This document shows positions 1 through 64,000 of a stretch of 64,000 nucleotides of DNA, one piece after another; positions within the stretch are counted from its first letter, which is position 1; every line of letters begins with the position of its first letter. The notes beneath the pieces were generated by a model. It saw only the letters and a program-made list of their open reading frames with translations. It was not told the DNA's origin and did no database searches. Origin of the DNA: Sulfurovaceae bacterium (GTDB lineage Bacteria > Campylobacterota > Campylobacteria > Campylobacterales > Sulfurovaceae); the NCBI GenBank assembly GCA_028714675.1, contig JAQTLV010000003.1, positions 248,001-312,000 on the forward strand, given 5' to 3'. The translations under genes and the position numbers were made by a program.

Positions 1-25
1 AAACACTTAAATTTAAGGTTGTTTT

Positions 26-709
26 ATGAATAAAACAAAAAAAGTAAAAATATTTTTACTTGAAGATGATTCAAATCTAAACGATACGATTGTAGATTTC
101 CTAGAGTCAAAAAATTATGCTGTTGAAAGTGCATTTGATGGGGATGAAGCAGCAGACTTTCTTTATGAAAATAGTTATGACTTATTGCTATTGGATGTAA
201 ATGTTCCAAAAATGAATGGCTTTCAACTTTTAAAAGAAGCTAGAGAAAATGGTGTTAATGCACCTGCTATTTTTATTACATCTTTAAATAGTGTAGATGA
301 CCTAGAAGAAGGTTTTGAGAGCGGATGTGATGATTATATACGAAAACCATTTGAGCTTAAAGAGCTTTTGATTAGGGTTGAAACTTTGCTAAAGAGAGAA
401 TTTTTCCATCAAAATCAAAAATTTATTGAAATTACAGAACATATACAATATGATATAAAAAATAATGAACTTGTTGTGGATGAACGACATATAAATCTTG
501 GGAACAAAGAGGCAAAACTTCTAAAGCTTTTTATGCAACATATAGGAGAGATAGTTTCTCACGAAGTAATTTTTCAAAGTTTATGGGATTATGATGAAGA
601 ACCAAGTGATACATCTCTTAGAACATATATAAAGAATTTACGCAAAATTATTGGGAAGGACTGCATAGAAAGTGTTAAGAAGCAAGGTTACAAATTCGTT
701 ACTTGCTAA
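26..709 (+). CDS. OmpR-family response regulator
   Basis: A 227-residue cytoplasmic DNA-binding response regulator. The receiver domain fills roughly residues 7-120. It shows the acidic pair at D14-D15, the phospho-acceptor D57 in LLLLDVNVP, the conserved Ser/Thr in FITS, and the Lys in IRKPF. A winged-helix OmpR/PhoB-type output domain follows (about 130-225), ending in the typical RTYIKNLRKIIG and GYKF segments. The ATG at 26 follows an AAGG stretch. The kinase gene downstream overlaps it by 38 bases, so the two are almost certainly translated together and form a cognate pair. Target genes are unknown; the nearest downstream genes encode small c-type cytochromes. Confidence 0.93.
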   Translation: MNKTKKVKIFLLEDDSNLNDTIVDFLESKNYAVESAFDGDEAADFLYENSYDLLLLDVNVPKMNGFQLLKEARENGVNAPAIFITSLNSVDDLEEGFESGCDDYIRKPFELKELLIRVETLLKREFFHQNQKFIEITEHIQYDIKNNELVVDERHINLGNKEAKLLKLFMQHIGEIVSHEVIFQSLWDYDEEPSDTSLRTYIKNLRKIIGKDCIESVKKQGYKFVTC

Positions 710-1856
710 CGAGAAAAAGTCTTTACATAGATTTTTAATGCTTTATATTATTATGATAATTAGCATAATATCGCTAATTTCGATATATTATTATCAATAT
801 CAAAAACAATTAATGATGCTCAACAAGAGGGTAATATTATCTGATTATGCAAGCGAGCAGGCAAGAAAAATAAAGACTCTTCATTTTCTTTTTCCAGAAC
901 AAAATACATACCCAAGAGATGATAGGTTCGTAAGTGCTATTTATGATTTAGAATATCAAAAAATTTTCTCTTTGCTAAAAAGTAAAGAAATAGATTTTAA
1001 TAAAGAGCTATACATAACAAAAGATAAGAAAATTCATTTTGTTAAAGTTTTTGATGATTATTATTTGGGTGCAAAATATCTTATACTTGAAATAGATGAT
1101 GATGGATTATGGCTTCGGTATACTTGGCAAGATATAATTTTTTATGGTGGATTTGGAATTTTAATATTTTCTATTATCGGTTTTTTTCTATTAAATCTTT
1201 TTTTAAGTCCAATGAAAACATCTCTTAGTATATTAGATAGATTTATAAAAGATACGACACACGAACTAAACACTCCTCTTAGCGCAATACTTACAAATAT
1301 AGAAATGATAGATTTGGACAAAACAAGTGAAGACAATAGAAAAAAAATAAACCGTATAAATATTGCAGCAAAAACAGTTTCTGTTCTTTATAATGATTTA
1401 ACATATGCAACATTAGAAAATAATATGCATTCATCTAATGAAAAAATAAATTTAAAAAACATTATAAAAGAGAGAGTCGAGTATTTTGATATATTGGCAA
1501 AATCAAAGGAAATTGATTTTAGCCTAAATCTGCAAGATAGTTTTTTGATGGTCAATAAAAATAAATTTACTAGAGTTATAGATAATTTAATCTCAAATGC
1601 AATAAAATATAATAGAAGAAAGGGTACAATAAGTATTAGATTGCTTAGAAATAGCCTCACGGTAGAAGATTCTGGGTTAGGTATAGAGTCTAACAAGCTA
1701 GAATATATATTTGATAGATATTCAAGATTCAATAGTAGCGAAGGTGGCTTTGGAATAGGGCTCAGCATCGTTAAAGATATAATTAATGAATACGAAATGG
1801 ATATCAAAGTCAACTCACAAATAAACAAAGGAACTTCTATAACAATCATATGGTAA
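672..1856 (+). CDS. Membrane sensor histidine kinase
   Basis: A 394-residue inner-membrane histidine kinase, partner of the response regulator it overlaps. Hydrophobic segments at about residues 20-40 and 153-177 bracket a short periplasmic sensing region of about 110 residues with no recognisable domain. The phospho-acceptor is H197 in the motif HELNTPL. The ATPase domain has the N box near N305 (NLISNAIKYN), the G1 box at D333 (DSGLGI) and the G2 box near G358 (GGFGIGLSI). The start is a GTG inside the regulator gene; an ATG at 738 is possible but would trim the region before the first membrane segment. The stop overlaps the next gene by 7 bases. Confidence 0.9.
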   Translation: MLRSKVTNSLLANEKKSLHRFLMLYIIMIISIISLISIYYYQYQKQLMMLNKRVILSDYASEQARKIKTLHFLFPEQNTYPRDDRFVSAIYDLEYQKIFSLLKSKEIDFNKELYITKDKKIHFVKVFDDYYLGAKYLILEIDDDGLWLRYTWQDIIFYGGFGILIFSIIGFFLLNLFLSPMKTSLSILDRFIKDTTHELNTPLSAILTNIEMIDLDKTSEDNRKKINRINIAAKTVSVLYNDLTYATLENNMHSSNEKINLKNIIKERVEYFDILAKSKEIDFSLNLQDSFLMVNKNKFTRVIDNLISNAIKYNRRKGTISIRLLRNSLTVEDSGLGIESNKLEYIFDRYSRFNSSEGGFGIGLSIVKDIINEYEMDIKVNSQINKGTSITIIW

Positions 1857-2182
1857 GATTTATTTTTATTTTAATGATATTTTTTTCATCAACTTTTAGC
1901 AAGGATGTTTATACTCAAAATTGTATAAGTTGTCATAAAGATTTATCTTATTCTCTTCAAGAGATTTTTATGAGATATCTAGCTGCTTATGGTGGTGAAA
2001 ATAATGTAAAAGCAGGTATGCTTCACTATTTTATGTACCCATCAAACGATATTTCGGTCATGCCAAAAGAATTTTTAGAAGAAAGAAATGCAACCAATCA
2101 CAGTAATATTGGTGAAAAAACACTTAAAAAATCTATAGATATATACTGGGAATTGTATAAAGTGAAGGGTAGATTGCAGTAA
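1850..2182 (+). CDS. Small exported c-type cytochrome-like protein
   Basis: A 110-residue protein with an N-terminal signal peptide (about residues 1-17) and one haem-binding CISCH motif just after it. A periplasmic monohaem role is expected. The rest matches no cytochrome class I know; several Met residues in the second half (for example SVMPKEF) could supply the second haem ligand. The start overlaps the kinase stop by 7 bases, so it probably belongs to the same transcript as the two-component genes. That coupling suggests, by inference only, that the cytochrome takes part in sensing or is a target of the system. Confidence 0.75.
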   Translation: MVRFIFILMIFFSSTFSKDVYTQNCISCHKDLSYSLQEIFMRYLAAYGGENNVKAGMLHYFMYPSNDISVMPKEFLEERNATNHSNIGEKTLKKSIDIYWELYKVKGRLQ

Positions 2183-2220
2183 TTACAATTAAATATTGGT
2201 TTTTACACGATAAATTCACA

Positions 2221-2226
2221 TATAAT
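2221..2226 (+). promoter_or_regulatory. Probable -10 element before the cytochrome gene at 2268
   Basis: A perfect TATAAT lies 41 bases before the start codon of the next gene, in an AT-rich stretch. The -35 side shows no consensus, as is usual for sigma-70 promoters in this phylum. Confidence 0.45.
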
Positions 2227-2267
2227 ATGATAATATTTTAAAAAATAGGAAAAGAGTCCAAAACAAA

Positions 2268-2567
2268 ATGAAAAAAGTATTTATTTCAACAGTTTTTATA
2301 GCAACTTCATTGCTTTATGCAAATGGTGAAAATATATATACAACCAAATGTGCCAGCTGTCATGGTTCTCATGGAGAAAAAGCAGCATTGGATAGATCAA
2401 AGTCTATTGCTGGGCAAAATACTTCTTTGACTATAAAACAGATACAAGCTTATCAAAATGGTTCTTTGAATCAATATGGTATGGGCGGTGCCATGAAAAA
2501 TATGGTTAAAAGTCTAAACGAAAATGAAATAAAGGAAGTTGCACACTATATTTCAAAACTCAAATAA
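2268..2567 (+). CDS. Periplasmic class I cytochrome c
   Basis: A 99-residue protein with a cleavable signal peptide (residues 1 to about 19, ending ...LLYANG) and the haem motif CASCH followed by GSHGEKAA, typical of small c553-like cytochromes. The distal Met is probably in the MGGAMKNM segment, and the protein ends with the usual helix EIKEVAHYISKLK. It would carry electrons between periplasmic or membrane redox complexes. It is separated from the upstream cytochrome by 85 bases that contain a good -10 element, so it can be transcribed on its own. Confidence 0.88.
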   Translation: MKKVFISTVFIATSLLYANGENIYTTKCASCHGSHGEKAALDRSKSIAGQNTSLTIKQIQAYQNGSLNQYGMGGAMKNMVKSLNENEIKEVAHYISKLK

Positions 2568-2738
2568 TTTAAGCACAATAGCATAGGCTTAGTGTTTAAA
2601 TACAATTAACTACACGAATATACTCCTTATATTTAACTTAAGACAAACAAATATATACATTTTTTATAATTAAACTCAACTTTTAATATCTATTTAAATT
2701 AATATGATGTATGATTGTTAAAACATAAAGGAGAAAAA

Positions 2739-3185
2739 ATGAAAATTTCAAAATTATATTTGTTTATTGCATCATTATTTGCTGCATTAGTATTTGGTGG
2801 CTGTACAGCTTATGAACAAGCTGTTGTTGCAAATGCACTTACTGGCAATGCTGCATACAGTGATCCATATTATTATGATGGCTACAATTATGGAGCCAAT
2901 AGGGATTCAAGTTATAGAAGTGGTGTAAGTGATGGTTGTAGTTCTAAAAGAGGAACATGGAGAAAAAATACATACCAATACACACATAATTACAGCTATA
3001 GAAATGGTTGGAATGCTGGCTATAATCAGTGTCAAAATAATTACAATAATAGTTCTTATCAAAATGGTTATTCTGATGGATGCTGGTCTAGAAGATATCC
3101 TGGAACAAGAAAAAATACATACCAATACAACCATAATTACAGCTATAGAAGTGGCTGGAATACTGGTTATAGTCAGTGTCATTAA
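2739..3185 (+). CDS. Lipoprotein with two 49-residue tandem repeats
   Basis: A 148-residue protein. I chose the ATG at 2739 because a strong AAGGAG lies just before it and the signal peptide then starts normally; an in-frame ATG 24 bases upstream lacks this. The lipobox is FGGC, so the mature protein should be lipid-anchored. The mature part is rich in Tyr, Asn and Gly and consists mostly of two copies of a unit containing YxxGxxDGC, RKNTYQY, HNYSYR and GWNxGY, with Cys at fixed places. The repeat period is 147 bp and the copies are nearly identical at DNA level over the second half. It resembles Tyr/Gly-repeat envelope lipoproteins; function unknown. Confidence 0.8.
   Translation: MKISKLYLFIASLFAALVFGGCTAYEQAVVANALTGNAAYSDPYYYDGYNYGANRDSSYRSGVSDGCSSKRGTWRKNTYQYTHNYSYRNGWNAGYNQCQNNYNNSSYQNGYSDGCWSRRYPGTRKNTYQYNHNYSYRSGWNTGYSQCH
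2961..3181 (+). repeat. Tandem 147-bp-period repeat inside the lipoprotein gene
   Basis: The core at 2961-3034 recurs at 3108-3181 with only a handful of substitutions. The exact 147-base spacing keeps the reading frame, so the repeat adds 49 residues. Confidence 0.85.
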
Positions 3186-3187
3186 TA

Positions 3188-3222
3188 AAATAAACCATAC
3201 CAAAATTTGGTATGGTTTATTT
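3188..3222. terminator. Strong palindromic terminator
   Basis: A near-perfect inverted repeat with arms at about 3188-3201 and 3209-3222 (arm AAATAAACCATACC) lies directly after the lipoprotein stop. The outer A and T runs would give a U-tract on either strand. It separates the lipoprotein gene from dnaE. Confidence 0.8.
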
Positions 3223-3289
3223 GACTTCTCATCTCCTCTTTAACTCATTTTTGATATAGTCTGAAATAATTTCTTAAGGTTGTTTTTTT

Positions 3290-6200
3290 ATGTCAAAAAT
3301 TAATTTCACTCATCTTCATCTACATACAGAATACTCATTGCTTGATGGTGCAAATAAAATAAAAACTTTAGCAAAAACAATCAAAAATCTAGGTATGGAT
3401 GCAGTTGCTATGACAGATCATGGCAATATGTTTGGTGCTATTGATTTTTATACAACCATGAAAAAAGAAGGCATCAAACCAATTATTGGCATGGAGTGCT
3501 ATCTGCACAATAATGATAATATAGACGATAAGACAACAAGGCAAAGATTTCATCTATGCCTGTATGCCAAAAATGAAGTAGGATACAAAAACTTAATGTA
3601 TTTAAGCTCAAAAGCTTATTTAGAAGGATTTTACTACTATCCAAGGATAAATAAACAGCTACTTAAAGAGTATAGCGAAGGTCTTATATGTTCTAGTGCT
3701 TGTTTGCAAGGTGAAGTAAATTGGCACTTAAATGAAAATGATAGAAATAAAAGTTTTGGTGCAAAAGGATATGAAGAGGCAAAAAAAATAGCACTTGAAT
3801 ATAAGGATATATTTGGTGAAGATTTTTATCTAGAACTTATGAGGCATGGAATAGTAGATCAACATAGAATTGATAATCAAATATTAAAAATTGCAAATGA
3901 AACAAATATAAAAATTATAGCAACTAACGATACACATTACAATAGTCAAAAAGATGCTAATGCACATGAGGCTTTTATGTGTATTGCCATGAATAAACTA
4001 TACGATGATCCTAATCGTCTGAGACATTCTGTGCATGAATTTTATATAAAATCTACAGAGGATATGTATAAACTTTTTGCAGATATTCCAGAAGCTATTA
4101 CAAATACCAGAGAGATTGTAGATAAATGCAATTTAGAAATAAAACTTGGTAATCCAACCCCTCCAAATTTTAAATTTTGCAGGGAAATGGCGAGTAAGAG
4201 CAATGTGGATTTACCATTTCCAGGCATTGAATATTCAATGGAAAATGATGCCATTCTTTTTGAATATGAAGCAAAAAAAGGTTTAGAAGATAGACTTCAA
4301 AACATAGATATTTCAAAACATGATGAATATAGAGATAGACTTGGCATTGAGATAGAAATAATAAAAAATATGAAATTTCCTGGATATATGCTCATAGTTT
4401 GGGATTTTGTTAGAGCTGCCAAAGAGATGGACATACCAGTTGGTCCAGGTAGGGGATCAGCTGCTGGATCATTGGTTGCATATAGTTTAAAAATTACAGA
4501 TATTGACCCAATACCATATGGTTTGCTTTTTGAGAGATTTCTAAATCCTGAGCGTATTTCAATGCCAGATATTGATATGGATTTTTGCCAAGCAAGAAGA
4601 CAAGACATAATTGACTATGTTGTAGATAGATATGGGCGAATAAATGTGGCGCAAATTATAACTTTTGGTAAGTTGCTTGCGAAGGGAGTTATAAGGGATG
4701 TTGCTAGAGTTCTTGATGTTCCATATGCAAATGCAGATGCTTTTGCAAAACTCATTCCAGATGAACTAGGTATTGACTTGGAACACTCTTATGAAAAAGA
4801 AGAGAAAATAAGAGAACTTATAAAAAATGACGAAAAAATGAGCCAAGTGTGGGAGTTTTCTAAAGCACTAGAAGGATTAAATCGCAATGCTGGAACACAT
4901 GCAGCAGGAGTTGTAATATCAAATGAACCATTATGGCAAAAGACACCACTTTTTAAACCATCTGGTATGGATACAGTTGCTACGCAATATAGTGGTAAAT
5001 ATATTGAAGATGTTGATTTAATTAAGTTTGACTTTTTGGGATTAAAAACTTTAACAGTAATTGATGAGGCCAACAAGCTTATAGAAAAAAGATATGGCAA
5101 GAAAATTGATTTTTCAAAAGAAGATATAAATAATAAAAAAGTATATGACTATATTAGCTCTGGACATACACTTGGACTATTCCAGATAGAGTCTTCTGGA
5201 ATGCAAGACTTGGCTAAAAAATTAAAGCCATCTGGATTTGAAGATGTTATAGCGATGCTGGCGCTTTATCGTCCTGGACCTATGGAATCTGGAATGCTTG
5301 ATGACTTTGTAGAGAGAAAACATGGTCGTGCTAAAATAACATATATGTTTAAAGAGCTTGAGCCTATACTCAAGCCAACATATGGAGTTATAGTTTATCA
5401 AGAACAAGTTATGCAAATAGTTCAAACCATAGGTGGGTTTAGTTTGGGCGGTGCTGATTTGATTCGTCGTGCTATGGGTAAAAAAATCAAAGAAGAGATG
5501 GATAAACTCAAAGATGAATTTGCCAATGGAGCTAGTGCAAAGGGGTTTGACAAAGCAAAAGCAGAAGAGCTTTTTGATTTGATTGTCAAATTTGCTGGAT
5601 ATGGTTTCAATAAGTCGCACTCAGCAGCTTATGCCATGATTACATTTTATACATCATATTTAAAATGTTTTTATCCTACGGAATTTATGGCAGCACTTCT
5701 TACATTAGAAAAAGACAATACAGACAAGATTGTAAAATATTCTGATGAGCTTAAAAAGATGAATATAGAATTAGTTGCTCCAAATATAAACAGATCAGAT
5801 TTGGTATTCGTTGCTGATAAAATAAAAGGTAAAGATGTAATTTTGTTTGGACTGGGTGCTATCAAAGGTGTTGGAGAGAGTGCCATAAATATAATAATTG
5901 AAGCTAGAAGTGAAGGAGAGTTTGCATCTCTTGATGATTTTCTATCTAGGATAGACCCCACAAAAGTAAATAAAAAAGTTATAGAAGCATTGATAAAATC
6001 TGGAGCATTGGATTCTTTTGAATATACAAGAAAAGCTATGCTTGAGCAAATAGAAGAAATTTTAGAAGCTTCAGCAAAAGTAGCTCTTGCTAAAAAAATG
6101 TCAATAGGATCTCTTTTTGAAGAATCTGAAAATATGACAGATGTTCAATTAAATATAAAAAATATGGATGAATTTGACCAGCTAAGTGTATTGGAGTTAG

Positions 6201-6817
6201 AAAAGGAGACTATGGGATTTTATATTTCAGGACATCCGCTTGATAAATATAGAAAAGACATAGAAAACATTGATTTTACATTAAGCTCTGATATAGAAAC
6301 ATTAAAAGAAGGCTCGACAACACTGTTTATTGGAAAAGTAGAAGAGATAAATGAAAAAATATCCAAAAAGGGCAATAAATTTGCCATAGTTAAACTTCTT
6401 GATTTACGCGGTAATATAGAAATAATGCTTTTTGAAGATAAGCTAAATGAATTAAAAGAAGAATTTGATTTATCTAAACCAGTATGTTTTAAAGTTAAAA
6501 TCGCAAAAGATGGCGATTCCATAAAAGCAAATCCACAAAAAATCTTAAATTTAAAAGATGCAAAAAAAGAAAAAACCAATATAATAAAAGAAGAAATACA
6601 AGAGATTGTGTATAAAACAGTAACAGTTAATATAATGCTGGAGAGTGACATAGAAAAAATAAATATTTTATATAATTTAGCTAAAGAAAATTTGGGGCAA
6701 CATCCTCTGTCTATTTGCATAAAAAGCAAGTTAGCGGACATTGTAATAGACTCTTCATATAGTGTTAGTGAACTGTTTTTAGGAAAAGCAAAAGAGTTGG
6801 GTTTCTTTGAAAGTTAA
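3290..6817 (+). CDS. dnaE: DNA polymerase III alpha subunit
   Basis: The 1175-residue replicative polymerase (C family), which copies the chromosome as part of the holoenzyme. The N-terminal PHP domain begins with FTHLHLHTEYS. The palm carries the catalytic aspartates D427 and D429 in PDIDMDF, preceded by the GPGRGSAAGS motif. Helix-hairpin-helix and OB-fold parts follow; the OB fold starts near TTLFIGKVEEI around residue 1005. Length is normal for bacterial DnaE1. A likely clamp-binding peptide is near SIGSLFEE, but it lacks the usual leading Gln. It stands alone, between a terminator and a 144-base gap before icd. Confidence 0.98.
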   Translation: MSKINFTHLHLHTEYSLLDGANKIKTLAKTIKNLGMDAVAMTDHGNMFGAIDFYTTMKKEGIKPIIGMECYLHNNDNIDDKTTRQRFHLCLYAKNEVGYKNLMYLSSKAYLEGFYYYPRINKQLLKEYSEGLICSSACLQGEVNWHLNENDRNKSFGAKGYEEAKKIALEYKDIFGEDFYLELMRHGIVDQHRIDNQILKIANETNIKIIATNDTHYNSQKDANAHEAFMCIAMNKLYDDPNRLRHSVHEFYIKSTEDMYKLFADIPEAITNTREIVDKCNLEIKLGNPTPPNFKFCREMASKSNVDLPFPGIEYSMENDAILFEYEAKKGLEDRLQNIDISKHDEYRDRLGIEIEIIKNMKFPGYMLIVWDFVRAAKEMDIPVGPGRGSAAGSLVAYSLKITDIDPIPYGLLFERFLNPERISMPDIDMDFCQARRQDIIDYVVDRYGRINVAQIITFGKLLAKGVIRDVARVLDVPYANADAFAKLIPDELGIDLEHSYEKEEKIRELIKNDEKMSQVWEFSKALEGLNRNAGTHAAGVVISNEPLWQKTPLFKPSGMDTVATQYSGKYIEDVDLIKFDFLGLKTLTVIDEANKLIEKRYGKKIDFSKEDINNKKVYDYISSGHTLGLFQIESSGMQDLAKKLKPSGFEDVIAMLALYRPGPMESGMLDDFVERKHGRAKITYMFKELEPILKPTYGVIVYQEQVMQIVQTIGGFSLGGADLIRRAMGKKIKEEMDKLKDEFANGASAKGFDKAKAEELFDLIVKFAGYGFNKSHSAAYAMITFYTSYLKCFYPTEFMAALLTLEKDNTDKIVKYSDELKKMNIELVAPNINRSDLVFVADKIKGKDVILFGLGAIKGVGESAINIIIEARSEGEFASLDDFLSRIDPTKVNKKVIEALIKSGALDSFEYTRKAMLEQIEEILEASAKVALAKKMSIGSLFEESENMTDVQLNIKNMDEFDQLSVLELEKETMGFYISGHPLDKYRKDIENIDFTLSSDIETLKEGSTTLFIGKVEEINEKISKKGNKFAIVKLLDLRGNIEIMLFEDKLNELKEEFDLSKPVCFKVKIAKDGDSIKANPQKILNLKDAKKEKTNIIKEEIQEIVYKTVTVNIMLESDIEKINILYNLAKENLGQHPLSICIKSKLADIVIDSSYSVSELFLGKAKELGFFES

Positions 6818-6925
6818 AATTATTTATCAAAATATATAATATTTTTGTGTATTATAGAAACACATATTTTGACTTTTAGCTTTATTTTTTATTGAGTTAT
6901 ATCAAAATCGTATAAAAATTGTTAA

Positions 6926-9166
<2,241 letters not shown>

Positions 9167-9180
9167 TTATAAAAATATCT

Positions 9181-9208
9181 AGTTTTGTTATTAAAAAATA
9201 ACAAAACT
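9181..9208. terminator. Stem-loop between icd and mdh
   Basis: A 12-bp inverted repeat (arms 9181-9192 and 9197-9208, AGTTTTGTTATT) with an AAAA loop, 14 bases after the icd stop. There is no clear T-run after it on the + strand, so it may only attenuate transcription or protect the icd mRNA end. Confidence 0.55.
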
Positions 9209-9248
9209 GGTGTACAATATATTTAAATTTTAAAACTCAAGGAAAGAC

Positions 9249-10226
9249 ATGGAAAGAGGCAAAAAAGTAACCGTTATCGGAGCAGGGAATGTTGGTGCAA
9301 CAGTTGCATACATTTTAGCAATGAATGGTGCTTGTCATAATGTCATTCTAAGGGATAGGGATATAGAAATAGCTAAAGGTAAAGCACTAGATATGAGTCA
9401 AGCAGCAAATGCTGCTAGAATGCACACTATTGTTTCTGTTGCGGAGCAGCCAAGTGATATTGCTGATAGCGATGTTGTAGTTATTACTGCTGGTAGCCCA
9501 AGACTTCCTGGCATGAGCAGAGAAGATTTGCTTATGATTAATGCAAATATCACAAAAGAAGTAATTCAAGATGTGAAAAAATATGCTCCAAATTCTGTGA
9601 TTATAATAGTTTCAAATCCACTTGATGTTATGACATATGTTGCTTTTAAAGAGAGCGGTTTTCCTAGAGAAAGAGTAATCGGAATGGCAGGAATACTTGA
9701 TAGTGCTAGAATGGCTCATTTTATATATGAAAAAATTGGTTATGGAGCAGGACAAATAAGAGCATCTGTTATGGGTGGACATGGAGATGAAATGGTTCCA
9801 TTGCCAAAATTCTCTACTGTTGCTGGTGTGCCATTGTCTGATATTCTTAGCGATACAGATATAACAGATGTTGTAGAGAGAACAAAATATGGTGGGGCAG
9901 AAATAATTGGTTATTTAAAAACAGGCTCTGCGTATTTTGCTCCCGCTAAATCTACGGCCATTATGGTAGAGTCTATTTTAAAAGATACAAAACAGATTCA
10001 TCCATGTGCAGTTTATCTTGATGGAGAGTATGGACATAATGATGTTGTTTCAGGAGTACCTTTGGTTTTAGGGGCTGGTGGAGCTGAAAAAATATTTGAA
10101 TTAACATTAAATGAAGAGCAAAAAGCAAAATTTGCAAAAAGTATCGATAGTGTAAAAAAAATGATAAATATACTATATGAAAATAAATTTTTTAAAAAGG
10201 AAGAGACTATATGGGGTTTAGAATAG
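9249..10226 (+). CDS. mdh: Malate dehydrogenase
   Basis: A 325-residue NAD-dependent malate dehydrogenase of the lactate-dehydrogenase-like class, interconverting malate and oxaloacetate. It has the Rossmann motif [10 protein letters not shown] at the N-terminus, the mobile-loop arginines in [13 protein letters not shown] (the first Arg favours malate over lactate), and the catalytic His H178 in [20 protein letters not shown] precedes the ATG. Its 3' end overlaps fumC by 16 bases, so the two consecutive reactions malate-oxaloacetate and fumarate-malate are translationally coupled. Confidence 0.96.
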
Positions 10227-11608
10227 AAAAAGATACCATGGGTGAGGTAAAAGTTCCAAACGAAAAATATTGGGGAGCTCAAACACAAAGGTCATTAGAG
10301 AATTTTGAAATTGGTAATGAAAAAATGCCAAAAGAGGTTATTTCTGGTTTTGCATATTTAAAAAAAGCTTGTGCATTGGTAAATAATGATCTTGGAAGAT
10401 TAGATGAGAACAAAACTGATGCAATTGCAAAAGCTTGCGAAAGTGTAATTGCTGGCAAAATGGAAGGAGAGTTTCCTCTCGTTGTTTGGCAAACAGGATC
10501 AGGCACTCAATCAAATATGAATATCAATGAAGTTGTTGCTCATAAAGCCATAGAAATCCTTGGCGGAGATTATACAAAAGACAAATTAGTGCATCCAAAT
10601 GATGATGTAAATAAAGGACAAAGTTCAAATGATACATATCCTACGGCAATGAGAATAGCAGAAGTTGTTGCAGTAAGCGATGATCTAATTCCTGCTATAA
10701 ATCAGCTTAGAGATACGCTTGATGCTAAAGCAAAAGAGTTTGATAATATAGTAAAAATTGGTAGAACTCACCTTCAAGACGCAACTCCATTAACTTTAGG
10801 ACAAGAGCTTAGCGGATATGTTGCTATGCTTGATACAAATCTAAGACAAATAAATGATGCACTTGTATTTTGCAAAGAGTTAGCAATTGGCGGAACAGCA
10901 GTAGGTACAGGACTTAATTCTCATCCTGATTTTTCTAAAAAAGTCGCAGATAAATTAAATAGCTTTATGCCAAAAAACTATGGGTTTGTATCTCAACCAA
11001 ACAAATTTCATGCCTTAACTGGACATGATGCAGAAGTTGTTTTAAGCGGTGCTATGAAAGCATTAGCAGCCAATCTTATGAAAATAGCTAACGATATTAG
11101 ATGGTTGGCTAGTGGACCAAGATGTGGAATTGGTGAAATTACTATACCAGAAAATGAGCCAGGTAGTTCAATTATGCCAGGAAAAGTAAATCCAACACAA
11201 GCAGAAGCTATGACAATGGTAGCTGTTCAAGTTATGGGAAATGATGTAACGGTAGGAATTGCAGCTAGTCAGGGTAATTTTGAATTAAATGTATTTAAGC
11301 CAGTTATTGCCTACAATATCTTACAATCAAGCAAACTTTTAGCTGATTCAATGAGAAGTTTCGACAAAAATTGTGCAGTAGGAATTGAACCTGTTGTTGA
11401 AAGAATTGATTCATATTTACACAATTCACTTATGCTTGTAACTGCACTAAATCCATATATTGGATATGAAAATGCAGCAAAAATAGCTAAAACAGCTCAC
11501 AAAAATGGTACAACATTAAAAGAGGAAGCAGTTGCTCTTGGACTGCTTAGCGGAGATGATTTTGATAAATACGTTAAGCCTGAAGAGATGACTTCTCCAA
11601 AGGCATAA
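10211..11608 (+). CDS. fumC: Class II fumarate hydratase
   Basis: A 465-residue iron-independent fumarase of the aspartase/fumarase superfamily, reversibly hydrating fumarate to L-malate. The signature loop [17 protein letters not shown] is present, as are the substrate segments [20 protein letters not shown] and the TGHDAEV region. Length fits a homotetrameric FumC. It starts inside mdh. A gap of 156 bases to sucC follows, with no obvious terminator. Using the class II enzyme avoids the oxygen-sensitive Fe-S class I fumarase. Confidence 0.97.
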
Positions 11609-11764
11609 TAGGTATATTTTAGGTATTATCTCATTCTTTTTATTTAATAATAAGTGTGTAGATAAGTGCCATTTTTTACTTTAAAAGCTTTAGTAGATAA
11701 AAATACAAATAAAAATAATGTCAAAAGTCATATAATTACATTATAAAAACATGAAGGAGACCCA

Positions 11765-12940
11765 GTGAACATACACGAATATCAAGCAAAACAAATTTTT
11801 GCTAAATATGGCGTTCCAACACCTAGAGGGATTATAGCAAATACACCAGAAGAAGCACTAATAAATGCCAAAGAGCTTGGAGGAAATATTTGGGTGGTTA
11901 AAGCCCAAATACATGCTGGGGGAAGAGGATTAGGAGGCGGTGTTAAGTTGGCCCGTTCATTGGATGAAGTTAAAACTTTGGCATCTGAAATTATTGGAAT
12001 GACTCTTGTTACTCATCAAACAGGACCAGAAGGTAAACTCGTTCAAAAGGTTTATATAGAAGAGGGCGCAGATATAAAAGATGAGCTATATTTGGGCGTA
12101 GTTCTTGATCGTGCAAAAGAGATGCCAATAATTATGGCAAGTACCGAAGGCGGTATGGAGATAGAAAAAGTAGCTCATGATACACCAGAAAAAATTATAA
12201 AAGTTGCAGTTGATCCTGCTATTGGCTTTCAAGGCTTTCATGGCAGAGAGCTTGTATTTGGGCTTGGTATCACAAATCCAGACGAACAAAAGAAACTTAT
12301 AAACTTTGCATCAAAACTATATAAAGTATATATGGATAATGATGCAGAGATGATAGAAATAAATCCACTAATAAAAACTGGAAGCGGAGACTTTTTGGCA
12401 CTTGATGGTAAAATGGGTTTTGATGATTCAGCTCTTGGTCGTCATCCAGATATAGAAGCTATGAGAGATCTTAGCGAAGAAGATCCAGATGAAAGAGAAG
12501 CTAGTCAGTATGGACTTAGCTATGTATCTCTTGACGGTGAAATTGGTTGTATGGTAAATGGCGCAGGGTTAGCTATGGGTACGATGGATACAATTAACTA
12601 TATGGGCGGAACACCCGCAAATTTCCTTGATGTCGGTGGTAAGGCAAATGCAGAGACTGTTGCAAAAGGCTTTGAAATAATCCTTAAAAATCCAAATGTA
12701 AAAGCAATTTTTGTAAATATTTTTGGTGGAATTGTAAGATGCGATAGAATTGCAAATGGTATATTAGAAGCTACTAATTTGGTTGATGTTCATGTTCCAG
12801 TTATTGTTAGACTTGATGGCACAAATGCAACAGAGGCAATAGAAATTTTAAGAAATGCAAATATACCAAATATAATACCAGCTATTGATCTTGCTGATGG
12901 TGCAGCAAAAGCCGTAAAAGCTGCCAAAGGAGAAAAATAA
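11765..12940 (+). CDS. sucC: Succinyl-CoA ligase beta subunit
   Basis: A 391-residue ATP-grasp subunit of succinyl-CoA synthetase, binding nucleotide and succinate. The start is GTG, preceded by AAGGAGA, giving [17 protein letters not shown], the usual SucC N-terminus. The ATP-grasp segment [17 protein letters not shown] and the C-terminal CoA-ligase region [16 protein letters not shown] are clear. The stop shares its last base with the ATG of sucD (TAATG), as expected for a 1:1 complex. Confidence 0.97.
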
Positions 12941-13812
12941 TGTCAATTTTAGTAAATAAAGACACAAAAGTAATCGTTCAAGGATTTACTGGAAAAGAGG
13001 GAACTTTTCATGCTGAACAATGTTTGGCTTATGGTACAAAAATTGTTGGTGGTGTAACGCCAAATAAGGGCGGACAAGAGCATCTAGGACTTCCAGTATT
13101 TAATACTGTAAATGATGCAGTAAAATCAACAGGTGCAACTGTATCTATGATATTTGTTCCACCTGCATTTGTTGGTGATGCTGTTATGGAAGCTGCTGAA
13201 GCAGGAATAGAACTTGCTGTTGTTATTACAGAAGGTGCACCTGTAAGAGATATGCAAATGGCAAAAGCTTATGCTACTAAAAAAGGGATGAAAACAATAG
13301 GGCCAAATTGTCCTGGCATTATTACTGCTGAGGAATGTAAAATAGGAATTATGCCTGGCAATATTTTTAAAAAAGGAAATATTGGACTTATTTCAAAATC
13401 AGGAACTTTAACATACGAAGGTGCAAATCAAGTATGCAAAGAAGGTTTTGGGATAAGTACTGCTGTTGGAATCGGTGGAGATCCAATCATAGGACTATCA
13501 TATAAACAATTACTCCCAATGTTTGAAGCAGATCCTGAAACAAAAGCTATTGTTATGATAGGTGAAATTGGTGGGGACTTAGAAATTCAAGCAGCACAAT
13601 TTATCAAAGAAAACATAACAAAACCTGTTGTTGCATTTATCGCAGGGCAGACAGCACCTAAAGGCAAAAGAATGGGTCATGCTGGAGCAATCGTAAGTGG
13701 AAGTGCAGGAACTGCAGCAGAAAAAATGGAAGCTCTTAAGGCTGCTGGTGTAACAGTAGTTGTGAGTCCAGCCGAAATAGGTAAAGCCGTAAAAGAAGCT
13801 TTATCAAAATAA
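12940..13812 (+). CDS. sucD: Succinyl-CoA ligase alpha subunit
   Basis: A 290-residue alpha subunit that carries the phosphorylated histidine and binds CoA. The catalytic residue is H247 in [11 protein letters not shown]. The N-terminal CoA-binding Rossmann part begins [13 protein letters not shown], and the segment [21 protein letters not shown] is conserved. It is coupled to sucC by a one-base overlap. In this gene block the enzyme joins succinate to the 2-oxoglutarate:ferredoxin oxidoreductase step encoded just downstream. Confidence 0.97.
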
Positions 13813-13920
13813 TCAAAAACATATAGGGCTTCTTGGGCTCTATGTACCTTCATTTCTTAAATAACTAAAAATCAACAATTAAATATGTTATACTTGTTTC
13901 AAAAACAAAAGGATTTTATT

Positions 13921-14199
13921 GTGAAAAAAACATTTGAAGTTGAAAATGTTAAATGCGATGGGTGTGCTAATACTCTTAAAAAGAAACTTTTAAATGATTT
14001 TGGCGAAGTAGAAGTAAATTTGGATGTTTTTCCAAGACAAATAACACTTGATATAAAAGATGATGATATAAATAAATTAAGAGAAATACTCAAATCTATC
14101 GGCTATCCAATGAGTGATGAAAAACTTGATGCTATTGATAATATAACTACAAAAGCAAAAAGTTTTATCTCATGTGCTACTGGTAAGCTGGATAAGTAA
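13921..14199 (+). CDS. Heavy-metal-associated (HMA) domain protein
   Basis: A small cytosolic protein of 92 residues starting at GTG 13921, which has an AAAGG 9-13 bases upstream; an in-frame ATG at 13885 has no ribosome-binding site. The N-terminal 70 residues are a ferredoxin-like HMA fold with the metal motif KCDGCANTL, as in CopZ-type copper chaperones. A C-terminal tail of about 25 residues adds one more Cys (SFISCATG). It could deliver copper or another soft metal, but no P-type ATPase is nearby. It interrupts the sucCD-oor block and has its own upstream gap. Confidence 0.8.
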   Translation: MKKTFEVENVKCDGCANTLKKKLLNDFGEVEVNLDVFPRQITLDIKDDDINKLREILKSIGYPMSDEKLDAIDNITTKAKSFISCATGKLDK

Positions 14200-14304
14200 A
14201 AAAAAGTAAAAAATAATGTGCAACAAAAAGTAACAACTTACTCTTTTGGTGTATTATTGCAAAGGTTTAAAATTATCATTATAAAATTTTAGTTATTCTA
14301 TCTT

Positions 14305-14347
14305 AAGTGAAAAGGTATACCATCACTTCATAGAAGATTTTATCTTC
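14305..14347 (+). promoter_or_regulatory. Candidate operator and stem-loop in the oorDABC leader
   Basis: The leader of oorD holds two dyads. AAGTGA (14305-14310) and TCACTT (14323-14328) flank the palindrome GGTATACC (14314-14321). A 6-bp hairpin, GAAGAT/ATCTTC, follows at 14333-14347. The first could bind a dimeric regulator and the second could sit in the 5' leader RNA. No known factor is matched. Confidence 0.35.
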
Positions 14348-14382
14348 ATCTAAAATAACAATTAACAAAAAAGGGGAAATAG

Positions 14383-14706
14383 ATGTCATCAAATATGAAA
14401 GCTCCTGAAAACACTCCAGTATGGGTAAATACAGCTAGATGTAAGGCATGCGATAAGTGTGTAGATGTTTGTCCTGCTGGTGTTTTGTCTATGCAACCTG
14501 AACCTAGCTCCACGCTTGGGGCAATGATTTCAGTTATTGCGCCAGAATCTTGTATAGGATGTGGAGAGTGCGAATTAACATGCCCAGATTTTGCTATATA
14601 TGTAGCCGATAAGTCAGAATTCAAATTTTCAAAACTTACAGATGCTGCCAAACAAAGAGCAGAAGCAATAACAAATAATAAATATAGATTACCTGCGGGT
14701 TATTAA
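14383..14706 (+). CDS. oorD: 2-oxoglutarate:ferredoxin oxidoreductase delta subunit
   Basis: A 107-residue ferredoxin-like subunit with two [4Fe-4S] motifs, CKACDKCVDVCP and CIGCGECELTCP. It passes electrons between the catalytic subunits and external ferredoxin or flavodoxin. The ATG follows AAGGGGAAAT. It is the first gene of oorDABC, the order found in Helicobacter pylori and Campylobacter jejuni, where the four-subunit enzyme is essential or near-essential. A 9-base gap separates it from oorA. Confidence 0.94.
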   Translation: MSSNMKAPENTPVWVNTARCKACDKCVDVCPAGVLSMQPEPSSTLGAMISVIAPESCIGCGECELTCPDFAIYVADKSEFKFSKLTDAAKQRAEAITNNKYRLPAGY

Positions 14707-14715
14707 GGAGAAAAA

Positions 14716-15849
14716 ATGGCTACTAGAGAAGTGATAGCAGGCGGGAATGAGTTAGCAGCTAAAGCTGCTGCTGATGCTGGATGTAAGTTTTTTGGAGGAT
14801 ATCCCATTACTCCTTCGAGTGAAATTATGCATGAAATGTCAGATTTGATGCCAGAGCATGGTGGTGCTTGTATTCAAATGGAAGATGAAATTGCAGGCGT
14901 AGCTTCTGCTATTGGTGCATCTATGAGTGGGGTTAGATCTATGACAGCTACAAGCGGTCCGGGCATTAGTTTAAAAGCAGAAAATCTTGGATTTGCTCAA
15001 ATGGCTGAAGTGCCACTTGTTGTAGTGAATGTTATGAGAGGTGGACCATCAACTGGTCTTCCAACCAGAGTATCTCAAGGTGATATTGCTCAAGCAAAAA
15101 ATCCATCTCATGGTGATTATAAATCAATTACGCTTTGTGCTGGTAATCTAGCAGAGTGTTATACACAAACCGTAAGAGCATTTAATCTAGCAGATAGATT
15201 CATGCAGCCAGTAATTGTACTTTTAGATGAAACTATAGGTCATATGCATGGTAAAGCTGTAATACCTACAGCAGAAGATGTAAAAGCTGAAATTAAATTA
15301 AGAAAACAATTCACAGGAGAGGCAAGCGAGTATAAACCTTATGGGGTAGCTCAAGATGAGCCAGCAGTTCTTAATCCTATGTTTAAAGGATATAGATACC
15401 ACTTTACTGGATTGCACCATAATGCAACAGGTTTTCCAACAGAAGAGATTGAAACTTGTAGAAAACTGATTGAGAGACTTTTCAATAAAGTAGAAGCACA
15501 TGAAGATGAACTTGAATCTTATGAAGAGTTTATGCTTGAAGATGCAGAATTTTTACTTATAGCTTATGGATCTGTTTCCCTTGCAGCAAAAGAAGCTATA
15601 AGACATCTTAGAGCGGCTGGCATAAAAGCTGGTCTATTTAGACCTATAACCATTTGGCCTAGTCCTGCAAAAAGAATCAAATATTGGACAGACAAAATCC
15701 AAAAAGTTCTTATTGTAGAGTTGAACATCGGTCAATACAGAGATGAAATTCAAAGAGCTTCTGGAAGACTTGACATAGAAGGGCTATTCAAAGTTAATGG
15801 TAGACCAATTTCTCCTTATGAGATAGTAGAAAAAGCGAAAGGAATGTAA
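14716..15849 (+). CDS. oorA: 2-oxoglutarate:ferredoxin oxidoreductase alpha subunit
   Basis: A 377-residue subunit carrying the pyrimidine-binding thiamin-enzyme fold and the following transketolase-like domain. Recognisable segments are GGYPITPSSEIMHEM, the active-site-type MTATSGPGISLKAENLG, and MRGGPSTGLPTR, all typical of the KorA/OorA family. The enzyme turns 2-oxoglutarate and CoA into succinyl-CoA, CO2 and reduced ferredoxin, or fixes CO2 in the reverse direction. AAGGAG precedes the start. oorB begins immediately after the stop. Confidence 0.96.
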   Translation: MATREVIAGGNELAAKAAADAGCKFFGGYPITPSSEIMHEMSDLMPEHGGACIQMEDEIAGVASAIGASMSGVRSMTATSGPGISLKAENLGFAQMAEVPLVVVNVMRGGPSTGLPTRVSQGDIAQAKNPSHGDYKSITLCAGNLAECYTQTVRAFNLADRFMQPVIVLLDETIGHMHGKAVIPTAEDVKAEIKLRKQFTGEASEYKPYGVAQDEPAVLNPMFKGYRYHFTGLHHNATGFPTEEIETCRKLIERLFNKVEAHEDELESYEEFMLEDAEFLLIAYGSVSLAAKEAIRHLRAAGIKAGLFRPITIWPSPAKRIKYWTDKIQKVLIVELNIGQYRDEIQRASGRLDIEGLFKVNGRPISPYEIVEKAKGM

Positions 15850-16707
15850 ATGGCATTTAATTATGATAATTTTTTAAGAGTTGACAAAATGCCAACACTA
15901 TGGTGTTGGGGATGCGGAGATGGTGTTGTATTAAAAGCCTATATTCGTGCTATTGATTCACTTGGATGGGATAAAAATGACATTTGTTTAGTTTCTGGGA
16001 TTGGATGTAGTGGAAGATTTTCATCTTATGTTGATTGTAACACAGTTCATACAACGCATGGTAGAACAATAGCATTTGCAACTGGTATAAAATTGGCAAA
16101 TCCAGATAAACATGTAGTATGTGTAGCAGGTGATGGTGATGCCTTGGCAATAGGTGGAAATCATACAATTCATGGCTGTAGAAGAAATATAGATATAACT
16201 CTTATTTTAATAAATAACTTTATCTATGGACTAACAAATTCACAAACAAGTCCAACAACTCCTCAAGGTTTCTGGACTGTTAGTCAACAAGCTGGTAACA
16301 TAGATCCGACTTTCAATGCTTGCAAGCTTGCAATTGCAGCTGGAGCGTCATTTGTGGGTAGAGAAAAAGTTAGCGAACCTAAAAAGCTAGAAAAACTAAT
16401 TGCAAAAGGTTTGGCTCATAAAGGCTTTAGTTTTGTAGAAGTTTTATCAAATTGCCATATAAATCTTGGTAGAAAAAATAAAATGAATTCGGCTATGGAA
16501 AATCTGGATTGGATAGATAGCATAACTGTATCTAAAACAAAATATGACAATATGAGTGAAGAAGATAGAAAAAATCTACTTCCAACTGGCATATTGCATG
16601 AAGATGATAACGCAAAAGAATATTGTGAAATGTATGAGCAAGTAAGACAAGTTCATCAAGGTAAACGCAAAACTATCACGCAAGATGATTTTGCTAAAAA
16701 GATTTAA
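15850..16707 (+). CDS. oorB: 2-oxoglutarate:ferredoxin oxidoreductase beta subunit
   Basis: A 285-residue thiamin-diphosphate-binding subunit. The motif GDGDALAIGGNH followed by NIDITLILINN is the TPP/Mg site. The opening CWGCGDG and later VSGIGCSGR are typical of the KorB family. It starts directly after the oorA stop with no spacer and ends 11 bases before oorC, consistent with a stoichiometric complex. Confidence 0.96.
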   Translation: MAFNYDNFLRVDKMPTLWCWGCGDGVVLKAYIRAIDSLGWDKNDICLVSGIGCSGRFSSYVDCNTVHTTHGRTIAFATGIKLANPDKHVVCVAGDGDALAIGGNHTIHGCRRNIDITLILINNFIYGLTNSQTSPTTPQGFWTVSQQAGNIDPTFNACKLAIAAGASFVGREKVSEPKKLEKLIAKGLAHKGFSFVEVLSNCHINLGRKNKMNSAMENLDWIDSITVSKTKYDNMSEEDRKNLLPTGILHEDDNAKEYCEMYEQVRQVHQGKRKTITQDDFAKKI

Positions 16708-16718
16708 GGAGTAACACG

Positions 16719-17276
16719 ATGGCTAGAACAGTAATGAGATTTACAGGTGTTGGCGGACAAGGTGTTCTTCTGGCTGGTGAAATTTTTGCAGAAGCAAAAA
16801 TTAAAGCTGGTGGTTTCGGACAAAAAACAGCTACTTATACATCACAAGTTCGTGGTGGACCAACGGTTGTTGATATTATCTTAGATGATGATGAGATATT
16901 TTATCCTTATGCAAATGATGGAGAGATAGACTTTATGCTTTCAGTAGCGCAAGTTAGTTTTAACTTATTTAAAAATGGTGTTACTGAAGGTGGTACAATC
17001 GTAATTGAGCCAAACCTTGTTCATCCAACTGAAGAAGATAGAAAAAAATGGAATATTGTTGAAATTCCTATTATTACGATTGCAAAAGAAGAAGTTGGTA
17101 ATGTTATAACACAATCTGTTGTAGCACTTGCTATAGCAAACACTTTTATGAATGCGATTGATAAACAGACTCTAATTGATACAATGTTAAGTAAAGTACC
17201 AGCAAAAGTACACGATATTAATATAAAAGCTTTTGATCTTGGTGAAAAATACGCCAAAGAGGCAATGAAAAAATAA
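16719..17276 (+). CDS. oorC: 2-oxoglutarate:ferredoxin oxidoreductase gamma subunit
   Basis: A 185-residue gamma-domain subunit, the last of the four. The glycine-rich start FTGVGGQGVLLAGEIFAEA and the segment YTSQVRGGPTVVDI are family hallmarks. AAGGAG precedes its ATG. A bidirectional terminator lies just after it, which ends the transcription unit. Confidence 0.95.
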   Translation: MARTVMRFTGVGGQGVLLAGEIFAEAKIKAGGFGQKTATYTSQVRGGPTVVDIILDDDEIFYPYANDGEIDFMLSVAQVSFNLFKNGVTEGGTIVIEPNLVHPTEEDRKKWNIVEIPIITIAKEEVGNVITQSVVALAIANTFMNAIDKQTLIDTMLSKVPAKVHDINIKAFDLGEKYAKEAMKK

Positions 17277-17282
17277 TATTTT

Positions 17283-17306
17283 GATAAGCCTTTTGGCTTA
17301 TCTTTT
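17283..17306. terminator. Rho-independent terminator after oorC
   Basis: An 8-bp stem (GATAAGCC at 17283-17290, GGCTTATC at 17295-17302) with a TTTT loop, followed by TTTT. It lies between two convergent genes and probably serves the + strand operon. Confidence 0.85.
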
Positions 17307-17317
17307 GTAATTTAATC

Positions 17318-17692
17318 TTATTTATATTGCTCAGATAAATAAGCAATAATTTTATCTAATTCATCTTCAGTAACAACTCCTTTTTGAGAAGGCATAAGTC
17401 CAAATTTTTGAATTTTTTGTGGCATACATAACGCTTTTTCTTTTGTTGGGTTCATGATATAGTCTTTCATGAATTTATTTGACTCTTCTTTGGTGTTGAA
17501 ACTTGTTTTTAAATGAAACATTAAGCCTTCCATAGGTGGAGCTATAAGTGCATTCATTTCTGCCATAGAGTTTGGTCTTGCAGATGTATGACATATTGCA
17601 CATTTGGAATCATAAAGTTTTTTACCATCACTCATATCATCACATTGAGCAATTAGTGTTAAAAAACAACAAGCTATTAGAATTTTTTTCAT
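17318..17692 (-). CDS. Periplasmic monohaem cytochrome c
   Basis: A 124-residue exported cytochrome with signal peptide (about residues 1-18), the haem motif CAICH and a likely distal Met in FGLMPSQ. It ends with a typical C-terminal helix (ELDKIIAYLSEQYK). Extra Cys at the end of the signal (AQCDD) and in ALCMPQ are unusual; the first could hint at lipid anchoring, but the lipobox is poor. It is convergent to oorC and transcribed alone, with its ATG preceded by AAAGGATAT. Confidence 0.82.
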   Translation of the reverse strand: MKKILIACCFLTLIAQCDDMSDGKKLYDSKCAICHTSARPNSMAEMNALIAPPMEGLMFHLKTSFNTKEESNKFMKDYIMNPTKEKALCMPQKIQKFGLMPSQKGVVTEDELDKIIAYLSEQYK

Positions 17693-17826
17693 TTTTATAT
17701 CCTTTGGGGTTAAAATAGTCTTTATTGAATTATGACATACAAAAGCTTGTTGTTTTGTTATAATAATAATTAGAATAAGTAATATTATAAAAATTATTAT
17801 AATTATTTTGTGGTAAAAATAAAATA

Positions 17827-17835
17827 TGCTATAAT
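17827..17835 (+). promoter_or_regulatory. Extended -10 promoter of the RNase P RNA gene
   Basis: TGCTATAAT is a perfect extended -10 element, ending 7 bases before the first base of the RNase P helix P1, the expected spacing to a start at 17842-17843. Confidence 0.75.
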
Positions 17836-17842
17836 TCCATCC

Positions 17843-18185
17843 AAGGTGCGATAGGTAGTTGCTGGTGATTTTTTCACGAGAGGAAAGTCCGAGCTACAAT
17901 AGAGACAAGACTCCACCTAACAGGTGGCCAGAGCAATCTGAGGGCAAGTGCAACAGAGAGTAGACTACCGCTTTGGCGGTAAAAGGTGAAAGGGTGGGGT
18001 AAGAGCCCACCAGTGGCTGTGGTAACATAGTTAGCTAGGTAAACCCTGTCTGTAGCAAGAAGTACATGGTAAAAGTCTCTAATCTTGGCAGCAATGCCAA
18101 AATAGTACTTCGCTTGAGCTTTGTAGCAATACATAGCCTAGATAAATAACTACCCACGACAGAACTCGGCTTATAGTCGCACCTT
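17843..18185 (+). ncRNA. rnpB: RNase P RNA (class A)
   Basis: The catalytic RNA that trims the 5' leader of tRNA precursors. The ends pair as helix P1 (AAGGTGCGA at 17843-17851 with TCGCACCTT at 18177-18185). The universally conserved core is present: GAGGAAAGTCCGAGC at the 5' side (from about 17879), ACAGAG plus GTGAAAGGGTG-type middle segments, GTAAACCC near 18040, and ACAGAACTCGGCTTA near the 3' end. Length of about 343 bases is normal. Short open frames overlapping it on the other strand are not genes. Confidence 0.95.
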
Positions 18186-18267
18186 AACTTCAAAAATATC
18201 AAGTATAAACCCTTTAAATTAAGCAAACAAAATATAATATATTTAAAATTTAACAAAGAGGCATAAA

Positions 18268-20052
18268 ATGCAACATACAGCTTGTGGGCTTGATTGTTAC
18301 GATGGTTGCAGTATAGTTTATGATAACGATAAAATAACTGGGGATAAACTACATCCCATTACACAAGGGGCTCTTTGTGCCAATATAAATACTAATATAC
18401 TTAAAGCTCCTCGTATAACAACACCTATGATAAATGGTAAAAAAGTGTCCATACAAGAAGCTTTGGAGTATGTAGCAAATAAAATAAACGATAAAACTCT
18501 ACTTTGGAGAGGAAGTGGAAATGTTGCAGTTATGCAAGAGGTTACAAACCTATTGATAGACAAAATAGGCGGAACAATCACAAAAGGTTCTTTGTGTGAT
18601 GGTGCAGGAGAAGCTGGAATATTAGAAGGTAGAGGAGTAAATCTAACTTTGCCATTAGAACAAATAGCAAAAAGTGAAGTTGTAGTTATTTGGGGCAGGG
18701 ATGCAACTGTAACAAATAGACACATATTGCCATTTATAAAAAATAAAAAAATAATAGTTATAGATCCCATAAAAACAAAGATAGCCAAAAGTGCCCATTT
18801 GCATATACAATTAGCTCCAAGAAGTGATTTTTATCTAGCAATTTTGCTAGCTAGATTTATATTTATGGAAGAGTTATATGATAAAGAGTGGCTTAATGAG
18901 TTTTCAAGCGATTATGAAGAGTATTATGATTTTGTTCGCACATTTCGTATAAAAGCACTCTTGGCTCTTATTGATACAAATTTGGATACTATCGGTGAAA
19001 TGTTATCTATTCTTGAGGGTAAAAAAGTTGTTTTTTTAGTTGGTGCTGGTGTGCAAAGATATAGCATAGGAAATGAAGTTTTAAGAGCGATAGATGCTCT
19101 TGCTGCTCTACTTGGGCTTTTTGGCAAAGAAGGATGTGGGGTTAGTTATCTAGGAGATTCTAAACTAGGATTTAAAAATCCATTTGCCATAGAAGCCAAA
19201 AGAGTATCAAAAGTAGATACACCGTTTGATAAATTTGATAGCGTTATTATTCAAGGCGGCAATCCATGTGAATCTATGCCAAATACAAATGAAGTGATAA
19301 ACAGACTTGGTAAAGTGAAAGATATAGTATATTTTGGGCTATATGAAAATGAAACTTCAAAGCGAGCAAATATCATAATCCCTGCGAAAAACTTTTTTGA
19401 AAAAGACGATATTAGATTGACTTATGGTCATAGTTATATATCTAAAATCAATAAAATAAAAGAGTGTGATTTTGGCATAAGTGAATACGATCTGACAAAA
19501 GAGATTTTTGAGCTCAAAGGGTTTGATGGATTAAAAAGTGAAGAGTATTATTTAAACTACTGGTTAGATCAATGCGAAAAAATAGGAGATGTTTTTCTAT
19601 CAAAAGCATACAAAGAGTTTCCATATAGCGATGGTTTTGGGAAAGATGAAGATGAAGATTTTGTTTTTTTAGATGACCATGATGATGATTTTATTGAGAG
19701 AAAAAAGCTAATGCGACCTGAGGAATGCAAAAGTATTTCAAAAGAAGAAAACTATTTTTGGCTGTTAAATGGAAAATCAAATGATTCGCTGAATACACAA
19801 TTTGAAAAGAGTGATAAAGTGATATTGCATCCTGATTTGGGATTTTGCGATGATGAAGCTGTGCTAATAAGCTCAAAATATGGAGAAATTATACTAAGGG
19901 TAAAAAACAGTACAGATATAAGGAGAGATTGCGTTAAAATAACTGCAAATACAATAGGAGTTAACAAGCTAACACCACCAATCATATCAAATGAAGGGCA
20001 TAATGCTTGTTATGGAGAAGTAAAGGTATCACTATCTAAAGTGTTGATATAA
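18268..20052 (+). CDS. Molybdopterin-dependent oxidoreductase
   Basis: A 594-residue cytoplasmic enzyme of the DMSO-reductase/formate-dehydrogenase superfamily; there is no Tat signal. The N-terminus has a [4Fe-4S] motif with C6, C10, C14 and C37. Conserved pieces include GSGNVAVMQEVTNLL, VIWGRDATVTNRH, GAGVQRYSIGN and the C-terminal molydopterin-dinucleotide-binding domain. It is shorter than formate dehydrogenase (700 or more residues) and has no partner subunits here, so the substrate is unknown. The cofactor gene mobB elsewhere in the window is consistent with molybdenum-enzyme maturation. argD follows after 28 bases. Confidence 0.82.
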   Translation: MQHTACGLDCYDGCSIVYDNDKITGDKLHPITQGALCANINTNILKAPRITTPMINGKKVSIQEALEYVANKINDKTLLWRGSGNVAVMQEVTNLLIDKIGGTITKGSLCDGAGEAGILEGRGVNLTLPLEQIAKSEVVVIWGRDATVTNRHILPFIKNKKIIVIDPIKTKIAKSAHLHIQLAPRSDFYLAILLARFIFMEELYDKEWLNEFSSDYEEYYDFVRTFRIKALLALIDTNLDTIGEMLSILEGKKVVFLVGAGVQRYSIGNEVLRAIDALAALLGLFGKEGCGVSYLGDSKLGFKNPFAIEAKRVSKVDTPFDKFDSVIIQGGNPCESMPNTNEVINRLGKVKDIVYFGLYENETSKRANIIIPAKNFFEKDDIRLTYGHSYISKINKIKECDFGISEYDLTKEIFELKGFDGLKSEEYYLNYWLDQCEKIGDVFLSKAYKEFPYSDGFGKDEDEDFVFLDDHDDDFIERKKLMRPEECKSISKEENYFWLLNGKSNDSLNTQFEKSDKVILHPDLGFCDDEAVLISSKYGEIILRVKNSTDIRRDCVKITANTIGVNKLTPPIISNEGHNACYGEVKVSLSKVLI

Positions 20053-20080
20053 TTATAAAAAACAAAAGAGAAAACAGAAA

Positions 20081-21265
20081 ATGACATTAGAAGAATTAGA
20101 TAAAAAATATGTCTTGCAAACTTATGCAAGAGATTATACAAATTTCACACATGGTGTAGGTTCTACACTTTATGATGAAAGTGGCAAAGATTATATAGAC
20201 TTTGCAAGTGGCATAGGAGTAAACAGTGTTGGGCATGGAAATGAAAAATTAGCAAATGCCATATGTGAGCAAGCCAAAAAGATTATACATATATCAAATT
20301 TGCAAGTAATCGAACCGCAAGCAAAATTAGCACAAAAAATAGCTTCACTTTATAGTGATGAAGTAGGAGTGTTTTTTTCAAATAGTGGGGCAGAAGCAAA
20401 TGAAGGTGCTATAAAACTTGCTAGAAAGTATGGCGAAGTAAATTTTCCCAAAAAACGATACAAAATCATAACACTCGAAAACTCTTTTCATGGAAGAACA
20501 CTAGCAACAGTAAAAGCAACTGGACAAGATAGTTTTCATCCATCTTGTTTTGCACCTTATATAGATGGTTTTTCTTATGCAAAAACTTTAAAAGATGTAG
20601 AAAATGTTGTAGACGATGAGACTGTAGCTGTAATGATTGAACTTATCAAAGGTGAGGGCGGTGTTGCAGCTTTGTCAAAAGACGAAGTAACACAATTGGC
20701 AAAATTTTTAAAAGAAAAAGGCATACTACTCATAGTTGATGAAGTACAAAGTGGAGTATTTCGAAGTGGAGAGTTTTTGGCTTCACAAGTTTATGGTATC
20801 AAGCCTGACATCATAACTTTGGCAAAAGGACTTGCTGGTGGGGTGCCGATAGGTGCGGTTATAACTCCACACAAAGATATATTTGTAGCAGGTGATCATG
20901 GTAGTACATTTGGTGGGAATTATCTAAGTACTACCGCAGGCAATACAGCATTGGAGATATTGGAAGATATCAAACAAAGCGGCCAGCTTGATATTACAAT
21001 AGCGTATTTTGAAGAAAAATTACAAAATATCCTAAAAGAAAATAGCGATAAATTTGAAGCAGTAACTGGACTTGGGCTCATGAGAGGATTGAAAGCTAAA
21101 AGTAGTGATATACAAGTCAAAACCATAAAACAGTCTTTAAAAGAGGGATTGATAGTGCTAAAATCAGGAAATAATACAGTTCGATTTTTGCCAAGTCTTA
21201 CTATCACAAAAGATGAAATCGATGAAGGTTTTGTACGATTTAAAAAGGCATTGTCAAATATATGA
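20081..21265 (+). CDS. argD: Acetylornithine aminotransferase
   Basis: A 394-residue class III PLP aminotransferase, transferring an amino group to N-acetylglutamate semialdehyde in arginine synthesis; many ArgD proteins also act in lysine synthesis. The PLP lysine is K249 in TLAKGLAGGVPIGA. Other family marks are FFSNSGAEANEGAIKLAR, NSFHGRTLATVKATGQ and LLIVDEVQSG. The stop overlaps the next gene by 4 bases (ATGA), so the downstream methyltransferase is probably co-translated. Confidence 0.94.
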   Translation: MTLEELDKKYVLQTYARDYTNFTHGVGSTLYDESGKDYIDFASGIGVNSVGHGNEKLANAICEQAKKIIHISNLQVIEPQAKLAQKIASLYSDEVGVFFSNSGAEANEGAIKLARKYGEVNFPKKRYKIITLENSFHGRTLATVKATGQDSFHPSCFAPYIDGFSYAKTLKDVENVVDDETVAVMIELIKGEGGVAALSKDEVTQLAKFLKEKGILLIVDEVQSGVFRSGEFLASQVYGIKPDIITLAKGLAGGVPIGAVITPHKDIFVAGDHGSTFGGNYLSTTAGNTALEILEDIKQSGQLDITIAYFEEKLQNILKENSDKFEAVTGLGLMRGLKAKSSDIQVKTIKQSLKEGLIVLKSGNNTVRFLPSLTITKDEIDEGFVRFKKALSNI

Positions 21266-22248
21266 ATTTTGCTCAGTATATGAACGAGTGGCTCTATGGA
21301 GATGATGGATATTACACTAGTTTCAAAAATATCGGCAAAGAGGGTGACTTTTATACCGCTGTGAGTAGTAGTAGATTTTTTGGTGCAAGTATAGCCAATT
21401 TTCTGCTAAAACTCATAAGTCAAGATGAATCTAAAGCCAATGGAGTTTTAGTAGAGATAGGCGCTCATAGAGGTTATCTCATCTGTGATATGATACAGTG
21501 GATATATACCGTAAATCCAACACTTATCCAAACACTTAGATTTGCTATCATAGAAAAACATCCGCGTCTTATAGAGGAACAAAAAGCATATATTTATAGT
21601 AGATTTGGCGATGATGTAAAAGTAGAACATTTTGGCTCTATAAGTGAGATTAAAACCAATTATGCTTTTGTAGTTTCAAATGAGATATTTGATGCTTTTG
21701 GTTGTGAGCTTTATATGGATGGTAAAATTGCAACAGTAGAAAATGATGTCATCTCATGGATACCAGCTCCAAATGATATGATAGAGTTGGGCAAAAAACA
21801 TCATCTCACAAAAGGTGAAATTGCAGTAGGTTATGAAGAATTTGCAAGTGAGTTTAAAAATTTACCAAAGTGCGATTTTGTATCTTTTGACTATGGAGAA
21901 AAGTACATAAGAAATGATTTTTCCATAAGGATTTACAAAGAACACAAAACTTATCCTCTCTTTGATGAAAATATAAAATTAAAAGATTTTTTTGGAAATT
22001 CAGATATAACATATGATGTAAATTTCGCTCATGTTATAGAGGCATTTGAAGCCAATAGTTTTCATCTAAAAACATTTGAAACACAAGCTAGAGCTTTAAT
22101 CTCATTTGGGATCATAGATATACTTGAACAATTTGCTCGCATTGCAACACAAGAACGATATATAAGCGAAGCAGACAAGATAAAAACTCTCATATCGCCA
22201 ACTATCATGGGAGATAAGTTTAAAATGATACACTTATCAAAAGACTAA
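21262..22248 (+). CDS. MidA/NDUFAF7-type SAM-dependent methyltransferase
   Basis: A 328-residue protein of the COG1565 (DUF185) family. The N-terminus FAQYMNEWLYGDDGYYTSF and GDFYTAVSSSRFFG is characteristic. The SAM motif is VLVEIGAHRGYL, and VVSNEIFDAF matches the family's motif around the acidic active region. The mitochondrial homologue NDUFAF7 dimethylates an arginine of complex I; the bacterial substrate is not established. It overlaps argD by 4 bases and is followed 12 bases later by an ankyrin gene. Confidence 0.85.
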   Translation: MNFAQYMNEWLYGDDGYYTSFKNIGKEGDFYTAVSSSRFFGASIANFLLKLISQDESKANGVLVEIGAHRGYLICDMIQWIYTVNPTLIQTLRFAIIEKHPRLIEEQKAYIYSRFGDDVKVEHFGSISEIKTNYAFVVSNEIFDAFGCELYMDGKIATVENDVISWIPAPNDMIELGKKHHLTKGEIAVGYEEFASEFKNLPKCDFVSFDYGEKYIRNDFSIRIYKEHKTYPLFDENIKLKDFFGNSDITYDVNFAHVIEAFEANSFHLKTFETQARALISFGIIDILEQFARIATQERYISEADKIKTLISPTIMGDKFKMIHLSKD

Positions 22249-22260
22249 TAGGATTTTAAA

Positions 22261-22824
22261 ATGAAAAAAATATTTTTTATACTCATTGTGCTATCATATA
22301 TCATTTATGCAGATAAGATAAATGGATACAATGAACTTCACGATGCATTGTTCAATGGCAATGACAAAAAAGCAATATCACTTATAACAAATAAAAAACT
22401 TATCAATAGCAAAACAAAAGCAGGTATAACTCCACTCCATATGTCTATAAAACTTAGAAAAAATGATATTTCTCAAAAATTGGTTGAAAGTGGTGCAGAT
22501 ATAAATGCTAAAGATAACAATGGACTAACACCGCTTCATTATGCCATAGCACAAAATCAGACAGAATTTGCGAAATACCTCATAAATAAAAAAGCCGATA
22601 TGGATATACAAAACAATGAAGGTGTAACACCACTTCATCAAGCTGCATATAGCGGAAACAACTCTTTGGTAAAGTATATGATAGACAGAGATGCAGATAC
22701 TGCGATAGAAAACAAACAAGGCTTTACTGCTTGCCAGCTCGCACTTTTGAAAAAAGATATAGGTGTAGTAAATATCATATCTTCAAAAGATAGAAAAAGT
22801 TGCGAGATAAAGGCAAAGAGATGA
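22261..22824 (+). CDS. Exported ankyrin-repeat protein
   Basis: A 187-residue protein with a signal peptide (about 1-18) and four or five ankyrin units; the clearest are AGITPLHMSI, NGLTPLHYAIA and EGVTPLHQAAYSG, each with following GADINAKDN-like turns. Ankyrin stacks bind other proteins; periplasmic ones such as Pseudomonas AnkB support catalase function, but nothing here names a partner. The stop overlaps the thiS start (ATGA). Confidence 0.85.
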   Translation: MKKIFFILIVLSYIIYADKINGYNELHDALFNGNDKKAISLITNKKLINSKTKAGITPLHMSIKLRKNDISQKLVESGADINAKDNNGLTPLHYAIAQNQTEFAKYLINKKADMDIQNNEGVTPLHQAAYSGNNSLVKYMIDRDADTAIENKQGFTACQLALLKKDIGVVNIISSKDRKSCEIKAKR

Positions 22825-23021
22825 CTATAATAGTTAATGGCGAGACAAAAGAGGTAAAAGAGAGTATAACCATACAAGAATTGATAGAATTTTTGAATAT
22901 AAAAGTTGGTGTTATGGCGACAGCTGTAAATATGAATATTGTTAAAAAAGATGATTGGGATATTTTTAGATTGAGTCAAGATGATAAAGTGGAATTGTTA
23001 CAATTTGTTGGTGGGGGCTAA
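22821..23021 (+). CDS. thiS: Sulfur carrier protein ThiS
   Basis: A 66-residue ubiquitin-fold protein beginning MTIIVNG and ending in the essential diglycine (FVGGG). The C-terminal Gly is adenylated and thiocarboxylated to supply sulfur for the thiazole ring of thiamin. I start it at ATG 22821, which overlaps the ankyrin stop; a longer frame from 22800 adds residues alien to the family. No other thiamin gene is adjacent. The 3' end overlaps acpS convergently by 4 bases. Confidence 0.9.
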   Translation: MTIIVNGETKEVKESITIQELIEFLNIKVGVMATAVNMNIVKKDDWDIFRLSQDDKVELLQFVGGG

Positions 23022-23368
23022 TTGGCGATAACTACAACAGCGATGGCGAAACCTCCATCATGGCTGATAGATAGTGAGCTATTGCTATGAGGAAAGTTTG
23101 CTGAAACTTTTTCGCTTAAGGTGAAAGATGGAGCGCCTTTGGAGTTTTTGGATATGTTTATGTCATGAAAGCTGATCTCGCTCCCTATGCCACACCCAAA
23201 AGCTTTGCTTATAGCTTCTTTGGCAGCCCAAAATCCAGCTATACTAGCACTATTTTTTGCCAATGCTATCTCACTTGCATTTAAAAACCTCTCTTTGAAG
23301 GTATCTCCATGTCTTTGCATTGCTTTTTCTATACGACTAATTGCGATGATATCTGTTCCTATTTTCAT
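23018..23368 (-). CDS. acpS: Holo-[acyl-carrier-protein] synthase
   Basis: A 116-residue phosphopantetheinyl transferase that moves 4'-phosphopantetheine from CoA to acyl carrier protein. It has the metal-binding GTDIIAISRIEKA start and the WAAKEAISKAFG motif, followed by SHDGGFAIAVV near the C-terminus. Length is typical. It marks the left border of the restriction-modification island. Confidence 0.95.
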   Translation of the reverse strand: MKIGTDIIAISRIEKAMQRHGDTFKERFLNASEIALAKNSASIAGFWAAKEAISKAFGCGIGSEISFHDINISKNSKGAPSFTLSEKVSANFPHSNSSLSISHDGGFAIAVVVIAN

Positions 23369-23492
23369 GATAGAAGTTTAGCATATGTTTTAGTTAATAA
23401 TGATAAAATTGGATTATATGATAGTGTGGTACCCGAGATAACGGCGGATTTCGCTAATGTTACCCATTCATTGCTAGGTTTTATTATCTGTT

Positions 23493-24653
23493 TTAAGTAT
23501 AATATCTAATAATATTATGTTTTAATTCTTCAAAGTCAAATGTATAACTAAAGTCTTGTTCCAAACCAATATTAATTACATCAATAAATTTCTCTTTAGT
23601 ATACTGTCCGTTGCCATTTCTGTAATCAATTTCTATTGAATCTAATTTTGAGATTAAACATATTGCTTGATATGATTTATCTAAAACACTTGTTTTATTA
23701 TTTGGATGGGCTCTATAAAAATGTTGATTTGGAGTTATAGCAATAATATTTTCAGGGATATCAGCTAATTCTGGAAATTGTGATGATAAAAAAATATGAT
23801 GTGCTTGTGTTGCGGGATATGCATCGAACCTATGAATTTCACTAAAGGAATGAATAGTTTTAACAAGTCTTTTGGCTTTTTCAATTTGATATTTATAAAA
23901 TTTTTCATTATCAATTTCTTTTTCAAAGAATTGTGCATTAAATTCCTCTCTAGTAAGAGATTTATCTTTTTTTACATCCCTCCAATTTGGTCTATTATAA
24001 AGTAAATCATTATAGTTAACAATAGACACTTCACCTGATTTACTACCAAATTTTTTATACTTAAAACTTAAAATATTGAGCATAGGATTAAATATTCGTA
24101 TTGGTTCAAGTTCTTTTGTAATTGCAGTATTTTCAATAATAAAAGCGACATACTTATTTCTTAATTCATACAATGAATTTTTATCTTGTTTATTAAAAAA
24201 ATTATCAAAATATTTCCATATACCACTATCTTTTAACACTTTCTCAAGATACATTGATAAAAAATAAAAAGCATTTCTATCTCTTAAAGAAATATACTCA
24301 ATAAATTCTTTTTTGATGATTTTGTACACATTTGAACGACCATTTTTTTCTTCACTTACCAAACCACTATAAGCTAACATTTTTAAGGGTTGAGAAAAAA
24401 ACTTATCATATTCATTTTCTGCTTTTTTTATATCGGGCTTATTAAATATTTCAGTTACTAACTCATTTGAATAATCACAATATCTAACATCGTTTACACT
24501 AAATAAATCATCTTCATTAATACAGTTTAATATACATTCACAAACCGCACTTAAAACATCTGGTTGCACTTTTTGGTCAAAAAATCTAGCATTATTTGTT
24601 TTTTTAATATCTAAATCAATAGTTTGTAAATAAGCTTTTATAGTATTTATCAT
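23493..24653 (-). CDS. HNH-family type II restriction endonuclease
   Basis: A 386-residue protein, third gene of the restriction-modification island. The C-terminal part has a beta-beta-alpha-metal (HNH) active site: the pair H285-H286, N302 in PENIIAITP, and H311 within NQHFYRAHP. This arrangement resembles, from memory, the nuclease motif of the Alw26I/Eco31I/Esp3I type IIS family, although those enzymes are longer. The N-terminal 270 residues would carry the recognition region and match nothing I know. AAGGA precedes its ATG. It is AT-rich like its neighbours. Its partner is the fused methyltransferase two genes upstream on the same strand. Confidence 0.72.
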   Translation of the reverse strand: MINTIKAYLQTIDLDIKKTNNARFFDQKVQPDVLSAVCECILNCINEDDLFSVNDVRYCDYSNELVTEIFNKPDIKKAENEYDKFFSQPLKMLAYSGLVSEEKNGRSNVYKIIKKEFIEYISLRDRNAFYFLSMYLEKVLKDSGIWKYFDNFFNKQDKNSLYELRNKYVAFIIENTAITKELEPIRIFNPMLNILSFKYKKFGSKSGEVSIVNYNDLLYNRPNWRDVKKDKSLTREEFNAQFFEKEIDNEKFYKYQIEKAKRLVKTIHSFSEIHRFDAYPATQAHHIFLSSQFPELADIPENIIAITPNQHFYRAHPNNKTSVLDKSYQAICLISKLDSIEIDYRNGNGQYTKEKFIDVINIGLEQDFSYTFDFEELKHNIIRYYT

Positions 24654-24673
24654 AAGTTAATATCCTTGCATTA

Positions 24674-25045
24674 TTAAAGTGTTAATCCATAATCAAAATC
24701 ATTAATAAAGCCTGCTGGTACCGTATTTTTTATATTCGTAATATTTTGGATATCACCCATTACAAAATTATGATTCATTACAATATTTTCAACAAACTCA
24801 TTGCAATTAGTACGATGTTCTACACCTGGTCTACCAGCTGTTAATTTAAAATATCCAGGTATAGGAGGATTGTTAATTAAAAAATGTATTCTACCTTCAC
24901 TTCCCCAAGCACCTTGTTCCTCGTTATTTTCCCAATGGATAGATGAAGTATTGTCTGATTTTGCTAGATAACCAATTGCTTTGTAGTATTCACTCTCAGT
25001 TGTAAACTTTATTTGTCCATTCTGTCCATAACTATTTTTATACAT
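24674..25045 (-). CDS. Uncharacterised protein in the restriction-modification operon
   Basis: A 123-residue protein between the methyltransferase and the endonuclease, 16 bases after the first and 20 before the second, with AAGGAA before its ATG. It has no membrane segment or signal. It is rich in Asn, Gly and aromatic residues (for example SIHWENNEEQGAWGSEGR and PPIPGYFKLT) and contains one Cys in HRTNCNEF. It has no helix-turn-helix typical of C (controller) proteins. It could be an accessory subunit of the nuclease, a detached specificity piece or an unrelated passenger; the sequence does not say. Confidence 0.6.
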   Translation of the reverse strand: MYKNSYGQNGQIKFTTESEYYKAIGYLAKSDNTSSIHWENNEEQGAWGSEGRIHFLINNPPIPGYFKLTAGRPGVEHRTNCNEFVENIVMNHNFVMGDIQNITNIKNTVPAGFINDFDYGLTL

Positions 25046-25061
25046 TTGTAATTCCTTTGTA

Positions 25062-27605
25062 TTAGGATATATTTTCTTTTAATAATCCAAAAAATTTAAC
25101 TGAATTATTATCAATATTTAAAGATCTCGTCCCTCTGTTTCTAGCTATTTTATAATATTCTATAAACTCTTCACTACTATAATATTCTAAATGTTCTGAA
25201 GTAACATTTATATTATTTTTTGCTTTTAAAAGTGCAACGGAACCATCAGTAATAGTATCTTTTGGTAAAAATGTTGCTCTTGGATAATAAGTTAAATTTG
25301 GTACTAATACTATATCATTTTGATTTAAATATTTTGAAACTACAAAACTATCAATATCATTTATAAAACAATCATAATCTTCTATATCTTTTATATCATT
25401 ATTATCAATATTTCTTGATTTTAGAACTCTAATTTTACCTTTGCTTAGAGTGTGTTTTTTTGTAATTTGTCTATCTCGGAAACTTTCAAAAATATTCAAT
25501 TCCATTTTATCCGCAATAGCATCAAAAAAGCTATTTCTATATATTAACCAATAAGGAAATTCTTTAGCAAAAATATAGTTTTTATTTTGATATTCAACAC
25601 TATTTGTTATATAGCTTTCAATTTTTATTTTTTCAAATTTATCTTGTTTATAAGTATCTAATAAAAAGCTAATAGTTTCTATTTTGACACCTTTAAAAGC
25701 TTTTTCTCCGTAATCAGTGATTGAGTGTAGATTTGTATTTTCTAATAAATCTCTTGTTTGATTAAACTCTGGTGCGTTAATTAAACTTTTTGGAACTATT
25801 AGTGATACATACTTTGATAATCTTGTTGCTTTTTCTATGAAAAATGAAAACAAGTTATTTGTATCTTTATTTTTACAATTTAATTTATATTTATCTAGTA
25901 AAGTTTTGTTATTTGCAACTTTCCCATAAGGTGGATTTCCAATAATTAAATCGTAAGCTGTACTATTTTCCCACAGTAAAAAATCTGTATGAATAAAGTT
26001 AATCGTGAAATTTTTAGGTATTTTTGTTTTAGACAATAGTATTTTTAATGTATCCAATGAGTCTTTATCGATATCAATAACATCCAAAATAACATCTTGA
26101 ATATCTTTATACTTCTTAAACAATAAAGGTAAAAAGTTTCCAATCCCTACTGATGGCTCTAATATTTTTAAGCTCTTTTTAGTTTTAAAACTAGGTAATT
26201 TATTTATAACATTAAACACTATATCTTCTCTTGTAAAATATGCTTTAGTTTCAGTTCTTTTTATATTTGAAAGTTCTGCAATATTATAAAGAGTATTTAT
26301 ATCGTATTTATGTTCATTATTTGATATAAATGTTCTTAATGTATTCATATCTTCAAGGTTATATTTTTGTATTATCCTATTTATCTCATTGATAGATAGC
26401 ACTTTGTTTTTTAAAGCTTTTTTTATATTGGAGGCAATTTGCTCAAAAATTTTAGTCGGAACCGCTTCACCTATGCAATGCCTTATATTTAACTCTTCTT
26501 GTTTTAGGTACTTTCTCTTTTCTTCTATTGATAAATTATTAAGTGTATCAAAATCTATATTTGACCACTTAAAGTCATTTGGTACTGTCATCATTTGCAT
26601 TAACTCTCTAATGCTAAATACCCTATTGTCAGATGGATGAATTGTACTTTGACTTGCTAAAATATCATTTCTTGTATGAATACAAGGAGCAACTCTATTC
26701 CAATACCATCTTGAATATTTATCACCATTTTTATTTTTGTTAAGTACTATTTCTCCGTTAACAATTCTATGAGGTTGTTTTAATGGATCATTATTATTAA
26801 AAGCAGACCCTCCTTCTTCTAGATTCTCTATCCAAGGTAGCATCTTATTATCAAAACATCTATATGAATGATAAATATCGTCATCATATATTTCCCCCAT
26901 AATCTTTAATGATGGCAAATCACCAATTAATGCTTTTAAAGTTTTTGCTTTTTGTTCTTTTGGGAAAAGTTGATAAGGGCTAATATTGACTAAGTCTTTT
27001 CTAACTCCTATTACTAAAGTTCTTGTTCTACTTGATTGAGCACCATACTCCTTAAAGTTAATTACTTTAGACAGTATATTATAATCACCTGCTAAGTTTA
27101 ACTCAATAGAGTCACCAATTGGTTTATCAATATTATCAATATCCGTACAAATAGTAGTTAAAAATGCTCTTACATTTTCAAAAATGAAAAATTTAGGCTT
27201 GATTTTCTTTATAATTTTAATAGATTCAATAACAAGTGAATTTCTTTTTGTTTCATTATTTTTTTTATGGTTTGCTACTGACATACCTTGACATGGAGGA
27301 GTGGCAACTAATACATCTAAGTTATTTATATTATTGTTTTCTAATTCTTTATAGATTTTATCTTGTATCTCTTTTGCTTCTAAGTCACCTTGTATATAAC
27401 CACTATCAAATTCACATTTATTATTGTACTGTTGTATTTTAATTCTTTTTTCTAAATACTCATTTGTTGCGATACATTTAAAACCTTGTTGTTTAAATCC
27501 ATAACAACCAATGCCAGCACTACTAAAAAGTGAAATATATGTTAATGCTTTTATATCTTTTCCTTGTGTATTGTTAATATAATCAAATAGACTAGGTGTT
27601 TGCAT
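25062..27605 (-). CDS. Fused cytosine-C5 / adenine-N6 DNA methyltransferase
   Basis: An 847-residue protein with two complete methyltransferase domains. Residues about 20-400 are a C5-cytosine enzyme: SAM motif LFSSAGIGCYGFKQQGF, catalytic C105 in TPPCQGMS, E143-N-V in FENVRAF, QSSRTR at 190-195, and the final motif near CIGEAVPTKIFEQIA. Residues about 450-620 are a gamma-type N6-adenine enzyme with motif EPSVGIGN at 483-490 and NPPYG at 557-561. Residues 620-847 look like a target-recognition region. One protein modifying both C and A fits an asymmetric recognition site in which each strand carries a different target base. It is the first gene of the island, with GAGGAAG before the ATG. Confidence 0.88.
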   Translation of the reverse strand: MQTPSLFDYINNTQGKDIKALTYISLFSSAGIGCYGFKQQGFKCIATNEYLEKRIKIQQYNNKCEFDSGYIQGDLEAKEIQDKIYKELENNNINNLDVLVATPPCQGMSVANHKKNNETKRNSLVIESIKIIKKIKPKFFIFENVRAFLTTICTDIDNIDKPIGDSIELNLAGDYNILSKVINFKEYGAQSSRTRTLVIGVRKDLVNISPYQLFPKEQKAKTLKALIGDLPSLKIMGEIYDDDIYHSYRCFDNKMLPWIENLEEGGSAFNNNDPLKQPHRIVNGEIVLNKNKNGDKYSRWYWNRVAPCIHTRNDILASQSTIHPSDNRVFSIRELMQMMTVPNDFKWSNIDFDTLNNLSIEEKRKYLKQEELNIRHCIGEAVPTKIFEQIASNIKKALKNKVLSINEINRIIQKYNLEDMNTLRTFISNNEHKYDINTLYNIAELSNIKRTETKAYFTREDIVFNVINKLPSFKTKKSLKILEPSVGIGNFLPLLFKKYKDIQDVILDVIDIDKDSLDTLKILLSKTKIPKNFTINFIHTDFLLWENSTAYDLIIGNPPYGKVANNKTLLDKYKLNCKNKDTNNLFSFFIEKATRLSKYVSLIVPKSLINAPEFNQTRDLLENTNLHSITDYGEKAFKGVKIETISFLLDTYKQDKFEKIKIESYITNSVEYQNKNYIFAKEFPYWLIYRNSFFDAIADKMELNIFESFRDRQITKKHTLSKGKIRVLKSRNIDNNDIKDIEDYDCFINDIDSFVVSKYLNQNDIVLVPNLTYYPRATFLPKDTITDGSVALLKAKNNINVTSEHLEYYSSEEFIEYYKIARNRGTRSLNIDNNSVKFFGLLKENIS

Positions 27606-27915
27606 AATACTTCCTCATTATATTTTGAAAAAGAATAGCAATTTATTTTTAGTTTATTTAAAAATATGTCATTTTGCAATGATATTTATGTGATTATAAT
27701 TTTGTAATCTTATTTTATCTAAAGTTTAATTTGAATTTTATTATCTTTAAAGTTTGAAAGTGCATTGCTTAGATAACGTTGGACTTGAAAAATGAAGACA
27801 AAGGGATCAAGCGTTGAATTTCCACTTTTTATAGACTTCGTTATCAGGTACGGAGTGACGAATTGTGGTTATGGATTCCTGCCTTCGCAGGAATGACGAT
27901 AGTATCTATCAGATA
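27606..27915. other. Non-coding gap right of the restriction island
   Basis: These 310 bases hold no credible gene. The first 170 are very AT-rich and probably contain the promoter of the methyltransferase operon. An imperfect inverted repeat, GATAACG near 27773 and CGTTATC near 27838, lies in the middle, and a short hairpin repeat follows at 27875. Confidence 0.6.
27875..27894. repeat. Short dispersed-type hairpin repeat
   Basis: ATTCCTGC and GCAGGAAT flank a CTTC loop, within the context ...GGATTCCTGCCTTCGCAGG... that I recall as a common intergenic palindrome in many bacterial genomes. It lies 22 bases past the end of the toxin gene and may double as a transcription stop. Confidence 0.55.
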
Positions 27916-28173
27916 TCATTCATAAACATCTTTGCGATGTCCCACTTTCACCACATAGATGACCAAAATATCATCTTCTATACCATAAAGCACTCTATAG
28001 CTGCCAACTCTTATCCTATATTTCTCTTCGCCACTTAATTTTTTACATCCAGCAGGTCGTGGCTCATGTGCTAGAGAGGCTATCTTGTCAATAACTTTTT
28101 TTAACTCTTTGTTTGGAAGATTTTTTATCTCTTTTTGTGCAGATTTTTTTATCTCAATCTTATAATCTGCCAT
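27916..28173 (-). CDS. RelE/ParE-family toxin
   Basis: An 85-residue toxin of the RelE/ParE superfamily, starting at ATG 28173 (a GTG one codon earlier is also open). It shows the family pattern YKIEIKKSAQKEIKNLP, then PRPAGCKKLSG, YRIRVGSYRVLYGI and a C-terminal VKVGHRKDVYE. RelE members cut mRNA on the ribosome. The basic residues in RIRVGSYRV and the terminal HRKDVY favour that activity over gyrase poisoning, but this is inferred. It overlaps the antitoxin gene by 14 bases. Confidence 0.88.
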   Translation of the reverse strand: MADYKIEIKKSAQKEIKNLPNKELKKVIDKIASLAHEPRPAGCKKLSGEEKYRIRVGSYRVLYGIEDDILVIYVVKVGHRKDVYE

Positions 28174-28384
28174 CACTCTTTAACTCTTGTAAAAATGATT
28201 CAAATGAGATACTAGGCTCTTTTTCTCTCTCTTTGAATGTGCGAAGATCATCACTATCATCGCTAAAAGCATCATGCAATATCTCATTGAGTAGCACTGA
28301 AACAGAAGTTGATGTTTCAACCGCTTTTAGTTTAAGGAGTTTAAGCAAATTATCTTCAAGCGAAACAGTAGTTCTTATGCTCAT
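28160..28384 (-). CDS. Ribbon-helix-helix (CopG-type) antitoxin
   Basis: A 74-residue protein whose N-terminus (SIRTTVSLEDNLLKLLKLKAVE) is the beta-strand and first helix of a ribbon-helix-helix DNA-binding domain. The acidic C-terminal tail would wrap and block the toxin. It precedes the toxin and overlaps it, the normal arrangement that allows autorepression by the complex. AAAGGA lies before its ATG. With its toxin it forms an addictive module next to the restriction island. Confidence 0.85.
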   Translation of the reverse strand: MSIRTTVSLEDNLLKLLKLKAVETSTSVSVLLNEILHDAFSDDSDDLRTFKEREKEPSISFESFLQELKSDGRL

Positions 28385-28447
28385 AATCTATCCTTTATTT
28401 TTTTGTCATTATAGCATAATTTCATCAAATCATCAAGATGATACATT

Positions 28448-29797
28448 TTACTCAAACATCCATTCAACTACTTTTGCGACATCTTCGGCTATAAAACATT
28501 TTATTTGTGTATCTTCTAGAGGTTTTTCAGGTATGATGGCTTTGCTAAAGCCTTGAGTTTGCATCTCTTTTAGTCTTAGTGAGAGATTGCTTACATCTCG
28601 TATCTCTCCAGTTAGACTAACTTCTCCTAAAAATATAGTTTTAGAGCTTAGCTCACGGTTGCGATAACTGCTAAGGATTGCTGCAATGACTGCTAAGTCT
28701 GCACTTGGTTCATTTATCTTGATACCTCCGCTTACATTGATATAAACATCATAAGTACCCAAAGGTAAATCAAGCTTTTTTTCCAAAAGCGCTAAAAGCA
28801 TAGAGAGGCGATTGTTGTCAAATCCTGTGGAGCTTCGTCTAGCTCCTCCATAACTCTCACTTACAAGTGCTTGAACTTCTACAATGATAGGACGGCTTCC
28901 TTCGAGAAGTATCGTTAGAGCTGATCCTGCTTGAAGTTTGGATTTGTTATAAAATTTGCAACTGATAGTTTTAGCATCATTTAATCCAGTTTTATTCATT
29001 TCAAAGATACCAACTTCATTTGTGGAGCCAAAGCGATTTTTAAAACCCCGAAGGAGTCTGAGTTCACTATTGCTATCGCCTTCAAAATAAAGTACTGTAT
29101 CGACCATATGCTCTAGCACTCTAGGGCCCGCTATGGAGCCGTCTTTGGTAATGTGTCCGATGATAAATATAGGTATATTTTGGCTTTTTGCTATACGCAT
29201 AAGCTCAAAAGTTACACTTCGCACTTGAGCCACAGATCCTGGAGAGGATGGCAATTCGTCAGTATATAGTGTTTGGATAGAATCTATAACTATAAAGTTA
29301 TACTCTTTTTGGATGATTTCACTTAGGATGTTTGAGAGATTTATCTCGCTGAGTAAAAATAGATTTTTGGCATTTGCATCAAGTCTATCTGCTCTTAGTT
29401 TTATCTGCCCCAAAGACTCTTCGCCTGATACATATAAAACATCTTTTTTATTTTTAGCTATATTGCCTGCTATCTTAAGAAGTAGGGTAGATTTGCCTAT
29501 TCCTGGGCTTCCACCAATGAGTGTAAGGGAGCCTTGTACTATACCGCCGCCAAGAACGAGGTCAAGCTCACTGCTTCCGCTTTCAAATCTATGAAATTCA
29601 TCTTGGACTATATCTGTAATAGGCATAGCTTTGGTAGTATATGTTGATGAGTTTGAAATCTCTTGAAGTATCTCGATTTGAGCTGAACTTAGCTCCATCA
29701 TACTATCCCATGTACCGCAGTTTGTACATTTGCCTATCCATCTAGGGCTTTGAAATCCACATGATTGACATTCAAATAGTGTTTTCTTTTTTGCCAT
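28448..29797 (-). CDS. radA: DNA repair protein RadA
   Basis: A 449-residue RecA-like ATPase that promotes branch migration in recombinational repair. It has an N-terminal C4 zinc finger (CQSCGFQSPRWIGKCTNC), Walker A GGSPGIGKST, the RadA-specific KNRFG motif (FKNRFGSTNEVG) and a C-terminal Lon-protease-like domain. I start at ATG 29797 because AAAGGAG lies five bases before it; the alternative GTG at 29803 falls inside that ribosome-binding site. Confidence 0.96.
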   Translation of the reverse strand: MAKKKTLFECQSCGFQSPRWIGKCTNCGTWDSMMELSSAQIEILQEISNSSTYTTKAMPITDIVQDEFHRFESGSSELDLVLGGGIVQGSLTLIGGSPGIGKSTLLLKIAGNIAKNKKDVLYVSGEESLGQIKLRADRLDANAKNLFLLSEINLSNILSEIIQKEYNFIVIDSIQTLYTDELPSSPGSVAQVRSVTFELMRIAKSQNIPIFIIGHITKDGSIAGPRVLEHMVDTVLYFEGDSNSELRLLRGFKNRFGSTNEVGIFEMNKTGLNDAKTISCKFYNKSKLQAGSALTILLEGSRPIIVEVQALVSESYGGARRSSTGFDNNRLSMLLALLEKKLDLPLGTYDVYINVSGGIKINEPSADLAVIAAILSSYRNRELSSKTIFLGEVSLTGEIRDVSNLSLRLKEMQTQGFSKAIIPEKPLEDTQIKCFIAEDVAKVVEWMFE

Positions 29798-29900
29798 AAT
29801 CACTCCTTTATATTGAAGCGATTATAAGATAAAAAATTTATTGGATTTAAAAATATGTCAAAATGTAATATTATTATCTTAACATCAATTAAAATTGTTA

Positions 29901-31043
29901 CTAATTTTTAACTTTTTTATACAAAACAAAAGAAGAGCTTGTGATAAGTATAGAAACGCCCAATATAATGAAAAAATGCTGCAAACCAAAGTAACTTATT
30001 ATCGGATGAAAAACTATAGGAGATGCAAATTGTCCAGCGAAAAAAGCTCCAGTTAGGTATCCAGAAGCTTTTGTTCTTCTGCTGTGATGAACAATCTCAA
30101 GCATCCATGCCATCGTAGCAGTCATAAGGAGTCCACCGCCAAATCCCATGATAGGTGATGTGAAGAAGAAAAAATACACATTGGTTATATTTCCTATAGC
30201 TGTAAATCCGATGGCTAAAATAATCAACCCGATAAACCAAATATCGGCAAAGCCAAAATGCTTTTTGAATTTCGAAAAACTAATAGCGCCTAATGCGTTT
30301 GATGCCATTGCTGTTGATATGATAAATCCAGCCAATGTACCGCTAGCACCAAAATGGTTTATCATCAAAAATGGCATCTGAGTAGGTAAGACATAAAAAA
30401 TCAACATAAGTATAAACGCTAAAATATATATAAAATGTACTTTATCTGGTAATTCTCTGTCGTCTTCTAGTTCTGATAGTGAGCTAGGCTCTTTTAAAAA
30501 TAGTACTATCATAGGCAAAACAAGAAAGCCTATGAGATATATACCAAAAGGATATCTCCATGCGATATCGCTTAATATACCACCACCGCTTATAAACAAT
30601 ACGCCACCTACTGATATAAAAGCACTTTGCAATCCCATAAATTTATCTCTGGCTTTGCCATGAAAATAAAATCCTGTTAATGTGGTTCCTACAATCATAA
30701 TAATAGCTATGGCAAGTCCCAAAAACATTCTAGAAATTAATAATGATTCAATATTGTTTAGGTAAAGTCCAGCACTTCCAGCTATGGCAAATAAAATAAG
30801 TGCAAATATCGCATTTGTGATAATCGATGTACGATGGACAAAATGACCCAAAAATGGAGCCAACATAGCTATAACAAGAGATGGAAGTGTTATCATGAGT
30901 CTTGATAATAATTCTATGTTCGATACATTTTTGAAATGTTCGCCAAGGTGCGGAAGTGATGTTACTATTGCTGTGTTTGACATAACGCCTAACATCGCAA
31001 TTAAAAGGAGTGTTATTTTAGTAGATGTTTCTACTTTTTTCAT
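29901..31043 (-). CDS. MFS transporter
   Basis: A 380-residue inner-membrane protein with about 12 hydrophobic helices and the major-facilitator loop motif between helices 2 and 3 (GHFVHRTSI). The substrate is unclear; the fold resembles drug/H+ antiporters and sugar-efflux proteins of the 12-helix class. It stands alone, with its start 26 bases from the initiator tRNA gene on the same strand. No clear ribosome-binding site is seen. Confidence 0.82.
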   Translation of the reverse strand: MKKVETSTKITLLLIAMLGVMSNTAIVTSLPHLGEHFKNVSNIELLSRLMITLPSLVIAMLAPFLGHFVHRTSIITNAIFALILFAIAGSAGLYLNNIESLLISRMFLGLAIAIIMIVGTTLTGFYFHGKARDKFMGLQSAFISVGGVLFISGGGILSDIAWRYPFGIYLIGFLVLPMIVLFLKEPSSLSELEDDRELPDKVHFIYILAFILMLIFYVLPTQMPFLMINHFGASGTLAGFIISTAMASNALGAISFSKFKKHFGFADIWFIGLIILAIGFTAIGNITNVYFFFFTSPIMGFGGGLLMTATMAWMLEIVHHSRRTKASGYLTGAFFAGQFASPIVFHPIISYFGLQHFFIILGVSILITSSSFVLYKKVKN

Positions 31044-31069
31044 ATTAGAACTTAAAACTTTATTTTGAT

Positions 31070-31146
<77 letters not shown>

Positions 31147-31170
31147 ACAGATTGGAAAATATCCAAGTGG

Positions 31171-31244
31171 TGGATGGGGTAAAGGGATTCGAACCCCTGA
31201 TGACTGGACCAAAACCAGTTGCCTTACCGCTTGGCTATACCCCA
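31171..31244 (-). tRNA. tRNA-Gln (TTG)
   Basis: A 74-base cloverleaf with TTG in the anticodon loop (GTTTTGGTC), acceptor stem TGGGGTA paired with TACCCCA, the T-loop GGTTCGAATCC, and encoded CCA. It lies 24 bases upstream of tRNA-fMet in the same transcript. Confidence 0.95.
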
Positions 31245-31351
31245 ATAGTTAGCTATTGTTGTGGACGGCATTATATCGCAAAGGATAAACAAAGTCAATA
31301 CCTTTTTGAAAAAGTTTTAATAAAATATTAATATTTTGAAGTCTTAAAAGG

Positions 31352-31357
31352 TATAAT
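31352..31357 (+). promoter_or_regulatory. Probable -10 element of ribBA
   Basis: TATAAT, 34 bases before the ribBA start codon in otherwise AT-rich DNA; no -35 consensus is visible. Confidence 0.45.
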
Positions 31358-31390
31358 TACAACAAAGATATAAAGTATAAGGTTTTAAAA

Positions 31391-32419
31391 ATGAAGCAAT
31401 CCATTCAAAGAGTAGAAGAAGCACTTCAAGCCATTAAACACGGTCAAATGGTAATAATGATGGATGATGAGGATAGAGAAAATGAGGGCGATTTAGTATA
31501 TGCCGCAACCTTTAGTACACCAGAACTTGTAAATTTTATGGCAAAAGAGGCTAGAGGGCTTATATGCGCACCTATAACAGCCGATTTGGCTAAAAAACTA
31601 GATTTGATGCCAATGGTAGAAAATAATAACTCAAATCACGAAACAGCCTTTACGGTTTCTATCGACTTAACAACGGCAACAACAGGCATATCTGCATTGG
31701 AGAGAAATGATTGTATACTCAAACTTGCTCATCCAACAGCACATGATAGTGATTTTGTGCGTCCAGGACATATATTTCCACTTATCGCAAAAGATGGTGG
31801 TGTGTTGGTTCGTACTGGGCATACAGAGGGTTCTGTAGATTTGTTTAAACTCGCTGGTATCGCTCCTGTTGGAGTTATATGTGAAATTATCAAAGATGAT
31901 GGCACTATGGCTAGACGGGATGATCTTGAAATTTTTGCTAAAAAACATAGCCTAAAAATAGTTTATATATCTGATATTGTTGAGTATAGATTGGCAAATG
32001 AAAAACTTATTGAAAAAGTGAATGAAAAAGAAATAGAATTATATTCATCAAAAGCATTTTTAATAGAGTATAAAGATCATTTAAATAGAGTTCATAAAGT
32101 TGTTCAATTTGGTAAAACTAGCGAAGTTGCAAATGTAAAATTTCATAACATAGGGCTTGATAGCGAACTTATACTAAATAGCAAAAGATTTGAAGTTTTA
32201 ACTAGAAGTATAGACTACATAAAAGCAAATGGCGGGATATTGGTATTTTTAGATACACAAACTATATCACACGAACAAGCAAAAGAGTTTGGAGTAGGTG
32301 CACAAATACTAAAAGATTTGGGTATATCAAAAATAAAACTACTCACAACGAATGCTGAAACGGAATTTGTAGGCTTAGCTGGATTTGGTCTAGATGTGGT
32401 AGAAAAAATTATCATCTAA
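31391..32419 (+). CDS. ribB: RibBA-like 3,4-dihydroxy-2-butanone-4-phosphate synthase
   Basis: A 342-residue protein of riboflavin synthesis. The N-terminal 200 residues are a complete DHBP synthase, with the Mg/substrate motif DDEDRENEGDL, RPGHIFPL and RTGHTEGSVDL; it makes the four-carbon unit of riboflavin from ribulose 5-phosphate. The C-terminal 140 residues align in position with GTP cyclohydrolase II but lack its zinc-binding Cys cluster and GDxxxS-type catalytic region. The second activity is therefore probably lost, as reported for other Campylobacterota RibBA proteins. A separate RibA would be needed. The next gene begins one base after its stop. Confidence 0.92.
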   Translation: MKQSIQRVEEALQAIKHGQMVIMMDDEDRENEGDLVYAATFSTPELVNFMAKEARGLICAPITADLAKKLDLMPMVENNNSNHETAFTVSIDLTTATTGISALERNDCILKLAHPTAHDSDFVRPGHIFPLIAKDGGVLVRTGHTEGSVDLFKLAGIAPVGVICEIIKDDGTMARRDDLEIFAKKHSLKIVYISDIVEYRLANEKLIEKVNEKEIELYSSKAFLIEYKDHLNRVHKVVQFGKTSEVANVKFHNIGLDSELILNSKRFEVLTRSIDYIKANGGILVFLDTQTISHEQAKEFGVGAQILKDLGISKIKLLTTNAETEFVGLAGFGLDVVEKIII

Positions 32420-32420
32420 T

Positions 32421-33953
32421 ATGTTTAAAAATAGATCTGTAACAACTATTTATATTTGGGGTATGTTGATTACTTTTCTTTTTGCATTGATGTTTATAAT
32501 ACTTCTTATATATGAGGAGTATAATGATTTTGATAGAGAATCTTCAACAATTAGAAAAACATATATAGATACTCAAAAAAATAATATAAAATTTAATGTT
32601 GAGCAAGCTCATGCTTTTTTGAGCCAAATCAACAAAAATTATTCAAAAGTATCAACTGATAATATATTAAAATCTATAGAAAATATTTATACAAAAAATG
32701 CTCCCAAAGGAAATATATTTATATTTGACAAAAATGGAAATATGCTATTTTATCCAAATAATAAAAACTACAAAAAGACGCAACCAATACTCTACAAAAA
32801 TATAAAAAGGGGCGATTTTATAACATATAAATATCAAGATAGAGAAAAATTGGCATATATAAAGCCTTTTGCTCCTTTGGGCTGGAATATAGGTAGCGAA
32901 GTTTTTATAGATGATGCTCAAAAAGAGATAAATAGACAAAAGCTGGAGCTTAAAAAAAGACTAATAAAGATAATGATGGAGATACTATCGCTCTCTGTTA
33001 TACTTTTTGGTTTTTCTATTATTTGGGTTGGTGTAGTGCATAATATTATACTAAAACAGATAGCAACTTTTAGTAGCTTTTTTCAAAGAGCTTCTCAAAA
33101 TTACACCTCTATAAATATAGAAGATATTGATATAAAAGAGTTTAGGGCAATGGTGCCATATGCCAATAGTATGGTAGATGAAATTCATGCTAAAAAAAAT
33201 AAACTCAAAGATATGAATATGATATTGGAGAAAAAAGTAAATAGAAAAACGCAAGATTTAGAAAGACAAAACAAACTTCTCGCAGAAGAAAAAAATTTTA
33301 GTGAATCTTTGGTTAAGGTGCAAGATAACTTTATAAGAAACTCGATTCATGAAATAAATACGCCATTAGCGGTAATACTGACTCATATAGACATACATAA
33401 ACTAAAACTTGGAAACAATGATTATCTTTCAAAGATAGAAGCAGCCACAAAGATGATAGCAAACATATATGATGATTTGAGCTATATGGTCAAAAAGAAT
33501 AGAGTAGAGTATGAAAAAGAAACTATAGATATGAGTGATTTTTTAGCGAATAGGATAGATTTTTTTATACAAATAGCAAATGGCAATAAACAAAAAATAA
33601 TTTCAGATATCCAAAGTGATATATTTATATCTTTTCCTCCAATTGAATTACAAAGGGTTATAGATAATAATTTATCAAATGCTATTAAATATGCTAAAAA
33701 ATCAAGTAATATAATGGTAAATCTAAAAAAATACAAAAATCAAATAATTTTAGAATTTATAACAGAATCTAAAGTGATTCAAGATACTAAGAAAATCTTT
33801 GATCCTTTTCATAGGGAAAATAGTTATATATCTGGCTTTGGTCTAGGACTGGAGATAGTAAAAAGTATATGCGACAAAAGAGAGATAAAAATAGATGTTA
33901 AATCAGATAAAAGTAGCACGGTATTTAGATATGTATTTGGAAACTTGAAATGA
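32421..33953 (+). CDS. Sensor histidine kinase with periplasmic Cache-like domain
   Basis: A 510-residue membrane kinase. Helices at about residues 10-33 and 190-215 enclose a periplasmic domain of about 155 residues (with IFDKNGNMLFYP and LAYIKPFAPLGWNIGSEV), typical of single Cache sensors for small organic acids. A HAMP-like linker and coiled coil follow. The phospho-acceptor is H310 in HEINTPLAV. The ATPase domain has NNLSNAIKYA and a GFGLGLEI G2 box, while the usual DxG G1 box looks weakened (FITESKVI). Its stop overlaps the regulator start by 4 bases. Lying upstream of the acetate cluster, it may sense acetate or a related acid (inference). Confidence 0.85.
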   Translation: MFKNRSVTTIYIWGMLITFLFALMFIILLIYEEYNDFDRESSTIRKTYIDTQKNNIKFNVEQAHAFLSQINKNYSKVSTDNILKSIENIYTKNAPKGNIFIFDKNGNMLFYPNNKNYKKTQPILYKNIKRGDFITYKYQDREKLAYIKPFAPLGWNIGSEVFIDDAQKEINRQKLELKKRLIKIMMEILSLSVILFGFSIIWVGVVHNIILKQIATFSSFFQRASQNYTSINIEDIDIKEFRAMVPYANSMVDEIHAKKNKLKDMNMILEKKVNRKTQDLERQNKLLAEEKNFSESLVKVQDNFIRNSIHEINTPLAVILTHIDIHKLKLGNNDYLSKIEAATKMIANIYDDLSYMVKKNRVEYEKETIDMSDFLANRIDFFIQIANGNKQKIISDIQSDIFISFPPIELQRVIDNNLSNAIKYAKKSSNIMVNLKKYKNQIILEFITESKVIQDTKKIFDPFHRENSYISGFGLGLEIVKSICDKREIKIDVKSDKSSTVFRYVFGNLK

Positions 33954-34615
33954 AAATATTATTACTAGAAGATGAGATAATGCTGCAAGAGGCAATAATA
34001 GAATATCTATTGTCTTATGGTTATGAGATCGATGCTTATGAAGATGGAGAGGAGCTATATAAAAATGTTGACGATTTTACAAAATATGATATTTTTGTTT
34101 TTGATATAAATACGCCAACAATAGATGGACTTAGTTTGCTGCAAAAACTCCAAGAAAATAAAATATTTGCACCAACTATATTTATAAGTGCGATTACACA
34201 GATAGAGCAAATTAGCAAAGCTTATGAACTTGGTTGTTATGATTATCTCAAAAAGCCTTTCCATCTCAAAGAACTTTTACTACATATAGAAAGATTATGC
34301 AAACATACAAACCAAGATGACAAAGATATAATAAAAATAACCAAGATGTACACATACGACAAACAAAATAAAAGATTGTTTTTTGATAATGAAGAACAAA
34401 AGCTTACGCTTAGACAGATTCAAATATTACATCTTTTGGCAACAAATATAGATAAAACTATAGATTTTGAGAGACTTAGATATGATATATGGGATAGGCT
34501 AGATATCGACAATGCTACCATACGAGCAGAAGTGCATAGACTAAAGGGAATTTTGAAAGAAGACATAATCGAGAGTATAAAAAGTGTAGGATATAAACTC
34601 CAAAGAATAAAATAA
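33950..34615 (+). CDS. OmpR-family response regulator
   Basis: A 221-residue regulator coupled to the preceding kinase by an ATGA overlap. The receiver has acidic residues E7-D8, phospho-acceptor D52 in FVFDINTP, FISA in place of the usual Thr/Ser strand, and KKPFHL. The winged-helix output domain spans about 130-220 (ending SVGYKLQRI). It resembles the first regulator of this window in length and layout. The acetate porin gene starts 92 bases downstream, making that cluster the most likely target. Confidence 0.92.
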   Translation: MKILLLEDEIMLQEAIIEYLLSYGYEIDAYEDGEELYKNVDDFTKYDIFVFDINTPTIDGLSLLQKLQENKIFAPTIFISAITQIEQISKAYELGCYDYLKKPFHLKELLLHIERLCKHTNQDDKDIIKITKMYTYDKQNKRLFFDNEEQKLTLRQIQILHLLATNIDKTIDFERLRYDIWDRLDIDNATIRAEVHRLKGILKEDIIESIKSVGYKLQRIK

Positions 34616-34707
34616 AGTAAATTTTTATATTTTTTTCAAATGCTATGTTTTTGCTATTTTGACCATTCATAATATGATTGCAATAATAATTTTACAAAGG
34701 ATTGGGT

Positions 34708-36027
34708 ATGCGAAAGATTACACTTAGCTTTATGGCGATATCATGTTTAGCCACTAGCTCAATGGCGTATGATACTATATCAGAAGCTATTGAAAATGCT
34801 AAATTTTCTGGACAAGCAAGAGCTTTTTATATAGACAGAACATATGAAGGTACTGTAAATAATAATAGAAACTCTCTTGCAGTTGGAGGACATCTTGGAT
34901 TTGAAACAGGGGATTTTAATGGTTTAAGTTTGGGTGCTAGAATGTATACTACAAATTTTATAGATATACATGATGGTGACCCTAGAACATCAGCAAGTTT
35001 TGATCCATCACTATTTGGTGGAAATTATGACTCTTATACTTATTTGGGTGAATTGTATTTAAATTACAAAATCAGCAATACAAATATAAAAGCAGGTCGA
35101 CAAAAACTTGATACTCCTATGGCTGGGAGTGATGATGCTAGAATGTTGCCAAATCTTTTTGAAGCAATTGTGATAAGCAATACAGATATAAAAGATACAA
35201 CTTTAATAGCTGCTCATGTAACAAAAGAGAGCGTAGGTACTTTTGGGAATGTTTATTCACCAGGGGCTTTAAGTATTCAAAGTGGTTATGGTTTGGGGTT
35301 TAAAGATGGAACAAGTGGTAAGTTCGAAAATATGGGACATATTGCACTTGGAAGTGGTAATGACACAGATGGTGTAACAGCCATCGCTGGCATATACACA
35401 GGAATTCCTAATTTAAAACTTCAAGCTTGGGACTATTATGCTCATGACATATTAAATGCTTTATATCTGCAGGCTGATTATGGTTGGGATTGTAAACTTA
35501 ACCCAAATATCAAGATGAGTGCTTCTGCTCAATATATCAATGAGAGTGATGTTGGCGACAAACTAGCAGGAAGTGTTGATAGTAATTATTGGGGAATTAA
35601 GCTTGGGAGTAAAATCAAAGATTTAGATTTATCTGTAGCTTATTCGCAAACTGGTAAAAGCACAGGTGATTCAATGAATGGTGGTGTTATCAGTCCTTGG
35701 GGTGGAATGCCTGCATTTACACAAGGTATGGTCACTCGTCATCAATTTTTTGCTGATACAACAGCTATAAAAGGAACTGTCGGTTATAATCTAAAATCAC
35801 TTACTAACTTACCTTTAAATGCTTCTGCTTACTATGTTGACTATGATATAGGAAGCGCAAATACTTATCAAGCAGGCACTAGTTGGACCGCAACAGAAGC
35901 TGGATTTGATATAGCATATAAGCCAAGCAGCAGTCTTGAATTGAAACTTAGAGCAAATTTCCCTAGAGATTTTGCTCCAAATCAAGATTGGAATGAATAT
36001 AGAGTAATTGCAAATTATAATTTCTAA
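34708..36027 (+). CDS. Outer-membrane porin of the Campylobacterota OprD-like type
   Basis: A 439-residue exported beta-barrel protein. I use ATG 34708 because AAAGG lies 7 bases upstream; the open TTG at 34702 is too close to it. A signal peptide ends near MAYDTISEA. The rest alternates short polar turns with amphipathic strands and ends in a terminal aromatic (NYNF), as barrel proteins do. The stretch TNIKAGRQKLDTPMAGSDDARMLPNLFEA is typical of OprD-type specific porins. Its position before actP and acs suggests entry of acetate or other carboxylates. Confidence 0.85.
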   Translation: MRKITLSFMAISCLATSSMAYDTISEAIENAKFSGQARAFYIDRTYEGTVNNNRNSLAVGGHLGFETGDFNGLSLGARMYTTNFIDIHDGDPRTSASFDPSLFGGNYDSYTYLGELYLNYKISNTNIKAGRQKLDTPMAGSDDARMLPNLFEAIVISNTDIKDTTLIAAHVTKESVGTFGNVYSPGALSIQSGYGLGFKDGTSGKFENMGHIALGSGNDTDGVTAIAGIYTGIPNLKLQAWDYYAHDILNALYLQADYGWDCKLNPNIKMSASAQYINESDVGDKLAGSVDSNYWGIKLGSKIKDLDLSVAYSQTGKSTGDSMNGGVISPWGGMPAFTQGMVTRHQFFADTTAIKGTVGYNLKSLTNLPLNASAYYVDYDIGSANTYQAGTSWTATEAGFDIAYKPSSSLELKLRANFPRDFAPNQDWNEYRVIANYNF

Positions 36028-36038
36028 AAGGAGAAATC

Positions 36039-36347
36039 ATGAATTCAGATATGATAAAAGATATTATGGCAAATCCAAAATATCAAGAGTTGGTTCAAAA
36101 AAGAGGTAGATTCGCTTGGATTCTATCTCTTATAGTTATAGTAGTATATTTCAGTTTTGTTTTAATTGTAGCTTTTGATCCAAAATTATTGGCGATAAAA
36201 CTATATGGTGTTACAACATTGGCGATACCAGTTGGCGTTGCTATAATAATTATGTCATTTGTTTTGACAGGTGTTTATGTAAAAAGAGCTAATAGTGAAT
36301 TTGATGATATGGTTGCAGAAATAAAAAATTCTGTAAAGAAAGGATAA
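36039..36347 (+). CDS. DUF485 membrane protein
   Basis: A 102-residue protein with two membrane helices (about 28-50 and 60-85) and the DUF485 family N-terminus ([19 protein letters not shown]). Homologues (E. coli YjcH) are regularly encoded immediately before the acetate symporter ActP, as here, with a 4-base gap. A helper role for the transporter is likely but its mechanism is not known. AAGGAG precedes the ATG. Confidence 0.93.
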
Positions 36348-36351
36348 AAGT

Positions 36352-38175
36352 ATGAAAAAAATATTTACTATATTTTTAGCTCTTGGAGCATTTGCATTTG
36401 CTACAGGTCTTGAGGGTGGAGTAGAAAAACAACCTCTTAATGTATCTGCAATCGTAATGTTTTTGGTTTTCGTCGCTGGTACGCTAGGAATTACCTATTG
36501 GGCTGCTAAAAGAACAAAAACAGCAAAAGATTTTTATGCTGCTGGCGGTGGAATTACAGGTTTTCAAAATGGTTTAGCAATCGCTGGGGACTATATGTCA
36601 GCAGCATCTTTCCTCGGAATATCTGCAATGGTTTATGAAAAAGGTTATGATGGACTTATATACTCTATAGGTTTTTTAGTTGGTTGGCCTGTAATACTAT
36701 TTTTAATGTCAGAAAGACTAAGAAATCTTGGTAAATATACATTTGCCGATGTTGCTTCTTATAGATTAAAGCAAACACCAATTAGAACATTAGCTGCTGC
36801 TGGATCTGTTGTAACTGTATTGCTTTATCTTATAGCTCAAATGGTAGGAGCAGGACAGCTTATACAAATGTTGTTCGGATTGCCTTACTCTTCTGCTGTT
36901 GTATTGGTTGGAATACTAATGATTCTTTATGTTACATTCGGTGGAATGCTAGCTACTACTTGGGTTCAAATCATTAAAGCAGTATTGCTGCTCTCTGGTG
37001 CTACATTTATGGCTTTGGCTGTTATGGTTCATTTTGGCTTTAGTCCAGACGCACTTTTTGCAAAAGCAATGGAGATCAAGATGACAAGTGCTGATGCTGC
37101 ATTTAAACTAGCAAGTGATGCAAACGCAACTGCACAAGCTGCTTTAGCTTCTGCTACTTCTGATGCAAACATCACAGCCCTTACAGACGCTGCTACTCAA
37201 GCATCAAAAAAAGCAGCTAATGCAGCTAAAGAGGTAAAAGCAGCTAGTGGTATATTGGCTCCTGGTGGATTCTTGCCTGATCCAATTTCTGCTATTTCAC
37301 TTGGTCTAGCCCTTATGCTAGGAACAGCTGGATTACCACATATTTTAATGAGATTTTTTACAGTTGCTGATGCAAAAGAAGCGAGAAAATCAGTATTTTA
37401 TGCAACTGGTTTCATAGGATATTTTTATATCCTTACTTTCATAATCGGTTTTGGTGCTATTGTAATGGTTTATAATAATCCACAATATATAGATTTAGCA
37501 AAACAAGCTGTCGAAGGTGGTTATCCATTGTTGGGTGGTAAAAATATGCCTGCAATTCATTTAGCTCAAGCTGTTGGTGGAAATTTCTTTTTAGGATTTA
37601 TTTCTGCAGTTGCATTTGCTACAATACTTGCTGTTGTTTCTGGTCTTACACTAGCAGGTGCTAGTGCAATTTCGCATGATTTGTATGCTAGTGTATTTAG
37701 ACATGGTCGTGTTGACGAAGCAACCGAAATGAAAGTATCAAAAATGGCTACATTAGTTCTTGGAATTTTAGCTATTATTCTTGGTATTATTTTTGAAAAA
37801 CAAAATATTGCATTTATGGTTGGTCTTGCTTTTGCAGTTGCTGCTTCAGCAAACTTCCCTGTATTGTTTCTTTCAATGTTTTGGAAAAAACTTACTACAA
37901 GAGGTGCTTTGATAGGTGGTGCGATGGGTCTAACTACGGCTATTGTTCTTGTTATATTAAGCCCTGTTGTTTGGGTGGATGTATTTAAGAATGCTGAGGC
38001 TATATTCCCATATAAACATCCAGCATTGTTTTCTGTAACTGTTGCATTTTTCTTTACTTGGTTATTCTCTATTACAGATAATAGTCAAAGTGCGAAAGAT
38101 GAAATGGCTGCATTTGATGCTCAAGATGTTAGAAGTCAAACAGGTATAGGCGCAGAAGGTGCCATATCACACTAA
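36352..38175 (+). CDS. actP: Cation/acetate symporter
   Basis: A 607-residue sodium:solute symporter of the ActP group, importing acetate and similar short carboxylates. An N-terminal signal-like helix is followed by about 13 membrane helices; family marks are [33 protein letters not shown] and [22 protein letters not shown]. Between them, at about residues 245-300, is a long Ala-rich hydrophilic insert ([18 protein letters not shown]...), which is repetitive and probably an extended periplasmic or cytoplasmic helix. It is expressed with DUF485 and the downstream genes of the cluster. Confidence 0.95.
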
Positions 38176-38214
38176 AATAATCTGTCAGGCTTTTGCCATG
38201 GCAGAGGAGGTTAA

Positions 38215-40029
38215 ATGAATCAATTGCTCGATTCGCTAAAAGAACATCTACCATTTTCTATACTTGATGATATGGCACTTGAAATATTGCGAAAAAATAC
38301 AAAAATAGGGTATTATCCAAACAATAGTGTCCTCGTCTTAAATGGTCATGCATTTGAATTTGTATATATAGTGATAAAAGGTCAAGTCGAAGCAAGAAGT
38401 GATGGTGAATTATTGGATATATATAGCAATAATGATGTATTTGGTGCAATAGAGATACTAAAAAACGAATTATCTACTTATGAATATACGGTATCCGAAG
38501 AGCTTATATGTTTTGAACTTAATAAAAATACTTTCTTTGAACTATGTGATAAATATACCGAATTTAGAGATTATTTTTTTCTATCTTTAGTCGAAAGAGC
38601 AAATTCTCTTAAAAATAAAAAAGAGTACGAATCTATGGGTGACTTGATGATATCTAGACTGGATAGAAGTATACTCCATCAAGCATGCATAATTGACGGC
38701 TCTACTCCTGTAGCAAAAGCTCTTGAGACGATGGAAAACGCTAGAGTGTCATCCATATTGGTTAAAAACAGAGAAGGGTATGGAATAGTTACTGATGCAG
38801 ATCTTAGATATTATATATTGAATTCTGATAGTATAGATAATATATCACAAATACAAACTTATCCTATGATATCAACTACCGAGGGTGAGTTTTTATTTAA
38901 TATATTGCTTCTTATGACACAAAAATCAATAAAACATTTACCAGTTTTTTCAAAAAATAAAGAGTTAATAGGCGTTTTAGAATTGATTGATTTGTTGAGC
39001 TTTTTTTCGAATCAAACATATCTTGTAAATATACAAATGCAAAATGCCAATACTTTAGAAGATGTTATAAAAGCATCTTCTAGACTAGAGGTAATGGTAA
39101 GAGCGTTGCATTCCAAAGGTGTTAAAAGTAGATATATAGCTAGAATAGTATCTGACATAAACAAGAGAATGTACAATAAATTATTTAGTCTAATTTTGCC
39201 AAAAGAGTGGCAAGAAAATGCCTCATTGATACTACTTGGAAGCGAAGGTAGATCTGAGCAAATACTCAGAACAGATCAAGATAATGCTATCATATTCAAA
39301 GCAGGATTTAAACCAAATAACATACAAGAAATTACAACTAAATTTGTAGAAGCATTGGATGCTATAGGTTTTCCTAGATGTGCTGGAAATGTAATGATTA
39401 TAAATCCGATGTGGTGCAAGAGTATAGATGAATACAAGACAACAATAGATGAGTGGTGTGAGCATCCAAACTATGAAAATATAATGGATATGGCAATTTT
39501 GTTCGACTCTTTTAGTGTTGCTGGAGATGACAAAATACATAATGAAGTTATGGGGTATTTAAAAAACTCCATTGATTCAAATCCAATACTTATTAGACAC
39601 TTAGCAAAATCTATAGAAAATTTTGACTCCGCAATCGGTATATTTTCTCAATTTGTCACAAGCGGAAAAGGACACAGAGGAGAAATAGATATAAAAAAAT
39701 CTGCCATTTTTCCAATGATACATGGCATTAGAACATTGGCTATTGAATATAAAATTGAAGTTACTAACACATATGAAAGAATCAAAGAGTTAAATAATTT
39801 GGGTTTTTTCAATAGGGAAGATGCACACGATATGATTGAGTCTCTTGAAATTTTAAATTCCATTAGACTAAATACCCAATTGTCCTTGCCAAGTTCGGCT
39901 ATAAGCAATTATATATCAATAAATTCTCTAAGTAAAATACAAAGAGATTTACTAAAAGATGCACTAAAAACAGTAAGCAAGTTTAAGAAAACAATTCAAT
40001 ATCACTATAAACTTTCTTTGGTAGGATAA
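38215..40029 (+). CDS. cNMP-binding / CBS / DUF294 nucleotidyltransferase-like regulator
   Basis: A 604-residue cytoplasmic protein with four parts: a cyclic-nucleotide-binding-like barrel (about 1-130), a pair of CBS domains (about 150-275) that bind adenine nucleotides, a DUF294 nucleotidyltransferase-like domain with LGSEGRSEQILRTDQDNAI, and the DUF294 C-terminal helical domain. The GS...DxD pattern is that of nucleotidyl transferases, so it may modify a protein or small molecule in response to energy charge. Such genes often sit beside actP and a DnaQ-like exonuclease, as here, but the function is unproved. AGAGGAGG precedes the start. Confidence 0.88.
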   Translation: MNQLLDSLKEHLPFSILDDMALEILRKNTKIGYYPNNSVLVLNGHAFEFVYIVIKGQVEARSDGELLDIYSNNDVFGAIEILKNELSTYEYTVSEELICFELNKNTFFELCDKYTEFRDYFFLSLVERANSLKNKKEYESMGDLMISRLDRSILHQACIIDGSTPVAKALETMENARVSSILVKNREGYGIVTDADLRYYILNSDSIDNISQIQTYPMISTTEGEFLFNILLLMTQKSIKHLPVFSKNKELIGVLELIDLLSFFSNQTYLVNIQMQNANTLEDVIKASSRLEVMVRALHSKGVKSRYIARIVSDINKRMYNKLFSLILPKEWQENASLILLGSEGRSEQILRTDQDNAIIFKAGFKPNNIQEITTKFVEALDAIGFPRCAGNVMIINPMWCKSIDEYKTTIDEWCEHPNYENIMDMAILFDSFSVAGDDKIHNEVMGYLKNSIDSNPILIRHLAKSIENFDSAIGIFSQFVTSGKGHRGEIDIKKSAIFPMIHGIRTLAIEYKIEVTNTYERIKELNNLGFFNREDAHDMIESLEILNSIRLNTQLSLPSSAISNYISINSLSKIQRDLLKDALKTVSKFKKTIQYHYKLSLVG

Positions 40030-40031
40030 TA

Positions 40032-40640
40032 ATGTTTAAGGATTTTTTTGATAATCTTAACCATAAAAAATTAAAAGACTCTAGATTTGAGTTTTTATTT
40101 GAAGGGAATAGTGATGAAATAGTGGTCTTTGACACAGAAACCACAGGATTAAATCCAAAAATTGATGATATAGTCTCAATTGGTGCTGTGAAGATAAAAG
40201 ATAATAAAATTTTACTTGATAGTTCTTTTGAGATTTATATCAAGCAAAAACAAGCTATTAGTAGTGAAAGTATCAAAGTTCACCAAATAAGGAATTGCGA
40301 TCTACACGAAGCTTTGGAGTTGGAAGATGCTATAGATAAATTTTTATATTACATAGGCAATGCAAAACTTGTTGGATATTATCTTGAATTTGATGTGGCA
40401 ATGATAAACAAATATATAAAAAAAATGTATGGTATAAAATTGCCAAATCAACAAGAAGAAGTATCGGCTATCTATTATGATAAAAAAATAAATTCGATTC
40501 CACAAGGAAATATAGACTTGAGGTTTGATACAATAACAAAAAATTTAGATTTGCCGCCTTTAAAGGCACATAATGCTATCAATGATGCGATTATGACAGC
40601 AATAATCTATTTAAAGTTAAAACAGACAACTAAAATTTAG
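40032..40640 (+). CDS. DEDDh 3'-5' exonuclease (DnaQ-like)
   Basis: A 202-residue exonuclease. Motif Exo I is [11 protein letters not shown], Exo II lies in [10 protein letters not shown], and Exo III has the His and Asp in [11 protein letters not shown], giving the full DEDDh set, so it should be active. It starts 2 bases after the DUF294 stop and 13 bases separate it from acs. The pairing of this exonuclease with DUF294 and acetate genes recurs in bacteria; whether it acts on DNA, RNA or a nucleotidylated product of its neighbour is open. Confidence 0.88.
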
Positions 40641-40653
40641 AAAAAGGATAAAA

Positions 40654-42612
40654 ATGCTACAAGAAAAATATTACCCAAATGAAGAACATGTAAAGAGTGC
40701 TGCTATAAAAAGCATGGATGAATACAAAAGTCTTATGAATGAAGCCAAGGAAGATTATGAAGGTTTTTGGGGTAAATTTGCAAATGAAAAAATAGATTGG
40801 TTTAAGCCTTATACAAAAGTTCTTGATGAATCTAATGCTCCATTTTATAAATGGTTTGTAGGTGGACAACTAAATGTTGCATATCAATGTGTTGATAGAC
40901 ACTTAAAAGACAAGAAAAACAAAGCAGCGATAATCTTTGAAGGTGATAATGGGGATAATAGAATATTGACATATAGAGAACTTGCTTATGAAGTAAGTAA
41001 AACTGCAAATATGTTCAAAAATAAATTTAATATCAAAAAAGGCGATAGAGTTGTTCTTTATATGCCTATGATACCAGAAGCTGCTATTAGCATGTTAGCT
41101 TGTGCTAAAATAGGTGCTATTCACTCTGTTGTTTTTGGTGGTTTTAGTGCCGAAGCATTAAGAGATAGAATAATAGATGCCGAGGCAAAACTTGTTGTAA
41201 CTGCAGATGGGGCTTTCAGAAAAGGTTCTCCATACATGCTAAAACCAGTAGTAGATGAAGCTTTATCTGCAGGTTGTGAATGTGTTAAATCTGTTTGTGT
41301 TGTAGAGAGAAATAATCAAGAGATTACTTGGGTTTCAGGAAGAGATTACTCATATAATGAATTGGTTAAAAATGAATCATCTTTTTGTGAATCAGAGCCA
41401 ATGGATAGCGAAGATCCTCTATTTTTGCTTTATACAAGTGGAAGTACTGGCAAACCAAAAGGGGTGCAACATTCTCAAGCAGGATATATCCTTTGGGCTC
41501 AAATGACAATGGAATGGGTATTTGATATAAAAGATAATGATACTTATTGGTGTACAGCTGACGTTGGCTGGATAACAGGGCATACATATATAGTTTATGG
41601 TCCATTGGCAGCTGGTGCAACAACTATTATGTTTGAAGGTGTTCCAACATTCCCAGATGCAGGCAGATGCTGGAAAATGGTTGAAGATTATAAAATAAAT
41701 CAATTTTATACAGCTCCAACTGCAATAAGACTTCTCCATAAAATGGGAGCAGATGAGCCTAAAAAATATGATTTAAGCAGCTTAAGAATTCTTGGTACTG
41801 TTGGTGAGCCAATAGACCCACCTGCATGGAGATGGTACTATGAAGAGATTGGTAGAAATAAGTGTGCTATAGTTGATACATACTGGCAAACAGAAACAGG
41901 CGGACACATGATAAGTCCACTTCCATTTGCAACGACAATTAAACCTGCTTGTGCTACATTCCCACTTCCTGGAATAATGGCAGAAGTTATAGATGAAAAT
42001 GGCAATCCAACTCCAGTAGGCGAAAAAGGGTTTATGTGTATAACGAAACCTTGGCCTAGTATGATTAGAAATATTTGGAATGATAATGAGAGATTTGAAA
42101 AATCATATTTTGGAGATTGCAAAAAAGATGGCAAGCCTGTATATTTCACAGGCGATGGTGCTATGATGGATGAAGAGGGTTATATAACTATCACAGGAAG
42201 AACAGATGATGTTATCAATGTAAGTGGACATAGAATGGGAACTGCCGAAGTTGAAGCCGCTATCAAAAAACATCCTGCAGTTGCTGCAAATGCTGTTGTT
42301 GGCAAACCGCATCCTATAAAAGGTGAAGGAATTTTCGCTTATATCGTACTAAAAGGCGAAGATAATTTTGGAAATGAAGCAGAAACCATCAAAGAGATTA
42401 ATGAGATAATTAAAAAAGAGATAGGTGCGATAGCACTTTGTGATGATATGGTTTTTGTTCCAGATGTTCCAAAAACAAGAAGTGGTAAAATCATGAGAAG
42501 ACTTCTAAGAAGTATAGCTAAAGGCGAAGAGATAACTCAAGATATTTCAACGCTTGAAGATCCTAGCGTAGTTAGAAAAATAGAAGAGATTGTTAGATCT
42601 TGCAAGTTGTAA
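40654..42612 (+). CDS. acs: Acetyl-CoA synthetase
   Basis: A 652-residue AMP-forming enzyme that activates acetate to acetyl-CoA. The AMP-binding loop [11 protein letters not shown], the segment [32 protein letters not shown] and the C-terminal lysine site [13 protein letters not shown] (acetylated and inactivated in other species) are all present. The length is normal. It ends the acetate cluster: with the porin, ActP and this enzyme, external acetate can reach central metabolism. AAAAAGGA lies before the ATG, and a large hairpin repeat follows the stop. Confidence 0.97.
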
Positions 42613-42616
42613 TTTC

Positions 42617-42686
42617 GTCACTGCGAGCGTAGTGTGGCAGTCCATTATTATGGATTGCTTCGTCGGCTATGCCTTCTCGCAAAGAC
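42617..42686. repeat. 70-base imperfect palindrome (REP/MITE-like) after acs
   Basis: The ends GTC..GCGAG and CTCGC..GAC are complementary and the centre is CCATTATTATGG, so the whole segment folds on itself with a few bulges. Text such as GGATTGCTTCGTCGG and CTTCTCGCAAAGAC is familiar from dispersed intergenic repeats in many bacteria. It may also end the acs transcript. Confidence 0.7.
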
Positions 42687-42736
42687 AGCAATATTTATTT
42701 TGATTACTTAAATTATAACACAAATGAACAACTTAT

Positions 42737-43405
42737 TTAAATCTCATCATACATTTTTTTAATACTCTTTAAATCCTCAAAAGCCTCTTTTTTTGCTGAT
42801 GGATTTCTAAGTAAATAGCTTGGATGATATGTGGGGATGATTGTAAGATTATCTTGTTTTATGATGCTTCCTCTTACTTTAGATATTTTTAGCTCATTTG
42901 TTGTTAAATATTTTAAAGCGACACTTCCAAGAGTTACTATAATTTTAGGCTTTATAATTTCAATCTGCTTTTTTAAAAATGGCAAACATGTAGTTGCCTC
43001 TTCTTGTGATGGTTCTCTATTGTTTGGTGGTCTGCATTTAACAATATTTGCTATATAAATATTTTCTCTTTTGAGCCCTAAAACATTTTCTATCATAGCA
43101 GTTAGTAACTCTCCAGACTTTCCTACAAATGGTCTAGCTAATTTATCTTCATTCTCGCCAGGACCTTCACCAACAAACATAATTTTTGCACTTAGATTAC
43201 CTTCGCCGAATACTACATTTGTTCTAGTTTTACTAAGTTGGCATAAGTGACATTGAAGCGTTTGTTTTTTTAAATTGTCCATATTTTGAGGGAGTATCAT
43301 GGTATCTTGAGTTAATGACAATAGATTTGGGTTGTAGTACTTGTACCCAAGTGATTTTAGTATCAAAAGTTGTTTGATTTGTTGTGCTTTGGTCATTTTA
43401 TCCAT
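42737..43405 (-). CDS. Family 4/5 uracil-DNA glycosylase
   Basis: A 222-residue Fe-S uracil-DNA glycosylase, removing uracil produced by cytosine deamination. It has the four cluster cysteines, CHLC plus C in VKCRPPNNREP and TTCLPFL, the catalytic GEGPGENEDKLARPFVG loop, and the late motif TYHPSYLLRNP. About 60 extra N-terminal residues precede the domain. It is convergent with acs, with no obvious ribosome-binding site; ATG 43396 is an alternative start. Confidence 0.93.
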   Translation of the reverse strand: MDKMTKAQQIKQLLILKSLGYKYYNPNLLSLTQDTMILPQNMDNLKKQTLQCHLCQLSKTRTNVVFGEGNLSAKIMFVGEGPGENEDKLARPFVGKSGELLTAMIENVLGLKRENIYIANIVKCRPPNNREPSQEEATTCLPFLKKQIEIIKPKIIVTLGSVALKYLTTNELKISKVRGSIIKQDNLTIIPTYHPSYLLRNPSAKKEAFEDLKSIKKMYDEI

Positions 43406-43458
43406 TATAGAATACTACCAAAGATTATATAAATAATGAGTCAAAAGACCCATTAAAA

Positions 43459-43845
43459 TTACTCAGTAACTTCTACTTCTACTGGTGTACCTTCCCAAAT
43501 ACCATGTTTTGTACAATATCCATGTGCTACAAGGTTTAGTTTTTTACCAGTTGGGATGATAGTGAAAGTTGTTGTATTATGAGCTTTTAAATTTCCAAGA
43601 GTTCCTGGAACATAAGTTGCTTTTGCAAGCAATGTATCACCATTGAAAAGGCTTACTGATTCTATAAAATGATCAAAATCATCTGGGTGAGAGTATTCAT
43701 TTCCCATCTTAACTGTTACTTCAAAAGGCTCTCCAGCTTTTGCTGTACTTGCACAGTGAATAAATGGAGAGTGTCTATCTATCAAATCTTTTTTAGCTTC
43801 TCTTTCAACTGTATCTATATCAACATATTTATTTATTTTTGGCAT
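43459..43845 (-). CDS. Class II superoxide reductase (neelaredoxin type)
   Basis: A 128-residue non-haem iron protein that reduces superoxide to peroxide without making oxygen. It lacks the N-terminal desulforedoxin Cys4 domain of class I enzymes. The iron ligands can be read: His in RHSPFIHC, two His in SHPDDFDHFIE, and the Cys-x-x-His pair in CTKHGIWEG, while the Lys/Glu loop near the N-terminus is slightly altered. The ATG has AAGGAG upstream. It suits a microaerophilic life style. Confidence 0.9.
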   Translation of the reverse strand: MPKINKYVDIDTVEREAKKDLIDRHSPFIHCASTAKAGEPFEVTVKMGNEYSHPDDFDHFIESVSLFNGDTLLAKATYVPGTLGNLKAHNTTTFTIIPTGKKLNLVAHGYCTKHGIWEGTPVEVEVTE

Positions 43846-43923
43846 ATTTTGTCTCCTTAATTTTAATTAACAAAGTCATTATAACATAATTTATTCTTAA
43901 AATAGGATAAATTTTATCCTATT

Positions 43924-44235
43924 TTAATCCAAATATGAACAGCAATAATCAGTTGGTGTAAAAACTTCCAAATCAAAAGAACTTTTTGCTGGTACATTAA
44001 AAGTTGTTGGAGTTCTTATCTCCATCCATTCACCAGATCCTTCTAATTTTACCTTTAGGTGTCCTGCAAGTATCTCCATCTCTTCAGCTTTATCTGTTCC
44101 AAAATTATAAGTACCAGGCAGCATAATACCAAGTGTTTTTTTCGAACCATCATTGAAAATAACAGTTCTGCTTGTTACTTTGCCATCAAAATATATATTT
44201 GCTTCTTTGATGACTTCTACATTGTTAAAACTCAT
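43924..44235 (-). CDS. ppnP: Pyrimidine/purine nucleoside phosphorylase
   Basis: A 103-residue cupin of the DUF1255/PpnP family, which splits several nucleosides with phosphate. The signature runs through YFDGKVTSRTVIFNDGSKKTLGIMLPG and ends with FDLEVFTPTDYCCSYLD. The length matches E. coli PpnP closely. Transcribed on its own behind AAGGATAT. Confidence 0.92.
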   Translation of the reverse strand: MSFNNVEVIKEANIYFDGKVTSRTVIFNDGSKKTLGIMLPGTYNFGTDKAEEMEILAGHLKVKLEGSGEWMEIRTPTTFNVPAKSSFDLEVFTPTDYCCSYLD

Positions 44236-44304
44236 TTATATCCTTGTGTTTATCTAATCTAATTTGAAAAATTATTTTATCAATATTTAACTGTTGAAAA
44301 AGTC

Positions 44305-44799
44305 CTATTTTTGTATAAATTTTCCAATTTCTCTATTCTTTATGATATTGTTATATTTTCCACAAAGCCCATTCATACAGATATATATACCAAATTCTTT
44401 TATATTATTTATATATCCAGCAGAAGATGCAAAATTTGCAGTAGCTTCTATAGGATTTATACTAAAAGGCACCATTGCGCCAGTTATGACTATATATTTA
44501 TCTTTTATATTCAGATCCAAAAACTCTGCTGTAATGTGCATAGTATCTGTACCATGGATAATAATAAATTTATTATTTGAAGTATGATTTTTTATGGTTT
44601 GCAATATGATATTTCTATCATTATCATCAAACTCGAGGCTATCTTTTCCTATTATATTAACTATTTCAAATTCGCACAACCAATTTTTTGATATAACATT
44701 CAATGCATTTGAGCTACCGTCAACTAATAACTCGCCATTTATTGAATCATATAGCTTGTTAAATGTGCCTCCAGTATTTATTACTAAAATATTATTCAT
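44305..44799 (-). CDS. Short stand-alone asparaginase domain protein
   Basis: A 164-residue protein matching only the N-terminal domain of type I/II asparaginases. Both catalytic threonine regions are present (NTGGTFNK and HGTDTM), with the TGAMVPF strand following. The C-terminal domain of full enzymes (about 330 residues) is absent, and no remnant follows it. Single-domain asparaginases of about 160 residues occur in many proteobacteria, so this is a family rather than a truncation; activity is unproved. A good AGGAGAGAGG precedes the ATG. Confidence 0.85.
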   Translation of the reverse strand: MNNILVINTGGTFNKLYDSINGELLVDGSSNALNVISKNWLCEFEIVNIIGKDSLEFDDNDRNIILQTIKNHTSNNKFIIIHGTDTMHITAEFLDLNIKDKYIVITGAMVPFSINPIEATANFASSAGYINNIKEFGIYICMNGLCGKYNNIIKNREIGKFIQK

Positions 44800-44876
44800 A
44801 TTATCCTCTCTCCTGATTGGTATTTTATCTTATTAGTGGTAAAATATCAAAAATTATATTTTGGAGACTTTTACAT

Positions 44877-45701
44877 ATGATAATGCAGGGCAAAAAAGGT
44901 GTTGTTTTAGGAATTGCAAACAAAAAATCTATCGCTTATGGAATAGCAAAAGCTTGTGAAGAGCAGGGTGCAACAATGGCTATTACTTTTTTAAATGAAA
45001 GATTTGAAGAAAAACTTGCTCCTTTGTCTGAAGAGTTGAATTGCAATGGTAGATTATATCCATGTGATGTTAGTAAACCTGAAGAGATAGTAGCACTTAG
45101 AGAATCATTAAAAAAAGATTTGGGCGAAATTGATTTTGTAGTTCACTCTATTGCATTTGCACCAAAAGAAGGTCTTAGTGGGAGATTTGTTGATATTAGC
45201 AAAGAAGCATTTAATATAGCTATGGATATTTCTGTGTATTCTTTGATAGAGTTAGCAAGAGAACTTAAACCAATTATGAGTAAAAGCAGTTCAATACTTA
45301 CACTTAGCTACTATGGTGGAGAAAAATATATACCAAACTATAATCTAATGGGGATAGCAAAAGCTACACTTGAAATGACAGTTAAATATTTAGCAGAAGA
45401 TCTTGGAAAAGATGGCATAAGAGTAAATGCTATCAGTGCTGGACCAATCAAAACTTTAGCGGCTGCTGGAATAGGCGATTTTAGCTTTATGTTAAAATGG
45501 AATGCAGCACACTCTCCTCTAAAACAAAATGTAACTATAGAACAAGTAGGAAACAGCGGTATGTATCTGCTCTCTAATCTTAGTAGTGGTGTAACTGGTG
45601 AAATTCACTATGTGGATGGTGGATATAATATCATGGGTATGCCTGCTGTTGTATTTGATGAAAATGGCAAACCTCATATCGCATGGAATGGTGAGAATTA
45701 A
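44877..45701 (+). CDS. fabI: Enoyl-[acyl-carrier-protein] reductase
   Basis: A 274-residue NADH-dependent reductase catalysing the last step of each fatty-acid elongation round. It is an SDR protein with GKKGVVLGIANKKSIAYGIA at the N-terminus and the Tyr-x6-Lys active site in NYNLMGIAKATLE. I start at ATG 44877, 10 bases after GGAG; a longer open frame from 44817 adds residues before the Rossmann strand that homologues lack. The next gene begins 3 bases after the stop. Confidence 0.95.
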   Translation: MIMQGKKGVVLGIANKKSIAYGIAKACEEQGATMAITFLNERFEEKLAPLSEELNCNGRLYPCDVSKPEEIVALRESLKKDLGEIDFVVHSIAFAPKEGLSGRFVDISKEAFNIAMDISVYSLIELARELKPIMSKSSSILTLSYYGGEKYIPNYNLMGIAKATLEMTVKYLAEDLGKDGIRVNAISAGPIKTLAAAGIGDFSFMLKWNAAHSPLKQNVTIEQVGNSGMYLLSNLSSGVTGEIHYVDGGYNIMGMPAVVFDENGKPHIAWNGEN

Positions 45702-45704
45702 GCA

Positions 45705-46460
45705 TTGCAAGATAGCCAAGACTATATTGACAAAAAAGCAAAACTGGCAAAAACGCTCACTATTTACGGTAGAAATGCCGTAAATGAAGCACTTATAGAA
45801 CCAACAATTATACCAAGCAAACTTCACTTATCTACCTCAAACAAAGATGCAAAAGTTATTGACGATATGCTATCTATATGCAAAAAAAGAGGTGTAGAAA
45901 TAGCATATCATGACAAATTAACACTTTCCCGTATATCAAAAAATGCAAAACAAGATCAGGGTGTAGCATTGGATATACAGATGGATAATTTTATCAATGA
46001 AGATGAGTTTATAGCAAATAATATTAATTATAAAATTTTAGCAATTGATGGTGTTTCAAACCCACAAAATTTAGGTATGATTATCCGCTCTGCAGCAGCA
46101 GGGAATATAGATGCTATTGTAATACCAAGCAAAGGGACATCGTCTATAAATCCTCTTGTGATAAAAGCTAGCGTAGGAGCGATATTTAAGATACCAATTA
46201 TCCAAACAAACAATCTTGAAAAAACTTTAAAAAATTTTCAATCCAATAGGGCAAAAATATACACACTATCTCTAGATGCTAAAAAATCTTATAAAGAAAT
46301 AGATGAAAATAACAAAGCAATTTTTGTTTTAGGAAATGAAACAAATGGAGTAAGCAAAGAGATACAATCTTTGAGCGATGAAAGTATAATCATACCTATG
46401 AACAGAGGTGTAGAATCACTCAATGTTGCAGTAACTGCATCTCTTTTGGCATTTATGTAA
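45705..46460 (+). CDS. SpoU/TrmH-family RNA 2'-O-methyltransferase
   Basis: A 251-residue SPOUT enzyme, most like RlmB-type 23S rRNA methyltransferases. The N-terminal substrate-binding part starts with TIYGRNAVNEAL, followed by the knotted catalytic domain: GVSNPQNLGMIIRSAAAGNIDAI (motif 1), FVLGNETNGVSKE (motif 2) and IPMNRGVESLNVAVTASLLAF (motif 3). The start is TTG at 45705, right after fabI with a weak ribosome-binding site, so it likely depends on translation of fabI. Confidence 0.88.
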   Translation: MQDSQDYIDKKAKLAKTLTIYGRNAVNEALIEPTIIPSKLHLSTSNKDAKVIDDMLSICKKRGVEIAYHDKLTLSRISKNAKQDQGVALDIQMDNFINEDEFIANNINYKILAIDGVSNPQNLGMIIRSAAAGNIDAIVIPSKGTSSINPLVIKASVGAIFKIPIIQTNNLEKTLKNFQSNRAKIYTLSLDAKKSYKEIDENNKAIFVLGNETNGVSKEIQSLSDESIIIPMNRGVESLNVAVTASLLAFM

Positions 46461-46462
46461 TT

Positions 46463-47077
46463 TTATTCTTTTATAAATTTATTTTCTAGAATTTTTACGA
46501 ATGATTTGATATCAGTATTTTTATCATTAAAGGTAGTAGCTTCTTTAATATCTACGTTTATTATAAAAGGAACAAACAGCGCTTCGTTTCTCGGTAAAGA
46601 TCTGCCAGAGTTCTCGAGAAAAATAGGAACAATCGGTATATCTGGATATTTAGAAGCTAGATGTCCAATTCCATTTTTAAATCCCTGCATTTCCTCTGGA
46701 TTGCCTCTGCTTCCTTCTGGAAATATAATAACACTATATCCACTATCTAGGGCATCATATATATTTTGCATTGGATTAGCATGAAAATTATTTTTTGACA
46801 TTCTCTCTAATGGTATGATATCTATAATGTTTTTTGAAATCCAGCCTATAATTTTATTTTTATAAAAATAATCTTTAGCGCCAACTGGCTTTATATTTTT
46901 AATCATATGGCTATCAAATATAGACATTATTGCCATTATATCCATATGACTATTGTGATTGGCTATTATTACGAACTGACCATCTTCTGGTATGTTGTAT
47001 TTCCCTGTTATGGTAATTCCAGATACTATAAAAACAAAAGGCTTTACAAAAAATAGAAAAAATATACTTTTAAGCAT
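46463..47077 (-). CDS. plsC: 1-acyl-sn-glycerol-3-phosphate acyltransferase
   Basis: A 204-residue membrane-bound acyltransferase making phosphatidic acid. The catalytic HX4D motif is NHNSHMD; the glycerophosphate motif is FPEGSRGNPEEM; a hydrophobic N-terminus anchors it. It lies 2 bases after cdsA on the same strand, so two successive phospholipid enzymes are adjacent. A second plsC-like gene lies at 58669. Confidence 0.9.
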   Translation of the reverse strand: MLKSIFFLFFVKPFVFIVSGITITGKYNIPEDGQFVIIANHNSHMDIMAIMSIFDSHMIKNIKPVGAKDYFYKNKIIGWISKNIIDIIPLERMSKNNFHANPMQNIYDALDSGYSVIIFPEGSRGNPEEMQGFKNGIGHLASKYPDIPIVPIFLENSGRSLPRNEALFVPFIINVDIKEATTFNDKNTDIKSFVKILENKFIKE

Positions 47078-47079
47078 GA

Positions 47080-48003
47080 CTAATAAAATATATAATAAAT
47101 ATAATGAAAAAATAGAGGAGCAGTGTATGTCAAACTATCAACCCTATCAATAACTCCGCCATGACCAGCTATGAGATTGCTCGCATCTTTGACACCAACA
47201 TCTCTTTTAATCATAGAAACAACCACATCTCCAACAAATCCACCTAATGATATGATTAGTCCAGCTCCAATAGCTTGGATAATACTAAAAGGTGTTAAGT
47301 ATGAAAATAAAACAGCTAAGATGGTTATTATTATAACAGCGCCCACTAAGCCCTCAACAGTTTTCTTTGGACTTACTTTTGGCACTATTGGTGTTTTACC
47401 AAAAATTTTCCCACATACAAACTGCAATACATCATTTAACTCTGTCAATAGAAATAAATAGAGTAGAAGCATGGCACCACTTACTTCACCTACAGGTTTT
47501 AGCATAAATAGATATGCACTATGACTTATAGCAAATATAAACAACATAGCGCCCCAATTTACTTTACCAGTATTGTTTATAAATCCCTCTGTTTGCCCAA
47601 TCATCATTTGTCTAAGAGATAAAAATAAAAAAAGATAAACAGGAATAGTTATAATGAACATTTCATACCATTGCGTATAGGCAAAATAGTATTGAGGGAT
47701 TATGGATAAGTACCCATAAAATATTATTCGTCTATCAGCAAGTCTTGTTGGTATGATGGATATATACTCTTTGAATGCCATATAGCTTATAAAACCCAAA
47801 AAAACAACTCCCAAAGTATTGTTGAAAAACATTGCTAAAACAAAAATTGAAATCATCCAGAACCAAGATATTATCCTATCATTTAGCTCTTGTTTTTTTG
47901 TTTTTGTTTTATATTCTAAAATCTTAGTGACAAGAAATGATATTGCCAAGATAGCATATATAGCTATGATGGTATTGTAAATATTGGGATTTAGTATGTT
48001 CAT
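47080..48003 (-). CDS. cdsA: Phosphatidate cytidylyltransferase-like membrane protein
   Basis: A 307-residue polytopic protein with about eight helices. The CDS signature is near the C-terminus: SMIKRDVGVKDASNLIAGHGGVIDRVDSL, with the preceding SPKKTVEGLVG. It converts phosphatidate and CTP to CDP-diacylglycerol. AAAGG precedes its ATG; it lies 9 bases after the CitE-like gene and 2 bases before plsC. Confidence 0.92.
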   Translation of the reverse strand: MNILNPNIYNTIIAIYAILAISFLVTKILEYKTKTKKQELNDRIISWFWMISIFVLAMFFNNTLGVVFLGFISYMAFKEYISIIPTRLADRRIIFYGYLSIIPQYYFAYTQWYEMFIITIPVYLFLFLSLRQMMIGQTEGFINNTGKVNWGAMLFIFAISHSAYLFMLKPVGEVSGAMLLLYLFLLTELNDVLQFVCGKIFGKTPIVPKVSPKKTVEGLVGAVIIITILAVLFSYLTPFSIIQAIGAGLIISLGGFVGDVVVSMIKRDVGVKDASNLIAGHGGVIDRVDSLTYTAPLFFHYIYYIFY

Positions 48004-48012
48004 AGGCTACCT

Positions 48013-48948
48013 TTAGGTTAAAATATTTAATGCATCACGATATATAGGCTCATCTATAAAACCATATTTATCATCCATGAAACCATTGATGCCTTTAGAG
48101 CTATTGGCTTCAAACAACTCTTTTATATATTTTGCTTTTTCAAGCTCAGAACTATCTATATCAAAAATTTCATTTGCAATTATAGCTTGTTTTGGACCCA
48201 TGCATGCCTTGCTATCAAATCCAAGTGATTTTTCGTATTTGCACCATTTGCGAAACTCATCTGTGTTGTTGTAATCTTGATACATAAAAGAAACCGGATG
48301 AATATTTGCTATCTTGCAATCTATGAGAAATTTAGACAAAATATAATCTATGGTAGGATTGCCAATCTGAACTATTGATTGTGGCAGTTTTAAAGATGCA
48401 AGCAAATCAAGTATACCAAGGTTTGATGTAGTTATGCATTTATCTATTTTAAACTCTTTTATATTAGCAAAAGCCTCTTTTGTCTCCATAGAAAAATGAA
48501 GCTCATAATCTTTGTTTAGAATCTTGAGTGCCAATTCAAGCTCTTTTGGAGTTTTTACTTTTGGAAGTCTAATCGCATCAAGCCCAAAATCATTTAAAAA
48601 CTCTATCTCTTCTTTTCCACTTTCATCGAGTGGATTTGTCCGAACAACTATAAAACTTTTTGAATTTTTTATGTGAGATAAAAATAAGGCGATGTTATAA
48701 AGAGCTTCTTTTTTTCTTGATGGTGCGATAGCATCTTCTAAATTCAGCGTAACTACATCAGCGATACTCTCATCAAGAGAGTTTAAATGTTTAAGATTTA
48801 ATGGATTTAACATCATATTTGATCTATGTTTAACAAGCTTTGTAGAGTCTTTTTTAAAAGTGCCGAAATGCTTTTGGATTTGGCTCAGTGTTAAGTTTGC
48901 AAATTGTTCAATGTTATCAAATATCATACTAAATGATAACATAAGCAA
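48013..48948 (-). CDS. CitE/HpcH-type aldolase-lyase family protein
   Basis: A 311-residue TIM-barrel protein of the HpcH/HpaI-CitE superfamily. Recognisable parts are RSNMMLNPLNLKH, VTLNLEDAIAPSRKKEA (the Mg-binding acidic segment), VVRTNPLDESGKEEIEF, and the late KACMGPKQAIIANEIF. Enzymes of this family cleave or form malyl-CoA, citramalyl-CoA or citryl-type esters; the substrate here is unknown. No CitD or CitF partner is nearby. The start is uncertain (ATG 48948, or one 21 bases in), with no clear ribosome-binding site. Confidence 0.78.
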   Translation of the reverse strand: MLMLSFSMIFDNIEQFANLTLSQIQKHFGTFKKDSTKLVKHRSNMMLNPLNLKHLNSLDESIADVVTLNLEDAIAPSRKKEALYNIALFLSHIKNSKSFIVVRTNPLDESGKEEIEFLNDFGLDAIRLPKVKTPKELELALKILNKDYELHFSMETKEAFANIKEFKIDKCITTSNLGILDLLASLKLPQSIVQIGNPTIDYILSKFLIDCKIANIHPVSFMYQDYNNTDEFRKWCKYEKSLGFDSKACMGPKQAIIANEIFDIDSSELEKAKYIKELFEANSSKGINGFMDDKYGFIDEPIYRDALNILT

Positions 48949-49070
48949 GCTTTATATGACAAAATGCAATATATCAATTTAGCAAAAAGTTTTTTAGATA
49001 AAATACAACTTATGAAAAAACTATATACAACTTATGCATCTCCAACTACGCTCTATTCCAAGGATATATA

Positions 49071-50345
49071 ATGACTTTGGATAATATCTGTAAAATACTT
49101 GAAAAAGATAATATATTTTTAACTGGCGGTGCAGGGGTAGGCAAAAGCTATACCACCATGAAAATCATAGAAAAATTTAAAAAAGATGGTAAAAACGTAA
49201 TTTCACTTGGCTCAACAGGTGTTAGTGCAGTTGCTATAAATGGAATGACGGTTCATAGTTTTTTTATTTTTGGTATAGCAAACTCTCTTGAAGAGTTAGA
49301 CATCGGAGATAAAAAATCAAAACACAGACTAGTTGAGCTTAAAAAGATAATTTCTAGTACAGACTTGATAGTAATTGATGAGATATCTATGATAAGTGCT
49401 AGTCTTATAGATATGATAGCTTATAGACTAGATTCCATGGGCTTTTTAGGCAAAATTATGTTTGTTGGAGATTTTTTTCAACTCAGCCCTATAGTCAAAT
49501 ACAAAGAAAATGTTGGATTGTTTGATAGTTTGCTTTTTGCCTTTGAAAGCTCTTCTTGGCAAAATTTTGCCCCAGTGGTTATAGAGCTTACCAAAATGCA
49601 TAGAACACATGATGCAGGATTTACAAAAATATTATCCAAAATTAGAAAAGGTGAAGTTGATTCGAAAGTCATAGAATATATAAAATCTTTAGAGCAAAAC
49701 AAAGCTTTAGAAAATTCAACTTATCTCTTTGGCAAAAATGAACATGTTGAAAAGATGAATAGAGAAAAACTAGCAGAACTCTCTTCTCCGGCAGTTATGC
49801 TAATAGCACAAAATAGTAGCATCAAAAAAGTACATGAAAATAAAATTTTAAATTGGCAAAAATCTCTACCAGTACCAGATACGCTAACTCTAAAAGTAGG
49901 CGCACCAGTATTGTTTTGTGTAAATAAATGGGGTAAATATGCAAATGGTGAGCGAGGAATAATAAAAGAGATAACAAATGAAGCCGTTATAGTCGAAAAA
50001 GATGATAGTTTCGTTAGAGTTGAGCCACATGTTTTTGAACTTGGTGAGTTTCATGCAAATGAAGATGGCAAGCTCAAATCAGTTACACTAGCAACTATGT
50101 CACAATTTCCACTAAAACTAGCTTATGCCATAACCATACACAAATCACAAGGCATGAGTATAGATAATCTTGTTTGTAATGTAGATAATATCTTTACGCC
50201 TAGTCAATTTTATGTTGCCCTATCGCGTGCGACAGATCCCAAAACTCTAAAAGTAGATTATAATGGCAGTAATCTAGAGTATTATCTAAAAAAAGTTATC
50301 TCCATAGACCCTAGAGTAGTTGAGTTTTACGAAAGCACTATATAG
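49071..50345 (+). CDS. PIF1/RecD-like superfamily 1 DNA helicase
   Basis: A 424-residue ATPase. Walker A is TGGAGVGKSYTT, Walker B VIDEISMI, motif III VGDFFQLSP, and the C-terminal motif block is AITIHKSQGMSIDNLV with QFYVALSRA. This is the compact PIF1/Dda/RecD-type helicase core without an added nuclease domain. AAGGATAT precedes the ATG. Probably acts on single-strand tails in replication or repair. Its end overlaps the convergent downstream gene by 8 bases. Confidence 0.9.
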   Translation: MTLDNICKILEKDNIFLTGGAGVGKSYTTMKIIEKFKKDGKNVISLGSTGVSAVAINGMTVHSFFIFGIANSLEELDIGDKKSKHRLVELKKIISSTDLIVIDEISMISASLIDMIAYRLDSMGFLGKIMFVGDFFQLSPIVKYKENVGLFDSLLFAFESSSWQNFAPVVIELTKMHRTHDAGFTKILSKIRKGEVDSKVIEYIKSLEQNKALENSTYLFGKNEHVEKMNREKLAELSSPAVMLIAQNSSIKKVHENKILNWQKSLPVPDTLTLKVGAPVLFCVNKWGKYANGERGIIKEITNEAVIVEKDDSFVRVEPHVFELGEFHANEDGKLKSVTLATMSQFPLKLAYAITIHKSQGMSIDNLVCNVDNIFTPSQFYVALSRATDPKTLKVDYNGSNLEYYLKKVISIDPRVVEFYESTI

Positions 50346-51027
50346 TTACCAGAGAAATCGTACCGACTTTTTGTATAACTATTTTTTGTTTTTTTACAAC
50401 ACTCAAATCCCCATCAAACTCTAGTACATTATAATAATTTTTTAAATCTATCTCCATAGAATCATTTATTTGTCCATGTATATTGAAAATCTTTTTAAAT
50501 TTTAATGGAGTGAAAATGAAAAATCTACTCTTTGAAGATAGCAAAAATGGTGTTACTATCAAATGAAATGGAAGAAGTATAAGAGTGGATATGATATATC
50601 TCAATGCCCCTCTTTTTAAAATTCCAAATCTTAAAACCTCAGATAAAAATATATGAGCAACATCGCTAGAATTTCCACAAGAAAAAAGAAATATTTTTTT
50701 ATCAATTGCATAAAAAGGCACAGTTATCTTCTTTATATCTTCATTTTTTGATATAGATGAAAGTATCTTGTCAATATTTGGTAATCTATGTATTTTGGAT
50801 ACAACATTAAATGAACCAGTAGGATTTATTATGAAAGGTGGGATTGAAGATGTGCCAAATTTATGATATAAGTCTTTTAATGCTCTTCTGATGGCACCAT
50901 CTCCACCACTAATAAGTATATAATCAAAATCTGATATATTTTCTATAGATATCAAATTCGCGAGAGAGGTGTAGATTATCTCTATGCCAGGAAACTCTAT
51001 TTGTTGTCCAACCGATAGAATTTTCAT
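50338..51027 (-). CDS. Diacylglycerol/lipid-kinase-like protein
   Basis: A 229-residue protein resembling the catalytic domain of DAGK-type lipid kinases: ILISGGDGAIRRALKDLY is the nucleotide-binding GGDG motif, followed by PFIINPTGSFNVVSK where typical enzymes have a PxGTxND motif; here GTxND is replaced by GSFNV. It is shorter than usual (about 290-300 residues). Activity is therefore doubtful without a test. It is last in the metG operon, 11 bases after the thioredoxin-like gene. Confidence 0.72.
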   Translation of the reverse strand: MKILSVGQQIEFPGIEIIYTSLANLISIENISDFDYILISGGDGAIRRALKDLYHKFGTSSIPPFIINPTGSFNVVSKIHRLPNIDKILSSISKNEDIKKITVPFYAIDKKIFLFSCGNSSDVAHIFLSEVLRFGILKRGALRYIISTLILLPFHLIVTPFLLSSKSRFFIFTPLKFKKIFNIHGQINDSMEIDLKNYYNVLEFDGDLSVVKKQKIVIQKVGTISLVTI

Positions 51028-51038
51028 ATTTTTTTGCT

Positions 51039-51452
51039 TTATTTTGAAGACGCTTTAAAATCGTTTATTACTTGATTTAAAAGTTCTATCATATCACTTT
51101 CTTCTAATGGACCGACAAGAGGATCATGTATTTCTTTACTACCATCTGGGGACATAAAATATAGAGTAGGGGTGCCATAAGGCTCCATAAGACCTTTTGG
51201 AAGAGTATCCATCTGAGAAACATCCACAAATTTTACTTCAAAATCACTATCAAGAATTTTTTTGACTTCTGCTCTTTTAAATGTATCTTTAAGGGCATCA
51301 CAAGAACCACAGCCATCTTGTGTTAAAAACAAAATAGATATTTTACCTGATTGATTAGTCGCAATATTTTGATTATCAGAACTTTTTTCTTTGGAGCAAG
51401 AAACCATAAATAACATTAAAAAACTCAAAAATAAAAACTTGATATTTTTCAT
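51039..51452 (-). CDS. Thioredoxin-fold lipoprotein
   Basis: A 137-residue lipoprotein with a lipobox (FMVSC) and a thioredoxin fold carrying the active site CGSC in LTQDGCGSCDALKDTF, then the cis-Pro loop YGTPTLYFM. It is periplasm-facing and likely reduces or oxidises thiols, as SoxW or TlpA-like proteins do, possibly for cytochrome maturation. It is third in the metG transcript. Confidence 0.87.
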   Translation of the reverse strand: MKNIKFLFLSFLMLFMVSCSKEKSSDNQNIATNQSGKISILFLTQDGCGSCDALKDTFKRAEVKKILDSDFEVKFVDVSQMDTLPKGLMEPYGTPTLYFMSPDGSKEIHDPLVGPLEESDMIELLNQVINDFKASSK

Positions 51453-51460
51453 AGACTATC

Positions 51461-52447
51461 CTATTGATTAAATAAATCATATTCCTGCTGCAAACTAGGC
51501 AATATCGATTTGTCAAGATTATACACAAATGCATAGTTATATGTCAACAATTTTAATTTTTGATGAACATCGTTAATATCATCGAACCAAACAGGATTTT
51601 TATCTAAATCTATTTTAGTCTTTTTAGGAGTCAATATAATACTTCTTATCCATTTTAAACGATAAAATATATACTCATTTGCATCATAAATATCTTTTAG
51701 ATTGTCTATAAATATAACAACTTTTTCACTTTTTGAACTTGATTGAATTCTAAGTTGATTATCTATAAATACTGGAACAAAATGCTTTGTATATCTGATT
51801 TTTTCTAACTCATAACGCATATGATTAGCATCAAGAAAATGCAATACTCTTGCTAGATATTTCATGTGAAAGGGCACGATATCATAGTTTTGATATACAT
51901 AGCCATCTATTTTAAAACTGCATTTAAAAAGTGTGTCTGAAATCAACTGATAGTCTTTTTGTAACTCTAGCTTGGAAATATTTGGCTTTATGGTTGTTAG
52001 TAACTCTTCATCATCTCCTACAAAAAGTAAATCATTACTATTCACAATTTGTTCAAATGTTTTTCTCCAGTCACCAGACAATATAGTAATATTTCTTTTA
52101 TCAACAGCAACCATTTTCAAGAAACTTATTTCATGAGGATTTAGCAGATATATATCTATCTCTTTTTTGAGTAGTACATATCTGATAAGCTTCATGGAAG
52201 CGAGTTTTACATCGCTCACTTTTATCCATGCGATTTCTTTATCTTTTCTAACTATGTTATCATCATCAAATATGATAGCATACGCACCATTACTTAGTGC
52301 ATTATCTATATCTTCTTGGTTTGAAGAGAAAAACAAATCGCCAAGTTCAACTTTTGATGGATAAACAGTAGCACTATTTATCGATTGTATTTTTGGAGTG
52401 CCTATAAGCTCTCCATTCGTTATATTTACAACATCGCTAATATTCAT
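51461..52447 (-). CDS. Protein with a MurF-type N-terminal domain, no ligase core
   Basis: A 328-residue protein. The first 90 residues resemble the UDP-binding domain of MurF/MurE (ISDVVNITNGELIG, then SINSATVYPSKVELGDLFF), but the central Walker-A ATPase domain (GTNGKT) and the C-terminal domain of Mur ligases are absent. The remaining 240 residues match nothing I know. It may be a binding protein or relic of a ligase. The start shares a base with the metG stop (TAATG), so it is translated with metG. Confidence 0.65.
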   Translation of the reverse strand: MNISDVVNITNGELIGTPKIQSINSATVYPSKVELGDLFFSSNQEDIDNALSNGAYAIIFDDDNIVRKDKEIAWIKVSDVKLASMKLIRYVLLKKEIDIYLLNPHEISFLKMVAVDKRNITILSGDWRKTFEQIVNSNDLLFVGDDEELLTTIKPNISKLELQKDYQLISDTLFKCSFKIDGYVYQNYDIVPFHMKYLARVLHFLDANHMRYELEKIRYTKHFVPVFIDNQLRIQSSSKSEKVVIFIDNLKDIYDANEYIFYRLKWIRSIILTPKKTKIDLDKNPVWFDDINDVHQKLKLLTYNYAFVYNLDKSILPSLQQEYDLFNQ

Positions 52448-54393
52448 TATTTAACCGGCGTCCCTGCAGTTTTTGGTGCTTCTGGTCTAAGTAAATGCAA
52501 ACCATTTTCGTCTTTTGCTGCTAACAACATCCCTTCGCTTAGATTGCCCATAAGTTTTGCTGGTTTTAAGTTTGCAACTACACACACTTGAGTTCCAACC
52601 AAAGATTCTGGAGTATAAAATTCTTTGATTCCTGCAACTATTTGTCTTGGGTTTTCTTCTCCTACATCAACTTTTAAAAGTAGTAATTTATCACTTTTGG
52701 GAAGCTCCTCAGCTTGTACGATAGTACCGATTTTTAGTGATGTTTTGAAAAATTCGTCTATGCCTATAAGTGCCACACCTTCATCTTTTTTGACTTCAGT
52801 TGTTTTTGGTTCATTTTTATTTTCTTCATTTTTTTGTGGTTCATATATAGCCATCAATGGTTCTTCTATGCGAGGAAATAGGGGAGGGATTTTTGTTATG
52901 ATAAATTCATTTAAAACATTCGAATCAATTACAAAGTTTTGCCACGAGTCATTGTTTATCTCGAAATTAAGTGCAGTTGCTATCTTAGTAGAAACTTGAG
53001 GCATAACTGGATAAAGCATGATAGAAACGCGAGCGAGAATATTTGCTATGAGGGCTACAAGTGCCATTGCTTCTTCATCTTTACCGTCTTTCATGAGAGT
53101 CCAAGGCTGATATTTATCTATTGCTTTATTTGCAACACCGATAGGTCGCCAAAGCTCTTCAAGATATCTATGTATTTGCATTTCATACAAAAATGGCTCT
53201 AATTTAAGAAGAGATTCATTTACTTCACTTATTTCACTATCATAATATTTTGCGATATTTTCTGAGTTTATTTTACCATCAAAGTATTTTTCACTCATAC
53301 CTATAAGACGATTTAGAAGGTTGCCAAGATCATTTCCGAGGTCAGAATTTATTCTGTCTATCAAAGCTTTTTGGCTAAAGTCACCGTCCCCACCAAATGG
53401 AACTTCTCTAAGCATAAAATATCTAAAATTATCTATACCATACGCATCTGCTACTTCTTTTGGATTGATAACATTACCTTTTGATTTACTCATCTTTTCG
53501 CCATCTCTAGTCCACCAACCATGAGCTGCTATATGTTTTGGAAGAGGTAAGTCCAAACTCATCAAGAATGCAGGCCAATATATAGCGTGAAATCTCAAGA
53601 TATCTTTTCCGATCAAATGAACACGAGCTGGCCAATACCCCATATTTTTCTCATCAGTACCATATCCAAGTGCTGTTATATAGTTTAGAAGTGCATCTAG
53701 CCATACATACATTACATGTTTTGGATCATCAAATTTCTCAGGAAGTTTAACACCCCAGTCAAAGCTTGTTCTAGTGATAGAAAGGTCTTCTAAGCCACCT
53801 TCGACAAATCTCACAACTTCATTTCTTTTACTTTTTGGCAATATACAGTTTGGATTTTCATTGTACCAAGCTAAAAGTTTATCTTGATATTTTGATAGTC
53901 TAAAGAAGTAACTCTCTTCTTCAACTACCGTCGTACTTTTGCCACACTCAGGGCAAAATTCATCATCGACGAGTTGAGTCTTTGTAAAAAATGTCTCACA
54001 AGATATACAATAATGTCCTCTATAAACATCTTTGTATATATCGCCTTTATCAAACATCTTTTCAAATGCAACTTGAACACCTTTTTTGTGATGTTCGTCT
54101 GTTGTTCGGATAAATGAATCATAACTGATCTCAAATTCATCCCAAAGATTTTTGAAACTCGCAGAGATTTTATCTGCATAGACTTTTGGGCTTTCGCCTC
54201 TAAGTTTTGCCGCTTCTTCTATCTTTTGACCATGTTCGTCTGTACCTGTCAAAAAGAATACATCGTAACCTATCATTCTAGAGTATCTAGCTATCGTATC
54301 GGCTATGATAGTAGTATAAGCATGACCTATGTGTGCTACATCATTGACATAATAGATTGGAGTTGTGATATATGTTGGTTTATTGCATTGCAT
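52447..54393 (-). CDS. metG: Methionyl-tRNA synthetase
   Basis: A 648-residue enzyme charging tRNA-Met. The HIGH motif is AHIGHAY, the KMSKS motif is GEKMSKSKGNV, and the zinc-knuckle cysteines are in HYCISCETFF and FCPECGKS. A C-terminal EMAPII/tRNA-binding domain (about 545-648) follows a charged linker of Lys and Glu. I start at ATG 54393 (MQCNKPTYITTPIYYVND), where AAGGA lies 11 bases upstream; an in-frame upstream ATG at 54432 lacks support. Confidence 0.97.
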   Translation of the reverse strand: MQCNKPTYITTPIYYVNDVAHIGHAYTTIIADTIARYSRMIGYDVFFLTGTDEHGQKIEEAAKLRGESPKVYADKISASFKNLWDEFEISYDSFIRTTDEHHKKGVQVAFEKMFDKGDIYKDVYRGHYCISCETFFTKTQLVDDEFCPECGKSTTVVEEESYFFRLSKYQDKLLAWYNENPNCILPKSKRNEVVRFVEGGLEDLSITRTSFDWGVKLPEKFDDPKHVMYVWLDALLNYITALGYGTDEKNMGYWPARVHLIGKDILRFHAIYWPAFLMSLDLPLPKHIAAHGWWTRDGEKMSKSKGNVINPKEVADAYGIDNFRYFMLREVPFGGDGDFSQKALIDRINSDLGNDLGNLLNRLIGMSEKYFDGKINSENIAKYYDSEISEVNESLLKLEPFLYEMQIHRYLEELWRPIGVANKAIDKYQPWTLMKDGKDEEAMALVALIANILARVSIMLYPVMPQVSTKIATALNFEINNDSWQNFVIDSNVLNEFIITKIPPLFPRIEEPLMAIYEPQKNEENKNEPKTTEVKKDEGVALIGIDEFFKTSLKIGTIVQAEELPKSDKLLLLKVDVGEENPRQIVAGIKEFYTPESLVGTQVCVVANLKPAKLMGNLSEGMLLAAKDENGLHLLRPEAPKTAGTPVK

Positions 54394-54707
54394 GAAGTTT
54401 TCCTTAACAAATGAGTTTTTGGATTTTACCAATGAAGTGTAAAATTATGTCAAGATTGTATCTCAAAGTTGCTTTTAAAGGGATTTGTAACAAATTATAT
54501 TCGTCCTCGTTCCACCTCTCCGTAGGTGGAATGCATATCTAATTTATAATTATCAAAATATCACAATAAATAACAATCTTTAATACTACTTTAAAAATCT
54601 AACAGATAAACTATTATTTACATACTTTAAAAATCATCAAGAAGGATGATAATGACTACAATAAATTATAAGGATAATCTAAATATATAAATGAAAGAGG
54701 CACTTAA
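54394..54707. other. Intergenic region holding the first REP
   Basis: These 314 bases between metG and the next gene have no coding potential. They hold the first REP palindrome (54506) and a 13-base direct repeat, TACTTTAAAAATC, at 54587 and 54623, which may flank the promoter of the 54708 gene. Confidence 0.6.
54506..54537 (+). repeat. REP palindrome, copy 1
   Basis: TTCCACCT and AGGTGGAA (54510-54517 and 54524-54531) pair around the loop CTCCGT, with the flanks CTCG and TGCATA conserved in the other copies. It is in the same orientation as copy 2 and inverted relative to copies 3 and 4. Confidence 0.9.
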
Positions 54708-55376
54708 ATGAACAAAAAAATAATCAAATACATCCTTATAGCCATACCATTACTATTTTTAGCAAAATGGGGAATTGAAACTGTAATCTACGACTCAAAT
54801 AAAATCCCAGATGTTAATCCACATCCGACACAGAAAGTGAGGATATACGGTAAGTTTCCATTTAAAGATGATGTAAATTTGAATATTAGAATCAATTATT
54901 TAACTACGAATCCTAAGTGTGAATATGTGACAAGTTGGATTGCCGGGACGACACCTCGCCCAAGACATAAAGAAATTTTTTTTAGTACAACAATTACAAA
55001 AAATAGTAATTATGAAGCAATAGCTTATTTGGATTCATTTTTAGAGGGACCTTGCCGATGGCATGCTTCTTCTATTTCGGCTTCATTGCTTAGTAATGGT
55101 AAAAGATTGGCTATTGAAGGAGAAACAATATCACACAATAAAAGGCAACCATCAGATATATACATAGCAGATATAGATCAAAAAAATATGGATGAGAATA
55201 GTAGTGTACACACAATAAGATGCACCAAAGAAACACATCAAAGAAAATGGGCGAAACTTATATGTATAAACAAAGTCGATGAGCAAAAAATAATCAATTC
55301 TTTACAAAAAGAAATAGAAATTAATTTTATTGATATGGGATTGAATGTTTCTCGTGAAGATTTATTGAAAGATTAA
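54708..55376 (+). CDS. Unknown membrane-anchored protein
   Basis: A 222-residue protein with one N-terminal hydrophobic segment (IIKYILIAIPLLFLAKWGI) and a polar body expected in the periplasm. The body contains Cys and Trp at scattered sites (KCEYVTSW, GPCRWHASS, IRCTKE, KLICINK), possibly two disulfides. I vaguely recall similar proteins near type VI secretion effector genes, where they may give immunity, but I see no secretion genes here. It lies between two REP copies in an insertion absent, from memory, from the conserved metG-fbp order of Campylobacter. AAAGAGG lies before the ATG. Confidence 0.65.
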   Translation: MNKKIIKYILIAIPLLFLAKWGIETVIYDSNKIPDVNPHPTQKVRIYGKFPFKDDVNLNIRINYLTTNPKCEYVTSWIAGTTPRPRHKEIFFSTTITKNSNYEAIAYLDSFLEGPCRWHASSISASLLSNGKRLAIEGETISHNKRQPSDIYIADIDQKNMDENSSVHTIRCTKETHQRKWAKLICINKVDEQKIINSLQKEIEINFIDMGLNVSREDLLKD

Positions 55377-55390
55377 AAAAAGGATAAAAG

Positions 55391-55447
55391 ATGGGCAAAA
55401 TAACTGAATTAGAAGGTGCAATTTTCTCTCGTTCCACCTCTCTGTAG
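55391..55447 (+). pseudogene. Truncated reading frame ending in a REP
   Basis: An 18-codon frame (MGKITELEGAIF, then SRSTSL) begins 14 bases after the preceding stop with a strong AAAGGA ribosome-binding site. It runs straight into REP copy 2, where it stops at TAG. It reads like the start of a second gene of the unit at 54708 that was cut off when the repeat arrived. It could instead be a chance start. Confidence 0.4.
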
Positions 55448-55459
55448 GTGGAATGCATA
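55428..55459 (+). repeat. REP palindrome, copy 2
   Basis: Same orientation as copy 1 and identical except for one C-to-T change in the loop (CTCTGT). It lies 78 bases before the transposase start codon. Confidence 0.9.
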
Positions 55460-55537
55460 CTAAACTAAAGCTAGAACAAAATATGACAATTTGACATATT
55501 TTACTTTTCCATCTAAAAATTAGCATATTATATTATT

Positions 55538-56071
55538 ATGGGAAGAAGTAGATATAAAATATATGAACCAACACATCCGCACTTTGTAACATGCACGATA
55601 TTGCATTGGTTACCATTATTCACTAGACAAGAGAGTGTAGATATTATTCTGCAATGCTTTAGATACCTTCAACAAAATGATAATCTTAAACTCTATGCTT
55701 ATGTAATATTAGAAAATCATATTCATATGGTAGTTCGAAGTAATGATATTAGTAAAAGCATGGAATCATTTAAAAAATATACTGCCAATGAATTATTAAA
55801 ACTCTTACAAAAAGAAAATATTAAAACAATACTCAATCAATTAAGATTTTATAAAAAAGCATATAGAGTAGATAAAGTGTATCAAATATGGGAAGAGGGT
55901 TATCATCCTAAGCTTATGCAAACAGATGCTATGATGATAAACAAGATAAACTATATCCATCAAAATCCTGTAAAGCGTGGATATGTAGATGAAGCTACAC
56001 ATTGGCGATATAGTAGTGCAAGAGATTATGAAGGCATGAGAGGATTGATTGATATTGAACGATTTTGGTGA
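55538..56071 (+). CDS. REP-associated tyrosine transposase (RAYT)
   Basis: A 177-residue Y1 HUH nuclease of the IS200/RAYT type. The N-terminus GRSRYKIYEPTHPHFVTC is the RAYT hallmark. The HUH metal site is H61-I-H63 in ENHIHMVV, and the nucleophile is probably Y81 in SFKKYTANELL. The C-terminal QNPVKRGYV and HWRYSSARDY are also typical. It is flanked by two inverted pairs of REP palindromes, as RAYT genes usually are. Such enzymes cut single-stranded REPs and are thought to spread them, while mostly not moving themselves. All key residues look intact. Confidence 0.92.
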   Translation: MGRSRYKIYEPTHPHFVTCTILHWLPLFTRQESVDIILQCFRYLQQNDNLKLYAYVILENHIHMVVRSNDISKSMESFKKYTANELLKLLQKENIKTILNQLRFYKKAYRVDKVYQIWEEGYHPKLMQTDAMMINKINYIHQNPVKRGYVDEATHWRYSSARDYEGMRGLIDIERFW

Positions 56072-56072
56072 C

Positions 56073-56104
56073 TATGCATTCCACCTACGGAGAGGTGGAA
56101 CGAG
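56073..56104 (-). repeat. REP palindrome, copy 3
   Basis: The exact reverse complement of copy 1, including the TGCATA and CTCG flanks. It lies just after the transposase stop codon. Confidence 0.9.
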
Positions 56105-56140
56105 AAAGGGGATTGATTGATGTTTAACGATTCTGGTGAC

Positions 56141-56172
56141 TATACATTCCACCTACGGAGAGGTGGAACGAG
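56141..56172 (-). repeat. REP palindrome, copy 4
   Basis: Same orientation as copy 3, 68 bases further on, with one change in the flank (TACATT for TGCATT). Confidence 0.9.
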
Positions 56173-56192
56173 AAAAGGAATTGTTATAATTC

Positions 56193-56405
56193 TTAAAACT
56201 CAAAGCCTCCGCTTTGTCCTTTATTCATACTTTCATAAACAGCTTTGACATACGCTTCTCTAGTTTCACAATCAAACATAAGTTCGCATTTCGAGCAACT
56301 CTCCAATCCTTTGGATTTTTGACACTCTGTGAGCTTTTCTAGCTCTGTCTCGAGTTTTTCTTCCCAAATATCTTTTACAACTTCATTTATTTCACTCAAA
56401 TTCAA
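56193..56405 (-). CDS. Small conserved Cys-motif protein before fbp's 3' end
   Basis: A 70-residue acidic soluble protein with four cysteines in a compact block ([19 protein letters not shown]), likely to bind a metal or Fe-S cluster. The position next to fbp and mobB matches a small hypothetical gene I recall between metG and fbp in Campylobacter jejuni. It overlaps the fbp stop by 4 bases, so it is the third gene of a mobB-fbp operon. Function unknown. Confidence 0.8.
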
Positions 56406-57247
56406 ACTCCATAAGCTTTTTTAAGAGCTTCGATTTCATATTTTGAGCCAAAAAAGCATGGACTTGTATCATGTACAAATGATGGCTGGAGCGACAATAA
56501 ACTCTCGCCTTTATCATTTATCGCCATTCCACCAGCACTCTCATACACAAGCGCAAAAGGCAACACTTCAAACAGTTCTCTTAGTTTTCCATTTGGCTTA
56601 TCAGTAGTGCCAGGATAACTAAAAAGCCCACCGCCTTTTAAAAGTATCTGATGAAGATCAGGCACCATTCCACCACTATATCTAAGTCTATATCCTTCTT
56701 TAAATAGAGAATCTATAAAGTTTTTATGAGTTGATGTCCAGTTTTGTTGTGTTCCGCCAGGAGCATTTAGTTTGCCTTTTTCTTTTAGGGCAATTTCGCC
56801 AATTTGTACAAATTTACCACCCATGTATCTATAATGAATAGGTTTTTTGCCTCTTTGACAAATCACAAGCTCTATTCTAGGTCCATATACTACATAAGCA
56901 GAAGCTACAAGTCCATTTCCATCTAAAGTATTTTCATATATGCCAAATATAGAGCCTACGGATAAATCTACATCAACAAGGCTAGAGCCATCAAGAGGAT
57001 CATAGCATACAGTATATGTACCATTTTCATTCAATACACTTATACCTTCTTTTTCTTCACTAACTATGGCATTTATCGATGAAACATTTTTAAAAGCTTC
57101 TTCGATTATGAGATCGCTTTGAACATCAAGTTTTAGTTGATCTTCTCCTGAGCTATTTGAACTTTGGCTATATCCCAAATCGGAATTTTTTATCGCATTA
57201 TCAATTTTTAGTGCTATATCTTTTATACTTTCAAAAATTGTATCCAT
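56402..57247 (-). CDS. fbp: Fructose-1,6-bisphosphatase class I
   Basis: A 281-residue gluconeogenic phosphatase removing the 1-phosphate of fructose 1,6-bisphosphate. The metal site is EEKEGI then [42 protein letters not shown] and [16 protein letters not shown] complete the fold. I start at ATG 57247, five bases after AAGGAG and sharing a base with the mobB stop (TGATG); longer starts would place that ribosome-binding site inside the gene. Slightly shorter than the E. coli enzyme. Confidence 0.94.
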
Positions 57248-57738
57248 CATATCTCCTTGCCATTTTTTAAAATCCACTCTATGATACTTTGCGGATTATT
57301 TAGATCCATTATCTCCAACTTTTGCGGTAAATTGTATTTGCTTATATCTGTACTATCATCTACCGCCAATGCTTCACTAAAGCCTAGATAACTTTCATCT
57401 ATCTCGCCTCTTGCTATGCATATTCTAGGAAGCGGCAAGTTTTTAAGTCCTTCAACTAGTAAAATATCTATATCGCCAAACATAGAAACTATTTCATCTA
57501 ATTCCTTTTGTCTATGAGAAAAATATGTTGTCCTAGTTGGCGAAACGACTGCTACTTCGGCACCTGTATCAAAAAATTTGAAGCTATCTTTTCCCTCTTT
57601 GTCAAAAACTGCTTTGTCTTTTGGGTCATGTTTTATGATACCAATTTTGTATTTTGTATTTAAAATTGTAGAAATTTTTTCTATTATAGTCGTTTTACCG
57701 CTATTTGATACGCCAGTAAATGCTACTGCTAATGCCAT
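57247..57738 (-). CDS. mobB: Molybdopterin-guanine dinucleotide biosynthesis adapter MobB
   Basis: A 163-residue P-loop GTPase-like protein that assists attachment of GMP to molybdopterin. Walker A is GVSNSGKTT, followed by [10 protein letters not shown] and [15 protein letters not shown]. The molybdopterin oxidoreductase at 18268 is one possible client. First gene of the operon; its stop is coupled to fbp. Confidence 0.9.
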
Positions 57739-57826
57739 GTCTGCTCCAAAATCTATTTGAAAATTATACTTAAAAGTTCATTGAAACTATGTTAAAATAC
57801 TATTTTAGATTTGATGGGATTTTAAT

Positions 57827-58300
57827 ATGTTAAAAATAATTTTTAGTTTTTGTGTTGTTGCCATTTTTTTGGCTGGATGCTCTAGTAAAGAAAATGATTC
57901 TTTGTTAAATGATTTTAACAATAAACGAGATAAATTTGAACAAATCCAAAATACAAACAAAGTTACAATCTCACAAAATGGCAGAGTTGTAGGTTTTATA
58001 ACAGGACTTTATCAACTAGATGCTAAATATGAGAAGTTCTTAGTAGGTGTATATGCTCAAGAAGAATTACAAAATCTACACTTTGCATTAGATGGGAAAG
58101 ATACTTTAAGAGTTGAAGAGTTGCAAAATAGTGACTATAGACTAAAACAAATGCCACTAAAAAACAAATGGAGTAGATACTTTGAAGTGACTTTTATCAA
58201 AAGTAACTCAAATGTCATGAAGCTTAATATTATAAATGGAAAAATTTGGAGTCAAGAGATGATATTTTCAAAAGTACCAAATTATCTAAATTCAAAATAA
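57827..58300 (+). CDS. Lipoprotein of unknown function
   Basis: A 157-residue lipoprotein: signal sequence then lipobox FLAGC. The mature part (VTISQNGRVVGFITGLYQLDAKYEKFLVGVYAQ and so on) has a beta-rich pattern and no motif I recognise. It diverges from mobB and converges with crcB. It looks like a Campylobacterota-specific envelope protein. Confidence 0.75.
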   Translation: MLKIIFSFCVVAIFLAGCSSKENDSLLNDFNNKRDKFEQIQNTNKVTISQNGRVVGFITGLYQLDAKYEKFLVGVYAQEELQNLHFALDGKDTLRVEELQNSDYRLKQMPLKNKWSRYFEVTFIKSNSNVMKLNIINGKIWSQEMIFSKVPNYLNSK

Positions 58301-58307
58301 CTTATTT

Positions 58308-58700
58308 TTAGTTTACTTTATATAATTGCACAACAAGTAAATATCCCAATGCACTAAGGGCTATCGTGCCTATCAAGTTTATAGCTATATTACTAAAAGC
58401 TTGTAAAAATTTTCCAGATTCAAGTAAAAAAAAGCTTTCAATAGCAAAAGTTGAATATGTAGTAAGCGCACCTAAAAAACCTGTAACCAAAAAGCTTTTT
58501 ATGTTTGGTGGCAGTGTAGGGTGATGATGAAAGTATGCGAACAGCATACCTATTATCAAACTTCCTGATAAGTTGACCATGATGGTTCCGTATGGAAGAT
58601 AATTACTAAAGTTTTTTGAAGCAAAGCCATTTACGAGCATTCTAGCAATTGCACCGAGTGCTCCACCACTACCTACCGCGATTATTAAACCTAAGTTCAT
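58308..58700 (-). CDS. crcB: Fluoride exporter CrcB/Fluc
   Basis: A 130-residue four-helix membrane protein forming dual-topology dimeric fluoride channels. Family marks are GGALGAIARMLVN, PYGTIMVNLSGSLIIGML and TGFLGALTTYSTFAIESF. It overlaps the upstream plsC-like gene by 32 bases, so it is read by translational coupling. No fluoride riboswitch is seen, as there is no leader. Confidence 0.93.
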   Translation of the reverse strand: MNLGLIIAVGSGGALGAIARMLVNGFASKNFSNYLPYGTIMVNLSGSLIIGMLFAYFHHHPTLPPNIKSFLVTGFLGALTTYSTFAIESFFLLESGKFLQAFSNIAINLIGTIALSALGYLLVVQLYKVN

Positions 58701-59382
58701 CGTCTATAGCCTCCTGCATTTTCTTTTGAATATCTTCATACCAATCCTCGCTAGAGTTTTCAACATCAATAAGCGGCAAAAAATTAAAAACTACATCGCT
58801 TTTATGACTTGTCTTTTTTGATTCGTCTATAAGCATTCTACTTCCAGTAACAACAACAGGCTGAATTTTTAAATGTAGCTTTTCGGACAATATCTTTGCA
58901 CCTGATTTGAAATTAAGAAGTTTTTGACTTTTAGACCTTGTGCCTTCTGGGAAAATAACAACTTTTCTATGAAGTGTTTCAAGAGAAAACTTTACATCGT
59001 TTATAAGTTTCAAAATTGTTCTTTTACTTTCTCTATCAACCGATATCATTTCTCCCAATTTTAACAGTTGTCCTATATATGGAATCTCAAATAATTCTTT
59101 TTTTGCCATCCATCTTAAATGATTTGTTTGCAATGACTCCATCGCTATGATATCCACAATACCTTGATGATTTAAAATATACATATCTGCATCTAAATCC
59201 ATCTTCCCAACTTTAATCGCTCTACTGCCAAGCAAAAACATAATAATACGATTTAGCTTATGCATAATGATGCCTTTATGTTTTCTAAAAAGAAACACAA
59301 GAGGAATCATAAAAAATACAACTACAGTAAAAATTACAAATGCACTCCAAAAAAATCTAATTTTGGATAAAAAGAAACTCAA
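58669..59382 (-). CDS. plsC: 1-acyl-glycerol-3-phosphate acyltransferase family protein
   Basis: A 237-residue PlsC-type acyltransferase with two N-terminal hydrophobic segments, the HX4D motif LNHQGIVD, and FPEGTRSKSQKLLNF. It is the second PlsC paralogue in the window (the other is at 46463) and the more canonical in length. It starts 4 bases inside the end of purQ, in the purine operon. Confidence 0.9.
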   Translation of the reverse strand: MSFFLSKIRFFWSAFVIFTVVVFFMIPLVFLFRKHKGIIMHKLNRIIMFLLGSRAIKVGKMDLDADMYILNHQGIVDIIAMESLQTNHLRWMAKKELFEIPYIGQLLKLGEMISVDRESKRTILKLINDVKFSLETLHRKVVIFPEGTRSKSQKLLNFKSGAKILSEKLHLKIQPVVVTGSRMLIDESKKTSHKSDVVFNFLPLIDVENSSEDWYEDIQKKMQEAIDDELRFNNRGR

Positions 59383-60050
59383 TTTTCAAAACCTTTTAGC
59401 ATTTTGACTCCATCATCACTTCCAAGAAGCATTTCTATAGCACGCTCTGGATGAGGCATAAGACCAAAAACATTTTTTGTTTCATTACAAATACCAGCAA
59501 TTGCTTCAACTGAACCATTTATGGAATCTTCATTTCCATTTTCATCACAATATTTCAATAGCACTTGCCCGTTTGCTTTCATCTTTGCTAAATTCTCATC
59601 ATCAACATAATAATTTCCATCAGCATGAGCTATAGGTATATGTAAAACTTCATCTTTTTTGCATTTTTTCAAAAAAGTATTATCAGTTGATACAACTTTT
59701 AGGTGTTGATACTTTGATATAAAATGCAAATTCGTATTTCTTTTTAATGCACCAGGAAGCAAGTTTGCTTCGGTTAAAATCTGAAATCCATTGCAAATAC
59801 CAAGCACCTTGCCTCCATTGGCAGCAAATTTACTTACCTCTTGCATAACAGGAGCAAATCTAGCGATAGAACCTGATCTTAGATAGTCACCATATGAAAA
59901 TCCACCTGGAACTACAACTAAATCAACATTATCTGGTAATGTTTTATCATTGTGCCAAATTATTTGTGTAGTATGTCCTAATTTTTCAAATGCATACTGC
60001 GTATCAAACTCGCAGTTTGTACCAGGAAAGCGTAAAATTGCTACATTCAT
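59379..60050 (-). CDS. purQ: Phosphoribosylformylglycinamidine synthase, glutaminase subunit
   Basis: A 223-residue class I amidotransferase supplying ammonia to PurL in purine synthesis. The nucleophilic Cys is in VLGICNGFQIL, and the His-Glu pair in LMPHPERA. It overlaps purS and plsC by 4 bases each. The large subunit purL is not in the window. Confidence 0.96.
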   Translation of the reverse strand: MNVAILRFPGTNCEFDTQYAFEKLGHTTQIIWHNDKTLPDNVDLVVVPGGFSYGDYLRSGSIARFAPVMQEVSKFAANGGKVLGICNGFQILTEANLLPGALKRNTNLHFISKYQHLKVVSTDNTFLKKCKKDEVLHIPIAHADGNYYVDDENLAKMKANGQVLLKYCDENGNEDSINGSVEAIAGICNETKNVFGLMPHPERAIEMLLGSDDGVKMLKGFEN

Positions 60051-60280
60051 GGTTTAAGCTCGAAATCATAATCTTCTATAACGGTATTAGCAAGAAGTGT
60101 TTCGCACATCTCTTTAATCATATCAGGAGTAGTACTGCTATCAACATCAAGTACTATTTGTTTGCCTATTCTAACATCGTTTATACCTTTAAATCCAAGA
60201 GAACCAAGTGCATGGTGAGCTGCTTTTCCTTGTGGATCAAGAACTCCTTGTTTAAGATACACATTTACGATTGCTTTCAT
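60047..60280 (-). CDS. purS: Phosphoribosylformylglycinamidine synthase subunit PurS
   Basis: A 77-residue small subunit linking PurQ to PurL, with the family start [24 protein letters not shown]. It overlaps both neighbours by 4 bases (ATGA type), giving a tightly coupled purC-purS-purQ order. Confidence 0.95.
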
Positions 60281-60996
60281 TTATTACTCCCTAAAATTCT
60301 TTTTAATACCTCTTCATATGCTACCTTTAAACCACCGAGACCTTGTCTAAATCTATCTTTATCCATTTTTTCGCCAGTGGTGCTATCCCATAATCTAAAA
60401 TTATCTGGGCTTAACTCGTCTATTAAAATAATATTATTGTTGATATCTCTTCCAAACTCTAATTTAAAATCAACCAATGTGAGATTTAATTTTGCATAAA
60501 AATCTTTCAATAACACATTTATCTTTCTAGCAATATATCTTATATATTCAAGCTCACTCTCATCTCTTATGAGTTTTAGTATCAAACAATGTTGGTCATT
60601 TAATTTTGGATCTCCAAGCTCATCATTTTTATAATCAAACTCAACAAGCGTAAACGGAAGAACTTCCCCGTCTTTAATCCCTAGATTTCTACTTAAACTA
60701 CCAGTTGCTATATTTCTAACAATAACTTCTATTTTTATTACTTCTGCTTTTTTGTGCAACATATGATTATCATCTATCATTTTTACAAAATGCGTACTTA
60801 TACCTTTGTTTTCTAGATATTCGAAAAGTTGTGCAGAAATTTTATTGTTTAATGCACCTTTCCCTTCTTCAACAGCCTTTTTTTCACCATTAAACGCAGT
60901 TAACTCGTCTTTAAACTCTGAGATATATAGGTTTTCATCTTGCGTTGTCCATATTTTTTTTGCTTTCCCCTCGTAAAGAAGCATTGCTTTTGTCAT
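60277..60996 (-). CDS. purC: SAICAR synthetase
   Basis: A 239-residue ligase joining aspartate to CAIR in purine synthesis. Marks are [11 protein letters not shown] at the start, [15 protein letters not shown]-type motif ([13 protein letters not shown]), and [14 protein letters not shown] near the end. It starts 4 bases inside the end of the protease gene. Confidence 0.96.
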
Positions 60997-62333
60997 TTTT
61001 TTCTTCCCTCTGTAATAATTAACGCTTTTAATATATCGCTCGCACCTTTTAGCTGTGAATCTTTGTTTATTTCAGATTCACTCATATTGTTTCCTTTGTT
61101 TGAAAGTGTATTTTGCATAACCTCAGGAGTAGTGTTATTTGAATCACTAACTGTTAAATGCTTGTCTAGCTCACTCTCTTTGATTAAACTATTATTACTT
61201 GCATCTCCATTGGTTATAGAACCAAGATGAATAACAACATCAGGATCTACACCTTTGGCTTGTATAGATCTTCCGCTTGGCAAGTAATATCTAGCAACAG
61301 TCAATCTAAGTCCTTCCTCGTTTCCTATAGGAATAACAGCTTGAACACTTCCTTTGCCAAATGTTTTTTCGCCTACAACTACAGCACGTTTAAGATCTTG
61401 TAATGCACCACTTACAATTTCACTTGCACTAGCACTTCCACCATCAACCAAAACTACCATAGGTGTTTTAACATCATCTTTATCTGCTTTTGCATTAAAT
61501 GTTATATTCTCTGCTTTGCTTCGTCCTTTTTGAGAAACAATTACACCTTTATCAACAAAAAGATCAACTAGTCCTACAGCTTGGTCTAAAAGCCCGCCAG
61601 GATTGCTTCTAAGGTCTAAAACTATACCTTTTGCTTTTGAATATTTTGTAAGTGCTTTTTTAACTTCTTTTACTACATTTTGATCAAAAGATGTAACTTG
61701 AATATATAGCAAATCACCATCTATAACTTTTGCAAATACTGACTGAACTTTTATTATTGCTCGGTTTATTTTGATTTCACGAGGTTTTGTTTCATTTTTT
61801 CTAAGAATTGTTAGTGTTATGCTACTTCCAGGCTTGCCCCTCATGATGCTAACCGCTTCATCTATATTCATACCCATTGTGGCTTTATTATCAAGTTTGA
61901 TGATTATATCACCAGCTTTAACACCAGCTTTGTAAGCAGGAGTGTCTTGAATAGGTGCAATAACGGTAAGTGACCCATCTTTCATTCCTACAGATATTCC
62001 AAGACCTCCGAATTCACCTTTTGTGTGAACATTTAAGTCTTTATACTCTTTTTTATCCATATAAGATGAATGAGCATCAAGGTTACTCATGAGTCCTTTT
62101 AAGGCTTTGTCAACAAGTTCTGTTGTATTTGTTTCATCAACATATTCATGTTCAATTAAATTTAAAATTTTTGTAAATTTTATATAAGCTTCAAGTTTTT
62201 CTTTTGAAATAGTTTGATTTTGCTGTGTTTGTTCAACAACTGGAGGCTCGGCATTGGCGTTTAATCCAATATAATAACTACCGATTGCAACTGCTATAGA
62301 CGACAATATAAATGGTTTTGTTTTGTTAGTCAT
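60993..62333 (-). CDS. Carboxy-terminal processing protease (S41)
   Basis: A 446-residue exported protease with an N-terminal hydrophobic signal/anchor, a PDZ domain (about 95-185, [14 protein letters not shown]), and the S41 catalytic Ser-Lys pair in [12 protein letters not shown] and GEKTFGKGS. It trims C-termini of periplasmic or envelope proteins; the C-terminal tail is Asn/Ser-rich. It is the first gene of the unit that continues into purC, purS, purQ, plsC and crcB, all overlapping. Confidence 0.95.
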
Positions 62334-62443
62334 GCTAATTAATTACCTTTTGCATTCTTTGAGAATAATATTTTATTTAAAAAGCTCTAAATTTATGCTT
62401 TTTATTTAGCATATGATACTACATCTTTGATGTTAATGAAGGA

Positions 62444-63796
62444 TTAATATATGGTATTTATATTGAAATTTTTGCTTTTTATCTTTATTTTTTGGATTTT
62501 TGATAAATTTTTATCCATTTCTTGTTTTTTTACTGCAATATATGACTTTTTGTCAGTTATTGTTATATCACCTATATTTTTAGCATCAAACCCCAAATCT
62601 TTACATAAAGCTCCAAGCAAATCGCCTTTTCTTAACTTGTCTTTTTTCCCGCCAAAAACACAAATTGTGCCAAAATTACCTTTTACCGTAAAATTCTTGT
62701 CTATTGCTAAATTATCTACATTCAGAGGAGACAGATCTGGTAAAATCTCTGATGCTAATTTTTCTTCTCTGCTTGTATATAATGATACAGCAATTCCTTC
62801 TTTACCAGCTCTTGCTGTTCTGCCTATACGATGAGTATATGTTTCGCTCTTAAATGGAATATCAAAGTTAACTACCAACTCTACATCATCTATATCCAAT
62901 CCCCTAGATGCTACATCTGTTGCGATGAGCAAAGGCAGTGAACCATTTTTAAACAGCAAAAGTGCTTCATCTCTATCTTTTTGCTCAAAATCTCCATGCA
63001 ACAAAGCAATATCAAAATGTAAATCTTCTAAAAAATCAAAAAGACTATTTGCTTCAACTTTTGTGTTGCAAAAAACTATAGTTGATTTTGGCTTGAATGA
63101 TTTTAAAACAGATAATAGGGCTTGATATTTATCTTTTGTTTTATATAAATACTCTTCTATTTCAATAGCACAATCTGTCTGCATTTTTATCATTGTAGGA
63201 TTTTTCATAATTTTTGAAGCCAATTTTTCTATATTTGAAGGATATGTAGCAGAAAAAAGCATCGTTTGTGGTTTATTTTTGATATGACTTATGACCTTTA
63301 TAATATCATCAAAGAATCCCATATCAAGCATCCTGTCGGCTTCATCTAAAACCAAAGTTTCTATATTATCAAGAATCAAAGTTTCTCTAAATAGATGATC
63401 ATTTAATCTGCCAGCTGTTCCTATAACAACATCGACACCATTTTGCATATTGGCTACTTGACCTCTTAAACTTATGCCACCATAAAGAGTTACAATTTTT
63501 AGATTTTGCACAAAAGTCCCAAGGCTTCTAAAAACAGTTGCTATTTGTTCGCATAGCTCTCTGGTTGGAGCGATAACGAGTACTTTTGGATTTTTATTTT
63601 TAGGATTTAATTTTTCTATTATTGGCAATGCAAAAGATATAGTCTTACCGGAACCTGTTTTGGCTTCTACTATAATGTCTTTGCCAGCAATAATGGCAGG
63701 TATTGCCTCTTGTTGTACTAGGGTGAGTGTATCTAATCCAAGGTTTTTTACTATATTCTTTAGCTCGTCTTGAATATCTAAATCATTAAAATGCAA
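62444..63796 (-). CDS. DEAD-box RNA helicase, DbpA-like
   Basis: A 450-residue RNA helicase. Motifs in order: AKTGSGKT, PTRELCEQIA, TAGR, VLDEADRML, FSATY, then VATDVASRGLD and HRIGRTARAG. The C-terminal domain (about 365-440, GTICVFGGKKDKLRKGDLLGAL) is the small RNA-binding fold of DbpA, which docks on 23S rRNA during 50S assembly. It stands alone, divergent from clpB. Confidence 0.92.
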   Translation of the reverse strand: MHFNDLDIQDELKNIVKNLGLDTLTLVQQEAIPAIIAGKDIIVEAKTGSGKTISFALPIIEKLNPKNKNPKVLVIAPTRELCEQIATVFRSLGTFVQNLKIVTLYGGISLRGQVANMQNGVDVVIGTAGRLNDHLFRETLILDNIETLVLDEADRMLDMGFFDDIIKVISHIKNKPQTMLFSATYPSNIEKLASKIMKNPTMIKMQTDCAIEIEEYLYKTKDKYQALLSVLKSFKPKSTIVFCNTKVEANSLFDFLEDLHFDIALLHGDFEQKDRDEALLLFKNGSLPLLIATDVASRGLDIDDVELVVNFDIPFKSETYTHRIGRTARAGKEGIAVSLYTSREEKLASEILPDLSPLNVDNLAIDKNFTVKGNFGTICVFGGKKDKLRKGDLLGALCKDLGFDAKNIGDITITDKKSYIAVKKQEMDKNLSKIQKIKIKSKNFNINTIY

Positions 63797-63868
63797 TTTG
63801 TCTCTTTTTTGATGGAATTATATCTAAATTTAATTATTCCATTAGTTAAATATCACAACTCAACAAAC

Positions 63869-63898
63869 TTGACAACACTTGACTAAAAGTTGTATAAT
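63869..63898 (+). promoter_or_regulatory. Near-consensus sigma-70 promoter of clpB
   Basis: TTGACA at 63869-63874 and TATAAT at 63893-63898 are 18 bases apart, the best promoter in the window. An imperfect 9-bp dyad (ACAACACTT and AAAAGTTGT, 63872-63893) lies between the two elements, a possible operator for heat-shock control. Confidence 0.65.
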
Positions 63899-63928
63899 TT
63901 TAAAAACTTTAAAAATTAAGGATTAACT

Positions 63929-64000
63929 ATGAGTATATTAGAAAAACTTACCAATCAAATGACATCTACTATAGAATCATCTTTATCTTTAGCACTACAT
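63929..64000 (+). CDS. clpB: Start of ClpB disaggregase (cut by window edge)
   Basis: The first 24 codons, MSILEKLTNQMTSTIESSLSLALH, resemble the N-terminal helix of ClpB in Campylobacterota, and AAGGATT precedes the ATG. ClpB refolds aggregated proteins with DnaK. The identification rests on a short stretch plus the strong, possibly heat-regulated promoter. Confidence 0.6.
   Translation, partial: MSILEKLTNQMTSTIESSLSLALH

Follow-up and report, generated by a model that had tools for sequence, protein, structure and literature searches.

The window, a 64,000-nucleotide stretch of the genome of a Sulfurovaceae bacterium (contig JAQTLV010000003.1, positions 248,001 to 312,000), carries an insert between acpS and radA that holds three minus-strand genes, here called M, O and R, together with a parE-like gene. 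The features discussed below are as follows.

23385..28445, strand not applicable: insert of 5.06 kb with M-O-R and the parE-like gene, between acpS and radA (empty site in relatives, GC content; edges approximate).
23493..24653, minus strand: R, restriction endonuclease of 386 aa, HpyAV-type, HNH (PADLOC PDLC03488, E 1.8e-97; H285, H286, N302, H311).
23706..23801, minus strand: HNH active-site region of R, residues 285-316 (alignment and published R.HpyAV residues).
24674..25045, minus strand: O, protein of 123 aa without a family, 16 nt downstream of M and 20 nt upstream of R.
25062..27605, minus strand: M, fused m5C/N6A methyltransferase of 847 aa, HpyAV-type (open reading frame, Pfam, motifs, PADLOC PDLC03277, E 1.2e-241).
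25065..26195, minus strand: N6A half of M, residues 471-847 (Pfam PF07669; PDLC03382 at residues 403-843, E 1.1e-100).
26400..27548, minus strand: C5 (m5C) half of M, residues 20-402 (Pfam PF00145 at residues 22-396; PDLC03370 at residues 19-400, E 8.6e-144; motifs).
27291-27293, minus strand: codon of the catalytic C105 of M (motif PPCQG).
27916-28176, minus strand: ParE/RelE-family toxin gene on the same insert, beside the restriction-modification operon (Pfam PF05016, 7.7e-12).

The operon order was M, O, R, with gaps within 20 nt. Four congeneric relatives (L043, L044, L045 and L048) had an empty site, with acpS and radA about 20-30 nt apart, the GC content of the M-O-R stretch was 23-27% compared with about 35% in the flanks, and the congener L002 carried a 93%-identical copy elsewhere in its genome; these three observations show that the cassette has moved. 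The edges of the insert were also considered as mobile repeats and rejected as such, the left edge being single-copy and the right edge having just one short repeat that occurs in 13 places. At 27873-27900 of the window, and at 12 other places in the genome, lies a short element around TTCCTGCCTTCGCAGGAATGAC that is inverted-repeat-like and contains CCTTC.

The reading frame of M was unbroken from ATG to stop on the minus strand, while the plus strand across the same interval held many stops. The complete C5 and N6 motif sets reported in the sequence-only reading for this 847-residue protein were all found in place: PPCQG at residues 103-107 (with C105), FENV at 142-145 and QSSRTR at 190-195, followed by motif I, EPSVGIGN, at 483-490 and motif IV, NPPYG, at 557-561, with the target-recognition region of the N6A half at the C-terminal side. 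Pfam agreed, with a C5 DNA methylase domain (residues 22-396, 4.1e-42) and an N6 methylase domain of the Eco57I type (residues 529-636, 7.8e-15), and so did the solved relatives, which were M.HaeIII and M.HhaI for the C5 half and M.TaqI for the N6 half. Since the halves were joined identically in full-length relatives at 93%, 91%, 84% and 82% identity, the fusion cannot be put down to chance or to an error in sequencing. M is a genuine and well explained m5C and N6A fusion, a fresh member of an already known family.

That family is the HpyAV type. PADLOC model PDLC03277 (823 positions) matched residues 20-844 of M, and models of 387 and 445 positions matched its C5 and N6 halves, respectively; these three lengths equal the published lengths of M.HpyAV (823 aa), M1.Hin4II (387 aa) and M2.Hin4II (445 aa) (PMC2816704), and the models were presumably built from these proteins or from close relatives. 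M.HpyAV is itself a true C5-N6A fusion, and R.HpyAV is an HNH enzyme that cleaves at CCTTC(6/5) and is encoded after M in one direction (PMC2816704). The window likewise has a single methyltransferase with a full C5 domain and then a full N6A domain, and R follows M in the same orientation, as in the Type IIS system HpyAV of H. pylori 26695 (hp0054/hp0053), whereas O, which lies between M and R in the window, sets the two loci apart. The proteins are close in length (847 and 386 aa in the window, 823 and 419 aa in HpyAV), although the window R is the shorter endonuclease. The likeness of M to M.HpyAV was drawn through the models and published lengths, the identity of about 50% being to other relatives of the same phylum (50-52% to those of the presumed Helicobacteraceae), and none of the loci measured fitted the published HpyAV lengths and residue numbers. 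Hin4II of Haemophilus influenzae, which recognises CCTTC, has a homologous C5 methyltransferase, N6A methyltransferase and endonuclease, and the equal-length models matched the window halves, but its methyltransferases are two separate genes compared with the one fused gene here.

R, the next gene but one after M, supports the same placement. Its residues H285, H286, N302 and H311 were invariant in an alignment of 13 sequences and had a spacing identical to that of H294, H295, N311 and H320 of R.HpyAV, residues which were modelled or mutated in that enzyme and which align with known HNH catalytic residues (PMC2816704). A sequence search found no solved relatives of R, and its predicted fold gave no significant match, the HNH part being poorly modelled (pLDDT < 50 at 268-324). 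In two relatives (L018 and L022) the endonuclease lay in two reading frames beside an HpyAV-type M, which suggests decay of R in some hosts and shows that the endonuclease can decay while M is kept. That the window M is likewise retained only for regulation, next to a non-functional endonuclease, is nevertheless improbable, as the window R is an intact open reading frame of 386 aa with all catalytic residues and is 96% and 80% identical to the intact R of L002 and L003.

The sequence-only reading had affiliated the locus with Alw26I/Esp3I. Enzymes of the Alw26I/Eco31I/Esp3I family act on an asymmetric site, where they modify C in one strand and A in the opposite strand, and in this respect they resemble the HpyAV type. 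The N6 half of M did give a weak match to the adenine methyltransferase model of this family (TIGR02987, 3.4e-12), but it scored 45.9 bits where the curated cut-off is 353.5, so that membership of M was ruled out on score; the endonuclease belongs to a different family, R having no Alw26I-type endonuclease match in Pfam or NCBIfam and matching an HpyAV-like model, and both M and R matched HpyAV-type models strongly. An Alw26I/Eco31I/Esp3I-type system is thus extremely improbable, and that reading of the window locus is already refuted at the level of family models. Instead, M very probably serves as the modifying enzyme in an HpyAV-type restriction-modification system (Type IIS) that was acquired horizontally, with m5C and m6A as its marks, an HNH endonuclease in R and a candidate accessory in O.

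The expectation that such a fusion would be uncommon has to be tempered. Relatives of M (E < 1e-100) were present in 18 of the 397 sampled Campylobacterota genomes, including that of the window, and 10 further homologous systems with a single fused methyltransferase had been listed in 2010 (PMC2816704). The idea that the fusion is needed to keep both marks together was not supported, for the same two methyltransferases are encoded by separate genes in Hin4II (PMC2816704) and on an Acinetobacter towneri plasmid; the fusion is therefore usual yet dispensable. Contig DLUF01000040.1 (L003/L023) held another HpyAV-type M gene with 81% identity over residues 1-535, about 15 kb from the first; it starts near the contig end and is cut by it.

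For the homologue M.HpyAV, the earlier proposal of a Type IIS-like enzyme with an asymmetric site, whose target C and target A lie in opposite strands, has been demonstrated experimentally (CCTTC/GAAGG), and the suggested mapping of m6A and m5C in native DNA has been published with the predicted outcome: in H. pylori 26695, m5C was present at 91.9% of CCTTC and m6A at 96.0% of GAAGG, both assigned to M.HpyAV (PMC3936762). When the window M was compared with its divergent relatives, mean identity in the C5 half was 65% for the core and 59% for the target-recognition region, and in the N6 half it was 49% for the core and 51% for the C-terminal region. A family of mixed specificity would diverge most in its recognition regions, so this pattern speaks for a shared site, and as both recognition regions are conserved like the cores, CCTTC is favoured for the window. 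By homology, then, the recognition site of M is probably CCTTC/GAAGG. In 464 kb of the host genome CCTTC was not avoided (observed/expected 1.03), which lends the site no support, although absence of avoidance would also be expected after recent acquisition. In the same 464 kb CACTG/CAGTG was strongly under-represented (observed/expected 0.49), while it was outside the 12 lowest in two congeners; its scarcity may reflect another restriction system.

An HpyAV-family system with an altered site, for instance one base off CCTTC but still asymmetric and carrying m5C and m6A, is a less likely reading, though one with several points in its favour: M is only about 50% identical to its divergent relatives, one-base site differences were conceded as conceivable for distant homologues by the HpyAV authors (PMC2816704), and in the O-bearing window group R is divergent to an unusual degree, sharing 41-45% identity with its counterparts in the nearest O-less systems although M of those systems is 78-84% identical. 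Against it stand the two recognition regions of M, conserved as strongly as the catalytic cores, and the need for M and R to have a common site. The divergence of R could stem from an exchange of R with O or from fast divergence, both of which are possible; a formal test of R having been swapped separately from M was not rejected either way (AU p = 0.29). With CCTTC/GAAGG as the favoured site, the first half of M would transfer a methyl group to C5 of cytosine on one strand of the asymmetric site and the second half to N6 of adenine on the opposite strand, and R would cut on one side of sites lacking methylation, a few bases away, which would cleave incoming DNA and protect the host; the methyltransferase and endonuclease activities of the window locus are predicted ones.

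O is the sole fresh element of the window locus. Searches of Pfam, NCBIfam, PADLOC and PHROGs gave no significant family match for it. O adjoined an HpyAV-type R in all nine distinct loci (the window, L002, L003, L029, L030, L031, L032, L039 and L099, where L031 and the similar L098 and L103 were counted once). When O was used alone as the query in collections of plasmids, phage records and viral contigs, every locus returned had both M and R of the HpyAV type: an Acinetobacter plasmid (L029), a Psychrobacter plasmid (L030), a phage-collection record from human faeces (L031) and two viral-collection contigs (L032 and L039); the divergent ninth locus, L099, was reached via R. Among the 397 Campylobacterota genomes O occurred in three, always within an M-O-R operon and nowhere else, and among 69 viral-collection loci fetched with the M alignment it was present solely in those that also held an HpyAV-type R. 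Most HpyAV-type loci were without O, including an A. towneri plasmid with an R that closely resembles the one in L029, and the state of O changed 4-5 times on the trees. In L030, M is on the opposite strand and O stays beside R, which links O to R.

Structure prediction for O was of middling confidence (AlphaFold pLDDT 68.6, pTM 0.68). The best Foldseek match, 2cw7, was not significant (E 0.5, TMq 0.52), several of the best viral fold matches were intein-bearing or LAGLIDADG proteins, all with E > 0.1, and the LAGLIDADG motif acid was not conserved across O proteins; the fold of O showed only a non-significant lean to LAGLIDADG/intein homing-endonuclease domains.

Two of the O-bearing loci differed from the window in ways that may be recorded here. 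In L039 (3151-6260) the order was M-R1-O-R2, with one HpyAV-type endonuclease on each side of O, and its O had a C-terminal PcrA/UvrD-tudor-like tail (E 7.5e-05, just below the curated cut-off). L030 (7880-8458) shares with L032 (3245-3802) an extra protein of 185-192 aa, 39% identical between the two loci, in which a PD-(D/E)XK-like pattern was recognised by eye (GEFA...DYDF...VKTET) and for which Pfam and PADLOC gave no match.

O shares its transcription unit with M and R and probably acts as an accessory to R, such as a binding partner or regulator; as a guess, it may bind R or the DNA of R and tune cutting. We regard it as an evenly balanced proposition that a subset of HpyAV-type systems has in O a third component, not recognised before, which works with R as an inhibitor, activator or targeting partner and whose gain accompanied an unusually fast divergence or replacement of R.

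The fusion in the window is settled as an HpyAV type and is not a rarity, and the locus yields, for a Campylobacterota genome, a site that can be tested directly (CCTTC/GAAGG). O is strictly tied to HpyAV-type endonucleases across Campylobacterota, Moraxellaceae plasmids and virus-collection contigs, and control of R by O, if real, would make O a helper of a new kind for Type IIS enzymes.
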